This document shows positions 1-64,000 of a DNA stretch of 64,000 bases, piece after piece (the stretch's first letter is position 1; every line of letters begins with the position of its first letter). The stretch lies in contig BGKB01000175.1 of assembly GCA_003116975.1 (NCBI GenBank), positions 98,889-162,888 on the forward strand. Reading direction: 5' to 3'. The translations under genes and the position numbers were made by a program. This DNA is from Aurantiochytrium sp. KH105. Its lineage: Eukaryota; Sar; Bigyra; Thraustochytrida; Thraustochytriidae. Under the pieces are notes generated by a model, which ran no database searches, was not told the DNA's origin, and was given only the letters and a program-made list of their open reading frames with translations.

Positions 1-671
1 GAAAGCAAGGCAATGCAAAAAGGCAAGGCCAGACTTGCGCGGCCTCGCCTCAAGCTGCCAGCTGAAGAAGGCCGCGAGGGCGGCCAGTGCAAGTTGGTTG
101 TTCGGCAGGAAGCAGCCGCGCAGAGAACGGCGGCGGAGCGACAGTTCGTTTGTGCAGGCAGATTGTGCAGGGAGGAAGAAAGAAAGGAAGGAAGGCACGG
201 CCGAAGAGAACACATCTGTGCGCAAGACAGGAGAACACGAGGGGAAAGAACGCAGAGGGAACGAGAGGGAGAGCAGCCTGGACTGTGGGCGCGTTCGGCC
301 CCAGGCTGGACTGGTCTTCTTCTTTTCTCCTCCTGGCTGCTCGCAAGTTCGTTTGCCCCTTCTTCGTTCCGGCTGCGGCCACCGCCAGGCATGGCAGGCT
401 GCAGCGCCTGGCTGGCTGATTCTTCTCGAGTCTCTTGAGCAAGCTAGCTCAGCTGCTGCTGGCTGGCCGGGGGCGGCGGTAGGGGCCGATAGTATGGCAG
501 CCAGATCTTTGCTCAAATTCGGGAGCCAGAGCGGCGACGTGGATCATCGAGATGGACTGCGCCCGCGAGGAGGCCGATCACAGGATGCCTGTCGAACCAA
601 CGGCATCGTTGAGGCCGCAGGCGGCAATAATAGTCGTTGCGTTTATTACTGTTACTACATAACGTGCCAGT
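1..671. other. Left-edge stretch without a recognisable gene
   Basis: Purine-rich, GC-rich sequence with short overlapping reading frames on both strands that look like composition noise (Arg/Gly/Ser-rich, no domain). It lies downstream of the MAP3K stop codon and probably holds that gene's 3' UTR. I see no supported gene here. Confidence 0.5.
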
Positions 672-3600
672 TCAAAAGGTCGCGGTGGGCAGCAAGGCGG
701 CCTTCCACTCGTCGAGAAGCTGGTTGGCGATCTCCACGACAAGGACACGATGGGCGTCCTCGGCCTGCTTGGCGAGCTTCGAGACGACGGCGAAAAGGTT
801 GTGTTCAAGAACAAGGTGCTCCAGGTCTTGGTGGTGCTCGCCAATGATCTTGAGCATCTTGAGCAGATTGATGCGCACCTCGGCCTTGGGGAAACTGAGG
901 CGGGCCACGAGCTCCGCCATAAACAATCCCGAACGCCCAATCGCCTCCGACAACTTGGCGCTGCGCGTAAGCATGAGGAGAAGCTCCTTGACATAGTTCT
1001 CAAACGCACTCCCTTGCGCAGATTGAAAGAGCGTCACCAGACACTGCAGCGATCGAGGCCGCAAAACCGCGCGCTCCACCTCAGGGCTTGCGTGCGTGAG
1101 CCACGCGCCAAGCGAAATGAGCGCTTTCTCCTGCCAAAAAACGTCCCCGCTAACCAAAAGGTCCAGGTAGAACTCGAGCGCCTCGCAGCGCCACAGCTGG
1201 TCGCGCGTCAGGTCCGAGGTGTGCGCAAAGTCAGTCAAAATCTGCAAGGCGAACGTCTTGACCGGACTCCGCGTTGCGACAGCGTCCATGAGGTATGGAA
1301 TAATGCCCGAGATGGCGGCTTGCTCCTGACGCGAGCGACTCAGTCGACAAAGGTAGAACATGGCCAACATTACCAGATTCTGCACCTCCTTCACAAGCTG
1401 CTCCTGTGAGGCGCTGAGCTGCCGACCCGGGAGGAAGGAGTTGTTGCGCCGTCGACGCCGCGAACGTGGACTCGCGGGATCCTCCTCCTCGACTGCGTTG
1501 CCTGCGCCAGCATTTCGTGCGCCGCGCTCGCCGCCTTTGGTCGGTCCAGACGCCGCCTTCTCGCGAGCTAGCTTGCTCATCGACGAACAGTACGCCAGAA
1601 ACGGCACGAGCGTGGGGATCGCCCCGGCGGCCTCGAGCGCGTCCAAAACCGAGGGCTCCATGCTCAGGTTCTTGACGCACTTGAGCAGCGTCTTGATGAG
1701 GGGTCCAATTTCTTCCTCGCCCAGAGCGACCTTCCCCGAGCGGCCCACCTCGCGCGGATCCGTCCGCCGCCCGCCGCTGCTGCTACCGCCGCCGACCCCA
1801 CCCATGAGGCTATGGCTACTGCCGCGACCCAGAGCCAGACCTGGCTGAAAGAATGGTGCCTCCAAGGTCAGCGTGCGCAGAATGCCTTCGAGCACGGCCG
1901 TATCGGCAAAATGCTGCTTCACCACGCTGTCGCCGTGCGAAAACACAAGCAAGGTCTCACAAATGTCCATAATCAGACTCGACGCCTCAAAGCCAAGCTG
2001 AGCGCACTCTGCCTCGCCCTTGGGGCTCCGGCAGTGTTCCAAGAGGGCCACCAGCTGCCGCAGCACGCCCTCCTTGGCAAACAGCCTGCAAAAGTCATTC
2101 TTGGGGATCGTTCCACGGCCTCCGCCAATCGTGCTCAGATCAAAAACACGCTTAATGCCCTCGACGGCAACGCACGCCAAGGCAATATCCGGAACTTGCT
2201 GCCCCACGCCCAACGCCGCGCGCAAACTCGCGGCCTCTGGCGTCTCTCCAGGAATACTGCATGGGACGAGAAGTCCAGCGAGCACGGGCAGTCCACCGCA
2301 CGCTACAAACATTTGCAGCGTCACGCCACTTGTCTTGAGAAACTGCCGCACCAGCGAGGCAGCCTGCAGCCGGATCGGCCGACTCACGGCTGGCCGGCAG
2401 AACTTGGCCACAATCGGGATGAGACCTGCAAGCGACAACAGCTCTTGAAACTCCCTATCGTTCTCGATGATCTGCCCCACGACCTTGAGAACCGCGTGCA
2501 GAACCTTGGTGTTCGACATCTCCAGCATGTCCATGATGGGAATCACGCCATGATGCGTCAACAGCGTACGACGCTGCGCAGGCTGCTCGCGAAAGAGAGT
2601 CGTCAGCTTCGCACACGCATTCAACACAACGTCGTCGTCCTGTTCCGGGTGTAACAGCGAAATGAGCTTTTCCACTTGCTGCGAGTGCTGGGCCTCGAGG
2701 CTGCGCCCTGCATCCTCGATAAAGTCCCGCTCATCGTCGTCCTCTTCTTCAAAGAACTCGTCCAGAAACGGGTCTGCATCGCGCCCAGCCTCGTCTTCCT
2801 CGTCGACACCATCCGCGCCGCCGCCGCCGATGCGCCCACTTTTACCGCTACCGTCTGCGCCTGCTGCCTCTGCCGCCGCAGCTGCCATTCTCCGCCGCAA
2901 GACCTCAATGACGTCAGACCCGGCAGTGTCCGTGCGCGACGAGAACGAGCGCGTACCCGAGGAAGTTCCGCCGACGCCAAAATCCAAAAAGTCGTCCTCT
3001 CCTGTTCCTGACTCACGAAATCGTGCCAGGCGTGACTCCAGCGTATGGTGGACGACGCCCTTGTCCAGGGCACCTTGTTTCTCAAGCTCGCGCGTCAGAG
3101 GCTTAACGTCCGCGTCTTCACCAAAGGCGCCATCGAGATCGTCCATGTCAACGTCGCCCATCGCGAGGTCTCCTGCTTGGACTTGCCCACGGAGACTTGC
3201 GAGCTTCCCGCTCACGCGACTTCCCATCATGGCGCGAAATTCGTCTCGGATCTTCTGGCCTGCTTCCCCGTCTTCTACATCTCCGAAGCCAAAGTCAAGC
3301 TCGTCCGAGTCATTATCGGAGTCATCGTTGTCTGAGTCATCGTTTTTATCCTGTTGCCGCGACTTTGACTGCTGAGAGGCTTTCACCTTGCCGCTGCCGC
3401 TGCGTCGTGACCTTCGACGTTCGAGGCCGCGTTTGCTCCGCTGTTTACGACTTCGATTGGCAGCATCGCGCAAATCGCTTCCATCCCATTTGCTCCAGTC
3501 CTCATCCTCCTCCTCGTCGTCGTCGTCATCATCGTCCTCGTCATCGTCGTCATGAGCCGTCTTTCCCGAAGCGTGGCGAGGAGACCCCCCATCGGCCTTC

Positions 3601-4778
3601 GTCGAGGTCTGCTGCTTACTACTCCGTTCGACCTCCTTTTGCGCCTGCAAGAGCCCCTCTGCGCGTTGTGCTTCCGAGAGACGGATTGTGTTCATTACCG
3701 ACTTGCGCCATCGCGAACGCTGCTCCGAGGACACTCGCTTACTCGTTCGACTCAGCCGCTTACTGTGTCGCTTCTTGCGAGCTTCCTCGCTATCGTCTGC
3801 GGCGGCCGCCGCAGACGAGGACGCCGCAGAGGCCCGACCCTCGCGACGCCCACCCTCTTTATTGTCCAGTTCAGAGTCGCTGCCCGCGAGCAGGGGATCT
3901 TCGGCACCATCGCTCGAGATGGCGCCGCCCTCGTCGGGATCATCAGAAAAGTCAGGCTGCTGCACATCGCGTGTCTTTTGCACCCATCGATGCCGCAGCA
4001 AATCCTTTGCTGTACTCCGCAGTCGCGGTTCCTTCTTGAAACAAAGCACCAAGAAATCGCGCAGCGCAGGACTCAAACCTTCTGGCAGGGGTGGATGTTC
4101 ATCCTGAACAATACGATACAAGGCAGCCATGGGTGGAATGTCAAAGTATGGGGGTTTCAGTGTGAGCAACTCGATAATGGTGCAGCCTACGCTCCAAATA
4201 TCGCAGGCTGTAGTAGGGCCCGAAATTTCAATAATCTCGGGCGCCATCCAGTACGGCGTACCCACAACGTCGTTGCTCTGTGCAGAGGTATGTGTGGCGA
4301 CACCAAAGTCAGCCAGCTTGACCAGACCCTGCTTGGTGGTGAGAATGTTAGCGCCCTTGATATCACGGTGAATGACACCTTGGTCGTGCAAGTATGCGAG
4401 ACCCATGAGTACCTGGCGAATATAGAGGGCGCACAAGCTCTGCGAGAGTGCTCCAAACAGCTTGAGATTCCGCGCAAGAGATCCATTTTCCATGTATTCA
4501 AGTACAATGTGCAAATGGTCGTGCGTACGAACTGTGTCAATGTACTTGACAATATTTGGATGATCGAGCTTCTTCAACAGAGAGACCTCTTCTTCGATGA
4601 GACGCAGGCTTTCTTTGTTCAGATTCCGCAGGCCGATTCGTTTCACAGCCACCGTCTCGCCTGTTTCCGAGTTTCTGCATGCGAATACGGTGCCGAATCC
4701 ACCGCGCCCGATCTCCTCGCCGAGCGTGTACTTTTCGCTAATCTTTTGCCCAAGTCTGGACCCTGCATGGTGCACCAT
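672..4778 (-). CDS. MAP3K-epsilon/Cdc7/SepH-type STE protein kinase with ARM-like C-terminus
   Basis: A 1368-residue Ser/Thr kinase. The kinase domain is N-terminal (about residues 17-267): glycine loop GRGGFG at 24-29, catalytic Lys46 in AVKRI, HRDIKGAN from 137, DFG 157-159 and APE 179-181, so all catalytic elements are present. HRDIKGAN and GTPYWMAPE are typical of STE/MAP3K enzymes. A long Ser/Asp/Glu-rich linker with a run of acidic residues follows. From about residue 705 to the end comes a helical ARM/HEAT-like region. This kinase-plus-ARM layout is that of plant MAP3K epsilon and fungal Cdc7/SepH, which act in cytokinesis or septation signalling. The start is the first ATG before the kinase, in good context (GCAGCGATGG). 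The reading frame stays open 259 codons further upstream but has no ATG there. No introns are seen. Role in division is inferred from family. Confidence 0.88.
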   Translation of the reverse strand: MVHHAGSRLGQKISEKYTLGEEIGRGGFGTVFACRNSETGETVAVKRIGLRNLNKESLRLIEEEVSLLKKLDHPNIVKYIDTVRTHDHLHIVLEYMENGSLARNLKLFGALSQSLCALYIRQVLMGLAYLHDQGVIHRDIKGANILTTKQGLVKLADFGVATHTSAQSNDVVGTPYWMAPEIIEISGPTTACDIWSVGCTIIELLTLKPPYFDIPPMAALYRIVQDEHPPLPEGLSPALRDFLVLCFKKEPRLRSTAKDLLRHRWVQKTRDVQQPDFSDDPDEGGAISSDGAEDPLLAGSDSELDNKEGGRREGRASAASSSAAAAADDSEEARKKRHSKRLSRTSKRVSSEQRSRWRKSVMNTIRLSEAQRAEGLLQAQKEVERSSKQQTSTKADGGSPRHASGKTAHDDDDEDDDDDDDEEEDEDWSKWDGSDLRDAANRSRKQRSKRGLERRRSRRSGSGKVKASQQSKSRQQDKNDDSDNDDSDNDSDELDFGFGDVEDGEAGQKIRDEFRAMMGSRVSGKLASLRGQVQAGDLAMGDVDMDDLDGAFGEDADVKPLTRELEKQGALDKGVVHHTLESRLARFRESGTGEDDFLDFGVGGTSSGTRSFSSRTDTAGSDVIEVLRRRMAAAAAEAAGADGSGKSGRIGGGGADGVDEEDEAGRDADPFLDEFFEEEDDDERDFIEDAGRSLEAQHSQQVEKLISLLHPEQDDDVVLNACAKLTTLFREQPAQRRTLLTHHGVIPIMDMLEMSNTKVLHAVLKVVGQIIENDREFQELLSLAGLIPIVAKFCRPAVSRPIRLQAASLVRQFLKTSGVTLQMFVACGGLPVLAGLLVPCSIPGETPEAASLRAALGVGQQVPDIALACVAVEGIKRVFDLSTIGGGRGTIPKNDFCRLFAKEGVLRQLVALLEHCRSPKGEAECAQLGFEASSLIMDICETLLVFSHGDSVVKQHFADTAVLEGILRTLTLEAPFFQPGLALGRGSSHSLMGGVGGGSSSGGRRTDPREVGRSGKVALGEEEIGPLIKTLLKCVKNLSMEPSVLDALEAAGAIPTLVPFLAYCSSMSKLAREKAASGPTKGGERGARNAGAGNAVEEEDPASPRSRRRRRNNSFLPGRQLSASQEQLVKEVQNLVMLAMFYLCRLSRSRQEQAAISGIIPYLMDAVATRSPVKTFALQILTDFAHTSDLTRDQLWRCEALEFYLDLLVSGDVFWQEKALISLGAWLTHASPEVERAVLRPRSLQCLVTLFQSAQGSAFENYVKELLLMLTRSAKLSEAIGRSGLFMAELVARLSFPKAEVRINLLKMLKIIGEHHQDLEHLVLEHNLFAVVSKLAKQAEDAHRVLVVEIANQLLDEWKAALLPTATF

Positions 4779-5768
4779 CGCTGCGTTAACGGTGTAAAAC
4801 TGGCTGCTCGTCCTACTCCTGTTCCAGCTGCTACTATTCTGCTGTTGCTGCTGTTTTGGCTGCTGTTTTTCACTGCTCCTCCTGGAGCTTGGTTTCCAAC
4901 CGCTTTCCTTGACGCAGTTGATACTCCTGCTGCTGCAGCTGCTGCTGCTGCTGCCGTCGCTCGCGCGCGCGCGCACGCGGCAGGCAAACAGGCAAACAGG
5001 CAGGCACGCGAGCTCCTTCCCCGCGCGCGCGACGAGGGTCCCAGCAAGGAGCAACCGCCCGGCCGCCGGGCGGGCGAAATCAAGAAAGCGAGGAACCTCG
5101 AACCGCGGCGCGAGCGCGAAGCCCGAGCGAGCGAGCGAGCGGAGGCGTCCACGGCCGAGGCGCCAGCGACCGGGCCCGGCCCGTGCCGAGCGCGGCTTCG
5201 CGGCGCGAGACGCCGGCGGGGATCGATCGGGATGTCTGACACTGACTGACGACTGCACCTCGATTGACTGCCCGCGTCCTTTCCCACGAAGAGACCTATT
5301 CGCCCGCGAAGAGACCCAAAAAGCGGCCCCGCCGCCGCCCGGCATCCCGGGACAGATCCGGGCGAGCCCGCGACCATCATCAAGACGACCGACCCCGGCC
5401 GCGAGGATATCTCGCTGGCAAAAGGCCGAGCCGAGGGCGAGCGCGCACGTTCTCTCCCGGAAAGCGCGCGTCCGTAGAAATCGCGCAGCTTCGCTCGGGC
5501 GGCGTGCGTGGATGGTCGCGTTTGGGAGCCATGGCGGGGGTCGGTGCACGTGCAACGAACCGCGATCGAGGCCGAGCTGAGCCGCGCGAAGCCGCGCTGA
5601 CGAGGCAGAACAGCTTCGCGTGCGGCCGCGGATGGCTGCGCGCAGAGCGCCGGGGAGAGCTCGAGCGAGACGACGCAGAGGCAGACCTCGAGGAGGCGAG
5701 AGCAGCAGCAGCAGCAGCAGCAGCGGCGAGAGCGACGGGGCGAAGCTGCGTCTTCTTGCGCGTCATCC
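4779..5768. promoter_or_regulatory. Divergent intergenic region, MAP3K / CREST gene
   Basis: About 990 bp lie between the start codons of two divergent genes, so both promoters and 5' UTRs must sit here. The sequence is very GC-rich with CTG/CAG trinucleotide runs near 4920-4955 and 5700-5722. The frames that remain open across it are Arg/Ala/Ser-rich and lack ATG starts, so I do not call a gene. No core promoter motif was recognised. Confidence 0.5.
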
Positions 5769-6428
5769 ATGACGGCCGTAGTGACCACGGCCGCCCGTGC
5801 GGTACGACCGCGGGACGCGGGCGGCGACGACGGGGATGCACGGAAAGATGTCGGCGGCAGAGAGAAGGCCGTGGGCGCCAAGAAACGGCCAAACCTCGCG
5901 CGGAAGAGCGTCAAGTTTGTCGTGGAGAGCGTCCTCGAGGCCGCGGAAAATACCTTCTCGCTCTGGAGCGACGTGAAAAAGGCGCTGCGCGCGGAGACGC
6001 ACGGGGAGCACGGTCATCAGTGCAAGAGAAGCTGCGTAGAGCCTCTGGTGTGGACCAACTTTCTTCTCATCGTCCCCGCCCTCATGTACTACTTGAACGG
6101 ATTCACAATGGCTTGCGCTGGCGTCATTCTGAGCTCCTCCCTCTCGTTTCTATATCACATGTACGCCGAAGCGGTGCACTGGCATCTGGTGGCGGATAAA
6201 ATTGGCGCTCTTGCTGCTTTTGCGAGCACTGTTCCGCATGTCGCGCCACTCCTCTCTCCCATCGGCCTCGTGGTCGCCTGTTTTCTCGTCTGCCTGGCAT
6301 TCTGGTTCAAACACCACCAGGACCACAACTACGCCGTCTACCATTCCTTGTGGCATGCTAGCATTTTTGTGGGCCAGGTCTTTCTCACTTTACATCTCGA
6401 CTTTACGCTGTTGCACTTGTTTGCCTGA
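5769..6428 (+). CDS. CREST-superfamily-like multi-pass membrane protein, putative metal hydrolase
   Basis: A 219-residue protein with a basic N-terminal tail (1-90) and about five hydrophobic segments (roughly 95-112, 114-128, 141-155, 163-180, 197-217). The membrane part carries a residue pattern that fits the CREST superfamily (alkaline ceramidases, PAQR receptors, PGAP3/Per1, TMEM8/PGAP6): Ser126-x3-His130 in SFLYH, Asp143 in VADKIG, and His192-x3-His196 in HSLWH. In that superfamily the Ser, Asp and three His form a zinc-dependent hydrolase site inside the membrane. The order S-x3-H, D, H-x3-H is as expected. It has fewer clear segments than the usual seven, so it may be short or divergent. 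The substrate cannot be told; a lipid amide or GPI-linked lipid is plausible. It is divergent from the MAP3K and convergent with Raptor. The assignment rests on motif spacing only. Confidence 0.6.
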   Translation: MTAVVTTAARAVRPRDAGGDDGDARKDVGGREKAVGAKKRPNLARKSVKFVVESVLEAAENTFSLWSDVKKALRAETHGEHGHQCKRSCVEPLVWTNFLLIVPALMYYLNGFTMACAGVILSSSLSFLYHMYAEAVHWHLVADKIGALAAFASTVPHVAPLLSPIGLVVACFLVCLAFWFKHHQDHNYAVYHSLWHASIFVGQVFLTLHLDFTLLHLFA

Positions 6429-6761
6429 AACAGGGGTTTCCAAAGATAATTCTTCCCCCTTCCTCTCATTTATTCCCCATTCAAGCCGAAGCAGATTTTT
6501 TCTCTTTTTCTTGGCCAAGCTAGGCCTAGCCTACATCGATCGTACCCACCACAAAATGAGCGCATTGTCATTTGTCAGAAATTCACCTTTACGCTTTTCG
6601 TTGTCAGCGCACTTCGAATCAACAGAGATTGCTTCATGACTGAAGAAGAAAAAAGAGGCCAGGACGATGTTCATGTATTTACTATTCTCTTCCCCCTTCA
6701 CTCTTTGGACATTGTGCGCTCTGCAGTCTGACCAAATCAGAAAGTAGGGCCAGTACACGAC

Positions 6762-9700
6762 TTAGTGTGTATCAAGTGGTACGGTGGCGCTTGACGCAGG
6801 AGCATAGACAGAAACAACGCTGTCAAGTGCGCCAGCGCCAAGCAAAAGCTTATATGGGTGAAATGCGAGCGCCGAGACAGGGCCAATGCGCTGCCGCAGA
6901 AAGCCGTGGTGGTAGCGAATGGATGAAAGCTTCTCACCCTGTGCATTGGCAATGTGAATGAATTGATGGTGCGAACCGCTCGCAAGGATTGGCGCAAACT
7001 CGTGATGAGCAAGCGCAGTCATGGGAGACCGATGCACATCAAAAGCGAGCTCGGGCTGCACAAGACGAGGCCGCGGACGCAAAACGTCTTCGCCGTCCTC
7101 TCGCGCTTTGTAGTATGTATCAAGTTGTTGCTGGAATAGCGGACTTCCATGCGCGAACCTTCGGATGTCGTAAAATCGAACCTCTCCCGAAACAGACCCG
7201 CTCACAATTGTGCGCCCCTCGCCGCTGCTCGGAACGCTGACATTTACAACCCACGAGCGGTGGCTCTGACACACAGCAACAGCTGTCGCCAGTCGCGCGC
7301 CTGCGCGCACTCGCTTGTCAAAGACACGAACGGCTCCATCTCCGCTACCCACCACGAAAACAGCGCCGTCCTCGCCGCCCGCTTGGGAACCATGGAAACC
7401 CATGTCAATCTCGCTCGGGACCCCTGTGCCGCCGAGACCCAGCGTTGGACCATACGCAGCAATGCTGGTGGTACCTTTTTGCGTTCCAGCATCCACACGA
7501 CCCACTTCGCACTCCTTCACCATGTCCCAAATGGCCACGGTCTGCAGCGCACCGCCGCAAATCAAGTGACCACAGCGTTGAAGATTAAAGGTCATCCCCG
7601 GACCTGAAGCGCCGGCACGGAGCTCTGGAAGGGCCGTCCACGCCGTCACAAGTCGCGCGCCGTTGACTTTGCCTTGACCACAACGCTCCAAGACGTCGCG
7701 CCAAACGCGCACTCGACCATCGTCCGAGCCGACCACCAGGTACGGTTCTGCCGTCTCGTTCATCCACGACATTGCCGTTGTACGCGCCTGGACAGGTCCG
7801 CGACCTACCTTGTGATGGTGGTGCACGTGGCCCGAGCGAATCGAAACGTCTCGAATGCCTTGCGCATAGTCCGCTTGAGTCTGCGATTGAAGCTGCATTT
7901 GCAACTTTGTCTGCAGGGGAACCTGCTGCGGTCCGAGAGGCGGGGTCGAGTACTGCTTTCGAATGCCGGACGCATTGCCGTCAGCGCTTCGTCCACTTCC
8001 ATTAAGTCGCAGCCCGCGCGGAGAAGCGGCATCCACAGATGATTCTCTCTCAAGAAGACCTGGCTGTTGCTGCTGCAACATCAGCTGCTGCTGCAGCTGC
8101 TCGTCCCTGGAATATCCATTCCCTGCGTTGGCCTCGTTGTCCGAGGAGGATGATGATGCCGCCAGGGCGCTTGCCATCTCGAGTCGGACGCCAACACAGG
8201 TTTCGTTATCGAAACGATTGAGGAGCGTATTTTCCGTGGTACTCGCCTGCAGAGCCGTGGCAGACTCAACAGGATATGTCCACAGCGAGATCTCTCCCGT
8301 CTGACCAGCGACGACGATGACAGGCTCAAACGGGTGAAAGAGAACTTGCGAACAACGCGCTTGGCCATGGTCAAAAACAGCATGCTCCTCAAACTTGCCA
8401 GGCTTGCTGAGGTCCCCGAGCCAAGCTCGCTGTGTAGCAGCCCACGTCCCGTCGCGGTGAACGAGAAGTCCGGCGCCGTGCTTATTGATGGCGTGCGACA
8501 AACGCTCAAGTCGTCGTTGTACTCGAAGCGTCGGGCTTGGAACTCTGCTCTGCGCATCGGTTGGCTGCGACAACGTGTCCAGCGCGTCCTCGCTCGGGAC
8601 TCTCTGCGCGCTATGCGCTTGCGATTGCAATGTGTTCTGCGCTTGCCCAGAGGGTGATGCAGAGGATGAATTTGAAGGCGATGATGATGACGACGAGGAA
8701 GACACTGAAATTCCGGATTGGACTCCCTGTGACGTAACTGTGTAATTCGATTGATGAGATTGGTGTGACACCGAGCGCGAGACGCTTGGAAGTGGGGCCG
8801 AAATTGCCGCCATGACGTCTTGCATAAGCTTGGGATCGTCCTCTCGAAGGATTTTGGCCCACTGTGCACCCCTGTACATGAGCATAATCGCCGCCTGTGC
8901 GGCTTCAGACTTGCGGCGCTTCCATCGCACAATGGAACTGCCATCTGCGCTCAGCGGGTCAATCTCATGATGAGGTCCTTCCTTTGGAATCCATGTGTTG
9001 TCGGAGGCTGCAGGTACACGTTTCGTGAACTCGCGTGCGCGTCGGGCGTAAAGCGTAGACACGAGGCCAAGAGCTTCGAGAATGTCTTCTGCCAAAATAA
9101 AAGGATTCTGTCGCTGTGGCGCAGGAGGCGGTGCGGGCATAGGGGGTGGCTGCGGCACCTGTTGCGCACCGTGCCCGCCATCAGCAGACGCAGAGGCAGC
9201 GTCAACACCGGTGTTCAGGGGCGCGCTCGAGCTCTTCTTGGTCCCATTAGGCCCAGCTCGAGATCCTGCACCAGCATTATTTCTTCCATCTAGTGAGAAT
9301 GCAGGTGTCGGGGATGACGAAGAAGAGCTCTCTGTTTGCTGGAGACCAGCACGCGAGCGAATGTTATTGATGCGCTTTTGCAGCTCGACCCGAACGAATT
9401 CCACGAGCACATTGGCCACACGAGAGACAGCGGGGAACGGATCGTGGGCCGCGAGATGTTTTATTGTCAGCCAAACGTTCAGATAGGTTTCCGTGTTGGG
9501 ACCGATTTTCTGTTTGAGGGTTTGCACGAGATCTTCAAGGTCCTGCGCGTCAAGTGCTCCGCCAGAACGTGCTTGAAGTGCGCTGCCCTGTAACTCTTTG
9601 AGTTCGTGCACAGTAAGTTGAATCAGCGTCGCGTGTCGTGGGTCGAGAACGAAACGCGCAAGCGCAAGTGCCACCTCTCGGCGTACCGCGGGAGACCCAT

Positions 9701-12590
9701 GCGATAAAAGTTCAAGCAGGCTCCGTGCCACTGTGCAGTCCTGCCGCTTTGCTTCCGGTTCACTTTCCTCGAACCTTCTGCGTTGATCCGCAAGGGCCTG
9801 CTGTTGTTGTTGTTGCTGGTGTTGCTGTTGTTGCTGCTGGTGCTGGTGCTGCTGGTGTTGCTGTGGGTACTGTCGATGACGATCGAAGCCAGGTTGCTGT
9901 GCTCGCGCCTGATGCAGCGGGTACTGCGACTGCATCCTCGAATGAGATTGGCCCATGCTCGAATGCCCGCCCATCCCACGCCCTCGAAAGGCGCTCTGGG
10001 AGTACCCTCCTTGTTGATGTTGCTGTTGCGGTTGTTGGGGCTGCTGGTGCTGGGAGTACTGCTGTTGCTGTTGCTGCTGGTGCTGTTGTTGCTGCCGACG
10101 CGCCGCCTGTCCGAGTGAGGCGCCTCCTTGGTGTTGTGCACCCATCCCTGGGACCCCCGTAGATGGAGGTGGCTCCTGCGTCCCTGTCGGCCCCACGCCA
10201 TGGGCCCAATGAGGGCCAATGAGGCCACCGACGGCCAAAATGGCAGCTTGCAAGAGACCGACATCGTTCGTTTCCTGGATGAGACCAAGTAGCGTCTCGC
10301 GGAGACCCAGCTCAATGACGCGTCGGCGCGCATTCGCGTGACGCTCGCACAACTTGGACAGTACGAAACAGAGCCAGACCTTGAGATTCAAGAGAGCGAA
10401 ACGCGCCTCCTCATCCATTGCCAAGGGGGCCAAAAATATTCTCTGAATGGCCTCAAGCAAGGGGTCTTGCAGACAAAGTTCCTGGCCAACAGGATGCCCA
10501 TCGAGTATAACGCTCAAAACGAAGGCCGCTCGACGACTGTGGCCAACCGTTTGTGCAATCTCGGTCAGCTCCTTGGGCGAGCACATGGTGTAAGAGTCTG
10601 GAAGATCAAGCCATTGGATCTGGTCCACAAAGTACTGATGGCCCCTGCGAAGCTCCCCAGGGGCACGCGCGCCGCCTCGGCCTGCTGCCTGGGCGCCTGC
10701 GGCGTGTGATGTGCTAATTTCCTTGACAAGGTCTGCTTGGCATGAGCTGTCGAGAGCGAGAATCTTACTCCAAATGTGAATCAGGACGGGACGGTTCTCT
10801 TGCGCACTCAAAAGGAGCTTGTTCACATAAGGGAAAATGCCCACACTGAGTGCTAATGAGACAGCCCAAGAGCCGAGGTTGAGAAAGCGGGCCAGGAGAT
10901 CGAGGGCTCGTTGTCTATGGACGGAGCTCAAGAGCACTTGGAGGACAATCGGAAGCTGCTCAGGAACCTCGCGGCGCTCCACATTCTCGCCGTACGTGAG
11001 CCATACCTCAAAGGCGGTAAGCTGATGCGCAAAGAATTCGCTCTGGCGATATGTGTACACACGGTTCTCAGTCTTTTCGTGCTGTTTCGCAGGACTCTGG
11101 CGCCCGCGTCGACTCGCCGGGCCAGTCCCAACCCCGTCTTTGGCCGATAGATTCGGGACCAGAAGTGGAAGCTGCGTGAGACAATTCTCGACTGCCATAT
11201 CCCAGGACTGCCAAAGATGGTGCTGCCAGGTAGGCGGCAGCGCAGGATGAGACTGCGGCGTGCAGTTTAATGACTTGAGAAGGCGTTCCGCAAGAAGAAA
11301 GTTGCGAAAGAGCGACGCCACGAGAATGTCTTGACGAAAGAGTTTGCGGAAAAGGTTGCGCGGAATTACTGTCCAGGCGATCGTGTCTGTGATGGCAGTG
11401 AAGATCCAATTCAGCTCCCCAAGCGGCGTTTTGCGCTCAACGAGCTTACCGGGGACGCAGTCCACCATGTCGACAGTAATGCCCAGAGCATCCATGGACA
11501 CGCGGTGCTGCATGACATACCAGCGGAGTGCAATCTTGATGGGCGTGGTCAGACAAGAGGTGAAAATATCTGCTGGGAAATCCGGACTTGAGGGAAGGTT
11601 TTCGTTGGGGCCGCACGCAAGCAAGACGATGCAGTCATTGGGGGCATGATCCCGACGACCTTGATGCGCATTCCCAGCTCGCCCGCCGCGCCCCCCGTTG
11701 ACGGCGCCATTGTGCAGAGACAGCTGACTGTTTTGATAATGTTGTTGTTGCTGCTGCTGTTGCTCCGCAAAGATGTCGCGCACAAAATGGGGAAGCAAGA
11801 GTCCGGCATGGGAACAGTCAAAGGTGTAAATTGCAGGACTGCCGACCCATCGTTTCAGTTCGTGTACTGACAGTGGCATGTACTGCGTAATGTCACTGTT
11901 GAACACCCAGATTTCGCCGTTGCTCGATGGTCGTGGCACGCCATGGCCATTGTAGTGAAACAACACTCGCTGGTTCTTGGCGGTCTTGCGCAACGAGTTG
12001 CACAGTCCACTGATGCGGTCGAGATCCGGATCTTGAATGTACTTGTACCGTGCGTGAGGATGCCAAAGCTCAAAATTTTGTTGCAGCGTCTTGGACACCA
12101 GTTCGAGGGCGCGCGCGGTCATGTACTGCGTTGGGTCGATCCAGCACTCGAGACGAGCGCACGGGTCGGTCTTGACTACATCCGGCGGGTCAGTGCCAAG
12201 ATTAAGGCACAGAACGAGTCCGACCGAGACGGTTTTCATGCGCTCACGCAGCTTCCACGAAGAAGGGGCCACGGCAAGGGCCTCGTCGTCGAGGCGCTCC
12301 TTGACCTCTTCCTCGAGATAGGTGAGAAGCCGCTTGTCTTGCGACCTGAGCCGCAATTTCCCGCCCTCGAAACCCACGCCCGGTGGGAGCTGGGCGGGCC
12401 CTGCCGCGTTCCCGCCGCCCAGGGCGCCGGCCCCGGTCGCGCCGAGCATCCTGGCGCGGACCTGGGCGACAGTGTCATGGACGCGCAGCTCGAGCAGCTG
12501 CAGCTCCAGGTCGTCGGCGAGCGCGTACTCGCCGCTGGGGCCCACGCGCCAGTCGTGGTGCCGCCCGTCCAGCAGAAAGGCGCCCTCCAT
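6762..12590 (-). CDS. RPTOR: Raptor, TORC1 scaffold subunit
   Basis: A 1942-residue intronless Raptor/Kog1/Mip1. Raptor recruits substrates to the TOR kinase in TORC1, the nutrient-responsive growth complex. The conserved N-terminal caspase-like domain is at about 115-440, with YNGHG (213-217) and DCSHAG (258-263) where caspases carry the His and Cys of their dyad. HEAT-like helices follow (about 510-800 and 950-1080). A C-terminal WD40-like propeller covers roughly 1390-1942. It is much longer than the 1335-residue human protein because of low-complexity inserts: a short polyQ within the caspase-like domain (276-283), a large Q/H-rich insert at about 832-935, and Ser-rich linkers before the propeller. 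The Q tracts mix CAA and CAG codons. The start is the first ATG, before a weakly conserved N-terminal extension. Identification is near certain from the caspase-like block. Confidence 0.96.
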   Translation of the reverse strand: MEGAFLLDGRHHDWRVGPSGEYALADDLELQLLELRVHDTVAQVRARMLGATGAGALGGGNAAGPAQLPPGVGFEGGKLRLRSQDKRLLTYLEEEVKERLDDEALAVAPSSWKLRERMKTVSVGLVLCLNLGTDPPDVVKTDPCARLECWIDPTQYMTARALELVSKTLQQNFELWHPHARYKYIQDPDLDRISGLCNSLRKTAKNQRVLFHYNGHGVPRPSSNGEIWVFNSDITQYMPLSVHELKRWVGSPAIYTFDCSHAGLLLPHFVRDIFAEQQQQQQQHYQNSQLSLHNGAVNGGRGGRAGNAHQGRRDHAPNDCIVLLACGPNENLPSSPDFPADIFTSCLTTPIKIALRWYVMQHRVSMDALGITVDMVDCVPGKLVERKTPLGELNWIFTAITDTIAWTVIPRNLFRKLFRQDILVASLFRNFLLAERLLKSLNCTPQSHPALPPTWQHHLWQSWDMAVENCLTQLPLLVPNLSAKDGVGTGPASRRGRQSPAKQHEKTENRVYTYRQSEFFAHQLTAFEVWLTYGENVERREVPEQLPIVLQVLLSSVHRQRALDLLARFLNLGSWAVSLALSVGIFPYVNKLLLSAQENRPVLIHIWSKILALDSSCQADLVKEISTSHAAGAQAAGRGGARAPGELRRGHQYFVDQIQWLDLPDSYTMCSPKELTEIAQTVGHSRRAAFVLSVILDGHPVGQELCLQDPLLEAIQRIFLAPLAMDEEARFALLNLKVWLCFVLSKLCERHANARRRVIELGLRETLLGLIQETNDVGLLQAAILAVGGLIGPHWAHGVGPTGTQEPPPSTGVPGMGAQHQGGASLGQAARRQQQQHQQQQQQQYSQHQQPQQPQQQHQQGGYSQSAFRGRGMGGHSSMGQSHSRMQSQYPLHQARAQQPGFDRHRQYPQQHQQHQHQQQQQQHQQQQQQQALADQRRRFEESEPEAKRQDCTVARSLLELLSHGSPAVRREVALALARFVLDPRHATLIQLTVHELKELQGSALQARSGGALDAQDLEDLVQTLKQKIGPNTETYLNVWLTIKHLAAHDPFPAVSRVANVLVEFVRVELQKRINNIRSRAGLQQTESSSSSSPTPAFSLDGRNNAGAGSRAGPNGTKKSSSAPLNTGVDAASASADGGHGAQQVPQPPPMPAPPPAPQRQNPFILAEDILEALGLVSTLYARRAREFTKRVPAASDNTWIPKEGPHHEIDPLSADGSSIVRWKRRKSEAAQAAIMLMYRGAQWAKILREDDPKLMQDVMAAISAPLPSVSRSVSHQSHQSNYTVTSQGVQSGISVSSSSSSSSPSNSSSASPSGQAQNTLQSQAHSAQRVPSEDALDTLSQPTDAQSRVPSPTLRVQRRLERLSHAINKHGAGLLVHRDGTWAATQRAWLGDLSKPGKFEEHAVFDHGQARCSQVLFHPFEPVIVVAGQTGEISLWTYPVESATALQASTTENTLLNRFDNETCVGVRLEMASALAASSSSSDNEANAGNGYSRDEQLQQQLMLQQQQPGLLERESSVDAASPRGLRLNGSGRSADGNASGIRKQYSTPPLGPQQVPLQTKLQMQLQSQTQADYAQGIRDVSIRSGHVHHHHKVGRGPVQARTTAMSWMNETAEPYLVVGSDDGRVRVWRDVLERCGQGKVNGARLVTAWTALPELRAGASGPGMTFNLQRCGHLICGGALQTVAIWDMVKECEVGRVDAGTQKGTTSIAAYGPTLGLGGTGVPSEIDMGFHGSQAGGEDGAVFVVGSGDGAVRVFDKRVRAGARLATAVAVCQSHRSWVVNVSVPSSGEGRTIVSGSVSGEVRFYDIRRFAHGSPLFQQQLDTYYKAREDGEDVLRPRPRLVQPELAFDVHRSPMTALAHHEFAPILASGSHHQFIHIANAQGEKLSSIRYHHGFLRQRIGPVSALAFHPYKLLLGAGALDSVVSVYAPASSATVPLDTH

Positions 12591-13011
12591 CGCGCCAGCC
12601 CGGGCCCCGCCCGCTTCGCTCGCCCGCCTGCCCGCCCGCGCGGCTCGCTCCGTTTGCGTTATGCGCTGCGCGGCCAGGCGCTCTCTGCTGGTGAGGATTT
12701 TTTGCCACGCGCAAGCGACACGCTTTGTCTGCAGACATAGCAGAGACGCGGCCCTGCAGCACTATTAGGTAAGCAAAAGCAAGGACGACGATGCAAGGAG
12801 AACGCAGCGCCGCAGCCGGGCCGGCTCGAGGAGATTGGCTGGCAGTGGATGGGGGCAGAAGATGGCGAGTCTTGGGCTGGACTGTAGCCAAGACCCAGAG
12901 AATCACGGCGAGGACGTCGATGATGATGATGGTGATGATCTTGGCCGGATGCGAAGATGACAGAGGTGGAAAGAATATGGTTTTCTTTTGACGCAGTGCA
13001 CGAATGAAATT

Positions 13012-14661
13012 CTAAAAGGGAGACCGGAAGCGCGAACCTGCGTAGAACGCAGAGCTGCCAAGAGCATGCTGGATGCGTAATAACTGGTTCAATCTCGCAG
13101 CAGTGTTGGGCGAGGCGAAGTTGCCAAACTGCACGAGACCAATGCCTGCGCCGACACAGAAATCAGCAGGAAACTCATCATAAGTGTCGTGCGTTGGCTC
13201 CCACACAACCACCATCGCCTGGCCCATGCTTGCGTTGGCCTCGCAAACCTGTGCGAGGTCCGTCACCGTAAAGACGTCACTAAACGGCGTGCCAATGTAG
13301 ATGCGCTCGCCATTGCACGGAGGTAGGCCGCTGTCCAGGCTTCCGGACGATGTCTTGCCTTCTTCCTCGGCATCCTCTCCGTCTGCCTCGCCGTCGCTTC
13401 CTTCTCCGCCGGCTTCCTTGCCTTCGACGGGCGAAGAGTCCTCGGCTTTAGTCTCTGCGCCATCACCATCCTCAGTGTGGGCTGCAATGCCGTCTTCCGC
13501 GACGTGGTTGAGCAACAAGACTTGCTCGCCATATTCTTCGACGAAATTAGCCATTTGTGATTTGTTTTGCGGAGGAAAGATGTTTTCTGCAATCGCAAGG
13601 AGGAGCCCACTTTCTTCGTTGCCAAGCAGTTCTTTTGCCGCTTCGAAAACTGCGGTTCGCGCATCTTCCGGTGGACTGAAGGACACGTCCAAGCGTGGTG
13701 GACTTGCGCTTGGTGCAACGTGACCTTCTCCCTCACCAGGCTCTTCGTTGTCGCCCTCGGCAGCGTCTTTGCCTTCTGAAGAGTCTTCCTTGCCCTCGCC
13801 ATTTTCGCTTGCGTCAGCCCCATCTTTCATGGGTGCTGCATCATCCGGAAGGTCATCGAGAATCATCTCGCGTGCTGTGACACTGAGCTTGAGCTTTCCG
13901 GCCCATCCTCGTTCCGAGACACACGCAACAACTGCCTGCAAAAGGTCTGCGAAGCTCGATTCCGGGCTCGTAGCTTCAGGAAGGGCTGCAAGTGCACCAA
14001 TTGCTTCACGTGCCAATCGAATTGCGCTTTCCAAGGAACTTGCGCCTGTTGGCAGGATGCCGATCGCATCATGTGCCCGTTCGATTGCGGTGAACCAGGG
14101 AACCGGCATGGCGAACTCACTACGTTTCATGAGACCGGCGACTTGACGAAAGACTGGTTCTTCAATGGCACTTGCTTTGCACATGGCCACCGACGCAGCA
14201 TACAAAGTGTTGCAACCAATCTTGACTTTTCGCTCCGATGTGTCGAGAGCGAGAAGTGCCTGGTCTGCAGCCTCCAGATCAGCGGGATCGCAACCCACCA
14301 GTGCTTTGGCAATGGGTCCATTGATAGTACTGACAAAATTGTCGCCGACGAGGCGGTCTGCTGCGGTCGGGATTCGCACACTACTCACTTGCGTCCTAAA
14401 TCGACCATTGTCCGTGACGATTTCCACCTCGAATGCCTCGTCGCCACTGCAATCGTAGACAATTCGGCCGTGCACCTCGAGCACACCCTGGCCTGCCTTT
14501 GACTTTTCTTTAAAGAGGTCCGCGATTTGGGCATAAGGGTCTTCTGGGCGCTGGCGAAGGCACTCGTTGAGAACCTCATTCACCGTGCGCTCCAGTTCAT
14601 GCTCAGCGAGGTACGCCTCCACCATCTTTTTTTCCGACTTGATCTTCGTTGCGTTCGCCAT
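13012..14661 (-). CDS. ENO4-like enolase-fold pseudoenzyme with RIIa/DPY30-like N-terminus
   Basis: A 549-residue protein. Residues 12-50 resemble an RIIa/DPY-30 docking helix pair, including RPEDP at 39-43. The N-terminal enolase domain follows: a GRIVYD-type opening at 65-70, then GCNTLYAASVAMCKASA (149-165), which aligns with the enolase GANAILGVSLAVCKAGA block, and PVPWF (186-190), which aligns with PVPAF. The C-terminal end (about 445-549) retains the enolase LLRIQHALGSSAFYAG pattern. The canonical substrate loop SHRSGETED is replaced by sequence around WEPTHDTYDE, and two long acidic low-complexity inserts interrupt the barrel, so glycolytic activity is unlikely. Vertebrate ENO4 has the same N-terminal docking region plus degenerate enolase layout and is associated with the sperm flagellum. 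The start chosen is the only upstream ATG. A ciliary role is inferred. Confidence 0.8.
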   Translation of the reverse strand: MANATKIKSEKKMVEAYLAEHELERTVNEVLNECLRQRPEDPYAQIADLFKEKSKAGQGVLEVHGRIVYDCSGDEAFEVEIVTDNGRFRTQVSSVRIPTAADRLVGDNFVSTINGPIAKALVGCDPADLEAADQALLALDTSERKVKIGCNTLYAASVAMCKASAIEEPVFRQVAGLMKRSEFAMPVPWFTAIERAHDAIGILPTGASSLESAIRLAREAIGALAALPEATSPESSFADLLQAVVACVSERGWAGKLKLSVTAREMILDDLPDDAAPMKDGADASENGEGKEDSSEGKDAAEGDNEEPGEGEGHVAPSASPPRLDVSFSPPEDARTAVFEAAKELLGNEESGLLLAIAENIFPPQNKSQMANFVEEYGEQVLLLNHVAEDGIAAHTEDGDGAETKAEDSSPVEGKEAGGEGSDGEADGEDAEEEGKTSSGSLDSGLPPCNGERIYIGTPFSDVFTVTDLAQVCEANASMGQAMVVVWEPTHDTYDEFPADFCVGAGIGLVQFGNFASPNTAARLNQLLRIQHALGSSAFYAGSRFRSPF

Positions 14662-15107
14662 GGTTGTGCTCTGCTCTATCTGTCTGACCCTGGTAAAGCG
14701 AAGTACTTTTGACGTCTTCGTTGACCTTTGCGGCACGTTGTCGTTCCGCTTTCCTTTGCAAGACTTCTGCACGCGTGGGCCAGCCCGGCGACTGCAGCGC
14801 CGAGACGGACGAGATGTTCCTACTCTGTTTTTCTTCTACAAAGCTCAGGTGCAGAAAGAAGAAGGCGGGCGCCTGCTCGCTCAACTCTAGTCGTGCAAGT
14901 GGTCAGAGACGTTACGATCGCGCGGCCCAGCACGAGCGAATATGGGTTGCGCAGAATACATGTTTACAACAATGGCTACATTCGCGTGTTCCTTTTCTCC
15001 GAGGTCTGCATAAGCTAAAGCTCGGACTCACAGTCAGTCAGGGAAAGCTCAGATCGCAGGCCGGACGCGGCAGAAGACGTACTACATCGGAGCCGCAGCA
15101 GCGTGCG
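14662..15107. promoter_or_regulatory. Divergent intergenic region, ENO4-like / CoA-binding gene
   Basis: 446 bp between two start codons on opposite strands; it must contain both transcription starts. No gene or named promoter motif was recognised. Confidence 0.5.
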
Positions 15108-15702
15108 ATGGGAAGCAAGATGTCCGGCGCAGGTGGCAGCGGCGGCGATGCGGTGACTTCGTTCTTTGCGAGCAAGCAGTTCGCAGTCGTAGGCGCCTCG
15201 TCGAACCGGGCAAAGTACGGCAACAAGGTGCTTCGGGCGTACACGGAGCATGGGCTCACGGCCATCCCGGGTAAGTAAGGGTGGTAGTACTACTCGTATG
15301 TTGCGTTAGTGTCGATCGCCCAGGTGAAGCGCTCGAGTCGCGTTCGCAAGGCTTAACAAGGTCAGCTGAAACTAACTCCGTTGCGTTGCGGAATTTTTTG
15401 CATTCGTGCCATCGATAGTTCATCCCAAGGAGACGGAGGTCGAAGGCCTCGCCGTGCAGCAGCTCGAGGACATTGAAGATCCGGCGAACACGGGTGTGTC
15501 CATCATTACCCCTCCTGGAGCAACCGGTGAGGTTATTGAAAAAGCTGCCAAACTCGGCTTTACCAAGCTCTGGCTTCAGCCCGGTGCTGAGAATAAGGAC
15601 GTCCTCGACAAGCTCGCCTCGATGGACGTCGAGTATCTTGCGGGAGGACCCTGTGTGCTCGTGAGCTTGGCGCGTGGCGATCACAAGAAGGCCAACATGT
15701 AA
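15108..15702 (+). CDS. CoA-binding domain protein (YccU-like), two exons
   Basis: Exon 1 is 15108-15270 and exon 2 is 15419-15702; the spliced product has 148 residues. It is a small Rossmann-fold CoA-binding protein of the bacterial YccU type. Exon 1 supplies the nucleotide-binding start (FAVVGASSNRAKYGNKVLR). The splice restores the family's characteristic AIPVHPKE motif exactly at the junction (exon 1 ends ATC CCG G, exon 2 begins TT CAT CCC). Exon 2 continues with VSIITPP and LWLQPGAEN, also family hallmarks. The donor is GTAAGT, the acceptor is ATAG, and an ACTAACT branch-like sequence lies at 15371. The gene is divergent from the ENO4-like gene and ends 135 bp from the convergent PKG-like gene. 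Precise function of this family is unknown; ligand assignment is by family. Confidence 0.88.
15271..15418 (+). other. Spliceosomal intron (148 bp)
   Basis: GTAAGT donor at 15271, AG acceptor at 15417-15418, phase 1. ACTAACT at 15371-15377 is a good branch-point candidate, 41 bp before the acceptor. Splicing joins two fragments into one continuous CoA-binding fold, which is strong evidence for it. Confidence 0.88.
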
Positions 15703-15837
15703 GCCTGTGCGTATCGTTTATAACTACCAGCTGATATCTTTTTCAATGTCAAATCTTGCATAATTTTCATGTCAATCAAATGTTTTTACAAGGTTGAGCG
15801 TCCCTCTTCAACCAATTGTACGAATTCCATTTTGAAT

Positions 15838-18800
15838 TCAAAGCGTCGACACTGCGAGCAAGCCAAGAGATTGCCGTTTGTGATGTCTAGTGTGCGCGAG
15901 AAGATCCTTGTTGGAGGTAACTTCGTGCAGCTTTTGACGAATAAGCAGGCTTTCGATAGAGTTTCTTGCGTCGTCGTCGTCATTCTTGTCGCCACCATGT
16001 AGGCTTTCGACTGTACTCAATGATTTAGGGCTTTCCAAGTCACCTTCGCTCGTTGCAGCGTTTTCGAATACACGCGGCTCTGTGTCAATGGCATCCAAAG
16101 GTTGGCGTTGTCGCTGATGCCGATGTTCTCGCGAGAGCATTTGCCGACGTTGCGGCCTGGTCTTGCTCTCATCTTTTCGCAGTTTAAAAAATGCGGGCTC
16201 CTTGGGAACGAGTGGTGGATCCAATCTGCGGTCGATGAGTTCGCGCCAAGGAAAGTTGTCAAAGAATGGATGCTCTACTGCGCCACGAGGACCCGCAACG
16301 CCAACACCCAAGCGTGTGTACAATGAAGGTTGCAATAAGCGTAGAATCAGATCTATGGCGTTGTTCCACTCTGGAGCAAGCGTGAATAAGTTGGCTAACC
16401 CCCCTGGCAAGCCCGCAAGCTCGTCCTGTGCCACGCTTTCCGAACCTTTGGCCCCCGTCGGAGACAACCCAGGAAGTGATTTCTTCGCAAAAGCCTCGGC
16501 AAAGCTGACAACGCGATGCAGAACAATGTGGACATTTGTCGCGGCGTTCTGCGCCTCTTCTTGCGCAGCTGGGGCGTTGCTCTCCGCGCGTGGAGAAAGT
16601 GCAGTTGAGGGCGCTGTCGTGAACTCGAATGGATTAAAGCCGCAGGCCAGCTCGAAAAGTGTAACGCCAAGAGCCCACCAGTCAACTGCAAGTCCGTAGC
16701 TTACGCCACGACCAAGCACCAAACGCGCAATCTCCGGTGCCATGTATTTCGGAGTCCCGCAAAGCGTGCTCGTTCGAGCTGTCTCGCCACACATATTGCC
16801 CTTGGAGATGCCAAAGTCGATGAGGCGTAGATAACCCGTTGCGTCGATCATGATATTACCCGGTTTGATGTCGCGATGCAGAATATCATTCTCAAAAAGC
16901 ACCTTGAGCGTGCTCACGAGACAAGCCGCATAGAACTTGAAGTTTTCAAGCGGTAAGCCCTGAGGATGACTGGCAATGAGGGCAGCAAGATCTCCGCCAA
17001 TCATGGGGTCCATGCCGACTGTGACGAGCGCTCGCTGCGGCTCGGCCATGATTCCAAAGATTCGAGGTACCGTATTTGTCGAAGCGAGACGCAGCATCAA
17101 AGCAATTTCGACATGAGCAGAGTGACCGAGCTCGCGCGGCTCGTCTGCAGCTTGCGCCAGCCATTCTGGATCGGAGAAGAGGGACGAAGTCGAAGACGAG
17201 AACGATCCCTGGTTGACAGCGCCGAGATCGAGTACTTCTTTGACGGCCAAGACGCGATCGCTTGGTTGGTGACGAGCATAGTAAAGCTTGGAACTGGGTC
17301 CCGTAAAAAGTCTTCGGAGCAAGATCAGATCACCGCGATCTAACCGTGTCAGGCTTAGGGTTGCTTTGGATGCTGTCGTTTGCGTCAAAGGTGACTTTGA
17401 CCCGCTCTCGGCTCCGCTACTCTGCGGCTCCTGTCCCTCGTTGGCGCTTTGCACGTTTTTCTCCGGTACGCCAGGCAGCTCGCCCTGCTCTGTGCTCGCG
17501 CGATCACTGCATTCGATACCTAGCTTTGTAAGAATCTCGCGCGAGATTAGCGCGCAAATAACTTCGCCAGTCGCTCGCGCCACTCGAGCGGGTGAGGTGG
17601 CAAAGAACCGAGAGCCAAAATTGCGGACCGAGATGTCGCCGACGAGCGCAGAAGCGTCACCAAAACAGTCGCCGGCCGTGAGACTGACGAGGGGCTCGCT
17701 CCGTTGGAAAACTGTCAAGGCGCCGTCCAGAATAAGCCAGAGTCCCTCGGTGCCTGGAAGAACCTGGCCGGCAGAAAGTCGAGTCACAGACATTCGGTCA
17801 GCAATCGCAAAAATCTCCACGCTTGTGCGCTCGGAAAACAGCGGGTGGTGAGAAAGTGCATGCCCAATGTGCAGCGCTTGGAGCATGCTCTGGTCCTGCT
17901 TTAGCTTTGTCTTTTTGCCAGCATGCAAAAGTAACAGAGCTTCTGCCAAGACTTCGTGTGTAAGAATGCCAACGCGAGCGCCCCGCTCACGCGCAGAAAT
18001 GCGGTAGCCTACATCCGCGGATCTTAGATCTTCAGAGATTATGGCGGCTTCTGCAAAGAGCTCACCGCGATGAAGGCAACGCACTTCTTCCCTCGTACAC
18101 ACGAGTTGCATTGTAGCGCTGTCACGCTTTCGATACTCAATTTCGAGGGCAGCCTCTCCATTGTCAATGACGATTAGACCCGGCTCGCTTGTGTGTTCGG
18201 CGAGGATGACCTCATTTGCGGCAAAGGTTTTCCAAACGACCTTTGACACGATGTGCATTCTCGACTCGGGCGAGAGGTTCTGAAACAGGTAGATGTTTCG
18301 CAAGAAATCCGCTGCATCATCTTCCTGGCGGATGTTGTTTTCAGCAAAGCGCAAGGCAGCGAGCTGATACTCGAGGCGATGTAGAGCCAAAAGAGTAGCC
18401 TCATCAGAGACAACAATAGCGCTCTCCCGATGCAAGAGGGGCTCCAGCATGGCTGCCTCACAAAGCACATCCCCGGGGCCACACTTGCGCAGGACTCGGG
18501 CTGCTGGGGTGTTGAGGACCTTGCGACGCAGTTGCAAGTTTCCAGAGATGACCACGAACATGAGGGCTCCCGTCTGGCCTTGCAGATATACGGACTCTCC
18601 CTTTGATACGTTGATCTCCACCGCTGACTTGTAGAGCTCGTGGCAAAAGCCTTCCTCGATGGAAGCAAAGGCGCTGGAGCCCGTGAGCGCTGCAGTGAGA
18701 AGATCCTTTTGGCTATTTGAACTTGGCAGTTGAGACGATGCGGAGTTTAGCGATGATGACGATGGAGACCTCGACTTGGCTGACTTTGCGACAGAGGTTT

Positions 18801-19227
18801 CTCTGCCTCGCGAAGGAAACGGCATGCTTGCGGCGGACATGACTTCATGAAACTGGCGCAACTCGTCGCTATGGGCGCTGTGTTCGAGAAAGGATGTTAA
18901 GATTTCGTCGTCTTCATAGTCGCCATGGTTTCCAAAAGGGTTGAAGCGGGCGAGAGCTTGACGAGATACCATAAGGACGCGTCCGCTGCCTTGTCGGCTG
19001 GTGGTGCCCAGGTCGGAGAGGGCGCTATCAGAGCTCGCGGATCCTGAGCTCGCAAGTTTGCGTGCGCGTGCGCGGGCTTTGTCAGTGAGCTCGTGTAGTT
19101 TCTTACGTCCAAAGTCCCATTGTTTTCGATGTCGTCGCCGGGTCGGCGGTAAGCCCTGCTGTAACTGGCGTTGCTGCTGGTCCGGAGGAGCTCTGCGTGT
19201 TGGGGTCCCGTCGTCGCCGTCACCCAT
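15838..19227 (-). CDS. cGMP/cAMP-dependent protein kinase-like protein with three CNB domains
   Basis: A 1129-residue protein with a basic, Gln/Ser-rich N-terminus (1-180), three cyclic-nucleotide-binding-like domains (about 185-300, 305-445, 450-590) and a C-terminal kinase (about 640-1000). CNB2 keeps the key phosphate-cassette residues (FAEAAI...LRSADV: Glu plus Arg-Ser-Ala). CNB1 has Glu with a slightly shifted Arg-Glu-Ser-Ala. CNB3 has Asp in place of Glu (CFGDASAL) and lacks the Arg. In the kinase the glycine loop is degenerate (FTGPSS), but the AVKEV lysine, HRDIKPGN (near residue 782), a DFG and GTPKYMAPE are present. A PKG-style AGC tail (PPLVPKEPAFF) follows. This is the layout of cGMP-dependent kinases of alveolates and stramenopiles. 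The start is the first ATG; the frame is open nine codons further without ATG. Convergent with the CoA-binding gene. Confidence 0.82.
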   Translation of the reverse strand: MGDGDDGTPTRRAPPDQQQRQLQQGLPPTRRRHRKQWDFGRKKLHELTDKARARARKLASSGSASSDSALSDLGTTSRQGSGRVLMVSRQALARFNPFGNHGDYEDDEILTSFLEHSAHSDELRQFHEVMSAASMPFPSRGRETSVAKSAKSRSPSSSSLNSASSQLPSSNSQKDLLTAALTGSSAFASIEEGFCHELYKSAVEINVSKGESVYLQGQTGALMFVVISGNLQLRRKVLNTPAARVLRKCGPGDVLCEAAMLEPLLHRESAIVVSDEATLLALHRLEYQLAALRFAENNIRQEDDAADFLRNIYLFQNLSPESRMHIVSKVVWKTFAANEVILAEHTSEPGLIVIDNGEAALEIEYRKRDSATMQLVCTREEVRCLHRGELFAEAAIISEDLRSADVGYRISARERGARVGILTHEVLAEALLLLHAGKKTKLKQDQSMLQALHIGHALSHHPLFSERTSVEIFAIADRMSVTRLSAGQVLPGTEGLWLILDGALTVFQRSEPLVSLTAGDCFGDASALVGDISVRNFGSRFFATSPARVARATGEVICALISREILTKLGIECSDRASTEQGELPGVPEKNVQSANEGQEPQSSGAESGSKSPLTQTTASKATLSLTRLDRGDLILLRRLFTGPSSKLYYARHQPSDRVLAVKEVLDLGAVNQGSFSSSTSSLFSDPEWLAQAADEPRELGHSAHVEIALMLRLASTNTVPRIFGIMAEPQRALVTVGMDPMIGGDLAALIASHPQGLPLENFKFYAACLVSTLKVLFENDILHRDIKPGNIMIDATGYLRLIDFGISKGNMCGETARTSTLCGTPKYMAPEIARLVLGRGVSYGLAVDWWALGVTLFELACGFNPFEFTTAPSTALSPRAESNAPAAQEEAQNAATNVHIVLHRVVSFAEAFAKKSLPGLSPTGAKGSESVAQDELAGLPGGLANLFTLAPEWNNAIDLILRLLQPSLYTRLGVGVAGPRGAVEHPFFDNFPWRELIDRRLDPPLVPKEPAFFKLRKDESKTRPQRRQMLSREHRHQRQRQPLDAIDTEPRVFENAATSEGDLESPKSLSTVESLHGGDKNDDDDARNSIESLLIRQKLHEVTSNKDLLAHTRHHKRQSLGLLAVSTL

Positions 19228-19896
19228 GGTGATGGCAAGGCCGGTTGAGTCCACGAGACCTGCTCAAGGCGCCTGGGTCGTTTGGTGCTTCGTCTCGACA
19301 AGCGCAATGAGTTGCCTGCCACCTCGCAGGGTCAAGAGTGCTCGAGTGCGGCACGCCAGACTCGACGTGCGAGACTTCAGAGTTGATGGTCCTGGGAGTC
19401 TGTGAGGGGAAAAAGGGAAAAGCGCTCATTCACTGTCATGCATCCCAGTTCCGAGTATGTTCTTTTTTGGTTCCGTAGAGTGATCCGTTCCGTGGTCGAG
19501 GTCTTTTATTTATTTTGGGGGAGGATGGGGGCGTGTATGTACGCGATCTTGCACGCGCGGCGCACGCATATTGAGGCAAGACAAGACAAGACAAGACAAG
19601 ACCCAAGACATTTCTATTCACTCGATTTCCCTTTGAATGACGCAAATTGCGACGCAGGTTAAACGGACCCGTCTGTTTAGGTTGGAGAAAAGGTGTGAGA
19701 ATACATACACGTGTTGACGAGCCGTGAGCAAAATCTCGTTGCACCTGCCCGACGTCTGCGGCCTTGAAGGTGGCTGCTTCTTTGCCATCTACATCGTGCC
19801 AAGTGCCCTCGGCGCGCGAGAGTCTCTAGAAGAAGCAGGCGTGCGACGGAGTCGCGAGGCAGACAAGCCGTAGCGTTGTTGTGCTGCGGTGGCAAG
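19228..19896. promoter_or_regulatory. Divergent intergenic region with (ACAAG)n
   Basis: 669 bp between the PKG-like start and the next plus-strand start. It contains a run of about five ACAAG units near 19577-19602. No gene was recognised. Confidence 0.45.
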
Positions 19897-20502
19897 ATGT
19901 CGGGCTCAGGGTATGGCATCTGCGGCCACAAGAATTCTTTTGGCGCAAATGTGCTGTGCGGCAACTGGGTGGAGGACAAGATGGGCAGCGAGATGGAGGC
20001 CTTGACGTCTACTTCAAAGTTTGACGCAATCAGCGAGGCACAGCATCACTTTGCTCATCCCGATTCGCGAGCACGCTCGGGAAGCGCAGAGGATGAGGCC
20101 AAACTTCAGACGTCTAAGCCATCAATGCGCGGATTGGAGAGCACGCTTTTGCTCGGTCACTGCGAGCACGGCAATGTTCATAATCCGAGCTCCGAGGGTC
20201 GCTTTCATACGACGCACAGGCTTTCTTTTGCGCCTACGCCATCGTCTTCGAGCCACAAATCGGGACGCCGAGAGATTGGACTTGCGCGACAGAAGCAAAT
20301 GAATGCCGAGCGTCGGCAGCGAGATCCCCATCATTCTACTTCCTACACTGTGGCCTGCCAGCAACCCTTTCGTCCTCAGGCAACTCTGGATGCGAAGCCT
20401 GTCATGCAGCGATTTTCTTCGGACCGTGCCTTTACAAAGGCTTTTGTGCAGGCGCAGACTTATAGCAATATTCGTTCCGATCGGCTTTCGATCGAATACT
20501 AG
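19897..20502 (+). CDS. Small Ser/His-rich protein, possible ciliary microtubule inner protein
   Basis: A 201-residue protein with no membrane segment or classical domain. The N-terminus contains NVLCGNWVED (about residues 22-31), which resembles the VLxGNWxEE motif near the N-terminus of CFAP107-type microtubule inner proteins. A later HSTSYTVACQQPF stretch resembles the STSY-type loops common in such proteins. The start is the ATG at 19897; the frame remains open seven codons upstream without an ATG. The composition is hydrophilic, rich in Ser, His and Arg, and ends in SIEY. It is divergent from the PKG-like kinase and 1.6 kb upstream of the AGC kinase. That it is a real gene is likely from its even amino-acid use and length. 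The ciliary assignment is a weak motif-based inference. Confidence 0.6.
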   Translation: MSGSGYGICGHKNSFGANVLCGNWVEDKMGSEMEALTSTSKFDAISEAQHHFAHPDSRARSGSAEDEAKLQTSKPSMRGLESTLLLGHCEHGNVHNPSSEGRFHTTHRLSFAPTPSSSSHKSGRREIGLARQKQMNAERRQRDPHHSTSYTVACQQPFRPQATLDAKPVMQRFSSDRAFTKAFVQAQTYSNIRSDRLSIEY

Positions 20503-22146
20503 ACCCCCGAGGCCAGCCAAGGTGACGTACTCTTGATGCTCTTGCTTGCTGGTGCCCATGCATGTCTTGACGGCGAGGCAGGCAGACGTGTTTGGTTGGA
20601 GGAGAACTTGTCTCCAGGCAGGCAGCATGATGCACCCGAAAAGATGCCAAAGTCTGGCGCCCTACCAACCTCTTTGGGGTCCCTTATGATGTCGCCAATG
20701 TGCATGCAATCCGTATGATTGCCTCGCGAACGCTTTGCGACAGACAGTCGCAGTCGTCATCGCTCGCTTGCACACGCAGCGATCTGCCATCTTCCTCCCT
20801 TCCTCTGGATCAACCTCCCTAGCACGTGGCAGTGGTAGTAGTAGAAGTACTATGCGTAATTTCACCTGAAACGATGATCGTTTTGCTCGTTTTCGCCCAT
20901 TGCAGCAGCAGTCGTCCGTCTGGGTGCGTGGCGCATCTTCAAGTTGGGTCGTTTCCATCTTCGCCTCGTCCACGTATATCATACGTCGCACACACAAAAA
21001 ACATAGAGTTCCTCCCTATTCCCTCCAACTCGGTTCCGCGTCTCAGGGCGAAGGGTTCTGATGCTTACCTCTTGGGGCCAGTCTGCGATTCTATGCGCAC
21101 ACGGGCCGCCCGCTCGGCGCTCAGTGGGGCGGCCGCATTCTCCACTTGCACCCGGCGCCCGCAAGTGCATCTTCCGCGGATACCCGACTTGCGCGGCGGC
21201 CAGTACCTCTTCCTCGGCGCTCCTCCCTCTTTCCCGAGAATGCCGCCCCTCTCGCTCGCCCGCTCGCAAGTGCGGCCAAAGCCCCATAGGCCACTTGCAG
21301 GTGTGCGCGCAAGTGAAGTAAGTAAACCCGCCACAGTTCGTTCGTCCACAGCCTGGCCGCGCGAGATCAGTCAATCCATCGCCCAATAAATCCCTAACCG
21401 CGTTGGCCCGAGTCCACTCGCATCCCCGCCCGCGCGCACGCACGCACGCGCGCCCGCCCGCACGCCCGCACGCCCGCACGCGCGCCCGCGCGCCCGCCGC
21501 GCAGGCCGCTCAGGCAGCCGCGCCGCGCAGGCCGCGCAGGCGGATCCGGAGCGGATCGGAGCGGATCGGATCGACCCGGCCTCGGAGGGCGTGCGTGCAC
21601 AGCCCGAGTCCGGCGCGGCGGCGAAGCCAGCCAGGCCGCCGCGACAGACGGCCGGGCCGCGCGAGCCCGGGCCCGCGAGCGCGGAGGCGCGCGTCCGAGC
21701 GACGCGCAGAAGCGCGGCGAGCAGGCGTGCACGAAAGGCGTCCGGACCGACGTCTCCTCTTTTCTCTCTCAGGCCGGGCCCTCGCTCGCTCGAGCAGAGC
21801 AGAAAGAGAAAGGAAGGAGAGAAAGAAAGAAGAGCGCCGCGGCGTGCACGTACTGCCCGCGGAGGACGACCGCGCGGAGGCCGGGCGCTGCGCGGAGAGC
21901 GACCGCCGCGAGCGAGCGAGCGAGCGAGCGGACGCCGGCGAGCGCGGAGGAGCGGGAGCCAGCGCCGAGGAGCGAGCGAGCGGGTGAGGCGGCGAGCAGA
22001 AAGAAGTCTGGGACCTGCGTCCTTTCCCCGTCGCGGGTGCGGCAGACGCAGGAAGGGAGGAGGAAAAAGGAAGGAAGGAAGGAAGGAAGGCGGCGAGCAG
22101 CCAGGAAGGCAGCAGACAGGAGAGCTAGAGCAAGAGCGAGAGCAAG
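20503..22146. other. Intergenic and likely 5' leader of AGC kinase, microsatellite-rich
   Basis: 1.6 kb with no supported gene. 20.5-21.0 kb has moderate GC and probably includes the 3' UTR of the preceding gene. 21.4-22.0 kb is extremely GC-rich, with CGCA/CGCC runs at 21430-21490 and GAGC runs near 21910-21930. A (GGAA)n tract at 22069-22090 lies just before the kinase start. Long frames in this stretch are Arg/Ala/Ser-rich composition artefacts. Confidence 0.5.
22069..22090. repeat. (GGAA)n microsatellite
   Basis: About 5.5 GGAA units in the leader region of the AGC kinase gene. Confidence 0.85.
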
Positions 22147-23490
22147 ATGGGCAACGAGTCGTCCTCGCGGAAGCGCTTCTCGAAGCTGTCGTCGAAGTCG
22201 CAGGCGAGCCAGTCCGTGACCGGCGCCAAGCCGGCCAAGGGCGCAACCTCGCGGTCCGCGGCGTCCAAGGATGTCAGCAAGAAGCAGGCGAGCACGACCT
22301 CGGCCGCCAGCGCCTCGGCCAGCACCGCAGAGCCAAATTTGCAGCCAGACAACGGCAGGCTAGATGACTTTTCAGAGTCGGACCCGTCGCCCATGATGTC
22401 ACAAGTCGCAGAGAACAGCGCCAAGAAAAAGGTGTCTCTCGAGGACTTCGTGCTCATGACCGTGGTGGGCAAGGGCTCCTTTGGCAAGGTGATCCAGGTC
22501 AAGAAAAAGGACACCGGCAAGGTGTACGCCATGAAGGTGCTCAAGAAGGAGCAGGTTCTCAAACGCAAGCAGTTCGAGCACACAATGGCCGAGCGGCGTA
22601 TCCTCGAAGAGATCGATCACCCGTTCATTGTGAGTCTGCGCTTCGCCTTCCAGACGACGCAGAAGTTGTACATGATCTTTGACTACTTCAACGGTGGGGA
22701 ACTCTTTCACTACCTCAGCAAGGGCGGCCGCTTCAGCGAGGAACGCGCACGTTTTTACGCGGCCGAGATTGCGCTCGGTCTCGAGCACGTGCACTCGATG
22801 AACATCATCTACCGCGACCTCAAGCCGGAGAACCTCCTTCTCGACGCCGACGGCCACATTCGCATCACTGACTTTGGCCTCTCAAAGGAGAACGTCACGG
22901 ACGACAACGTGCGCTCCTTTTGCGGCACGCCCGAGTACCTAGCTCCGGAGATCCTGCGCCGCAACTCGTACGGCCGTTCTGTCGATTGGTGGAGTCTCGG
23001 CACGCTGCTGTACGAGATGATCAGCGGCCTTCCTCCCTTTTACGATCGGAACCGGGATCGCATGTACAAGAAGATCCTCGGCGCGGATCTGCGCTTTCCC
23101 GCGCACATGAACCCGGAGGCGCGATCTATCTGCCGCGGAATGCTGCAGCGTGACCCTTTGCAGCGTCTCGGCTACCGTGGTGCGCAGGAGATCAAGTCGC
23201 ATCCCTTTTTCGCCTCAATCGACTTCGACGCCCTTCTCAAAAAGAAGATTGAGCCTCCCTTTAAACCGGTTGTGGCTGGAACCGAGGACACTCGCAATGT
23301 TGACAAGACCTTTACGACCATTCCCGCCGCTGTGACTCCCACGCCGGCTGACGGTGCCCTGTCCAAGGTCAACGAGGACTTCAAGGACTTTACCTACACG
23401 GCGACCAATGTGTTTGATGGCGAGAGCTACCGTGTGTCCTGCATCGACGACGAGTTCGATGAGTTCACAGCCAAGCGGACGACTGCCTAG
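22147..23490 (+). CDS. AGC-family Ser/Thr kinase with N-myristoylation signal
   Basis: A 447-residue AGC kinase. The kinase domain covers about 101-354: GKGSFG at 108-113, Lys130, YRDLKPEN at 222-229, DFG 242-244, T-loop Thr261 in SFCGTPEY, APE 266-268. The AGC C-terminal tail follows with a hydrophobic motif FKDFTY (412-417, phosphoacceptor Thr416). This T-loop plus hydrophobic-motif arrangement is that of Akt/S6K/SGK-type kinases, normally activated by PDK1 and TORC2/TORC1. There is no PH or C2 domain. Instead the N-terminus is MGNESSSRKR, which fits an N-myristoylation signal (Gly2, Ser6) followed by basic residues, suggesting lipid-plus-charge membrane anchoring. The next 80 residues are Ser/Ala/Lys-rich. 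It ends 187 bp from the convergent SNM1 gene. Family is certain; the subfamily is not. Confidence 0.92.
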   Translation: MGNESSSRKRFSKLSSKSQASQSVTGAKPAKGATSRSAASKDVSKKQASTTSAASASASTAEPNLQPDNGRLDDFSESDPSPMMSQVAENSAKKKVSLEDFVLMTVVGKGSFGKVIQVKKKDTGKVYAMKVLKKEQVLKRKQFEHTMAERRILEEIDHPFIVSLRFAFQTTQKLYMIFDYFNGGELFHYLSKGGRFSEERARFYAAEIALGLEHVHSMNIIYRDLKPENLLLDADGHIRITDFGLSKENVTDDNVRSFCGTPEYLAPEILRRNSYGRSVDWWSLGTLLYEMISGLPPFYDRNRDRMYKKILGADLRFPAHMNPEARSICRGMLQRDPLQRLGYRGAQEIKSHPFFASIDFDALLKKKIEPPFKPVVAGTEDTRNVDKTFTTIPAAVTPTPADGALSKVNEDFKDFTYTATNVFDGESYRVSCIDDEFDEFTAKRTTA

Positions 23491-23677
23491 ACCTGCTTAG
23501 TAGTAGCCAAGACGATCCTCCCCTCCCCACATCCCCTTTTCCTTCTCTTTCCCATTTCCTACCCGTGCTTTCTCTCTGTGTGTGTTTGTCCCTCTTCCAA
23601 AGACCATCATTTTCCCTTTTTTTCGTTTCTACGTCAGGCGATCAGATGAACTTGATTGGTCGGATCTGGTTTTACTT

Positions 23678-25594
23678 TTAGGTCCTTCCCACGGCCTTGG
23701 TCCTTTTCCTCTTTTTCTTGAAGCGTTTCCTCCTCATAACACAATCATCGTCTTCAGCCTCATTTTCCGAGGAAGACTCTTCGTCGCCGGCGTCGATGGA
23801 GACTTTTCGCTCCTTGTCAACTTGCTCGCAGCGCGCCTTGCACTCCTCAGTCGTTTTGCCAATCAAGGCAAGCAACAAACGTTCTGCGCATTTCTCACGT
23901 GGCCCCCATGTCTCTTCACTCTTGGAGTTTCGGAGCTTGACGACGCTCCGCGCAATTGCATCCATTTGTCCGGTCCATGATGTTGCTCGCCTTGCGCTCT
24001 GCTCGCCTTGCATTGCATTTTCGCGGCTCGCGTCACGCAAGTTCTCGTCTTCTTGCGCAGGTTGACCCGCTTCCAAGGGCGTTCGTCCCTTTTCGGGACC
24101 TGTGAAATGTACACTTTTCGAAGGCTCTTCGATAGGGGCCTGCGCACCTTCCTGTGAAATTTCCTTCTTATATGAACGAATGTTAGCCCTGTGTTTTTCT
24201 GTATCATCATCCACATTGGCCTTGCTCGATTTTGCACCTTTTGGCGAGAACACGCTCGTCTTGTGGGACACGTGCTCTTGCTCGGGCGGAGCCCCTTTCT
24301 GGAGTTTGCGGATCGCGACTGTTGTATCAAAGTTTTTACGGGACACTCGAGCCTTGGTAATGAGCCGCACAAGATCTTCTCTCTGCTGCTCTTGTGTGTG
24401 TCGTTGATGCTGACGCTGACGCTTCGCTCCAGCTTCCTCGTCAGCTTGGCGCACGACAATTGACTTGTACTCGTCCCATTGTCTTCGGAGGCGCGCCACA
24501 TGATCGTCTGAAGGCTGGCCTCGCCAGCGCGTAATGTACTGCAAGAGGTCTCCCTTGCGCTCTCGGCTGACAATGCCTGTCACTATATGAGGGCGCAAGA
24601 CACGAACAAAATTGGCGAGTTCATATCGCGACGCGTGCAGCGTGTAGGGTACAATAAAGAAGCGACGCTTGTACAAATCATCGAGAGACTTTTTTGCCGC
24701 GGCGAGACGTCGCAAGCGTACACGGTCATCGACACGAAGCGTCTCTGGGGCAAAAGGGCCTTGAAAGCGCACTTGACGCCGCTCGTTGGGCCCGCTCGCT
24801 TGTAAAAGAATGCATACCACAAACTCGCTTGGATTGGCGTTGAGCTCCACCACGCGGCGCTCGTTGATTGCTTGTCTTGACACGACCTTGATCCGGGCTT
24901 GCGCGTGGTCGGCTTCATTGTGTACAAAGCACGAAACGTCGAGTTCGGATACATCACGAATGACTTCAAAGCGATCGCGAGAAACGAGTACCTTGGTGTC
25001 GAGCGCCTTGGCCAGTGACTCGAGAACCTCTTCTTTGCCTAGCGACTCAATCCCAATCTCGAAGCGCGTATGTGGCGGGTAGAATCGAACCAGATCGCAG
25101 AGCAGCTCACGCCAGTGAGCACGGTCCACCTGCGGCATGCTTGAAGCGTGCAAGGTGTTGTCAAGAAATAGATAGTCAACAGGCTGGTCTTCGCGCCAGA
25201 TATCGTGATCCAGAAGAGCTCGTTCAGCCCGAAAATCTCCAGTGTAGACGGCGCGGCCAAAGAAGCCGTGGAGCACAAAGACGGCGCTTCCGAGACAATG
25301 GTGCGCATCGAGCATTCGAACTTGGACAGACACGAGGCCCTCGGCATCGAGAATGACGTCAAAGGCCTCTTCCATGTCACGTCCCATTAGAAACGGGCAA
25401 AGTTCTGGCCACATTTTCGAGACGATCGCTTTAGTCTCGTGCGAGCAGTAGATTTCGCCCCAGTTCCAGCTCGCATTGAGACCTCGCATGTGATCCATGT
25501 GCGCATGAGATAAAAAGTACTTGTACCCTTCTTCACGGAGACCGAAATAGTCAAAGATGATGTTGGTTCCTTCGATTCGAGGGCGTCCGTCCAT
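23678..25594 (-). CDS. SNM1/Artemis-type metallo-beta-lactamase (beta-CASP) DNA repair nuclease
   Basis: A 638-residue nuclease. The metallo-beta-lactamase core is N-terminal: motif 2 SHAHMDHMRGL (His30, His32, Asp34, His35), motif 3 at LDAHHCLGSAV (about 94-104) and motif 4 Asp in YTGDFR (about 117-122). The beta-CASP part follows and ends near YTLHASRYELANFVRVLRP, equivalent to the SEHSSF...LRP block of SNM1/PSO2, Apollo and Artemis. These enzymes are 5' exonucleases or hairpin endonucleases for cross-link, end-joining or telomere repair. The C-terminal half (about 370-638) is charged and disordered-looking, ending in a lysine/arginine-rich nuclear-signal-like cluster (KRFKKKRKR). The start is the first ATG, one residue before the typical DGRPRIEGT-like opening. 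Which paralogue it represents is not clear from motifs alone; Artemis or Apollo is likeliest. Confidence 0.86.
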   Translation of the reverse strand: MDGRPRIEGTNIIFDYFGLREEGYKYFLSHAHMDHMRGLNASWNWGEIYCSHETKAIVSKMWPELCPFLMGRDMEEAFDVILDAEGLVSVQVRMLDAHHCLGSAVFVLHGFFGRAVYTGDFRAERALLDHDIWREDQPVDYLFLDNTLHASSMPQVDRAHWRELLCDLVRFYPPHTRFEIGIESLGKEEVLESLAKALDTKVLVSRDRFEVIRDVSELDVSCFVHNEADHAQARIKVVSRQAINERRVVELNANPSEFVVCILLQASGPNERRQVRFQGPFAPETLRVDDRVRLRRLAAAKKSLDDLYKRRFFIVPYTLHASRYELANFVRVLRPHIVTGIVSRERKGDLLQYITRWRGQPSDDHVARLRRQWDEYKSIVVRQADEEAGAKRQRQHQRHTQEQQREDLVRLITKARVSRKNFDTTVAIRKLQKGAPPEQEHVSHKTSVFSPKGAKSSKANVDDDTEKHRANIRSYKKEISQEGAQAPIEEPSKSVHFTGPEKGRTPLEAGQPAQEDENLRDASRENAMQGEQSARRATSWTGQMDAIARSVVKLRNSKSEETWGPREKCAERLLLALIGKTTEECKARCEQVDKERKVSIDAGDEESSSENEAEDDDCVMRRKRFKKKRKRTKAVGRT

Positions 25595-26267
25595 GTTTAA
25601 TTCCGTGCTTTTCTTTTTCTTTCTTCTTGCTTGTTCAAGAATGTCTTTGCCGCCGCCGTCCGCAGCCGGCAGCCGTCGTCAGCCAGCGTGAGAGACTAGA
25701 GTCTCTCTTCACGGTATCAGTTAGGCGGCTTGGTGGCCAAAATAGCGAACGGCGACGTGGACTTCCCGATGCGGGCCGCTGCACCTGCTCCCCGCCGCCC
25801 TCTCTCTCCCTCCCTCCTTCCCTCCCTCTTGCTCGCCCGCTCGTTCGCTCACTCGCTCCGCATCGTCGTCGTGGTTGTGGCGCTCTCGGTATGTTGATGA
25901 TGAAGGTCTCTCTTAACCATGCGTCGTCACACAACTTATAGATTTACAACTAGTGTACCGACTAGTAACAGAACTATATTAAAAACTATGTCTTGTACTC
26001 GGGCGTATAACCGCTGCGTTGCGAGGCCTCGCAACAAACAAACAAACAAACAAACAAACCATCACAACGAAACGAGACGAGACGAGACACGACAGAATTG
26101 CATTCGTGAATTCCGTCTCGCGCGCCTTGCGTGTCTGCCAAGGAGCGCGAGGGTCTCGCGTTGGCGCCACCGTCTCGGCCCCACGAGCGGCCTCGAAGCT
26201 TGGGCGAACAGAGAGAGGCGGCGCGACTCGACTCGACCCGTCCCGTCCCGCCCAAGAGCTCCTGACG
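25595..26267. promoter_or_regulatory. Divergent promoter region SNM1 / NUF2
   Basis: 673 bp between the two starts, with a C/T-rich block near 25796-25860 and a (ACAA)n run at 26033-26059, followed by repeated GAGAC units (26070-26090). No gene was recognised. Confidence 0.5.
26033..26059. repeat. (ACAA)n microsatellite
   Basis: Six to seven ACAA units about 210 bp upstream of the NUF2 start codon. Confidence 0.85.
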
Positions 26268-27647
26268 ATGGCGTCGTTCAGGCAGCATGAGCAACAGTCG
26301 TTCTCGTTTCCCCTGCTGGTGGACGAGGAGATTCTCATGTGCATGGAGGAGCTGCAAGTGAGCTTGTCGGCCAAGGATCTCGAGAAACCAAACGCGGGGA
26401 CTGTTCGCGCCGTATACGAGTCGCTTTGCGAGGTTTGTATTGGGGTAACGCGTGAGGAGCTCAACAGTCCAAATGACGATGCGATGGGGCGCATCGAGTT
26501 CCCTGAGCTGCACGAGGAATCAATTCCCCAGCTCACGTACCTTCGCTACGTGCAAAAGCTCTTGGGCGCCGCCGGCGTGCGAGACGTGACGTTGCTGGAC
26601 TTGACCAAGCCGGACCCACGGAGGTTCCGCAGAAATTTGAGCGCCGTAATCAATTTTGCCAAGTTCCGCGAGGAGCGCTTGATGGAATGCGAGGAGCTCA
26701 CGGGGAAAACGGATGCTCTTCTCGAACGCAAGGCAGAAGTAGCGCGAGAGTGCGACGAGGTCGAGAGCAAAATTGCCAAGATTCGCGAAAAGCGCGAGGC
26801 CGAGCAGCCCCGTGTCGATGAGCTGAAAAATAGCTGCCGCGAGCTCGAAGCCGAGCTCAAGCAGAGCCATAAACAGCACGCCAGCTTGCAGCACGAGACG
26901 AAGCAGCTCAAGGCCAAGAGCAACGAGCTCAAGGACCATGTGGCAACGTTGCGCTTCCAAAAGCTCAATGTCACGCAGGAAACAGAGCGTATGGAGGGCA
27001 ATATCGTGCGCTCGCCAGAGCGTCTCAAGACGGAGCTCTCTGATTTACGCGAGCGGCTGGCCGCCGAACGGGAAGAAAATGCTCGTCTCGGAGACGGTCT
27101 TGAGGAGCTGCGGGCCAAGGACAAGGCGCTCGCCCGCGTCGAGGAGGAGATGACGCGATTGCATGATGTACTCAAGGATTTGGAGGGCAGCATGAAGGGC
27201 TGCAAGCAAGCGCTCAAGGAGACCAAGAATATGAACACATCGATTCGGGACCACGACCAGGTCCTTCGACAGCTTCAGAGTCAGCGAGAGGAGACCGAGA
27301 AGCAGATTGAAATCACCAAGGACCGCGTCTCGCGTCTGGCCAACACCAAGTCACTCAAGGTCGCGGCTGCCTCGCACGCGCTCAGCGAGAGCAAAAAGGA
27401 GCGCGAGCAGGTTGGCGCGTCCAATAAGAAACTGCAGAGCAAGACATCCGAGGCCAAAAAGGAAATTGCCGATGTTGAAAACGAACTTGCAACGCAGCAC
27501 GCCGCCTACGAGGCTGAGGTCGAGAAACGCCGGCATGCCTTTAAACAGCTCGAGAACCTCGTAGATCAGTCGTGGGGGCCTCTCACCAAAGCCATGGCAG
27601 CAAACAAGCTCACTGCGGACGATCGTGCACCTCCGACCTCATTGTAA
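26268..27647 (+). CDS. NUF2: NUF2, kinetochore Ndc80-complex subunit
   Basis: A 459-residue protein. NUF2 pairs with NDC80 to bind spindle microtubules at the outer kinetochore. The N-terminal calponin-homology-like domain (about 1-150) opens with FSFPLLVDEEI, as in NUF2 families. It contains the signature LTKPDPRRFRRNLSAVINFAKFREER at about 109-135. The rest (about 155-440) is almost continuous heptad-like coiled coil rich in Glu, Lys and Leu, including the conserved IVRSPERLK element, which marks the family's coiled-coil hinge region. Length matches the usual 450-470 residues. The start chosen is the ATG directly before the conserved domain; the frame is open 83 codons upstream but these look like leader sequence. 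It is divergent from the SNM1 nuclease. Confidence 0.93.
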   Translation: MASFRQHEQQSFSFPLLVDEEILMCMEELQVSLSAKDLEKPNAGTVRAVYESLCEVCIGVTREELNSPNDDAMGRIEFPELHEESIPQLTYLRYVQKLLGAAGVRDVTLLDLTKPDPRRFRRNLSAVINFAKFREERLMECEELTGKTDALLERKAEVARECDEVESKIAKIREKREAEQPRVDELKNSCRELEAELKQSHKQHASLQHETKQLKAKSNELKDHVATLRFQKLNVTQETERMEGNIVRSPERLKTELSDLRERLAAEREENARLGDGLEELRAKDKALARVEEEMTRLHDVLKDLEGSMKGCKQALKETKNMNTSIRDHDQVLRQLQSQREETEKQIEITKDRVSRLANTKSLKVAAASHALSESKKEREQVGASNKKLQSKTSEAKKEIADVENELATQHAAYEAEVEKRRHAFKQLENLVDQSWGPLTKAMAANKLTADDRAPPTSL

Positions 27648-28068
27648 AGTCGGAAGCCCGCATTTGTTTAACTCGCTGCTCGGTGGTCGTGAGTCTTGTG
27701 CTGCCGGAATGAGCACCAATGTGCACTTGCCCGCTGTGGGTCGCTTGTTTCTGTAAGAATAACCGGAGACACTTTGGCTCTGACGGACATTTCTTTCGAC
27801 CTTTTTGCCTCCTCCTACACCCTCCAACCCACCATGACTGAATGAATAAATGATTATCGCAGCACAACGAGGTTCCTCGGCAAGACGTAATTTTAAATGC
27901 GCTTGTAAAAAGCGCATGAAAGGTAAAGGTATTTCTGACGATCTGTGCAGCTTCTATTCCGCTCTCATCCTCTTCCTCCTCATCGTCTCCAATAACTGTC
28001 TTTTTCCAATATCGAAACATTGCGTTTTTCATCTATTTGCTTATCTCAAGCAAAGGTCATTTGCAGTA

Positions 28069-29520
28069 TTACTTTTGCTTTGTATTTGTGCGAGGCGTAT
28101 TGAAGGTTTTCCAAGATGGAGGCGCAGGGACAGATCTTGGACGCGGGTGTCTGCGACGAAAAGCTGGGACAGGAGACGCAAGTCCTTCTTCCAGATATGC
28201 GTTGTCATCATCAGAGTCATGCTCGACATCAGATGGAATGAACTCGTCCTCTTGGTTCCTGCTCGGCGGAAATCGAGCCAACGACATGTCTCGCGTGGGT
28301 ACGGGAGAAATGTATTCGTCCTGGGTTGTTTTGCGCGATCGGCGTGGCCGCGCACCTCTGTGACCGCGGCGTCGCCTTGGATTGTCATTGCGGGCGTCGC
28401 CGCTGGTGCCATTGTCACCGTCAGCGTAAGCCATCTTGTCATCGTCGAACTCGTCGTCATAGTCTTCGTCCTCGTCATCGGTAGTGGCAGCACCCGAGCC
28501 ATATTGAAGACCAAGCTTGCCTGCCCCGAATGCAATTGGGTTGCTGTTTGCCAACGAAGGATCAACGTCCAAGAGTCCAAAACCGTACGCCTCGCTCGCA
28601 GGAAGACTGGCGGTGGCGAATTCATAGTTGCTTAGTAGCGCAGGGTATGCTCCATCCGGTTCATCGGCAAAGGAACTTCCACTGGGGTTATCTCCCGAAA
28701 AGATGACCTGCCGCGATACAGGTCGAGTCGGAGGCAGCTCGTAGGAAGGGGCTTGCAGGGCCCTCGAAGGCTTGGGTGAGCGTCGTGCGCGGCGGGACGC
28801 GATGGCTTGACATGGGAGAACATAGGAAGTGCGCGGGCGAAACATGTCGTCAAAGCATTTGGACTTGGACTCCAGCAAACCTTTGAAGTGTTCCTTGCGG
28901 CGCTGCAGGCGGTCCACCGTTGATGGGCGTGACTCGCTTTCATAGATGCCCTTTTCCGCGATGTCGAGGATACCCTTGCGATGTTTGATCTGCAGCTGTC
29001 GGAGATTCTCGAGACGTCTTTCTGTTGCGCCAAGGTGCGCTGCCTCTGCAAAAGAAGAAATATTCTCGGTGGCGCGTCGCTTGGCCTCAAAGGTGCCCTC
29101 TGGGGCCGCGTCATAGGTTCCGGGCCCTGGGAACCGTGGCTCCACGCCTCGGCCCCATCCGTCGACGGGTGTACGGCCCGCCCCAAAGGTTGATTTTGGC
29201 CACAAATCGAATTGCGTTGGGCTCTTGTGCCGGCTGTCTTTGGCCGCCATGGAGCGCATTCCCTTCATAGTGATTTTGGCAAGTCTTTCGTGAGATTTGG
29301 ACATGAGCAACTTCTTCGAGGTCTGCTGTGGCTCGAGCTGTGAGACGCGCAATGGCATTTGTAGGGGCCGCTCTGTTCGGCGGACCTGAAGTTGTTGCAT
29401 TTGAGGCGCGAGGCCAAAGTCAGAGTGTTTGGACAAGCTATACTGTCCAGGGCCAGGTATTTCGCGCGCCTCCTTGATGTCTGCATCCGGATGCATCCAT
29501 GGTGCTGCCTGCGGCAGCAT
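28069..29520 (-). CDS. SHIPPO/STPG-repeat protein (ODF3/CIMAP-like)
   Basis: A 483-residue protein with two clear Pro-Gly-Pro-Gly-x-Tyr (SHIPPO/STPGR) repeats: IPGPGQYSL at 21-29 and FPGPGTYDA at 130-138. Basic linkers separate them, and a helical Lys/Arg/Glu-rich segment covers about 150-225. Such repeats occur in ODF3/CIMAP and STPG proteins that associate with axonemal or cortical microtubules. The C-terminal third is different: an acidic run (DDEDEDYDDEFDDD), an Arg-rich run (RRRRGHRGARPRRSRK), then a Ser/Pro/Arg tail, suggesting disorder. The start is the first ATG. It is convergent with NUF2. The family call is good; the exact orthologue is unknown. Confidence 0.75.
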   Translation of the reverse strand: MLPQAAPWMHPDADIKEAREIPGPGQYSLSKHSDFGLAPQMQQLQVRRTERPLQMPLRVSQLEPQQTSKKLLMSKSHERLAKITMKGMRSMAAKDSRHKSPTQFDLWPKSTFGAGRTPVDGWGRGVEPRFPGPGTYDAAPEGTFEAKRRATENISSFAEAAHLGATERRLENLRQLQIKHRKGILDIAEKGIYESESRPSTVDRLQRRKEHFKGLLESKSKCFDDMFRPRTSYVLPCQAIASRRARRSPKPSRALQAPSYELPPTRPVSRQVIFSGDNPSGSSFADEPDGAYPALLSNYEFATASLPASEAYGFGLLDVDPSLANSNPIAFGAGKLGLQYGSGAATTDDEDEDYDDEFDDDKMAYADGDNGTSGDARNDNPRRRRGHRGARPRRSRKTTQDEYISPVPTRDMSLARFPPSRNQEDEFIPSDVEHDSDDDNAYLEEGLASPVPAFRRRHPRPRSVPAPPSWKTFNTPRTNTKQK

Positions 29521-30087
29521 GCTCTACGTCGCCGATGTCGACGCGGTCTCGGTCAACTCGCTGTATTGCGACACCGTGTGGATGACGATGCGCTGGCGCA
29601 GTTTAGCGCATGGACAAATTCCCCGTGCGCGAGCACTGCCACGCAAGCACACAAGCACGCAAGCACGCAAGCAAGGCGGCGCCACGCCAAGCTTTTAGTT
29701 ATGTTCTGCGAGTCGCTTTGACGCGGCGCGCGCCAAGCGATCCGATGAACCGAATTTGATCCGATAAGCAATGATGAGTCCGCTTCAGAGCCGCTTAGAG
29801 AGAGAAGCCAAAACCAAACAGTGCACTGTGCGGCCGGATCCAATGAGGCCTTTTGTGTGCTTCACCGACCTTCCGTACAGATCAGATCAGATCCGGCGAA
29901 CTAGATCGAAAGGGCAGATCAGGTTATAATGGTTGTCACGAAAGAGGAAGATAATTTCTCAAGTTTTCACCGGACAAATGAGAATGAGAAAAAAAAAAGG
30001 AAAAAAAGGAAAAAAACTTATGAAAGTCACATTCCACGCTTCATTTGAACTAAAACACACACGGCAAACAAAAGATGCGCTGTCCGT

Positions 30088-30119
<32 letters not shown>

Positions 30120-31170
30120 GGCGAAATGAGCAAATCCTCGGGGAAGATTCACAAGTGCACACCTCTTGTACATGATGGTTGGTAAGCTTGTCCTGATTAA
30201 CAGTAAACTTGGGACCATTGCATAAGTGCATGCATGCATTGCATTGCATTGCTGGAGAGCCAAAGGAGAGAAAGAAAGTAGTGCATTTTGCAAGGAATGA
30301 AAGAGTGAAGGGCGACATTTAGCACATTCCAACATAGTGGGTCGCATGTTTCAAAGCCAAAGAGAATACCTTTTTCGTTTTCTTGTCGCGGAAGAGAAGC
30401 TTGGACAAAGCTTGAAGCTAACGCTGAAGCAAGGTGTTCTACCATGGTATATAAACGTGAAGCTCGCAAGAGTTTCGTCGACAGCTACGAACACTTTGCA
30501 TGTAGAACACAGAAATACAAATAAAGTCCTCAATTCGCACTTGAAAGAGGAAGTTGGACTTTACGATTCGCTTGATTTCCACAGCAGCGTCTTCAAATAT
30601 ACTTGTGAAGAGTGAGGGCAAAAGCTTCCGAAGTCGAAGGATTCTATTGAATGTGCAGCTGCCCGAAGATCTCTGTTCTCTCTGCTCGCCCGCTTCGTCT
30701 TTGCTGGCCCGCTCTCCCGCTCTCGCTCCCGCTCTCGCTCTCTTGCGTTGCTCTTTCGGATCCGGAGCCAGCACTCACCTTACCGTCGTCAGCGATCTTC
30801 TCCTTCCCCATCTTCCCTCCTCGGTAGCCAAAGCGCGACATTTCGCTTCTCCGTCCCAGCCCAAGGCCCAGATGTCCAGGCCCCGATCCTCGCCCTCCTC
30901 GCACAAAGGCCGGCCTGCTTCCAGTCCTTCTGCATCCATCTTCCCTCCACCAGCTACAGCCTAGGCTACTGTGCAAGGCGATGCAAGGCGATGCAAGGCG
31001 AGAAAAGCGTCGAAGAAGAGCAGGAAAAAGCCAACTCGCCAAACTCGGCGATCGAAGCGAGAGTCGAAGGAGCAGAAGGCAGTCGCGCGCCAGACGTCCG
31101 AGGGCTCGTGCGCCCCGGCGAGCGGCGGCCGGCAGAGAGCGGCGGAGAGCGGCTTGGGCGCGCGGCGGCG
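29521..31170. promoter_or_regulatory. Divergent intergenic region with GA and ATGCAAGGCG repeats
   Basis: 1.65 kb between the SHIPPO gene and the stomatin-like gene. It contains (GA)15 at 30089-30118, a GCATGCATGCATTGCATTGC-type run near 30228-30252, a TATATAAA sequence at about 30448, and three perfect copies of a 10-bp unit (ATGCAAGGCG-type) at 30971-31000. Reading frames here show no recognisable domain. Confidence 0.5.
30089..30118. repeat. (GA)15 dinucleotide repeat
   Basis: Uninterrupted GA run of 30 bp in a gene-free stretch. Confidence 0.95.
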
Positions 31171-32484
31171 ATGCGAAGAGCGCTCATGGCGAGGCCGGCG
31201 GGCCTCCTGGCCACGGCGACGACGCGCGCGGCGACCGGCGCGCGCAGACCCGCGGGCGCGCAGGCGGCGGCGGCAGCAGCGCAGAGGCAGGCGCAGGGGC
31301 AGATGCAGGCGCGCGCGCAGACGAGGTCGCTGTGGACGCGAGGCGCGACCAGAGCCCTCGCCGCGACGGGAGACGCGACGCCGGCGCCGAGGGCCCTGCC
31401 GGGAGGCGCGCCGACGCAGCGGCAAGTGCACTCGTCCGTGTCGATGAGCGCCCCCTATGGGCAGCACCCCTCGGGTTTCCCGTCGAGCAAAAAGCCTCTG
31501 CCGATTAACTTGGGCGTGCGGATCGTACCGCAGCAGAGCGCCTGGGTGGTGGAGCGCTTCGGAAAATTCTTTAAGATCCTTGAGCCAGGCTTGCATTTCC
31601 TCATCCCAGTGGTGGACCGCATTGCCTACGTACACTCGCTCAAGGAGGAAGCCTTTCCCATTCCCAACCAGCAGGCTATTACCAAGGACAACGTGACGAT
31701 TAGCATTGATGGTGTGCTCTACGTTAAGGTGGTCTCACCGTACGATGCTTCGTACGGGGTGGAAGATGCCATTTTCGCCGTGGTGCAGCTGGCACAGACG
31801 ACGATGCGTTCCGAGCTGGGCAAGATCACGCTGGACAAGACTTTTGAGGAGCGCGAGAATCTGAATCGCTCAATTGTGAATTCTATTAATGAGGCGGCAC
31901 TGTCGTGGGGCGTGCAGTGCCTTCGCTACGAGATTCGCGATATCGCGCCGCCGCCCAGCGTGCGGCAGTCGATGGACATGCAGGCCGAGGCTGAGCGCCG
32001 CAAGCGCGCGGAGATCCTGCAGTCCGAGGGTGACCGCCAGGCCCAGGTGAACGAGGCCGAGGGTCACAAACAGGCTGTGATCATGAAGGCCGAGGCCGAA
32101 GCCCAAAAGATTACGCTTCGCGCCGAGGCCACTGCGCAGGGTCTCCGCATCATCTCCGATGCTATCCAGAAGCCTGGCGGCATGGACGCCACCACGCTGC
32201 GCATCGCGGAGCAGTACCTGGACGCCTTTGGCAACCTCGCCAAGAAGAGCAACAGTGTGATTTTGCCTGCCAATGTCGGCGACCCGGCCGGTATGGTTGC
32301 CCAGGCCATGTCGGTCTTTACCTCGCTGACCAAGGCTCAGAATGATGCCAAGGGCTCCTTGCACCGCGGCGCGACCGGCTCGCGTTCGGGCGCCGCCTCG
32401 CACTTTGATGATCACGACGGCTCGTCTTCTTCCGGTTCGTCTTCGTCTGGATCCCACGATATCAAGTCCATCCGCGACCTTTGA
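31171..32484 (+). CDS. STOML2: Stomatin-like protein 2 (SPFH family), mitochondrial
   Basis: A 437-residue SPFH/band-7 protein. The first 90 or so residues are rich in Arg, Ala, Gln and Thr with almost no acidic residues ([19 protein letters not shown]...), a convincing mitochondrial presequence. The SPFH domain runs about 116-290 ([53 protein letters not shown]). It is followed by an Ala/Glu coiled coil with [19 protein letters not shown] and EGHKQAVI, and a conserved C-terminal segment with [19 protein letters not shown]2 forms inner-membrane scaffolds with prohibitins and cardiolipin and stabilises respiratory complexes and proteases. The tail is Ser/Gly/His-rich. The start is the ATG that begins the presequence; 141 upstream open codons look like leader. 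Confidence 0.93.
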
Positions 32485-33097
32485 GCAACTGTGCTGACGC
32501 AATTGACCTACAAATGCGCCCGTCTGTGAGCTCGGACGTGCAGCAAGCTGAGGCGATCAATTTTTTTTAACACCTTGGCATTTCTTTTTGTGCACGCTCG
32601 CCGCAAGATAATCTAGTACGTAAGGTAACATTTTCGTGAATGGCGCGCCAATTCCTTTTTGCCGTCGGTGAACCTTTCTGGGATCGTTCGCAGAAACTAA
32701 TTTTATTGCGCTCTCCCAACATCCTGTGGCTGCTGGCTGACAGCTCAAGAAAGAGAAAAACTTGAGAGCTGGCCTGGTCGATCTCTTGCTGAGCTCTGTC
32801 GATGAGATGAAACTTGCGCGCACGCGCGTGATCTCATCTCCAGAGCCATTCTGCACATTTACGCGCCAGTGGACCGCCCACCGCCAATGAGGCTCGTAGG
32901 CGCTCGTAGGTGAACAAACCTTGAATTCAATTCACTGAGACTGGCGAGGGAGCTGGCGCGCGAGAAGCAAGGGTACACGTGCCGTGCCGTGCCGTGCCGC
33001 GTCCTATCCGCAGAGACGCGGAGAGAGGGCACGCGAGAAGCAAGAGCTTGCGAGTCGCGTTCACGACCGACAAGAGCATTGGAAATCGGGTGGCGCC
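32485..33097. other. Intergenic, stomatin-like / TSR3
   Basis: 613 bp between two genes in the same direction, holding the 3' end of one transcript and the promoter of the next. A GCCGT pentamer is repeated just before 33000. No gene was seen. Confidence 0.45.
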
Positions 33098-33134
33098 ATG
33101 AAGGCGTCTGGAGCGCGCAAGAGCGGTCGTAAGG

Positions 33135-33166
<32 letters not shown>

Positions 33167-34291
33167 GGCGGCCGGCGGCGTGGCGGCGGCAATGGCAGCT
33201 GGAAGACGGCGCAGCGAGAGCGCGATTCGCGACGCGAGCGAAACTTTCCCATCAAGCTGGCTATGTGGGACTTTGAGCAGTGCGACGCGAAGCGTTGCAC
33301 GGGGCGCAAGCTGGCGCGACAGGGCTACCTGCGCACGCTCAAGATTGGGCAGAGTTTTCAGGGCGTGGTCCTCTCCCCGCTAGGAACGCAATGTGTTTCG
33401 CCCGAGGACCGCGAGATTGTGGAAACCTGCGGCGCGAGCGCCATCGACTGCTCGTGGGCGCGCCTCGACGAGGTTCCCTTTGCACGGCTCAAGGGCCACC
33501 CTCGGCTGCTGCCCTTTTTGGTGGCTGCCAATCCCGTCAACTACGGACGCCCTGGCAAGCTCACATGCGCCGAGGCCATGTGCGCGACGCTGTACATTAC
33601 GAATTTTAAGCAGGAGGCGCACGACCTTTTGCAGGATTTTGGATGGGGCGAGGAGTTCATTCGTCTCAACGAGGAGCTGCTCGAAAAGTACAGCGCTTGC
33701 GAGGATGCGCAGGGCGTGCTCGCTGTGCAAAAGGACTTTCTCGAGCGCGAAGCACGCCGGGCTGAAGAAAACAAAGCTCGCGGCATGGATCTCCCGCCAA
33801 TGGAATCGTCATCAGAAGAAGAAGGAGACGACGAAGACGAGGACGAAGACGGCAACGATGGAGGAGAAGAAGAAGAAGAAGAAGGAGAAGAGGAGGAGGA
33901 AGATCAAGAGGAGGAGGACGAAGATGTCGATTCAGTTGGCGGGCCGGATTGCGTTGTTCCACCTGCCCCGCCTGCTTCGGAAACACCAATGGAGAACGGT
34001 ACTGCGAATGGAGTAAAGTCGCAGACGGATGAGCAGATTGACAAGGCCGGACTCGACTCTCGCTGTCAGGGTGATCAAGAAAAGGACGTAGGGTATGAAG
34101 AAGGGAACGAGCAGGCCAAGGACGAAAGCGGACTGGCGAGCGTAGAAAACTCGCAAGCAGAACATTCGCAGACGGATCGTCTGAATCGGCAATTGCTCGC
34201 CTCGCTTGGACAAATGGGTCTTGATCCCGAGTTCCTGAAGAAGATTGATGCGTATCAGGCGCAAGCGGCAGGATCAGACGACGACTTTTGA
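33098..34291 (+). CDS. TSR3: TSR3, 18S rRNA aminocarboxypropyltransferase
   Basis: A 397-residue protein. TSR3 transfers the 3-amino-3-carboxypropyl group from S-adenosylmethionine to the hypermodified pseudouridine of 18S rRNA during small-subunit maturation. The conserved core is at about 52-220: LAMWDFEQCDAKRCTGRKLARQG (54-76), VVLSPLGTQCVSPED (90-104), IDCSWARLDEVPF (116-128), LLPFLVAANPVNYGRPGKLTCAEAMCATLYI (137-168), and the FGWGEEFIRLNEELLEKY element (181-198). Two features are odd: an uninterrupted run of 13 glycines at residues 13-25, and a long strongly acidic tail (about 228-300) followed by a Glu/Gln-rich end. Acidic tails are also seen in other TSR3 proteins. The start is the ATG before the Gly run; the frame is open 38 codons upstream. 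Confidence 0.95.
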
Positions 34292-34632
34292 GGTGGCCAA
34301 GATGAAACAAAGAAACTAAGAAAGAAGATTAGCAAAACGTGTACTTGGATTGGATCAGAAGAACGTGCACACACGACACGACCCACGTACGTTTTCGATC
34401 GTACATGTAGTAAGCGGCAAAACTCTTTTACTGCTCCACGCTGGATTTGGATCAAATCGTCTCAGTTTTTTTCGAGCAAACAACCTAAAAAGCGAATAAA
34501 ATAAATTGAAAGGGAGAATGAAAACATGACAGAGACAGCGCTCGCGCGTGTCTGAGAGAGAGAGAGAGGGAGAGAGAGAGACGCCCCCGCTCATTTTCGC
34601 AAGTGCGAGGAGGAAAGGCTGATATATATTCT
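34292..34632. other. Convergent 3' region, TSR3 / PP2C
   Basis: 341 bp between two stop codons; contains a GA-rich run at about 34553-34580. Probably the two 3' UTRs. Confidence 0.5.
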
Positions 34633-35769
34633 TCAGGGCTCGATGTGGAGCAGGACGCAGGAAGCGTCGTCATTTGTGCCTTGGGTGGCGGTTTTGGCGA
34701 GCGCTTTGGCGGCTTTATTGTAGTTGCCTTCGTTGAGGTTGAGCTCGCGAATAGCCGTGTCAAGGACGCGCTTGTTGGGCATGGAATCCCAAACGCCATC
34801 CGTGCCAAGGACAATGAGGACCGGGGAGGTGATAGGGATGACGACGACCTGGGGCTCGGCCACCACTATGCCTTCGCCGACGCGCATTTTAATGTCCCAG
34901 TCCCCAAACGTACGGGTGGGGCTGAGGTTGTCGATGCGGCCGTTAGAAATGACACCCCCGGCGTCCGTGATACGGTCATACTCGGCAGGCGAGGAAGTAC
35001 GGTGATCGTCGGTGGCTTGGATCGTCAGCGTGGGACTGCGGCGAAGCAAACGATGGGAGCGCTGGGAAGCAGGGCGGTAGACGGCGCGGCAGTCGCCGCA
35101 GTGTGCGACGACGCACATGTTGCCGAAAACGACGCTGAGCAGGGCGCAGGCCCCGCTCGTCTCGCCGGTGCGCTCCCAGATCTCGCGAAACTCTTCTTCG
35201 AGGGCGGCAAAGGTCTCTTTGAGCGAATCGTGGACCCCCTGAAGACTCTCGTCGAGGCCGGCGTCCGAGGCGTGGCGGACGTTTTGCTCTTCGTCGCCCT
35301 CGTCATTTTCGTGGCTAAAGAGCTGGTCTACGTCGTGTTCACAGTCGTCGTCGTCGTCGGCGCTCGAGTCCTCCTCGAGCTGACCCTCGGTAAAGATGGG
35401 GCTGCGGCTCTGGCGGCGGATGGCCTCGAGCAGGCCGCGCGAGGACAAGGCCTCGCGGAGGCGCTCGAGCGCGTGTCTTGCGAGAAAGTCGGCGCAGAGA
35501 GATCCCCCGTGGCCGTCGATAACCGCGGTGAGCCCGAGCTCGCGGTCGACATCGACGCGGTCCTCGTTGCCCACAATGAGTCCCTCGGAGGCCCTCGCGG
35601 CCATTCTGCGTTTCCGGCCGGGCACCGACGCGACGCCCATGCGCACGCGGGGGCCATTGCTGCTGTTCTCCGCGCGCACTGTCGAGGCCGTCTCCGCCTG
35701 CGATTTGCGCGTGAGCCGCACGCTCAGCCTGCTCAAGCTGCGTCTCGCGTTCTGCCCCATCCGCGCCAT
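34633..35769 (-). CDS. PP2C-type (PPM) protein phosphatase
   Basis: A 378-residue PPM phosphatase, a metal-dependent Ser/Thr phosphatase. Motifs in order: GNEDRVD (68-73) in the position of the family's NQDR-type opening, VIDGHGG (83-89) with the metal-binding Asp, the GDCRAVYR block in the middle, ATDDHRTSSPAEYDRI (the DHKP...E-R-I equivalent), LSPTRTFGDWDIK, VLGTDGVWD with a second metal Asp, and a C-terminal NDDASCVLL, equivalent to the family's DN-x-T/S motif. Between motifs 2 and 3 sits a strongly acidic insert with a run of Asp and clusters of Glu (about 121-165) not usual in PP2C. The basic N-terminus (1-60) might be a localisation signal. The start is the first ATG; the frame is open 59 codons upstream without ATG. 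Confidence 0.9.
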   Translation of the reverse strand: MARMGQNARRSLSRLSVRLTRKSQAETASTVRAENSSNGPRVRMGVASVPGRKRRMAARASEGLIVGNEDRVDVDRELGLTAVIDGHGGSLCADFLARHALERLREALSSRGLLEAIRRQSRSPIFTEGQLEEDSSADDDDDCEHDVDQLFSHENDEGDEEQNVRHASDAGLDESLQGVHDSLKETFAALEEEFREIWERTGETSGACALLSVVFGNMCVVAHCGDCRAVYRPASQRSHRLLRRSPTLTIQATDDHRTSSPAEYDRITDAGGVISNGRIDNLSPTRTFGDWDIKMRVGEGIVVAEPQVVVIPITSPVLIVLGTDGVWDSMPNKRVLDTAIRELNLNEGNYNKAAKALAKTATQGTNDDASCVLLHIEP

Positions 35770-36467
35770 CTTCGCCTCCCCGTCCAGCTTCCTCTGCCCG
35801 CTCCGCGTCCTCTCCGTCTCCGTCGCGGCCGGCTGGACCGTGGCCTGCCTTCGGGTTGCCTGCGGCGCTGCTGTTTCGGTTTTGCCGCAGGCCCGCGGCA
35901 GCGGCAGCCGAGTTCGAGGCGCCGGAGAGCACGCGTCCTCGCGCACAGCTCCGCTAAAAAGGTAACCCGCCCCGCCTTTCGCGCTGCTCCGCCTCTTCCT
36001 ACTACCCGCCTCGCTCTAAACCTTCCTCCTGCGCCTTCCAGGGCGAGCAACCCGCCAGATCGATCGACCGGCCGATCGCTCGCTCGCTGTCACTCGTGGT
36101 CGCTCGCTCGACGCAGAACTCGAGCGCACTCGAGCGGGACGCCGCCGGCGCGTGGTCCGCAGCGGGCGAGCGGGAGGAGGCGGCCAGCGAGGCCGGCCCG
36201 TGGCAGCCGCGCCAAGGAAGAGCACGGACGGCCCGCGCCCGGACGAGCACACGGCTCACAGACTTTGCCGAGCGAGAGCGAGCTCGAGCTCGAGCGCTGC
36301 GCGGCGAGTGCAAGCGAGCTCGCAGCGCGCGATCCGGACTGGCCGGCCAGGCAACTGCCTGCCTGGCTGGCGCGAAGAGGGGGGAGAGCGACCATGGCGA
36401 GCGAGCAAGCGGCCACTGCTGAGGCGAGGCGAGGAGAAGGGGGTAGACAAGATGGCCGAGCGGCCCT

Positions 36468-36489
36468 CGATCGATCGATCGATCGATCG
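36468..36489. repeat. (GATC)n microsatellite
   Basis: Five to six GATC units in GC-rich intergenic DNA. Confidence 0.9.
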
Positions 36490-38053
36490 CTGGTCGCTGA
36501 TTTCGCAGTCGCCGCTGCGAGCAGCAGCAGCAGCAGCAGCAGGGGGAGGCCCGTCGTCGCTGCCGCCGACGAACGCAGCTGCCGCCGACGTACGTATGGT
36601 GCGCGAGACCGAGGCCTTCTGGGCCACCTCGCGTCGCTCGCATTCTCGCGTCTCCCGTCTCCTCTGCTTCAACAAAGAGAAACCCGGCACGTGCCGCACG
36701 CGCCGCAACTCTGTTCCGCCCGCCCTGCACAGATCTGCACAGCTGGCCGGCCGCGGGCCGCGGGGCGGGCGGCGAGGTCGCGGCGAGCGGGCGGGCGGGC
36801 AGCAAATGCGCGCGGCCTGGCGCGCGGCCGCGGCGGGCGGGCGGGCGGAGCCGGTGCCGCGTGAGGGAAGGAAGGAAGTGCCGCAGAAAGGAAGAAGGAG
36901 AAGTAACTCGGCAGGTTTGCCTCGAAGCGCCCTCCAGCTCAAAAGCCTTCCAGGCCTTTCGAGCCTTTCGAGCCTTTCACGCTCATCAAGCACGTCAAGC
37001 GCAAGCATGTCAAGCTCGGGCCCTTCAAGCGCAGCGCTGGCACCGGCCATGGTGGCGGGCGCCGCGGAAGGGCGATGGTTGGTGCTTGGGTGGTGGTTGG
37101 TTGGTCGGTTTTCGCTGCTGGCTGCTGACCGCTAGAGCCCCACAGCGGCGCCGCAGAAGAGAAGACCGCGGTGCGTCCCTGGTGGAGAAGATCCCCTGCT
37201 TTGAGCAGCCAGCCAGGAGGTGACAGAGCGCACTGCAGAGCGGGCGCGAAGTTGACGGTACTTCCTCCCTCTCGCGCCCCTCTGCGCACACAGTCTGCGC
37301 TGCTCCTGCTCGCGCAGACGCTTGCTTGCTTGCTTGCTTGCTTTCTTCCGGCTCCTCACCCTGCCGCTGCTCGCGCCGCTCGCCTCGAGCGCCTCGATCC
37401 GGATCAGATCAGAGCAGAGCAGACATGATCGCGACCGACGCGCCCCCCCCGCGGCCGATCACGAAGCCGAGTCCGAGCGAGCAAGAGAGCAAAGCACGCA
37501 GAAGCAAGCAAAACAAAGCCCCGCCGAGCAAAACAACGCGGGGCCGGCAGGGCAAAACAAACCAAAGCCACCAGCCAGCCAGCCAGCCAGCCATGAGCAA
37601 AACAAACGAACTGTGCGCGCCAGCCACCCAGGGCCAGACTAGCAGTCCGGCCGGCCATGGCGGGCGAAACTCCGCCCTGCCAAGCCCATCCAGCTGTTGT
37701 TGTCCGTGTGCGCGGCGAGCAAAGGCAAGGCAACTTGGCAAGGAAACGAGCGAGCGGCCCTGGCTGAGCGCGTGGCGCGGCGGCGAGCGAGGTGGCGCGC
37801 GGCTACTGCGGCCACTGACCGGCGCCGCAGGAAGCAAGCGAGAAAAGGAAGGCGCCTGCGCCGGCGAGCAGCGCAGCTGTAGAAGATAGAGCGTGTGCAC
37901 GTGAGCACCTGAGCACGAGCACTTGACGAGCAAGACGAGCAAATGGCAAGACGAGCAAGACGAGTAATAAAGAAGAGGAGCGAGCAATGGCAACTGCAGC
38001 AGCTCGACGCAGACGGGAGGGTGAGCGATGGAGCGATGGATCGCGACGGCGTG

Positions 38054-38100
38054 CTGGATGGATGGATGGATGGCCATGGTGGATGGATGGATGGACGGAT
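38054..38100. repeat. (GGAT)n repeat, left arm of an inverted pair
   Basis: Interrupted GGAT/ATGG units; complementary to the ATCC units about 260 bp to the right. Confidence 0.85.
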
Positions 38101-38350
38101 GGGTGGGTGGGTGCAGGAATGGAGACGTCCGGATCGGCGGGAGGACATGGCTGGCCGGGAGGCGTCGCTACAGAGCAGCGCTGTGCAACTGCGCCAGCGA
38201 GCTAGCAAGCACGTCGGACGCCAGACGTCTCGCCAGCCACCATACTTAGACAGGGGCCGGTGTCCGCAACCAGAGAGTCGCCTGCCTCGTGGCCACGAGT
38301 GGTGGTAGTCGTACCTGCCTGCCCAAGAGCGACGAGTGTCCACGCACGCA

Positions 38351-38392
38351 CGCATGCATGCATCCATGCATCCATGCATCCATCCATCCATT
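38351..38392. repeat. (ATGC/ATCC)n repeat, right arm of an inverted pair
   Basis: CATGCATG units passing into CATC units; the ATCC part is the reverse complement of the GGAT run at 38054-38100. Confidence 0.85.
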
Positions 38393-39019
38393 AACTGTTA
38401 CGCCAGGGCGGGCGGCAAGGGAGGTAGGTAGCGACAGCCCAAAATCCGCGAGGCAAGTCCTCCCTTCATTCAGCCCCGGGTGAAAGCGAGTAGCGTTGTG
38501 GGCTTGTTTGTTGATTGGCTGGCAGTGGACACCAGAGCGCGGGCGAGGCGGTACAAGTGGGACGGGCATCCCCGAATCTTGAAGCATCTGGGCTGGAAAG
38601 GCAGCCTTTCTTGTTATCGGCGACATCTTGCCAGAGACACACGCACGCACAAAAGGAGTCTTTCCCCTCTTGGATCGTGAGTCGCTTCGTGCACGATGTG
38701 AATTCTTGAATGATGGTGTTGTTTATTGAGGGGTCTATCATTGACGTCTCGTTCATCATAACGACAGCGTTATGCACCACCAATCTTGAGGTTCACGATG
38801 TGTTTTAGGAATGGCCGTTGTCCTCGGTGAGTTTGTCGTGGAAGCGCCGATGTAAAAGCGCTTGCGCCAAAAAGAAGGCACTTGTCCTGTTCATCGACAG
38901 TGTTCGTGAGACCCAATGATGAAATCGATCTCACCGACGAATAAGACTCCCCTCGAAGTCGTCGAGAAGAGATGAAATCGCCTTGTCTTGCGTATCTTCG
39001 ATTTTCTGCATGATTTCTG

Positions 39020-39139
39020 CCCAGAGCATTCGTTCCTTGCACTTGATCTTTGCCCAGAGCTTATTCGTTCTCTTTGCACTTGACCTATTTATTACCAAAG
39101 CTTATTCGTTCTCTTTGCACTTGATCTATGCCCAGAGCA
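39020..39139. repeat. Three imperfect copies of a roughly 40-45 bp tandem repeat
   Basis: Copies contain TTCGTTCTCTTTGCACTTGA and GCCCAGAGC elements; copies 2 and 3 share a nearly identical TTATTCGTTCTCTTTGCACT core. Open frames across it are an effect of the repeat. Confidence 0.8.
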
Positions 39140-39251
39140 CTCGGGACGAGAGTTGTATTCTTGCTAAAAATTCGTTTGAGCTGGCTGCTCGCGTTTCTTA
39201 TGCAACGCGGCGCGGCGGTCGGGATCCTTGTTGGTCGATGATGCTGTTCGA

Positions 39252-39259
39252 TTCTAGAA
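39252..39259. promoter_or_regulatory. Heat-shock-element-like TTCTAGAA, distal
   Basis: Two-unit nTTCnnGAAn core, about 530 bp upstream of the small HSP start codon. Functional role is inference. Confidence 0.35.
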
Positions 39260-39264
39260 ATCTT

Positions 39265-39311
39265 GGCGGTGACCCCTGGCGTTTGTTCCTGGCGGTGACC
39301 CTTGGCGTTTG
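39265..39311. repeat. Two copies of a 26-bp-period repeat
   Basis: GGCGGTGACCC(C/T)TGGCGTTTG occurs at 39265-39285 and 39291-39311 with one base difference. Confidence 0.85.
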
Positions 39312-39451
39312 TAGCGCAAAGGGTCCTTCCCGGTGACCTCACTCATAATTCAGGTACACACCCTCTATTTCACGCACGAGAACATCGATCAGCGATGCGA
39401 TGCCAGCATCGCGCTTCGCCGGCACTCTCGCGCCCGCTGCGCAATCTTTTT

Positions 39452-39459
39452 TTCTAGAA
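39452..39459. promoter_or_regulatory. Heat-shock-element-like TTCTAGAA, proximal
   Basis: Second identical TTCTAGAA core, exactly 200 bp after the first and about 330 bp upstream of the small HSP start codon. Functional role is inference. Confidence 0.4.
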
Positions 39460-39786
39460 ATTGATCGGATGCGCCACGCCAGCCAGTGGCAAGCGCCAGC
39501 GATGAGGTGCCTTTCGCGAAACCTGCCGCGCTCGTGCCGCAAGTGCCACCAGTGACCTGGCGAGTGAGCGGACGAGAAGATCGCGAAAGATCGCTGGGTT
39601 CAGGAAAAGTCGCGAAAGAAGACCTCGGGTCCTCGGGACTCCGACGATCCGACACGCCGCAAATGATTGAGGACGAGGATGCTCCGGCAGGCATGAGCGA
39701 GAGCAAGCAGACCCGAAACGAGCATCACAAGAGCTAAACAAAGCAAGCAAAGACAGAGAAAAAGAGCGAAAGAAAGAACCAAGAGA

Positions 39787-40350
39787 ATGATCTATCTTCG
39801 TGGCGGAGATCCCATCACCATGGCGCTCAATGAGCTCGAACGCGTCAACCGTGGCTCCTGCAAGCAGCGGCCCAATGCCGCTGGCTTTCCCATTGACGTG
39901 AGCGAGACCAAAGACAAGTACATTGTCAGCTGCGATCTTCCTGGCGTGAACAAGGACGATGTCAAGCTTGATCTCGAGCAGCGCACCTTGAGCATTTCGA
40001 TTGTACAGCCCCAAAAGCACAAGACCGAGGCGGCCAAGGACAAGAAGCAGGACGACACGCAGGACGGCGACGAGGCAAGCGCCCCTTCTTCGCCCACGCA
40101 CGAAGCCAAGGAGTCGGATGACCACGCCGAGACAAAACAGGAGGCTGCGCCCACGCACGAACCGGCTCAAGCGAAGCGCCAGGCGACAACCTTTTTGCTT
40201 CGCGAGCGCACGGCCCCGCGTGGCGGACGCAAACTTGAGTTTGAGTCGGAGCTCGACGCTGAGCACATTTCGGCCACATTCACCAACGGCGTACTGGAGA
40301 TCTCCGTCCCCAAGAAGCAGCCTGTCGTCCACAAGATTTCCATTGCCTAA
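39787..40350 (+). CDS. Small heat-shock protein (HSP20/alpha-crystallin) with internal acidic insert
   Basis: A 187-residue holdase chaperone. The alpha-crystallin domain starts at about 34 (FPIDVSETKDKYIVSCDLPGVNKDDVKLDL) and ends with the hallmark FTNGVLEISVPK (165-176). A C-terminal ISI (184-186) matches the I-x-I motif used in oligomer assembly. The domain is split: after LSISIVQPQ (68-76) there is a roughly 60-residue Lys/Asp/Glu/Gln/Thr-rich low-complexity insert before the second half resumes at TTFLLRERTAPRGGRKLEFE (134-153). The position corresponds to the loop between beta strands 5 and 7, which in plant and bacterial class sHSPs forms the swap loop. It is preceded by a gene-poor 4 kb with two HSE-like sites. 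The start is the first ATG; MTMALN-type alternatives (Met12) are possible. Confidence 0.9.
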   Translation: MIYLRGGDPITMALNELERVNRGSCKQRPNAAGFPIDVSETKDKYIVSCDLPGVNKDDVKLDLEQRTLSISIVQPQKHKTEAAKDKKQDDTQDGDEASAPSSPTHEAKESDDHAETKQEAAPTHEPAQAKRQATTFLLRERTAPRGGRKLEFESELDAEHISATFTNGVLEISVPKKQPVVHKISIA

Positions 40351-40924
40351 GCGAGCGTCTGTACATTTACAGGCCAAGCTCATCTCACGCTTCCAGTTGC
40401 ATGAGCCTACTCGAGAAGCTTACAAAGTCATGCTGGATGATTCTCAATGTCGATCATCGTCTCGCTAAATGGCCTTTAAGCGGGGAGACACGCTCAATGT
40501 CCTCTGCCATGTAATAAATTCTAAAAGTAAGAAAAGAGTTATTCCGATTTCATAGTCTGCTTCATAAGTCCGCTTGTGCCTTGTATCTCCAAGTTGTCAG
40601 TGAAACTTGTTGGGCGAAAGCTTGTGTCTCTTGATGGAAGTTTTTCTGAGCTCAACCGTGACGTTTCGGCCTCGTTAATTTATTAAGAACTCGAGTACGA
40701 GTTTACAGGTCTGTGAATTTTATTCTTCTTCTTTCTCCAATTCATGAGCTTGTCATGAACGAATAGAACAAATGAAAGAAGGAGCAATGCAAGACTATAC
40801 ACATCGGCAAGAGTAAAAACAGAATTCAAAGATTATCATAAATGAGGTCGAGCAGACGCACGCGAGTTCGCGTCATGTGCCCGTGGTCGGGGGGGGGGGG
40901 GTGTATATATGTACTACAACTAGG
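40351..40924. other. Convergent 3' region
   Basis: 574 bp between the sHSP stop and the next minus-strand stop, with lower GC and a G9-11 run at about 40890-40900. No gene was recognised. Confidence 0.5.
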
Positions 40925-42325
40925 TTAATTTGTGGTGCTGCGCACAATTCTGCGAGAGACATGTACAGAGGCATTGAAGCCATGGTGTTTGCTGGGGCTG
41001 CGAGGCTTTGCGGGCGGCTTGGGCGTGAAAGATGCGCCAGAGCCGTCGCAAGGAAGGTTGTCGAGATGAGCATCATTCTCACTCATCGAAAGGCTTCCGG
41101 CGCGCTCGAGGTGGCGCGCAAGTCGCACCTTGTTGTCAGCTGGTGACATGAAGGGTGCCCTATTGCACTCGCGCAGCGACTTGCGGACCGGAACAACGGG
41201 AGTACCCGTGATTGCGAGGCTTTCGCAAGCATCGGAGCGCACGAGTTCGCGGCTCGGCGCCAAAGTTCGGACGACGAGCCCGGAGCGCGGGCTCGGGGTC
41301 GGGGTGGATAAGGGATGAGAGCCGCGGTGGTGGCGCGGCTCTCGAATGGACTTGCGCAGCGGCGCAGGCGGGGTGACCGGGTCGTATGAAGGCGCTGTGG
41401 GCCGAAAGCGAGCCGTAGTGTCTACGCTTCGCTGCAAAAAGTCGATGGCTCTGAGGTTGGTCTCGACGCGCGGCGCCGTCATGGCGCGGCGCCTCGCGGC
41501 CCGGGTGGTTCCACTCGAGGGTTTTTGCTGCTGCTGTGATGCCGCAGGGGCGGGCGCGACCTCACCAAGAAGCAGCTGGAGCTTCTTGACGACCAGCGCG
41601 GCGTTGTTTGTGCGCTGGATCTCGTGCCGCACACTCTTCTCGAGGCGATTGTTCTCACGCGGCGCGAGCTCGGGGCAGTTAAGGCTTGCCCAGAGGCGCG
41701 TCTGCCAGGTGGACGTCGTGGGCACATCGCCGAGCGATCGCCTCCGCGTCTCTGGGCGCGGGCGCCGGCGGCGCTCGCACGTTCTCGCCGCGGGTGCCTT
41801 CGACTTCTTCATATCGTCCCTGCTGGGTGCCCATGCGCCATCCTGTTCTTGGGACTTTTGCTCTTCGCCCCCGTTGCTGCTTCCCCTGCGCCGCGATTTT
41901 GGCGGCGTCCGCGTCAAGGCGCGCGTGGTGGACATCATCATCGGTGCTTCCCCCGCTGCGCTCTGCCTGCGCACGGCCATGGTGCTGGCAACGGGGTTTG
42001 CTGGCTTACGGGTTCTCGTTTCCGCGTCAATCTCGTTGTGTTTATTATTGTCGGCGGTGTCGATGATGTGAAGACTGCGCCGCAACCGACAGCGACGAGA
42101 GGAGCCGTCCCCGTTGGCGCGTTGTGGCTCAGGTTCCGCGGTCGGTTCCTCTTCGAGAAGCAGGCTGTCCCCGCTCCGCTCACTCACGAAGACGGAGTCC
42201 TCGTCCGGGTCCTCGCCGCCACTCTCGCTGCGCAGGCACGCCGAAAAGGAGAGTCTGCGCGCGAGCGCGACGAGGTCCTCGGGGTCCTCGGCCCTGCGCG
42301 CCGCGTCCACTGCGCGCGGCGTCAT
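40925..42325 (-). CDS. Hypothetical basic, Ser/Arg-rich protein
   Basis: A 466-residue predicted protein I do not recognise. It is rich in Arg, Ser, Pro and Thr. It contains two copies of a similar motif, TPPAPLRKSIRE and TPVVPVRKSLRE, about 65 residues apart, plus further Arg-Arg-x-Ser sites (RRLSFSA, RRSLHII, RRSLGDV), which look like basophilic-kinase phosphorylation sites. One segment near the middle (ELAPRENNRLEKSVRHEIQRTNNAALVVKKLQLLLGE) reads as ordered helix. The N-terminal 60 residues are acidic. The start is the first ATG; the open frame extends 108 codons upstream from a non-ATG codon. The length in a GC-rich genome makes a chance frame possible, but the repeated motif and helix argue for a gene. 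No domain or function can be assigned. Confidence 0.5.
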   Translation of the reverse strand: MTPRAVDAARRAEDPEDLVALARRLSFSACLRSESGGEDPDEDSVFVSERSGDSLLLEEEPTAEPEPQRANGDGSSRRCRLRRSLHIIDTADNNKHNEIDAETRTRKPANPVASTMAVRRQSAAGEAPMMMSTTRALTRTPPKSRRRGSSNGGEEQKSQEQDGAWAPSRDDMKKSKAPAARTCERRRRPRPETRRRSLGDVPTTSTWQTRLWASLNCPELAPRENNRLEKSVRHEIQRTNNAALVVKKLQLLLGEVAPAPAASQQQQKPSSGTTRAARRRAMTAPRVETNLRAIDFLQRSVDTTARFRPTAPSYDPVTPPAPLRKSIREPRHHRGSHPLSTPTPSPRSGLVVRTLAPSRELVRSDACESLAITGTPVVPVRKSLRECNRAPFMSPADNKVRLARHLERAGSLSMSENDAHLDNLPCDGSGASFTPKPPAKPRSPSKHHGFNASVHVSRRIVRSTTN

Positions 42326-45300
42326 GCCGGGGCAAGTGAGCCTGGGGCGAAGCAATGAGAGCCCGAAAAGAAAGAAAAAAGGACAAGAAGAAGAGGTGAG
42401 GAACGGGAGAGAAAGCGGGCTTGGTGAGTGCGCTCGTTGTCGCTGGCTTCTGACTTGCCACGTAGGTGGCGGAAGGGCCACTTGCGGTTGTTTATTGTCC
42501 GGGAGAGTGTCTCTTTTTCTATGTTTCTCACCACCCGTCGCAGACTGGGCTGGTGAGGCGAGCACGAAAGAGAGAGTGGGAGAGAGGCTCAGATCAGTGG
42601 CCGACCGAATGGATGACGACGGTGCCTCGAACGAGGCCAAGTCGTGCAAAGTGAAGAACTGGCTGTGACTGGCTGTGCTGGCTGCGCTGGCTGGCTACCG
42701 CGTTGGTTGGTCGACTACAGGCAGGCAGGCAGGCAGGCAGAGAAGTAAGCGGCAACGTCAGCACCGGCTTCCTGTCTCGCCTTGCTTCCGTTGATGGCTG
42801 GAGTCTTCGTTCGTCGGTTGATTCGAGGGCGTCGTGGGCTCCCTTTGTTCTCCTACGCGAGCGCTAGCCCAGACTGGAGGCTGCTTGCTTGTTTAATTGC
42901 GTGCGTGCTTGCTTGCTCAAGCTCGCTCCTCGTTTTCTTTCTCGAAAAATGCACCTGAAAGACCCCCTTGGGCAAGACGCTCGAAAGACCCGTGAAAGAC
43001 ACGCTCTGTCTTGCTCAGGTTCCGTGGGCGGTTGCACACTAGACGTGTCTGTAGCTGTAGCGAGCGAAGCAGGCGACGTGGCGCTTTCTTTCTCCGCCTG
43101 CGTGCACGATCGCGATCGCTCACTCGCTCGCTCGTTCGCTCGATGAATGGCGCGGTGCACGACCAGGCCACGTGTTACGCCCCGGCGTGGGCTCGGGTCT
43201 GGTCCTAGTCGAGGTCCTGGTGTGACGTACGCAAGGAGAGTTTCTTCGGCAGAACTGCGATGTGCGCGATGCCGCTCGATCGTTCTGGGAGCGCGACGTC
43301 GCGGTGCGGCGGTCTGCTATGCACGCGTGACCGGGTCGGGGCGTTGCGAGGACTTGCCGCGAGTCTGTCTGGCCTCGGACAAGACGCAAGCTTGCTTGCG
43401 TGTTTGTTTGTTGCGAGTGCGAACGTAGCGAGAGTGCTCTCGACCTGGCGCTCTCGCTCGGCTTGGGTTGTGGGTTATGCTCGCTTTCTTGGCTCTGATT
43501 TTCACCTCCTCGCTCCGCTTCGCTTCGGTGGGGCGCGCGGGAACTCTTTGACGCGTAGAGCAATGCCCACCAGAGCAGAGCAGTCCAGGAGAAAGGGAGG
43601 GAGGATAGCACGGGCCTCGCGGCGTCGAGGAGGCGCGTGCTGCTGCACGCACTGGCTGCAGCCTTGTGTAAGAAAGAGCTTCGCGTCAAGGGCTCCGAAA
43701 GATAGACAGAATACCCCGACTAAGACAAGACCCCCAATCAGTCAGTCAGTCAGTCCAGTCGCGGTGCAGCTGCACGGTCCCTTCCCTCGCTCGCTTGCTC
43801 GGTCAACGCCACGACCCCGGCTCTACAGTCCAGCGGCTGTCCGCGTGCCTGCAGCCGGCTCGAGCGCGCGCGGCGGGGAGTCTCTCCGTGTTCCGCGGCG
43901 GCCGCGGCTACTCCGAGGAGGGCAACTTCGTCGATGGAGTTTTGGTGGACTCCTCGTCGCCCTGCGCACTCGTCTCTCGATTTCAAATCCAAATTCAAAT
44001 TCAAATTCAAATTCAAACGCAAGCCCAATTTCAAAATTTAACCTCGAGCCCGAGCCAGCCACGTCAGCTCTCGCTCTCGCTATCAAACAGACAGACAGAC
44101 AGAACGGACACATGACCTAACCACCGCCAGCACGCTCCAACCACCGACGTTCTCTGCCGCGTTCCCGCCCCACCCGCGACACAGACTCGCGCGCAGCCCC
44201 CGTTCCGCACGCGTGTTCCCGTGTATGGCAGAGCTCTGCGCAACGCATTGGAGGGGTGCGGCGTGAGTACGCGCGGAAGGGGGGGGGGGCCGTTCTCTCC
44301 CGATAATAGGAATGTCGCGCCCAAGTTCGAGTCCTCCCGCGACAGCGAGCCTGTCTGCGACGCGACGCGACGCGAGTCCGCGCGGGCGGCGGAGAGGCCG
44401 CGGCGCGTGCGGGCTTATCGGAAACCGTAACGACGGTGGTTGAGTGAGGACGCGCCCGTTAGGCAGGTTTGCGAGCTTTTTGGCTTGCCTGGACCTGCGA
44501 AGAGGACGCCATGTAAAGTCCGGGGGTGGGCCAGATGGGACTCCAAGCGGCATGAAAGGTGTTTATCGAATTCGAGATTCGCGTCGCAGACGCGTACAAG
44601 AGGAGAGGAGGAGACGATGCGAGACGCGGTGGCCGAGCAGGGAGGGGAGGGGAAAAAACGTGAGGACTCGATGCTTTGGTCTTGAAAGAGCGAAAGCAAG
44701 AAAAAGAGCGAGCAGGCGCTGACTATGCGAGTCCGAGAGTGCACAGAGCGTGGTCACGAGTTACCGAGCACGTAGGGAAAAAATCGAACAGGGAAATAGG
44801 AGGGGAGGAAGAGCGACCGAGGAGGAGGCTGATGATGCAAGCAGGCAACGCTTCGTTCGTGTCGGGAGCGTTACTCGAACGAAGCGCTCTCACCTGCTGC
44901 TGCACATCGTCAGAGGGAAGGCAACACCAGCGAGCGAGCACGAGAGATCAAGTCTAACGTCTAGATGGGATTGACAGATGTGAAACGTCGCACTTTTCTT
45001 ATGAAACGCATGGCCCATTCACCCGGGGGAAAAATTCAGGATTGAGCTTGTTCATCGTTAGGCTCCATGGATGCTACGTGTAACGCATGCCACACCTCAG
45101 AACGTCGCAGCGTCGGATTTACTCACAAGAGCAACGGCTGAGCTTAACGACCTCGATTGCGAAGAGTAAGAAGTTGCGGGGAGACAACCATGGCGCCTTG
45201 TTGTTGAAGCACATCTTAGAATAGGCGGGCGGGCAAGGTCTTCATTACGTGGTTTCCCTGTTGACGAATTGGAGGTGAATGAAAAGACAGTTGAGGAAAT

Positions 45301-45733
45301 CACTTTCGCACGTTGATGCATTGATCAAAGGTCAAGGATTTTGCGATCAAAAGTACAGTGGCTTGGCTTATCTTTCCGCAGGGAGGTCATGGCAATGACC
45401 CGCCAAACATGAGACTGAATGCTTTCCCCTCTAAATGGCTTCAATGGGAATATTTTCATGTTCATTCTGCCTCGTTTTGCAGCAGGCTCGATAGTGGCGA
45501 TGATGCATACTTTTTCAAAAAGATCATAGGCCATGGACGCAAGAAAACATGATCATCCGAACGTCAGACTCAGCAAGCGAATCAAATAAAAGCCAGCGAC
45601 AGCCATCTACTTTTTCATCGAAGAACTCTGTTCTCTAGAAATCTGTACGAGTGAGAGAAAATGAACAAAATTACAGTGAGCTGGACTTTTATTTAGAAAA
45701 AACCAGAATGAATACCAGACTAAAGACAACCAT
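42326..45733. other. 3.4-kb gene-free stretch with microsatellites
   Basis: The left part is the leader of the hypothetical gene. Repeats: GCAG units at 42719-42740, (AATTCA)n at 43982-44017, AGAC units near 44089-44101, and a G-run near 44280. From about 44.95 to 45.7 kb GC drops; the longest frames there are under 80 codons. A diverged second copy of the 3' end of the 7TM-RGS gene lies at about 45605-45660. No gene was recognised. Confidence 0.5.
43982..44017. repeat. (AATTCA)n hexanucleotide repeat
   Basis: About six units (AAATCC/AAATTC) in AT-richer sequence embedded in GC-rich DNA. Confidence 0.9.
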
Positions 45734-47332
45734 CTACGTTTCCATCGAAGAGCTCTCTCCTCCAAGAGACTGAATCTGTGATCCAGACGTGGAGGTAATT
45801 CCTGGCTTGGATGCCGAAAATTGATCTGCGCGGAACCACTCATCAAAGAGAGGAGAGCGAAGAAAGCGTGGAAACGAGTCCGTCATGAGAAGCTTCTTGA
45901 TCTCCTCCTCGCAGACGTCAAAGATGTCCATTTCAGGCGGCAATTCGACGTCAGCCGAGTCAATCGCGCCGAGAAAGGGCTGAAGTTGCTCGCGCACGGA
46001 CCGTTTCTGTTCAGAGGAGACATTGACTTCGAGCATGCTGTTATCCTTGAGAAATGTGTTGTACAACTCGACAGCGCGCACAGCTGTTTCTCGAGCGGCA
46101 TCCTCGGCAGCGTTGCGAAAGGAATTCTTGTATCGTTGCACGGCATCGAGAAAGAGCATGTTCTCCATGCTGAACTCGCTCGCCAGATACTGCGAGAAAA
46201 CCTGCTTGAAGTCTGGTCGGTTCAGCGCCTGGTCGAACGTGTAGCCGCTCTTGAAATGCTCGAGACTCTTACGGTTGTATGTGTATGCGACCGGCACAAT
46301 GCACTGCACAATCTGAATTGCGTAAATAATAAAGACGCCAAAGTAATGGTAGTCAAAGGTGCCTTCTGTGCGCAGCGAGCCGGGGTCGATGAGCCCCAGC
46401 ACGGAGACGAGAAAGAGCAAGAGACCTAGGGTCCAGACAAGCGTGAGCTCGCGGCGAATGCCAAGTGGATCCGGGGCCCTGCGAATACGCCAGAGCATGC
46501 CTGTGCCAAGCACGAGAACAACGGCGCTTTGAACCCACACTGGCAGAAAAAGATAATTGCCCAACACGCATCCTGTACAGCCCTTGAAACCGTACGGCAA
46601 GGAAGCTGCCGCGCTTGCGAGAATGCCTGGAATGATTGCCATGAGAAGCAATATGGTCATGACAATGCCTGAAAAGACGCCTGATTGCAAAAAGTAGGCT
46701 GCGAGATTGCCAGCCCTTTGTCGCGATCTGAGCGCCTCGCTAATGATGCTACGTTTCTGCGTGGCGGCCACCAATTGTCGTTCCTTCTTTTCTCTCTTTT
46801 GCAGACGCGAGCTACGCGTCAACGCAGGAGCTGAGATTGGTCGGCACCCGCAGAAGACCCGCAAATAGGCGCTAATCTGCGAAAGCACCGAGGAAGGCGC
46901 AAACTGAGACTCGAGTCCATGCGAAGAGGACATTGACTCGGACTTGGCCCGTGTGAGCAAGAGCTGCTCAAACTGCACCCTCAGGAAGAAGTTTGTTAGA
47001 CGCACAGCCAGCGGGCCGGCGCCCAGACTGACGAGCAGGTAGCTGCACCAGAGAATGGCGTCGCAGGGCATTTCGCTGCGATTAATGTAATTGGCGAACG
47101 AGACGGCCACGACGCCGGCTGTAAGCCCGGCGCTGCTGGCCAGCATTAGTCTGAAGTGACGCTTTCGAAGGATTGGATGTTTTCTTCGCACCCACCACCA
47201 CGCCACGGACGTTGCAACGAGGACGAGCCAGAATACAAAGGTTGCCAGACCCACGTATCTGTTCGTCGTCGTCAGGTCCACTTGCTCAGGGTGCTCCTTC
47301 GGCGGGCAGACCCCTGTTGCATTCTCCGCCAT
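45734..47332 (-). CDS. Seven-transmembrane receptor-like protein with C-terminal RGS domain
   Basis: A 532-residue protein. Seven hydrophobic segments can be read: about 27-48, 60-83, 92-116, 209-245, 255-280, 298-318 and 333-358. The loop after segment 3 is long, with a basic/Ser-rich stretch. The C-terminal cytoplasmic part (about 365-500) is an RGS domain: FDQALNRPDFKQVFSQYLASEFSMENMLFLDAVQRYK, YNTFLKDNSMLEVNVSSEQKR, and FDVCEEEIKKLLMTDSFPRFLRSPLF, the last being the usual F-D-x-A-x2-x-I helix and C-terminal helices. RGS domains accelerate GTP hydrolysis by G-alpha. Fused 7TM-RGS proteins are known from plants (RGS1) and several protists. The start is the first ATG, with a short extracellular N-terminus carrying one Asn-x-Thr site (NAT). 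Likely plasma membrane G-protein regulator or receptor; the ligand is unknown. Confidence 0.9.
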   Translation of the reverse strand: MAENATGVCPPKEHPEQVDLTTTNRYVGLATFVFWLVLVATSVAWWWVRRKHPILRKRHFRLMLASSAGLTAGVVAVSFANYINRSEMPCDAILWCSYLLVSLGAGPLAVRLTNFFLRVQFEQLLLTRAKSESMSSSHGLESQFAPSSVLSQISAYLRVFCGCRPISAPALTRSSRLQKREKKERQLVAATQKRSIISEALRSRQRAGNLAAYFLQSGVFSGIVMTILLLMAIIPGILASAAASLPYGFKGCTGCVLGNYLFLPVWVQSAVVLVLGTGMLWRIRRAPDPLGIRRELTLVWTLGLLLFLVSVLGLIDPGSLRTEGTFDYHYFGVFIIYAIQIVQCIVPVAYTYNRKSLEHFKSGYTFDQALNRPDFKQVFSQYLASEFSMENMLFLDAVQRYKNSFRNAAEDAARETAVRAVELYNTFLKDNSMLEVNVSSEQKRSVREQLQPFLGAIDSADVELPPEMDIFDVCEEEIKKLLMTDSFPRFLRSPLFDEWFRADQFSASKPGITSTSGSQIQSLGGESSSMET

Positions 47333-47648
47333 CTTGAGCTGCTCAACGACTTGAAAGGCTCCCGCTTGCAGCCAAGCCCAACTTGTACGTCACGAACGGC
47401 CAGCAGCGTCCCGGCTGCTCTGCGTCCCCACGCGCCCCCCCCCCCTCTCCCCCCTCCTGCGCGCGACTGCGAGGTCCCGGGCGCGGCGCCGGTCGCGAGC
47501 GAGCGAGGGTTGGCCGACTGGTCTTTGCTTCGCTCTGCTCTGCTCTGCTTTGCTCCGCGCGGCCTCGCGTGCCTGGCGAGTAGTACGCAACCTTGCACGG
47601 GCCGCGCGAAGTGAGCGCGCTCTCCTCTTTTTCTTTTCCTTTTCGTTT

Positions 47649-47671
47649 TCTCTCTCTCTCTCTCTCTCTCT
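47649..47671. repeat. (TC)n dinucleotide repeat
   Basis: About 11 uninterrupted TC units roughly 320 bp upstream of the 7TM-RGS start. Confidence 0.95.
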
Positions 47672-48427
47672 GTGCTTGTCATTCGCGGCGAGAGATGACA
47701 CGCGCGGGGCGTCTTCCTTACTTACTTTCTTTCTTTCTTTCCTTGGATTTCTTTCTTTCCTTGCTTTAGCTCTCTTTCATCGCAGCTCGCTGAGGACCTC
47801 GTGGCGCCAGGGCCGGGCCGCAGTCGGCGAGCGGGAAGGGCCGCGATGGACGCGGACGGACGGGGAGCGGCGCAAAGAGGCCTGCCGGAGACCGGCGTGG
47901 GGCCGCGGCGCAAAGCGACTTTGGCGGGACCGATGCGATGTGGAGGACCTTTTTTTTTTTTTTTTTTTACTATACCTTTTTTTTGATCACGTGCGCGGGA
48001 AGTTGACGTGAGTCCGCGCCGTCGCTGAGGTCTCTGGCGGAAAAAGGGCCGTAGCAGCAACGTCGTGGAAACGAGCAGCAGCCTCGGGAGCGCAGGAAAG
48101 CCACGTAGCAGGGGCAGAGCCGTCCTCGGGTCAAGGAAAACAGGGCGCGTGCAGTGTTCGGCACGCGCGGCAGGGCAAGGCTGTTTATTTTGTTTTATTG
48201 TTTTCTCTCCACGCACACACCCTCTCACACACACTTGTTGATTTCAAGTTCTGTCCTGCTTCGCGCCCCTTTCGACGACGCGTTCATCCCGTCCGTAGTC
48301 GAGGGAGGCGGTCGCAGAGCACAAGTCCTGACTATGAGCTAATTCATCCCCCTCACGCTAGTGTACTACACGCATACTGCACGCAAAAGGACTGCCACCT
48401 AGCACTGCTGGCAAAGCGAAGGAAATC

Positions 48428-48549
48428 AAAGAGAGAAAAGATTCCAGCGGCTCCGTCCCGCTTATTTATTGTCAAAGAGAGAGAAGTTTTCAGCGCCTCC
48501 GTCCCGCTTATTGTCTCGCCTCGCCTCGCCTCGCCTCGCCTCGCCTCGC
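48428..48549. repeat. Tandem duplication followed by (TCGCC)n
   Basis: Two copies of a roughly 44-bp unit containing CTCCGTCCCGCTTATT (48428-48473 and 48474-48515), then seven TCGCC units to 48549. Confidence 0.85.
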
Positions 48550-49006
48550 GCGCTGCCTTTTAGGTCGCCGCGCATCACCGAGACCTGCCAGGCAGGTCAC
48601 TGCAGCTCGCGCAAAGCGGCCTCGCCTGAACCTAGTCCTGGACGAGCGTGGGAGCGTCCACAGAGCAGAGTCCAGGCTGCGCGAGCGAACGGGGGATCGA
48701 GGTCCAGCCTGAGTCTTTAAAGAAAACAGAGAAACACAAAGGCAACAGAAGTATCACTTTCCTTCGAGCGAGCGCGCGCCCGGACACACGTCGCGTCTCG
48801 CCTCGTTTCGACCCGCACGTCGCAGCCACCCGCCGCGGGCCGGCCGGCCGGCAGGATGGGTGGGCGGGTGCCTGTGCAGGTGCCCGCCAGCCCCCTCGTT
48901 CATTGGCGCGGGCCGCTCGTGCAGCCACAGGCGTCCGCGGAGGTGAGGGGACCGACGTCAGTCAGTCTGTATGGGCGACTGTGAGTGGCGCGCCGGCACG
49001 TGCAAG

Positions 49007-49048
49007 CTCGAGCATGGGCTCGAGCATGGGCTCGAGCATGGGCTCGAG
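49007..49048. repeat. 12-bp tandem repeat CTCGAGCATGGG, 3.5 copies
   Basis: Three perfect copies plus a partial; each contains the CTCGAG palindrome. Confidence 0.9.
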
Positions 49049-49261
49049 CGAGCGTACTGTGACAGCGAATGGCGAGACAGAGCATTCGTCTAGCTTGCCA
49101 GAGTTTGGTTGGTGTGGCAAGGCGCGGCGCATGATGCAAGCTCTCGATTGGCTGCGAAGGTGCTTGGGGAGGATGCAGATGGGCCATCATCATCAGCAGG
49201 AGCAGCAACAGCACCAACATCGCCACCGCCTGTCTCTCCTTTTGTTTCCCATTGAATATCA

Positions 49262-51103
49262 TCAGTCGGTATCCCAGCCCGAGGCCGAGGACTGGTCAGC
49301 GTCCGAGGCGCCGAGCTCGTCGCCGGGCTGGTTCTTGAGGTCCAAAAAGGCGTCAATGCTACCCATGTTGTCCATACTGAGCGCGAGGCCTTGAACACCC
49401 GGACTGCGAGCGCTCTCAAGATGGCGTCGCCGGGAGGCTCGCGCGCGTGGTGAAAGATTACTCGCCACGCCTCGTCCACCGCCACCGTCTTCTTCCGGCA
49501 CAGACCGCAGGAATTTGCCGGCAGCAGCTACGGCCAACACGGAGCCCTGCAGGCTTGCGCGCCGCGCCGCGTCCGCGGCTTGCTGCTCTTCGTCGAGCTT
49601 GCCGCTCAGAACCTTTTGCCGTCGCGCCAGATTCAGGCGCATCTCTTCGGCGAGGGTCAGCTGCGGCTGCGGCTGCGGCAACGCATTTGCGTCTGCCTTT
49701 GCGTCACGAGCACGATGACGATTGGCGTCATCGGACGCTGCGCTCAAGTCCGCGCGTCGAAGCTTGGCTCGATTTTCAGGGGCACGAATCGCGGCAAGCA
49801 GCGCACCTCCAAGGCCCGAAGAACTCGTCTTTGACTCCTTCAAATTCGTCGTCATCGTTGCCGCCTTCTCCGCAGAGGGTCTTGGCCCCGTTGAGCTTGT
49901 CCCAAGCCGCTGCGTGCCCGTGCTTTCGTTGGTATTTTGCGAGGCTTGATTCTTCGCAGCGTCTATAAAACTCTTGCTCGTAGCATTCGCATCTTGGTTC
50001 TCGTTGCGTGCAGGTGCTGCTGTCTCAAGGTTGGCCACGATAGGTGCAAGGTCCACCCCGGCGTCGGATACGCCCTCTTCAGTGACTCCCAAGGTTGCCC
50101 CAATGGTTGCCTTGGGCTTGGGTAGTGGTGCAGCATCAGCATTCAGAGAACGAGTTGACGCAGAATGAGGCGAGACATCTTCCGATTGACTCGACTGCCG
50201 CCCTAGTGCGCCAAAGTCAGTGATACTGAGATCCGCAATGTCTGGGAGATCGAGGCTTGTTGGCATGTCCAAAAGGGTCGGGCCACGGAGCATCGGTCGA
50301 AATGAGACATCATACTGATCTTGTTGCTCATCGCCGGTATTGTGCTTTCCTCCCTCGTCTTCGAAAAGAAAGGATGGTGGGGGTGGCGAGATTCCCGCAG
50401 AGTCCTCCTCGCGAACCCTTGCAATTCCAAAGCTAGTGCTCTCATCAGACGCGGAGCCCACAGCCGTAGATGTTCGTCGTCTGCGACCAAATAATTCGAC
50501 TTCCTGAGCACGAAGCGTATCTTCATAAGCAAGCGCAGAGGCCCGCAAGGACGGGGAGTTTATGTCATCAGTGTCGCGAGTGCCGCCAAGTCCCTCCAGA
50601 AGAGCTGCACGGGTTTGTCTTTTTGGAAAAGGAGCGCTAGCTCCCAGCAAATAGCTCTTCGCCATGGGTGGCGCTTCATTCCTCGAATTATTGCTTTCCT
50701 TTTGTTGAAGGCGAAGTCGGACGCCAGATTCCTCATGCGGGTACTTTGGCGCAGCATAGACAGTTGTTGCTTGCGTGGCTCGCGACTGAGCAATCACCTC
50801 GACACGCTGCGCTGCGCTGTGAACGCGCTGCGCGATCTCCTCACATTTGGCACTTGTTTCGCGTATCCTTGTCTCCACGGTATCGAAAACGCCACAAGCA
50901 AGAGTTTCTAGCGCGGACAGCGCTTTGGCAAGATCTTCTTGGCCCTTGTGCGCCTTGCTGTTGGCGCTGGAAACTACGCCCTCTTCTACGAACACGAGGG
51001 TCTCAGCAGCAGCAGCTGGAGCAGCAGCAGCAGCAGCCGCAGCAGCAGCGGCTGCGGTCGGGCTTGGCCCCGACTTCATCTTTTCTGGCCCGGCTGTTGC
51101 CAT
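49262..51103 (-). CDS. WASHC1: WASH complex subunit 1 (WASH), Arp2/3 activator
   Basis: A 613-residue, divergent WASH. WASH nucleates branched actin on endosomes through Arp2/3 and drives retromer-dependent sorting. The N-terminal WASH homology region is at about 53-125: EDLAKALSALETLACGVFDTVE then EIAQRVHSAAQRVEVIAQSRATQATTVYAAPKYP, which matches the WASH pattern (coil ending in a KYP motif). A second family landmark is MPTSLDLPDIADLSITDFG (about 277-295), equivalent to the PSYLPDLPGIANDL segment. Near 440-462, GLGGALLAAIRAPENRAKLRRA is a WH2-like actin-binding helix with the LRR/LKKV-type end. The C-terminus is an acidic tail with a single Trp (SASGWDTD), the Arp2/3-binding A motif. The long proline-rich stretch of animal WASH is absent. 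A poly-Ala run (17-33) is coded by GCA/GCT/GCC repeats. The start is the first ATG, 270 bp from the divergent STK19 gene. Confidence 0.8.
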   Translation of the reverse strand: MATAGPEKMKSGPSPTAAAAAAAAAAAAPAAAAETLVFVEEGVVSSANSKAHKGQEDLAKALSALETLACGVFDTVETRIRETSAKCEEIAQRVHSAAQRVEVIAQSRATQATTVYAAPKYPHEESGVRLRLQQKESNNSRNEAPPMAKSYLLGASAPFPKRQTRAALLEGLGGTRDTDDINSPSLRASALAYEDTLRAQEVELFGRRRRTSTAVGSASDESTSFGIARVREEDSAGISPPPPSFLFEDEGGKHNTGDEQQDQYDVSFRPMLRGPTLLDMPTSLDLPDIADLSITDFGALGRQSSQSEDVSPHSASTRSLNADAAPLPKPKATIGATLGVTEEGVSDAGVDLAPIVANLETAAPARNENQDANATSKSFIDAAKNQASQNTNESTGTQRLGTSSTGPRPSAEKAATMTTNLKESKTSSSGLGGALLAAIRAPENRAKLRRADLSAASDDANRHRARDAKADANALPQPQPQLTLAEEMRLNLARRQKVLSGKLDEEQQAADAARRASLQGSVLAVAAAGKFLRSVPEEDGGGGRGVASNLSPRARASRRRHLESARSPGVQGLALSMDNMGSIDAFLDLKNQPGDELGASDADQSSASGWDTD

Positions 51104-51372
51104 CGACCTCGCCGTTGCCGCAAAGAGCTTGCTGCGACCTTCGCGCAGCGCAGGGACAGCGTCCGTGCAGACCTCGTCCGGATCTCTCCGACTTCCGGCC
51201 GCCCGAAGCCGCGTCGCGAACAAGATGTAGGCCTATACGAGTTCTGGTGCGAGGGAGCCAATCTTGACGAGACCAACAAGGAGAACAGCAGCTGCTGCTG
51301 CAGCAGCAGCAGCAGCATAACCTCAAAGCCTCGATCAAGTCTCGCTCCGCGTCGCACGGTGGAAGGACGGTT
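51104..51372. promoter_or_regulatory. Short bidirectional promoter, WASH / STK19
   Basis: Only 269 bp separate the two divergent start codons, the shortest head-to-head spacing in the window. CTG/CAG trinucleotide runs lie at about 51288-51317. Confidence 0.55.
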
Positions 51373-52608
51373 ATGAAGGCCTGCGCAAGACGGTCGCTCG
51401 GCTGGCGCCAGCCCGCGGGCCCTCGACGCGCCTCAGATGCCGCGGGAAACCTGCTCGCAGGCTTTGTGACGCCCACGGCAAACCAGCCACGAAACGAGCA
51501 GGACCACGCGCCGCGCCGACGACGACAACGACGCGAACATGAGCAGGGTGATCAGAGAAGTCAAAGCAATGATCTCGACGCATTCGAGCTAGGAAATGTT
51601 GAGATCATGAGCGACGCCGTAGCTGCCGCAAGGCTGCTGATGCGCAGGCATCGCCAAGAACTAAGCTTAGTGCCCATCCCCGTAGCCTTTGTGCACCACG
51701 TGTATGGCGTTGTCGCACACCGAAGTGCAGTTGACCAGGAAATCCAAGAAGCACGGCAAAGCGGTGAGCTGCGCATGTACTTTATCAATTCTGGCAAAGC
51801 AGATCGCCTCGTATCTCTGGAAGCCGATTATCGCGCACTCGTGAGCAGGTTGGCTGATGACCTTCAGGCTTCGAACAAATTATCCGAGGCCATGGCGCTG
51901 CGTAGATTCAGAGATCGCGTGCTTCCACGCTGTACGGCGCTTAGCATCTCGGACGAAGAGCTCACGCGACTGCTCGCGAGCAACCCGACAAAACCTGCGC
52001 GGCAACGCGAAGAACGCGCATCAGAAGCGGCCATCCGCGCGGACGATCAAGCGGCAGCGGCGCCGCAAGGGCTTTTGCGGAAATCGCCTCGCACCATTCT
52101 CTGCGAAGCGGAGCTCCTCGTGCGGCGCGTCGACGTCTTTGAAGCAAACAGCTACTGGATCACCATGCCAGGTCTCGGCCGCCTCGTCAAGCCAATGAAA
52201 CGGGGCCGTAAAGCGCTCGTGGAGACGCTCGATAAGAAAAAGAACAAGGAGATGCTCGAACGTGACATCTTCCAGCTCGTCAGCATGCAAAGACGCAAGC
52301 GCAAGCGGCGGCGCACGGATCGAGACTACGGCCGTGACCTCGATGCGGGGACGGCTGGCCCAGGCGCAGCTGCCGGCGTGAGTATGCAAACTACCAAATT
52401 AGCCAAGGCCACGGAGGCGCTCGGGCTTGAGTTTCACATCAAGGACGCCGTGCAAGCGGGTCTCTTGCAAACTGTGCCAACGGGAATGGGCATGTTGCTC
52501 AAGCTGACACCTCTGGCTACCGAGGTCAGTGCACAGCGGCCTGACGCCGCGCCTCGCTCTGCAGGCTCGCATCTTGCCTCTTTCCGCTCCGTGAATCGTC
52601 GTCGGTAG
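51373..52608 (+). CDS. STK19: STK19-family winged-helix protein
   Basis: A 411-residue protein. The conserved part matches STK19: LSLVPIPVAFVHHVYGVVAHRSAVDQEIQEARQSGELRMYFI (about 97-138) aligns with the family's LIPAQVLVHQLYALVPNRTAVDRQLQALQERGEIRLVQL block. SYWITMPGLGRLVKPMKRGRKALVETLDKKKNKEML (about 257-292) aligns with its SWWLAVPGAGRFIKYFVKGRQAVL block. The end TGMGMLLKLT (about 375-384) aligns with TTSGTLLRLP. Despite its name STK19 has no kinase fold; it is a tandem winged-helix DNA-binding protein that acts in transcription-coupled repair. A basic Arg/Lys cluster (RRKRKRRRTD, about 312-321) is an insert here that could be a nuclear signal. The first 80 residues are basic and variable. 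The start is the first ATG. Confidence 0.9.
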   Translation: MKACARRSLGWRQPAGPRRASDAAGNLLAGFVTPTANQPRNEQDHAPRRRRQRREHEQGDQRSQSNDLDAFELGNVEIMSDAVAAARLLMRRHRQELSLVPIPVAFVHHVYGVVAHRSAVDQEIQEARQSGELRMYFINSGKADRLVSLEADYRALVSRLADDLQASNKLSEAMALRRFRDRVLPRCTALSISDEELTRLLASNPTKPARQREERASEAAIRADDQAAAAPQGLLRKSPRTILCEAELLVRRVDVFEANSYWITMPGLGRLVKPMKRGRKALVETLDKKKNKEMLERDIFQLVSMQRRKRKRRRTDRDYGRDLDAGTAGPGAAAGVSMQTTKLAKATEALGLEFHIKDAVQAGLLQTVPTGMGMLLKLTPLATEVSAQRPDAAPRSAGSHLASFRSVNRRR

Positions 52609-52831
52609 GGCCAAGTGGCTTGCTCATGTATATTACTACCTTTTTATTGGCCGGCCATCGCTGACTCGCCTTGCTTGCTTCGAATAATGTCATGTTTGCT
52701 TGGAACTCTCTTTGTTTTGTTCAGTTTTGATAGTACTTGGACAGAAGCTTACGTGAAATCGCGCTTTGCCTGGCGAAACGCATATTGCATGAAAAGACAG
52801 GAGGGAAAGGAAATTGAAGAAGAACATGAGC
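52609..52831. other. Convergent 3' region, STK19 / LRR protein
   Basis: 223 bp between two stop codons; nothing recognised. Confidence 0.4.
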
Positions 52832-53998
52832 TCAACTTTGATTGCCCTCGAGTCTTGGATGCCTCGGCGCAAGCTTTGGAAGCGCGCGCAAGGCTGACGG
52901 GACCATATTTTCACTAACTTGAAGTCTATTTTGCGAGAAAAACGCAAAGGATAGGTTTTTGAGTTGACCCAGAGACGCCGGCAAAGCCCCCTCCAGCTGA
53001 TTGTGCGCAACGCTAATCCACTCTAGTTCAACAAGATCGCCGAGCGCATCGGGAATTGTGCCGCTCAGCTGATTATTCGCCAAGTTGAGCCATCGCAAGT
53101 TCGAGAGCATCGTTATGGCATCGAGATTGCCAATGAGTGCATTCATGCTCAAATCAAGGGCCCGCAGATTCGACAGAGCTCCCAAGTCGGTCAGACTTGC
53201 AAGCGAACCTCGAAGATGATTGCGGTCTAGACGGAGCGAGACAACATGACCTTTTTCGCACACGACCCCTTCCCATGGCAAGAGACATGGGTCGTCGGCA
53301 TCTTCAGGACGTGGGCGATCATAGCCGCCCTGAGCGGCGCGGGAGATGCGACGCCTTTGCCCAAGATTGTCGACCATCATCATCATCATCATTTCATCCC
53401 GGCCGCTCTCGAGACACTCTTCCGTGCATTCTTGCTTGACTTGAACATCGAGTGTCTCCCAACCAGCTTTGTGACGCCACAAAGTGGGCCCGTCGAGGTT
53501 GCGATAAATTTGCGAAAGCGCAGCTTTCTCATTCGGCACACATGCACCAGAGGGTGCTTCCGGAGGCGGTCGCCAGTTCAAAGCCTCTAGATCGACGAGA
53601 GGTTCATCGGGGAGCACTTTGAGATCAAACCGTCCGTCTTCTGCCCCCCAGCGATACACGTTCCACTCGCCAGTGGCATCCCAGAGGACCCGAATGCCGC
53701 GCCTTTGCTCGTTTTTCCAGTCCACGACTTGGACCACGGTCCCGGGTCCGGGTGGGACTCCGTCCTGCCGGTACCAGACCCAGTCTGCGCCGCGGCGCAC
53801 GCGTTGCCCGACCTGGAGGGGCTGCACGTCGGTCGCCGTCTCAAGGTTCTCCTCCGCCGCTGCTCCCTCGCGCGCGAGGGGCTTGCCACCTCGCGCAAAG
53901 CCTTCATGGTTCTCGCCAACGTTCGCCGCGGCTGCCGCCACCATGAGCAGACAGCACGCACCTCGCCATGCCGCGACAGCGAGGCCTCGCGGGCGCAT
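52832..53998 (-). CDS. Secreted MIB/HERC2-domain plus leucine-rich-repeat protein
   Basis: A 388-residue protein. The N-terminus has a positive start and a hydrophobic run (about 8-26, AVAAWRGACCLLMVAAAAA), read as a signal peptide. Residues 62-130 form a MIB/HERC2-type domain: VGQRVRRGADWVWYRQDG, PGTVVQVVDW, IRVLWDATGEWNVYRWG, FDLKVL. The middle (about 130-255) is Cys-containing and includes an acidic/basic linker with a run of six Met coded by ATG repeats. Leucine-rich repeats follow from about 255 to 370, with a plant-like LRRNT_2 cap (PWEGVVCEKGHVVSLRLDRNHLRG) and repeats of NLRALDLSMNALIGNL type. MIB/HERC2 domains are normally cytosolic ubiquitin-ligase parts, so finding one behind a signal peptide next to LRRs is unusual. 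There is no transmembrane segment at the end. Function unknown; ligand binding is inferred. Confidence 0.82.
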   Translation of the reverse strand: MRPRGLAVAAWRGACCLLMVAAAAANVGENHEGFARGGKPLAREGAAAEENLETATDVQPLQVGQRVRRGADWVWYRQDGVPPGPGTVVQVVDWKNEQRRGIRVLWDATGEWNVYRWGAEDGRFDLKVLPDEPLVDLEALNWRPPPEAPSGACVPNEKAALSQIYRNLDGPTLWRHKAGWETLDVQVKQECTEECLESGRDEMMMMMMVDNLGQRRRISRAAQGGYDRPRPEDADDPCLLPWEGVVCEKGHVVSLRLDRNHLRGSLASLTDLGALSNLRALDLSMNALIGNLDAITMLSNLRWLNLANNQLSGTIPDALGDLVELEWISVAHNQLEGALPASLGQLKNLSFAFFSQNRLQVSENMVPSALRALPKLAPRHPRLEGNQS

Positions 53999-54277
53999 CG
54001 CTGGCCCAGCGGTGTCTCCGCGCTAGCGCCCACGAGGCGTGCCAGCGAGCAGCACTGCGCTGCACAACGAGCCTTGCGTTTGGTCGTGCCGCGAGGGAGA
54101 AAGAGGATAAAAATGAGATTTGCCATGGCGCAAAAAAACGAGACTAGTAACACTTGAGCATCTCGCTGCAGCGTATGTTGCAGACCAGTGACGATGCGTT
54201 ACGGAAGTCTGCATAAATAATGATCTCGGTGAGCAAGTACGCGAGAAAGCAGGTGACGAGCGAGCTGGTCTGAAAGT

Positions 54278-55249
54278 CTATGGTCCGTCGAGATGGCGCT
54301 GAAGCAGATTGAGCGCTGCGACAATGACTTCACGTTTGGGCGCGTCAAAGACCTGCACGGCCGAACTCCCCTCTGTTGTTTCGGAGTCTTTGCCTGCAAG
54401 TAATGCGAGCACGCTTTGTGCCTGGGAACGCAATTCATTCGATGACATGAGGCGCGAAGAAACCTCATCGTCGCGGGGTGGACTGGTCGCTTGCAACACC
54501 TGACGAAAGAGAGCTTCGCCCCGTACGCTCGATCGACCAGCTTGATCCAAATCGGCAGTCTCCAAGGTCGTGGCCGATGTGTTAGTCGATGTGGTTGTGT
54601 TGTCGCTGTCATACCCGCTGCGCAGCGGTGTTCTCCAGCGAGACGTGCCCTTTGCTCGGGCAGCAGCGATGGCTGCGCTGGTTGTTGCTGCGTGCGATGG
54701 GCGCGACTGGCGACGCAATGCACGTTTTCGGACCTGAAGATTATGACGTCGCTGTTGCTCTAGCTTTGTTGTCAGGAGGGCTACATCGTCATGAGCAAGT
54801 CGCATAAAGTCAGCAAATTCGCTCACAAGCTCGTGGCGGAGGAGCTCCGCATCCTGCGGTCCAGAGCGCGCCGGCCTGGGCATTGGAGATGATCTTTCTG
54901 TTGTTTTTGAAACGCGAGCAAGCTCCTGGTTGCGACGAGATGACGCGCGGCCACGACTGGAGAGACCGGCGCGTTCAAAGTGCTCAAATGTAGCTCGAAT
55001 GCCGCGTCCATTCTGTAGCATTGTCGAAGATAAGAGGCAGCGACCCATTTCGCCAAAGGGCTCAAGAGCATCAGAGCGCTTATATATCGACACCGGAGCA
55101 TTTGTTTTTGCCATAGCAGAGCTTTCCGAGCTGGCAGAAGGCTCCGGTGGCGCGTTTGCAGGTACGGGGACGGACGCAGACTTGGCTTTTGACGCATGGG
55201 AGGACCCTCTATTCGCCTTGTGTCCTTGCGAGCGTTTCTTCCGCGCCAT
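54278..55249 (-). CDS. Hypothetical protein, coiled-coil and low complexity
   Basis: A 323-residue protein I do not recognise. The N-terminus is highly basic and Ser/Ala/Pro-rich (MARKKRSQGHKANRG...), resembling a nuclear or nucleolar signal. A segment with ATFEHFERAGLS and a helical block EFADFMRLAHDDVALLTTKLEQQRRHNLQVRKRALRRQ (about 165-205) reads as a helix. The last 40 residues (EVIVAALNLLQRHLDG) also look helical. The start chosen is the first ATG; the frame is open 96 codons upstream from a non-ATG codon. It lies 279 bp from the LRR gene and 762 bp from a divergent membrane-protein gene. The helical parts and even codon use suggest a real gene. No function can be given. Confidence 0.55.
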   Translation of the reverse strand: MARKKRSQGHKANRGSSHASKAKSASVPVPANAPPEPSASSESSAMAKTNAPVSIYKRSDALEPFGEMGRCLLSSTMLQNGRGIRATFEHFERAGLSSRGRASSRRNQELARVSKTTERSSPMPRPARSGPQDAELLRHELVSEFADFMRLAHDDVALLTTKLEQQRRHNLQVRKRALRRQSRPSHAATTSAAIAAARAKGTSRWRTPLRSGYDSDNTTTSTNTSATTLETADLDQAGRSSVRGEALFRQVLQATSPPRDDEVSSRLMSSNELRSQAQSVLALLAGKDSETTEGSSAVQVFDAPKREVIVAALNLLQRHLDGP

Positions 55250-56011
55250 GGTGAGTCTGTCGCGCGAAAGCTTGCAATTGCAAGTTGAGCAGCAAGGTCG
55301 GTCGCTCGCTCGCTCGTGCGGTCGTGGCGCAGCAGTGTGTCTGCTCTCCGCTATGCGAACCACAGATGCCGTAGCGTGGTGCGATTCGCTGCGCTTGCAA
55401 GGGCAGCCTTGGCCCTCTTCAAGAGTCCAAGGGCGCAGGCAGAAGGCGGGATTCCGACATGCACTGCGATCACCTTCAATCGCGCTGCGCCGCGCGCGGA
55501 AGCGCAGGCCTTCCGCGCTCAAGCAGCCGCGCAGCACAAAGTGATCTTGAACTTGCAGCCCTCGCTCGTCTTCATCAGAAGATCACAAAGCCGAAGCTCC
55601 ACTTTTGTGGTGTCAAGGGATAATTGAGCACGACGACAATCTGGAGTTCTAGCAGAGGCAGCGAACGTCTTGGGTTTGGGGACGTCTCTTCTCTTGCGTC
55701 TTGTTGCGAATCCATGTCCAGACGACTTCTTTGGCGGATGGTTGACTTGGGGCTTGAGGACGACTCGATCGTGAGGCAAATGCTGGTCCTAGCATCTGAT
55801 CCGTTAAAGCAAAAGGGGTTGCGCAGAAGACGTTGGCAGCCTTGACGAGGCTCGTTGGCATCTTCGTGAACATTCCACGCCAGGCCTTGCTGACGTCCAC
55901 GACGTGCGCAAAGGAGAGACAGCACGTGATAGTCAAGCGGTCTTGTCAGTGCCGCGGCGAGCCCACGCGAAGAAAGCTTAAACGTGGGGAAAGCTATTTG
56001 GGAACGAAGTC
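55250..56011. promoter_or_regulatory. Divergent intergenic region
   Basis: 762 bp between the hypothetical gene and the two-exon membrane-protein gene. Short frames only; nothing recognised. Confidence 0.4.
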
Positions 56012-57012
56012 ATGCGGTGGCCAGATCGTGGTCGTCTCGCGGTCGAGGCTGAGGTGGACGTGCTGCGTGCCCTGCACCGGTCACAGCGAAGCTGGGCTCT
56101 GCACAGAGCTCTTGCAAAGGTCACCTCGCCTCGAATTGGGGAAGACCTCATGAGCGGTGTTTTGATGGCGTCGATTGCAGCGCTATGGAAAGTGGGCTAC
56201 CGATTATTTTGGGCATATCTCCTTGCTTCAATGCTGGGCGCAGCCTCTCTTGCCAGCTATCGGGGCCCGAGGCCGGCGCAGGCAGATATCCGCTTGCAGT
56301 CTCATTTCCGCGCGAGTGGCAACGCAGCAGTGTCTGGCTTGGTCCTTTTCGCGACCGTTCTTTTTGGTGAGCTGGGTATGTTGGCCGATTCATGGACCCA
56401 GAGCGCAGTTTGCGTCGCGGCGCTCTCCCTCTGTGCTTATTCGCGCCTCCTGGCAATGGCGCATTTCCCACATCAAGGTAAGTATCGACGTGCCGAGTTC
56501 CAGGAAACAAAAAGACTCCCATCAAATTCTGACGAAATTGGCCCCACCCCTTCTCTATCTCTCTCTATGTTTGGCCGATGTGGTCGTCGTATATGACAGT
56601 CTTGTTTTCGATCTTTCTAGGCATCTTGGCAATAGCGCTAGAGCGCGGCTTTGCGACGAGGTTGCCGCTTTTATCTGCGGGGCATCGATTAGCAGCAGCT
56701 TACTTTGCAGGGATGATTGCGCTGGTTCTCCTGCTAGCACGTTTTGAAAGCGATGACCCGTCTGTGCGTCCCTTTAATCTTGCAAAGTATGAGTACAAGC
56801 GGGTGCTTTATAACATCATGGATGGAGATGCTTCGCTCGACGAGCCGTCGTCGAAGGGAACGCGTGGTATGCAAACCCCTCACGCACCGCCGGCTCAAGA
56901 TTCCTTTGTAAAACTCGTTAGGTCCTTGGAGCGACGGTCCATGGCGAATGGAGCGGGAAGCGAATTACATGCAGAAAGGAGCTCGACTTTGACGATGTCG
57001 CTCCAACCATAA
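56012..57012 (+). CDS. Multi-pass membrane protein of unknown family, two exons
   Basis: Exon 1 is 56012-56477 and exon 2 is 56621-57012; the spliced product has 285 residues. The donor is GGTAAGT, the acceptor TTTCTAG, phase 1, giving HFPHQGILAIALERG across the junction. At least four hydrophobic segments are visible: about 50-80 (long, perhaps two), 106-128, 133-152 and a fourth from the second exon (AAAYFAGMIALVLLLARF). Residues 1-45 are polar with a His/Arg-rich helix. The C-terminal tail (about 205-285) is soluble, contains KYEYKRVLYNIMDG and is Ser/Glu-rich at the end. I recognise no family signature. The continuity of hydrophobic segments across the splice supports the gene model. It is convergent with the receptor gene, 337 bp away. 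Confidence 0.65.
56478..56620 (+). other. Spliceosomal intron (143 bp)
   Basis: GTAAGTATC donor at 56478 and TCTTTCTAG acceptor at 56612-56620, phase 1. A C/T-rich tract (TTCTCTATCTCTCTCTATG) lies at about 56551-56569. It joins two open frames coding for membrane segments. Confidence 0.78.
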
Positions 57013-57349
57013 TGGATGAAGGATTCTAGCAAAACTTGAAAACAAAATTTTTGTATCCTGTCGATCTTTTGGGGGGTGGGAAGGAAGAAATGAGTGGTAC
57101 TATGCGCCTGACTCCATTGGCAGGATGAACAGCACAAAATTCTCAATGAAATTAGAAGGAGAAAGGACGACCAAGAGGCTTTGAATCGACAAGCGACTTT
57201 CCAGTGGGGAAACAAAAAAAAGAGAGGGGTGCAAAGACAACAACGATTTCAACAACAAAACAGAGGTGACAGAATGACGGTAGGGACGCGCGTTGTTTCC
57301 GAATGAATAAAGAGAAAAGGAAAGCAGAGGAGGAAAAGATAAAGTCGCC
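57013..57349. other. Convergent 3' region
   Basis: 337 bp between the stop codons of the two-exon membrane protein and the receptor. Lower GC; nothing recognised. Confidence 0.4.
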
Positions 57350-60034
57350 TCAAATGGAGTACGTGTCGTCCCCAGCGCCAAACTGCTTGCGGTTGGCCTT
57401 GGGCTTGCTGCGAAAGAAGATTGACATCGGGCGCGGTCCCTCCGCGGCAGCGATCGACTGCTTGAGGCCTCGGATCTCACTCTTGAGGGTCTCGGTCTCC
57501 TTTTGGAGCTGTGCAATCTGCTCAGGATCATGAGACGTCTGCGCCTGGGCGCGCACACGAAGAAGTTCCTCTTGCGAGCTCTGCAGACGCGCGACGAGGT
57601 CGTCGCCTCCGTCCTGGTAGACCACATCGCGGTCAAGATTGGCGAGATTTCCCTCGTAAATGAATTTTTCGTCGCGACGCCAGCGACGGCGGTAGCGGAG
57701 CAAAAAGATGGCGGCAATGAGGAAGAGTCCTGCAGAGACGCCACCGCCAATGGCGGCGTTCATGGCTGCCTGCTGGTTTTCAGGTTCCGTGTTCGTAATT
57801 GGGTCCGGAGCGGGAGTTTCCACAGCCGGCGGGGGTGTGGTGACAACGGCCTCGGCAACGGTGCCAAAGAAGCAGTATGTGGTGTTGCCACTCGCCTGGG
57901 TGGCGCTGGCCAAGCTTACGTCGGTACTGTTGTCCCAAGTGAGATCGAGCGCACAACCCTTGCCATAGGTTGCAAAGAGGGCGAACGACACGTTGATGAG
58001 CTCCGTCTTAAGAACGGCAGAGTACGAACCATCTCCATTGTCGACGATGGTGGCTTCCTCAATGGTTGGCTCTGTGGCATTGTCGATGTAAAAGCCAGTC
58101 TCCACGTCGGGAATCTCGATGAAGAGCGCTGAAAAGGCATCGCTCTGACCTCCAAAGTCGATGGGGTACGTGCACACATCGTAGGTCTGGACGGTGAAGG
58201 TAACCTCAGTCTCTCCGTCGGCCGTGAGATTCTTAGGCACGGCATCAATGTAAATGTCTTCCGAATCGGTCTCGTTGTAGGCGATACCCACAGTCTTGAT
58301 ACTCCACTCCGTCACGCGCTGCAAAACAGGGACAGCGTCCACGGAGGATGTGAAGCCGATGTAAGCGCTCTTACTTCCAATGATGTTTTCCACGCGGAAG
58401 CCGTACTGAGAGAGGAGAAGGTCTCCGCTTTCGTAGATTCTAAGAAGCTCGCCTTGTTCGAGGTATTCAATCGTGTAGTTGTAGAGACTCTTGATCAAAG
58501 TGGTAGCAGATGACAGATAGAGGTCACTACTCGACGGAATGGCTGAGGAGTTTTCGACGTTGTAGCTAATGTACGAATCGGCTTCTGCGCAAGGTTCACC
58601 GTCGACGCGATCGACGCAGAGATCAACCGCAAAGGCAATCGAGTTCTCAATGTTGCTATAACCGAGGCCAGCTCCCGTGGAGATTGGGATATCCTCGAGA
58701 CCAGCTTCGCGATTGTGAACAACAAAGGCGAATCCAGAAGTTTGATTCTCGGAGACTACGCTGTCGGGGTCGATCTCGACAACGAAGTTCGCGATAAAGC
58801 CGCCGACGAGATTGTCTTTGTTCTTGTGGAAAGCATAGGTGCTCGTGTAATCGAGGACGCCGTCGGTGATGTCGATGCCATCCGCAGTAACATCGGCACC
58901 AGAGCTGATGGAAAATACTGAGGCCTGATCTGTGACTGAGGTGTCCGGAAAGCTGACTGTTTCGACGCCACTGTCCAGGACAGTGCAGGTGGAGGGGGGC
59001 AAGGTTGTGGGATATGGCGTTGGGCTAAGTGTGGGCAGTGGCGTGGGCTCAGGGGTAGGCGGAGCTATGGGGGCCCGCGTAGGGTTCTTCGTGGGCTGCT
59101 CAGTGGGCGACTCTGTCAAGCAGATGGCATCTCCAATAATCTCCTTGAGTTCCCCGGAAAAGTCTTGGAGTTGCCAGTTGGAGATATCAATGAGGCGGTA
59201 GTCGCTGTTGCTAAAGTCGCTAAAGAGGTTGGTGTTGGCCCCGGTGATTGCGCCATAGACAAGGAAAGTGTTTGAGGTGGCGGCAATCTCCCTGAGGCGG
59301 TCGCGCGCGGCCTCGCCACACTCGTTTTGCCTGTTTCTATTTTCGACTCCATTACAACCCTGAAGACTTGTCCTGGTACCTCGATAGTTCGGTTCTCCGT
59401 CCGTGAGAAGGATGATGATGGTCATGGTATTAGCGTCGAACTCTTGCCGCCTGGCCAACCCCTTGCGGAGTGCATCGTCGATGTTTGTGCTGCCGCCCTT
59501 GCGTCTCAGCGAGTCTATTTTCGTCTCGAAGCCGCAAACGTTGTTGGTGAAAGTATCCGTATTTTCGTCTTCCACATAACGATGGAACTCAAAGTACGAA
59601 GTGTCCACGAGGGTTTTTTGGTCGGCGAAGGCCATGCTCGATGTAACTTGGATGGTGAGGTCCTTCATGTCCTCGTAGTTGCTGGTACTAACACTTCCGG
59701 ATTCGTCCAGCAACCAGATGAGATTGAAGTCCTTGTTCCCGCAGGAGCTGTCAGCTTCGCGCACAATGCTTTGGTACGTGTAGCCGTTCTCGTAGCACTC
59801 CGTATTGGAGACCTTGCAAACTGGGCTTCTGTCAATATCGTAGAGGACACCGACGCAAGCACTGTCGCTTTCGCATGTCTCCTGGCAGGTGTACAGGCAA
59901 GTGCCGGTGCCGAGGCTGGTGCCGCCGCCGCACGGGGCCGACGGGTTCGCGTACTCGAACGAGGTGGCCTCCGCGCGTCCCGCGAGCGCCAGCACGCCAA
60001 GCAGCGCCGCGAGCGCCGCGCTGGCCTTGTTCAT
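57350..60034 (-). CDS. Cell-surface receptor: PAN-like, VWA, Pro/Thr linker, L-type lectin, filamin-fold, TM
   Basis: An 894-residue type I membrane protein. The signal peptide is about 1-23 (MNKASAALAALLGVLALAGRA). Residues 30-98 form a Cys-rich PAN/Apple-like module (CLYTCQETCESDSACVGVLYD). Residues 100-305 are a von Willebrand A domain with a complete MIDAS: DESGS at 110-114, Thr183 in GGSTN, Asp212 in LTDGEPN. A Pro/Thr linker (309-348) with PTEQPTKNPTRAP-type repeats follows, typical of stramenopile surface proteins. Residues 360-585 resemble an L-type (legume-like) lectin: SGFAFVVHN, GLGYSNIENSIAFAVDLCVD. About 590-700 is a filamin/Ig-like module with the VDNGDGSYSAVL signature. A transmembrane helix lies at about 760-780, then a basic stop-transfer and a cytoplasmic coiled coil (810-865). 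Several Asn-x-Ser/Thr sites lie outside. Probably adhesion or recognition; the ligand is unknown. The start is the ATG opening the signal peptide. Confidence 0.85.
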   Translation of the reverse strand: MNKASAALAALLGVLALAGRAEATSFEYANPSAPCGGGTSLGTGTCLYTCQETCESDSACVGVLYDIDRSPVCKVSNTECYENGYTYQSIVREADSSCGNKDFNLIWLLDESGSVSTSNYEDMKDLTIQVTSSMAFADQKTLVDTSYFEFHRYVEDENTDTFTNNVCGFETKIDSLRRKGGSTNIDDALRKGLARRQEFDANTMTIIILLTDGEPNYRGTRTSLQGCNGVENRNRQNECGEAARDRLREIAATSNTFLVYGAITGANTNLFSDFSNSDYRLIDISNWQLQDFSGELKEIIGDAICLTESPTEQPTKNPTRAPIAPPTPEPTPLPTLSPTPYPTTLPPSTCTVLDSGVETVSFPDTSVTDQASVFSISSGADVTADGIDITDGVLDYTSTYAFHKNKDNLVGGFIANFVVEIDPDSVVSENQTSGFAFVVHNREAGLEDIPISTGAGLGYSNIENSIAFAVDLCVDRVDGEPCAEADSYISYNVENSSAIPSSSDLYLSSATTLIKSLYNYTIEYLEQGELLRIYESGDLLLSQYGFRVENIIGSKSAYIGFTSSVDAVPVLQRVTEWSIKTVGIAYNETDSEDIYIDAVPKNLTADGETEVTFTVQTYDVCTYPIDFGGQSDAFSALFIEIPDVETGFYIDNATEPTIEEATIVDNGDGSYSAVLKTELINVSFALFATYGKGCALDLTWDNSTDVSLASATQASGNTTYCFFGTVAEAVVTTPPPAVETPAPDPITNTEPENQQAAMNAAIGGGVSAGLFLIAAIFLLRYRRRWRRDEKFIYEGNLANLDRDVVYQDGGDDLVARLQSSQEELLRVRAQAQTSHDPEQIAQLQKETETLKSEIRGLKQSIAAAEGPRPMSIFFRSKPKANRKQFGAGDDTYSI

Positions 60035-61006
60035 CCTCCTCCTCCTCCTCTTCCCGCTGGCTCGGCCCTCCTGCGCGCCGGCTCGCTCGCTCGCTGCCCG
60101 GCCCTCTCTCGCCCCGCGCCGCGCCGCGCCGCGCACGCTCGCTCGCTCGCTCGCTCGCTCGCTCGCCCTCCGCTCGCTCGCTCGATCGGGCTCTGCCGCC
60201 CTTGACGCCTTTTTTCGCTGCTCCGACGGCCGGGCTCGGCGCGTGCACGCTTTCGATTCCCCCTTTGCCTCCCTCTCTCTCTGCCTCCCTCCGCACCGGC
60301 GGCTTCGTCGCGACCACACTCGCGCTTCGCGTTTCGCTCCTCCCTCCCTCCCTGCTCGCTTGCTTGCTTCCTGCCCCGGTGCGGCGCGCGCCGCTTTCGT
60401 CGCACGAAGTCGCGAGCGAGCGAGGGAGGGAGGAGCGGGCGAGCGGGGGAGAGGCGCGTCGCGCGGCGCGGCCCGACCGCGGGCGGCCGCCGGAGCGCAG
60501 CCGCAGCAGCTGCAGAGCGGAGCAGAGCGAGCAGAGCGGGGCGGAGCAGAGCGGAGCAGAGCAGAGCAGAGCAGAGCGCGCTGCCTGCACGTGCGGCGAG
60601 CGAGGGAGGGAGCACGGGCGGGTGCACGCGCGGGAACACGAAGGAGAGAATGAGGCGCGGATGGAGGATGAGGGAGGGAGGGAGCGGCGCGATGCAAGGA
60701 CGCGTGGCCGCCGCGGCCGCGGGGGATGGCGGAGGGAGCCTGAGGGAAGGAAGGTGGCGATGGGGCGGCCTCGATGCAGAGGCAGGGGAGAGGAGGGAGG
60801 GGGGAAGGAAAAAGGCCGAACGAAGACCGAATCCAGGCACGCGCTGCACGTGCTGCAGGCGAGGCGAGCAGCCACAGAAGCAGCAGCAGCAGCGCAGGCG
60901 AGGCCTTCTGCGTCGCGAGCAGCGCGCGACTGGGCAGCAGCGACGGACGCCGGCAGTCTCGGGCTGCCTGTCCACTTGTCTGTCTGTCTGTCTGTCTGTC
61001 TGTCCA

Positions 61007-61040
<34 letters not shown>

Positions 61041-61320
61041 ACCAGTGCGGTCCCCATCGCTCGCACCATCCTCCGCCGTCAGTGTGTTTGTTTGTGCACA
61101 CGCACGCACGCACAGACGAGACAGACACACGCACACGGGGGCTTCTTCGAAGGTCACTCCCGGCGCCACGGGCCGCTCGCGACTCCACGCCACGCGCGCG
61201 CATCCCAACGCGCGCCTGCGCGGCCTCGGCGCAGACTTTCGCCTCGCTGTCACGCGCGGCAACCGACGGCGGCGCTCACAATCCGTGCAGGCGGCAGGCA
61301 GCTATAGCTAGCTAGCTAGC
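60035..61320. other. Receptor leader/promoter region with microsatellites
   Basis: Extremely GC-rich; long open frames on both strands are Arg/Ala/Ser-rich artefacts. Contains CGAGC/CGCTC runs near 60140-60180, GAGCA units at 60510-60577 and a (TGTC)n tract at 60977-61040. No gene was recognised. Confidence 0.5.
60977..61040. repeat. (TGTC)n tetranucleotide repeat
   Basis: About 14 TGTC units interrupted once by CACT; roughly 940 bp upstream of the receptor start. Confidence 0.9.
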
Positions 61321-63699
61321 TGCAGCAGCAGCGGCCACGAAGGATTGGCAGGCAGGCATCTTGCAGGAAGACAAGGGAGGGCGAGCTGTGGGGGGGCGAC
61401 GAGAGGCGTGCCGGCTCGCCTCCGAGGCCGCGGTAGGAGGGACCTAACTACCAGCAGCCTAGGCAGGCCAGAGAGACAGACGGGCGGGGGCTCTCTGGCT
61501 GGAGTCTGTCACCTCGCAGCGCATCAACGCGCATCGCAACAGCCGCACCGGCTGCCGGCTGGCGACGGCGATCGAGCCCGCTGCCAAGAGAGGCTGGATT
61601 GAGTGAGCAGCCGGGGCGCCGAGGAGGAGGATGCGGCCGCGAGCGCGTTCTGGGCCGGCACAGCGCCGCTGCTTGCCGCGAGGTTTGTTAGTTAGTGTGT
61701 GGTTGACGTTACAATAAAAACAACAAGAAGATTGGAAGAACAGCCCTGACGTGGATTGTGGTGGCTGGCGACGCGGAGATTTGACCTGCCGTACTGTCAA
61801 AAACAACCGCTGCAGCTTGGCAATGGTCTCCGCAACGCAAAAAGAGCAACAAGAGGTCGCAAGACACGGAGGAAAAAGCAGTCACGTTAGCGGCAGCATA
61901 GGCCTACGACCATCTTGAACGTAAGGGAAAGTGACAAAGCAGAATCTTCTGGCCTTACTTACATGGTTGAGCCTAGACGAAGGTTATGGAGCAAACGGGA
62001 TCACCTTTTTCTCATCTATTCTCGTGTCGAGAGCGCGTCGTTCGCTCTCAAGAGCGTCTGCAGCTGCTGCGCTCTCAAGAGCGCGGGATCTCAACGCGCC
62101 TGAGCGAGCTCAAATTTCAAAGGTCTCAATCTCCATGTCAGCAGAGACGCCGCGGAGACGCTGCCGCGCAGGCGACCCGCGCAGGCGGGTAGACAGCCCT
62201 GATGCGCGTGCTTGGTCGACGGTGTCGCAAGCTTGCGGTGCCCATAGGGGCGCGCTCGTCGCATTGCTCGGCGCGGAGTCTCGCCGCTGGGAGCAGCTTG
62301 AAGATCCAGCCAGCGAAGATGCGTGCGGGCGCTGATGGCGCGAGCAACGAGAGGCGAGGCGCGGGGAGGCCAAGACGCGGCTGTATTGATGGAGACGCGC
62401 ATTCCGAGAAGACTGCCTCGCGCTGCCCGGCGACTTGAGGATTGGATTGAACAGCAGCAAGCAAGCAAGAAAGACCACCGCAGCGTCTCGGAAGCTGTGA
62501 AAAGCGCTTACGATACGCGTCGCGTCAAGCCCGCAGTCATGCTGTCTGCAACTTTACACTTTGTGAAAGTCGATGTTTGAGCCGATGCTGGCGGCCAAGC
62601 AGGGTTCAAGTCAATGAGTCGATGCGGCCACGACCGCTCGCTTTGCAATCATAGTGTCAAATGCGCAGCAAGCGAAAGGCCTACGCACAGCGAGAAAACA
62701 TTGCAACGAGAAACGCCGTCATGCGCTGGGTCATGCATACTGTGTTCTTTGAGGCGTACCTGCTGGGCCAATGCCACATCGTCAAGCCTGTTGTCGCCCT
62801 GCAATGTTGCTCTGCCTTTTTTGGCAAACTTGAGACAAATCAGTAGCGCCAAGGCAAAGTAGCTTCTTGCAATAGTTAGGTGTGTAGCAGACGAGCGCTG
62901 TCGACTCTGGGAAACTGTTCAGGCCAGCGCCGAAGTGTCATTGAGCCATATCACGCTTACGGGTACAATTAGGCAAGGACACATTTTGTAGCAGTTGCTG
63001 TTGATGCGATGGAATGAGAGGCAGAGCCGCGGCAGGGACGGAACTCGAGGCTGGCCGTGGCTAGATGGGTCAAGTTCAGTCGAAAATTCGAGGCGTTCAG
63101 AGCGAGTCGCAGTCGGTCTTATTTAGCCTCCGCGCGTTGTATCCAAATTTATATTTAGAGTCTTGATACCTCGGAAATTCTTGCGCGGCTCTTTCATGCC
63201 AGACAAAACTTCTTTGCGACCTGATTCTTGAAGAGAAGGAAGGAACGCCGATCGGATGACGAAGCACACTTGACGATGACCACTCGAAAAGTCGGTAGAC
63301 GGAGGATTGAGTTGCTACTGTTGTCATGGTTAGGAAAGTGTCGGCAGACTCTCTAAGATAGTTCTCGAGACAGTACCAATTGGAAGAGTTTCTCGTCAGC
63401 AAAAGAGTGCTTGAGGTGCGCTCTCCTCGCAATTGTAGTCATGCCCTCGGAAATTTGTAACGCCGCCGCCGCATCTCCCGTCGCCCGTCTCCAGAGGACA
63501 GACAAAGCTCTGTGGATCCAACCACCTTCGAACTATCTCAGCTTTCTATAATGTCCTATTTTGATTGAGGCGCGTGCAACAACAAATAAAAAGCAAAAGT
63601 TAATAAGTGAGATAGGTATTGCTACTGTGTCGCAGTAAGTGATCACAAGCAGTTAAAGTCAGTCGCCCACCCGCGCAGGCATGGCACACGGTACGGCGA
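61321..63699. other. 2.4-kb stretch without a recognisable gene
   Basis: GC-rich at first, then more AT-rich from about 61.7 kb. It contains only frames below about 135 codons without domain character, on both strands. A short CTCAAGAGCG duplication is near 62046-62084. I see no gene, RNA gene or transposon hallmark. Confidence 0.45.
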
Positions 63700-64000
63700 T
63701 TAGGTCCCAGATTCAATTCCTTGGACATGCAAGGTGTGTACAATCCCGCTAACGTCGCCAATAACGTGAACATTTCCCTGGCGAGCTGTTCGTGTGATGC
63801 GATGATCTGTCGTGAAACCTATGCCTCCGCTGAGCTTTACATGCGTTTCACTCTCAACGTTCACCAACGTGTTTGTTCCAGGTGTAGTCGATACCTCCGC
63901 TTCATCCGCGTCGAGTACCTCGCCCGTTCGAGCGTTCCAGTATCGAGTCTCATTGTCTGACTGTGATACGATGAGGTCGCCCTGTATCGCCACGCTGTTG
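63700..64000 (-). CDS. Possible 3' end of a gene running off the right edge
   Basis: A minus-strand frame of about 100 codons is open to the window edge and ends with TAA at 63700-63702. It reads like beta-propeller sequence (YWNARTGEVLDADEAE, GNVHVIGDVSGIVHTLHVQG), with hydrophobic/polar alternation and Trp-Asn-Ala-x-Thr-Gly typical of repeat blades. Without the upstream part I cannot decide whether it is coding. The composition is closer to coding than the surrounding sequence. Any function would be guesswork; a WD40/PQQ-like propeller is a possibility. Confidence 0.35.
   Translation of the reverse strand, partial: NSVAIQGDLIVSQSDNETRYWNARTGEVLDADEAEVSTTPGTNTLVNVESETHVKLSGGIGFTTDHRITRTARQGNVHVIGDVSGIVHTLHVQGIESGT

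Follow-up and report, generated by a model that had tools for sequence, protein, structure and literature searches.

We report that the reading frame at positions 57350 to 60034 (minus strand) of the window, i.e. the whole 64,000-nucleotide stretch of DNA analysed here, probably encodes a single-pass protist adhesion receptor with an integrin-I-domain-like MIDAS, carried on a lectin-fold and Ig-like stalk. The gene appears real, with an open frame, a signal peptide, an ectodomain, one transmembrane helix, a coiled-coil-like tail and codon bias. The frame, the VWA match, the MIDAS residues, the lectin fold, the loss of canonical lectin residues, the transmembrane helix and the heptad pattern were all computed directly, and the protein is predicted to reside at the cell surface. 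The original prediction had described PAN-like, VWA, L-type lectin and filamin-fold modules in a receptor that could couple metal-dependent protein adhesion with glycan recognition. Its frame, VWA domain, lectin fold, transmembrane helix and tail heptads were recovered, but the filamin and PAN modules were not confirmed; likewise we retain its type I surface receptor with a complete-MIDAS VWA domain (frame, PF00092), but neither the glycan recognition nor the filamin label. Protist adhesion receptors are known from few lineages only, and the protein is a concrete candidate for surface attachment. Its parts are as follows:

57350..60034, minus strand, whole reading frame (894 aa and stop; open frame, codon bias), predicted single-pass type I surface protein
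59966..60034, minus strand, predicted signal peptide, aa 1-23 (hydrophobic stretch observed directly, cleavage site putative)
59738..59965, minus strand, Cys-rich N-terminal module, aa 24-99, with 8 Cys, PAN-like by pattern only (PAN_4 E 3.8; Cys positions)
59117..59737, minus strand, VWA domain, aa 100-306, with complete MIDAS (D110, S112, S114, T183, D212; PF00092 E 8.1e-9, above cut-off; motif positions)
58991..59116, minus strand, Pro/Thr-rich linker, aa 307-348 (sequence; PT disordered repeat E 0.89)
58286..58960, minus strand, L-type lectin-fold domain, aa 359-583, with degenerate canonical metal/sugar site (PF18483, lectin profiles, AF2 model, PDB match)
57830..58270, minus strand, Ig-like (invasin-D3-type) module, aa 589-735, weakly supported (Invasin_D3 below cut-off)
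57698..57757, minus strand, transmembrane helix, aa 760-779 (hydropathy, sequence); its first half contains GGGVSAG, and RYRRRWRR comes after it
57353..57697, minus strand, cytoplasmic tail, aa 780-894, with a short coiled-coil-like stretch at aa 838-866 (57437-57523; heptad test, motif scan)

The reading frame and its surroundings

The ATG of the frame is followed by a signal-peptide-like stretch and by 894 aa without interruption. When codons 16-855 were split into 14 segments of 60 codons, codon-usage log-odds trained on seven other ORFs of the window (4685 codons) favoured this frame over the other five in 13 of them; the single exception was codons 316-375, which start inside the Pro/Thr linker. 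Judged from the sequence alone, this codon-bias scan gave no sign of an intron that would alter the domain order, which had been named as one risk to the predicted architecture. Upstream of the ATG the same frame shows no clear rise in log-odds: the five segments lying wholly upstream reach 0.09 at most, and in two of them the gene's frame was marginally the best of six. The frame continues open as far as 61069, and a longer upstream start was rejected for want of clear coding bias. The region 60035-61400, upstream of the gene, is G+C-rich and of low complexity with GACA and GCGA repeats; it is open in several frames, and the gene's frame has no clear coding bias there. A paralogue within the window was also rejected, the best other tblastn match having an E-value of 1.4.

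A scan of 22 other frames of the window gave Pfam matches at E≤0.01 for 15, which resemble ordinary nuclear genes (kinases, Raptor, Nuf2, Band 7, RGS, WASH, PP2C and others); the Rfam scan of the 64-kb window gave no match at the gathering score. One minus-strand frame, 13012-14661, is enolase-like, with Enolase_N at aa 62-167, Enolase_C only at aa 465-547 and a long unmatched middle. In the PDB it is most similar to the phosphopyruvate hydratase of 7n6g/7sqc (E 1e-33), a Chlamydomonas axoneme structure, and its product is possibly an axonemal enolase-like protein. The frame at 28069-29520 (minus) has a weak SHIPPO (sperm-tail PG-rich) repeat, with E 0.001 and 20.5 bits against a cut-off of 20, hinting at a flagellated life stage, and the frame at 52832-53998 (minus) combines a MIB_HERC2 domain with leucine-rich repeats.

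The VWA domain has a complete MIDAS

The assignment of the VWA domain is firm, with a score above the Pfam cut-off and an intact MIDAS. PF00092 scores 36.4 bits on the VWA piece (cut-off 23.8, E 8.1e-9) and 33.1 bits on the whole protein, and the residues of the DxSxS...T...D pattern, which we take to define a MIDAS, are present as D110-E-S-G-S, T183 and D212, exactly where they had been predicted. The PDB matches of the VWA piece are all weak: integrin alpha-M (E 0.17) and ITI heavy chain H4 (E 0.024), besides PilB, a pilus protein (E 0.026), and collagen VI (E 0.46). An intact MIDAS is also known from non-adhesin VWA proteins. We suggest that the domain would use a MIDAS-held metal ion to bind a protein ligand, or else an acidic group, as integrin I domains do, and that the Pro/Thr linker may set it apart from the remaining protein.

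An L-type lectin fold below the Pfam cut-off

The predicted legume-lectin-like domain is firm as a fold, though under the Pfam cut-off, on the basis of profile scores and an AlphaFold model. On the lectin piece PF18483 gives an E-value of 1.6e-4, yet only 22 bits against a Pfam cut-off of 78.3; in five shuffles of aa 349-735 (from ten made) the best Pfam E-value was 0.12. A profile built from eight bacterial lectins, whose loci had been fetched by a DNA pattern for a motif resembling the GLGY stretch of the window, scored 38.7 bits on the protein (E 1.1e-9, library size 24736). A second profile, from 33 domain slices of 26 further bacterial loci fetched by family search, scored 52.0 bits over aa 370-581 (E 8.4e-14). 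This second profile is partly dependent on the window, given that its slices were chosen with the eight-locus profile picked by a GLGY-like motif; moreover, seven of the 26 loci share genomes with four of the eight pattern-chosen loci, and some of the 33 slices represent one domain seen repeatedly in overlapping loci. On the lectin piece alone it scored 57.1 bits, and the 31.4 bits left with the GLGY motif masked address the selection by that motif. The reversed piece scored -1.3 bits, and the best shuffle reached 10.2 bits among 1781 scored of 2000 made, the 219 without a HMMER report being counted as lower scoring.

The AlphaFold2 model of the domain (nine sequences) has a mean pLDDT of 73.7 and a pTM of 0.78; its alignment holds the same eight bacterial sequences, and the modelled fold is accordingly not independent of them. 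Foldseek returned 226 matches at E≤0.001, of which the best 50 were all legume-type lectins, with 7elv from Methanocaldococcus jannaschii at the top (E 3.4e-9, TM 0.64/0.73). A short PDB match of the lectin piece to EHMT2 (E 0.097) was rejected as a relative.

The canonical metal and sugar site is degenerate

To compare the site, 29 bacterial domains, left from 41 after removal of near-duplicates, were aligned with the protein, so that the consensus is a bacterial one, and the metal/sugar roles of the six positions (Asp of ADG; Glu and Asp of xEFD; Asn, Asp and His/Glu) are presumed to be those of legume lectins. Only D471, at position 3 (Asp in 29/29 domains), is identical to the consensus. 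The other five positions are changed: position 1 (Asp in 24/29) is S433, position 2 (Glu in 26/29) is A469, position 4 (Asn in 20/29) is D475, position 5 (Asp in 24/29) is E480 and position 6 (His or Glu in 28/29) is Y488, where the pairing of 475, 480 and 488 with bacterial columns depends on the alignment and three of the changed positions fall in the low-confidence part of the model (model residues 121-170, i.e. aa 469-518, averaging 37 to 60 per ten-residue block). The loop of the site contains C473 and C482, and a predicted N-glycosylation sequon, N430-Q-T, starts three residues ahead of S433, the former sugar-ligand Asp. Because five of the six canonical positions differ from the bacterial consensus, the predicted glycan recognition is not supported. 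The classical site is probably dead, and going by these residues the receptor probably grips protein, not sugar. Lectins can bind sugar via another site, and we therefore regard the glycan reading as weakened, another sugar-binding mode being possible.

One more specific form of the receptor reading, which we put forward tentatively, is that of a lineage-specific receptor whose MIDAS VWA head sits on a lectin fold that lacks its sugar site and was rebuilt, with the C473/C482 loop (which may hold a disulfide), into a stalk with a mechanical or protein-binding role; this arrangement would have no described counterpart. If the lectin module of a VWA receptor has indeed decayed, it would show a sugar-binding fold re-used as a scaffold. 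The dual receptor as originally proposed, which would bind protein via the VWA domain and glycan via the lectin module, possibly through a rebuilt site, seems unlikely to us. The lectin fold is real, D471 is retained, the replacements D475 and E480 are conservative, which leaves some cation binding possible, and one of the 29 bacterial domains (L032, in whose frame there is also a GSDH domain) likewise has Ser where the sugar-ligand Asp is expected, with no known loss of activity. However, the sugar-ligand Asp has become Ser433, the metal Glu Ala469 and the His/Glu Tyr488, the predicted sequon at N430 adjoins the site, and two Cys lie in its loop.

The Cys-rich and Ig-like modules

By eye, aa 24-99 have a PAN-like Cys spacing, but the predicted PAN-like module was not confirmed, as the PAN_4 profile gave an E-value of 3.8 and the PDB search found no match for this piece at E up to 10. 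Across 59 genomes PAN_4 gave zero matches, and so did the controls, which makes that scan uninformative.

For aa 589-735 the best match is Invasin_D3 (E 1e-5; its 26.4 bits fall short of the cut-off, 33), and a profile of 20 invasin-D3-like loci scored 12.5 bits (E 0.15) against 11.5 for the best shuffle (1988 of 2000 scored). The filamin-type module predicted here was not borne out: PF00630 was not recovered at E up to 10, and a profile of 16 filamin-like bacterial loci scored 2.0 bits against 8.2 for the best shuffle (1730 of 2000 scored), which is a weak test given that only one of the 16 matches exceeded the family cut-off. Unscored shuffles (12 of 2000 for the invasin-D3 profile, 270 of 2000 for the filamin profile) were counted as lower. 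The single-sequence model of the module (pLDDT 37) has no usable fold. All nine predicted sequons of the protein lie within aa 430-719, outside the Cys-rich module and the VWA domain. Together, the lectin-fold and Ig-like modules may form a glycosylated, membrane-proximal stalk, in which the lectin fold has probably lost classical metal-dependent sugar binding.

Transmembrane helix and tail

The single transmembrane helix and the coiled-coil tail agree with the original description. The peak 19-residue hydropathy window is aa 761-779, placing the helix at approximately aa 760-779, and for the tail heptads at aa 838-866 an equally good pattern was seen in 0.7% of 5000 shuffles. A scan of aa 786-894 for the usual NPxY, YxxPhi and acidic dileucine patterns found none of them, and the missing NPxY-type motif counts against the adhesion receptor. 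The Gly-rich helix and the tail coiled coil would probably allow pairing or clustering of the receptor and its coupling to cytoplasmic partners. A structural or matrix-anchoring protein of a cell wall or scale, in which the VWA domain and lectin fold would build extracellular matrix with no receptor role, is improbable in our view. In its favour, VWA and Ig-like modules are frequent in matrix proteins, the VWA domain weakly matches collagen VI (E 0.46) in the PDB, and a sorting or talin-type motif was not found in aa 786-894; against it, the transmembrane helix and the 115-aa tail with its coiled-coil-like stretch suggest an intracellular partner.

Comparison with known systems

Relatives of the full protein were found neither in viral contigs nor in genome contigs, and those of the lectin piece neither in viral contigs nor, by tblastn, in plasmids and phages. 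The bacterial lectin alignment gave 59 pattern matches in viral contigs with zero confirmed relatives, and the lectin DNA pattern had no match there. As the collections cover viral, phage, plasmid, bacterial and archaeal sequences, the absence of relatives is no evidence of uniqueness. In titles and the beginnings of abstracts in the open-access literature on VWA, lectin and filamin in labyrinthulomycetes, thraustochytrids and stramenopiles, the architecture is not described. Lectin-like and adhesin-like genes as such are not new in stramenopiles, since the available parts of three reports mention transcripts with homology to lectins and integrins in the thraustochytrid QPX (PMC3986615), genes for lectin and other adhesion domains that are up in stationary phase in a heterotrophic stramenopile flagellate (PMC7852580) and candidates for the ectoplasmic net, one of them micronemal-adhesin-like, in Aurantiochytrium limacinum (PMC12221091). 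If the host is a labyrinthulomycete, our protein would add one more possible adhesin to the short list for the ectoplasmic net, as far as the latter report lists them (PMC12221091).

The lectin domain shares its fold and the GLGY...NS...D core with the bacterial and archaeal L-type lectins (PF18483; M. jannaschii 7elv), but differs from the bacterial ones at five of the six canonical site positions. Ten lectin-bearing bacterial frames had as partners TIG (5), GSDH (2), Malectin (2, one with a weak LRR_adjacent) or none (1), and VWA in none of the ten (from 10 of 34 loci, frames ending at locus edges). The apicomplexan MIC2/TRAP adhesins have a VWA domain with MIDAS, further modules, a transmembrane helix and a short tail; their partner modules are thrombospondin repeats, whereas the protein reported here has an L-type lectin fold.

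As to the Sib proteins of Dictyostelium, we know of no L-type lectin in their ectodomains. A capture receptor for feeding or phagocytosis of the Sib kind, which would be a particular, overlapping form of the adhesion receptor favoured here, has in its favour the Sib layout of a VWA domain and a Gly-rich transmembrane helix (as given in the available part of PMC5758549), matched by GGGVSAG in our protein, but NPxY was not found in aa 786-894 and the likeness is one of layout; we give it little probability. The adhesion receptor itself shares the VWA domain and the Gly-rich helix with the integrin-beta-like phagocytic adhesins SibA to SibE, and differs from them, compared by description only, in lacking NPxY in aa 786-894 and in having a lectin fold; by this analogy, and within what the available part of the source describes (PMC5758549), the Sib family would be the nearest functional parallel found.
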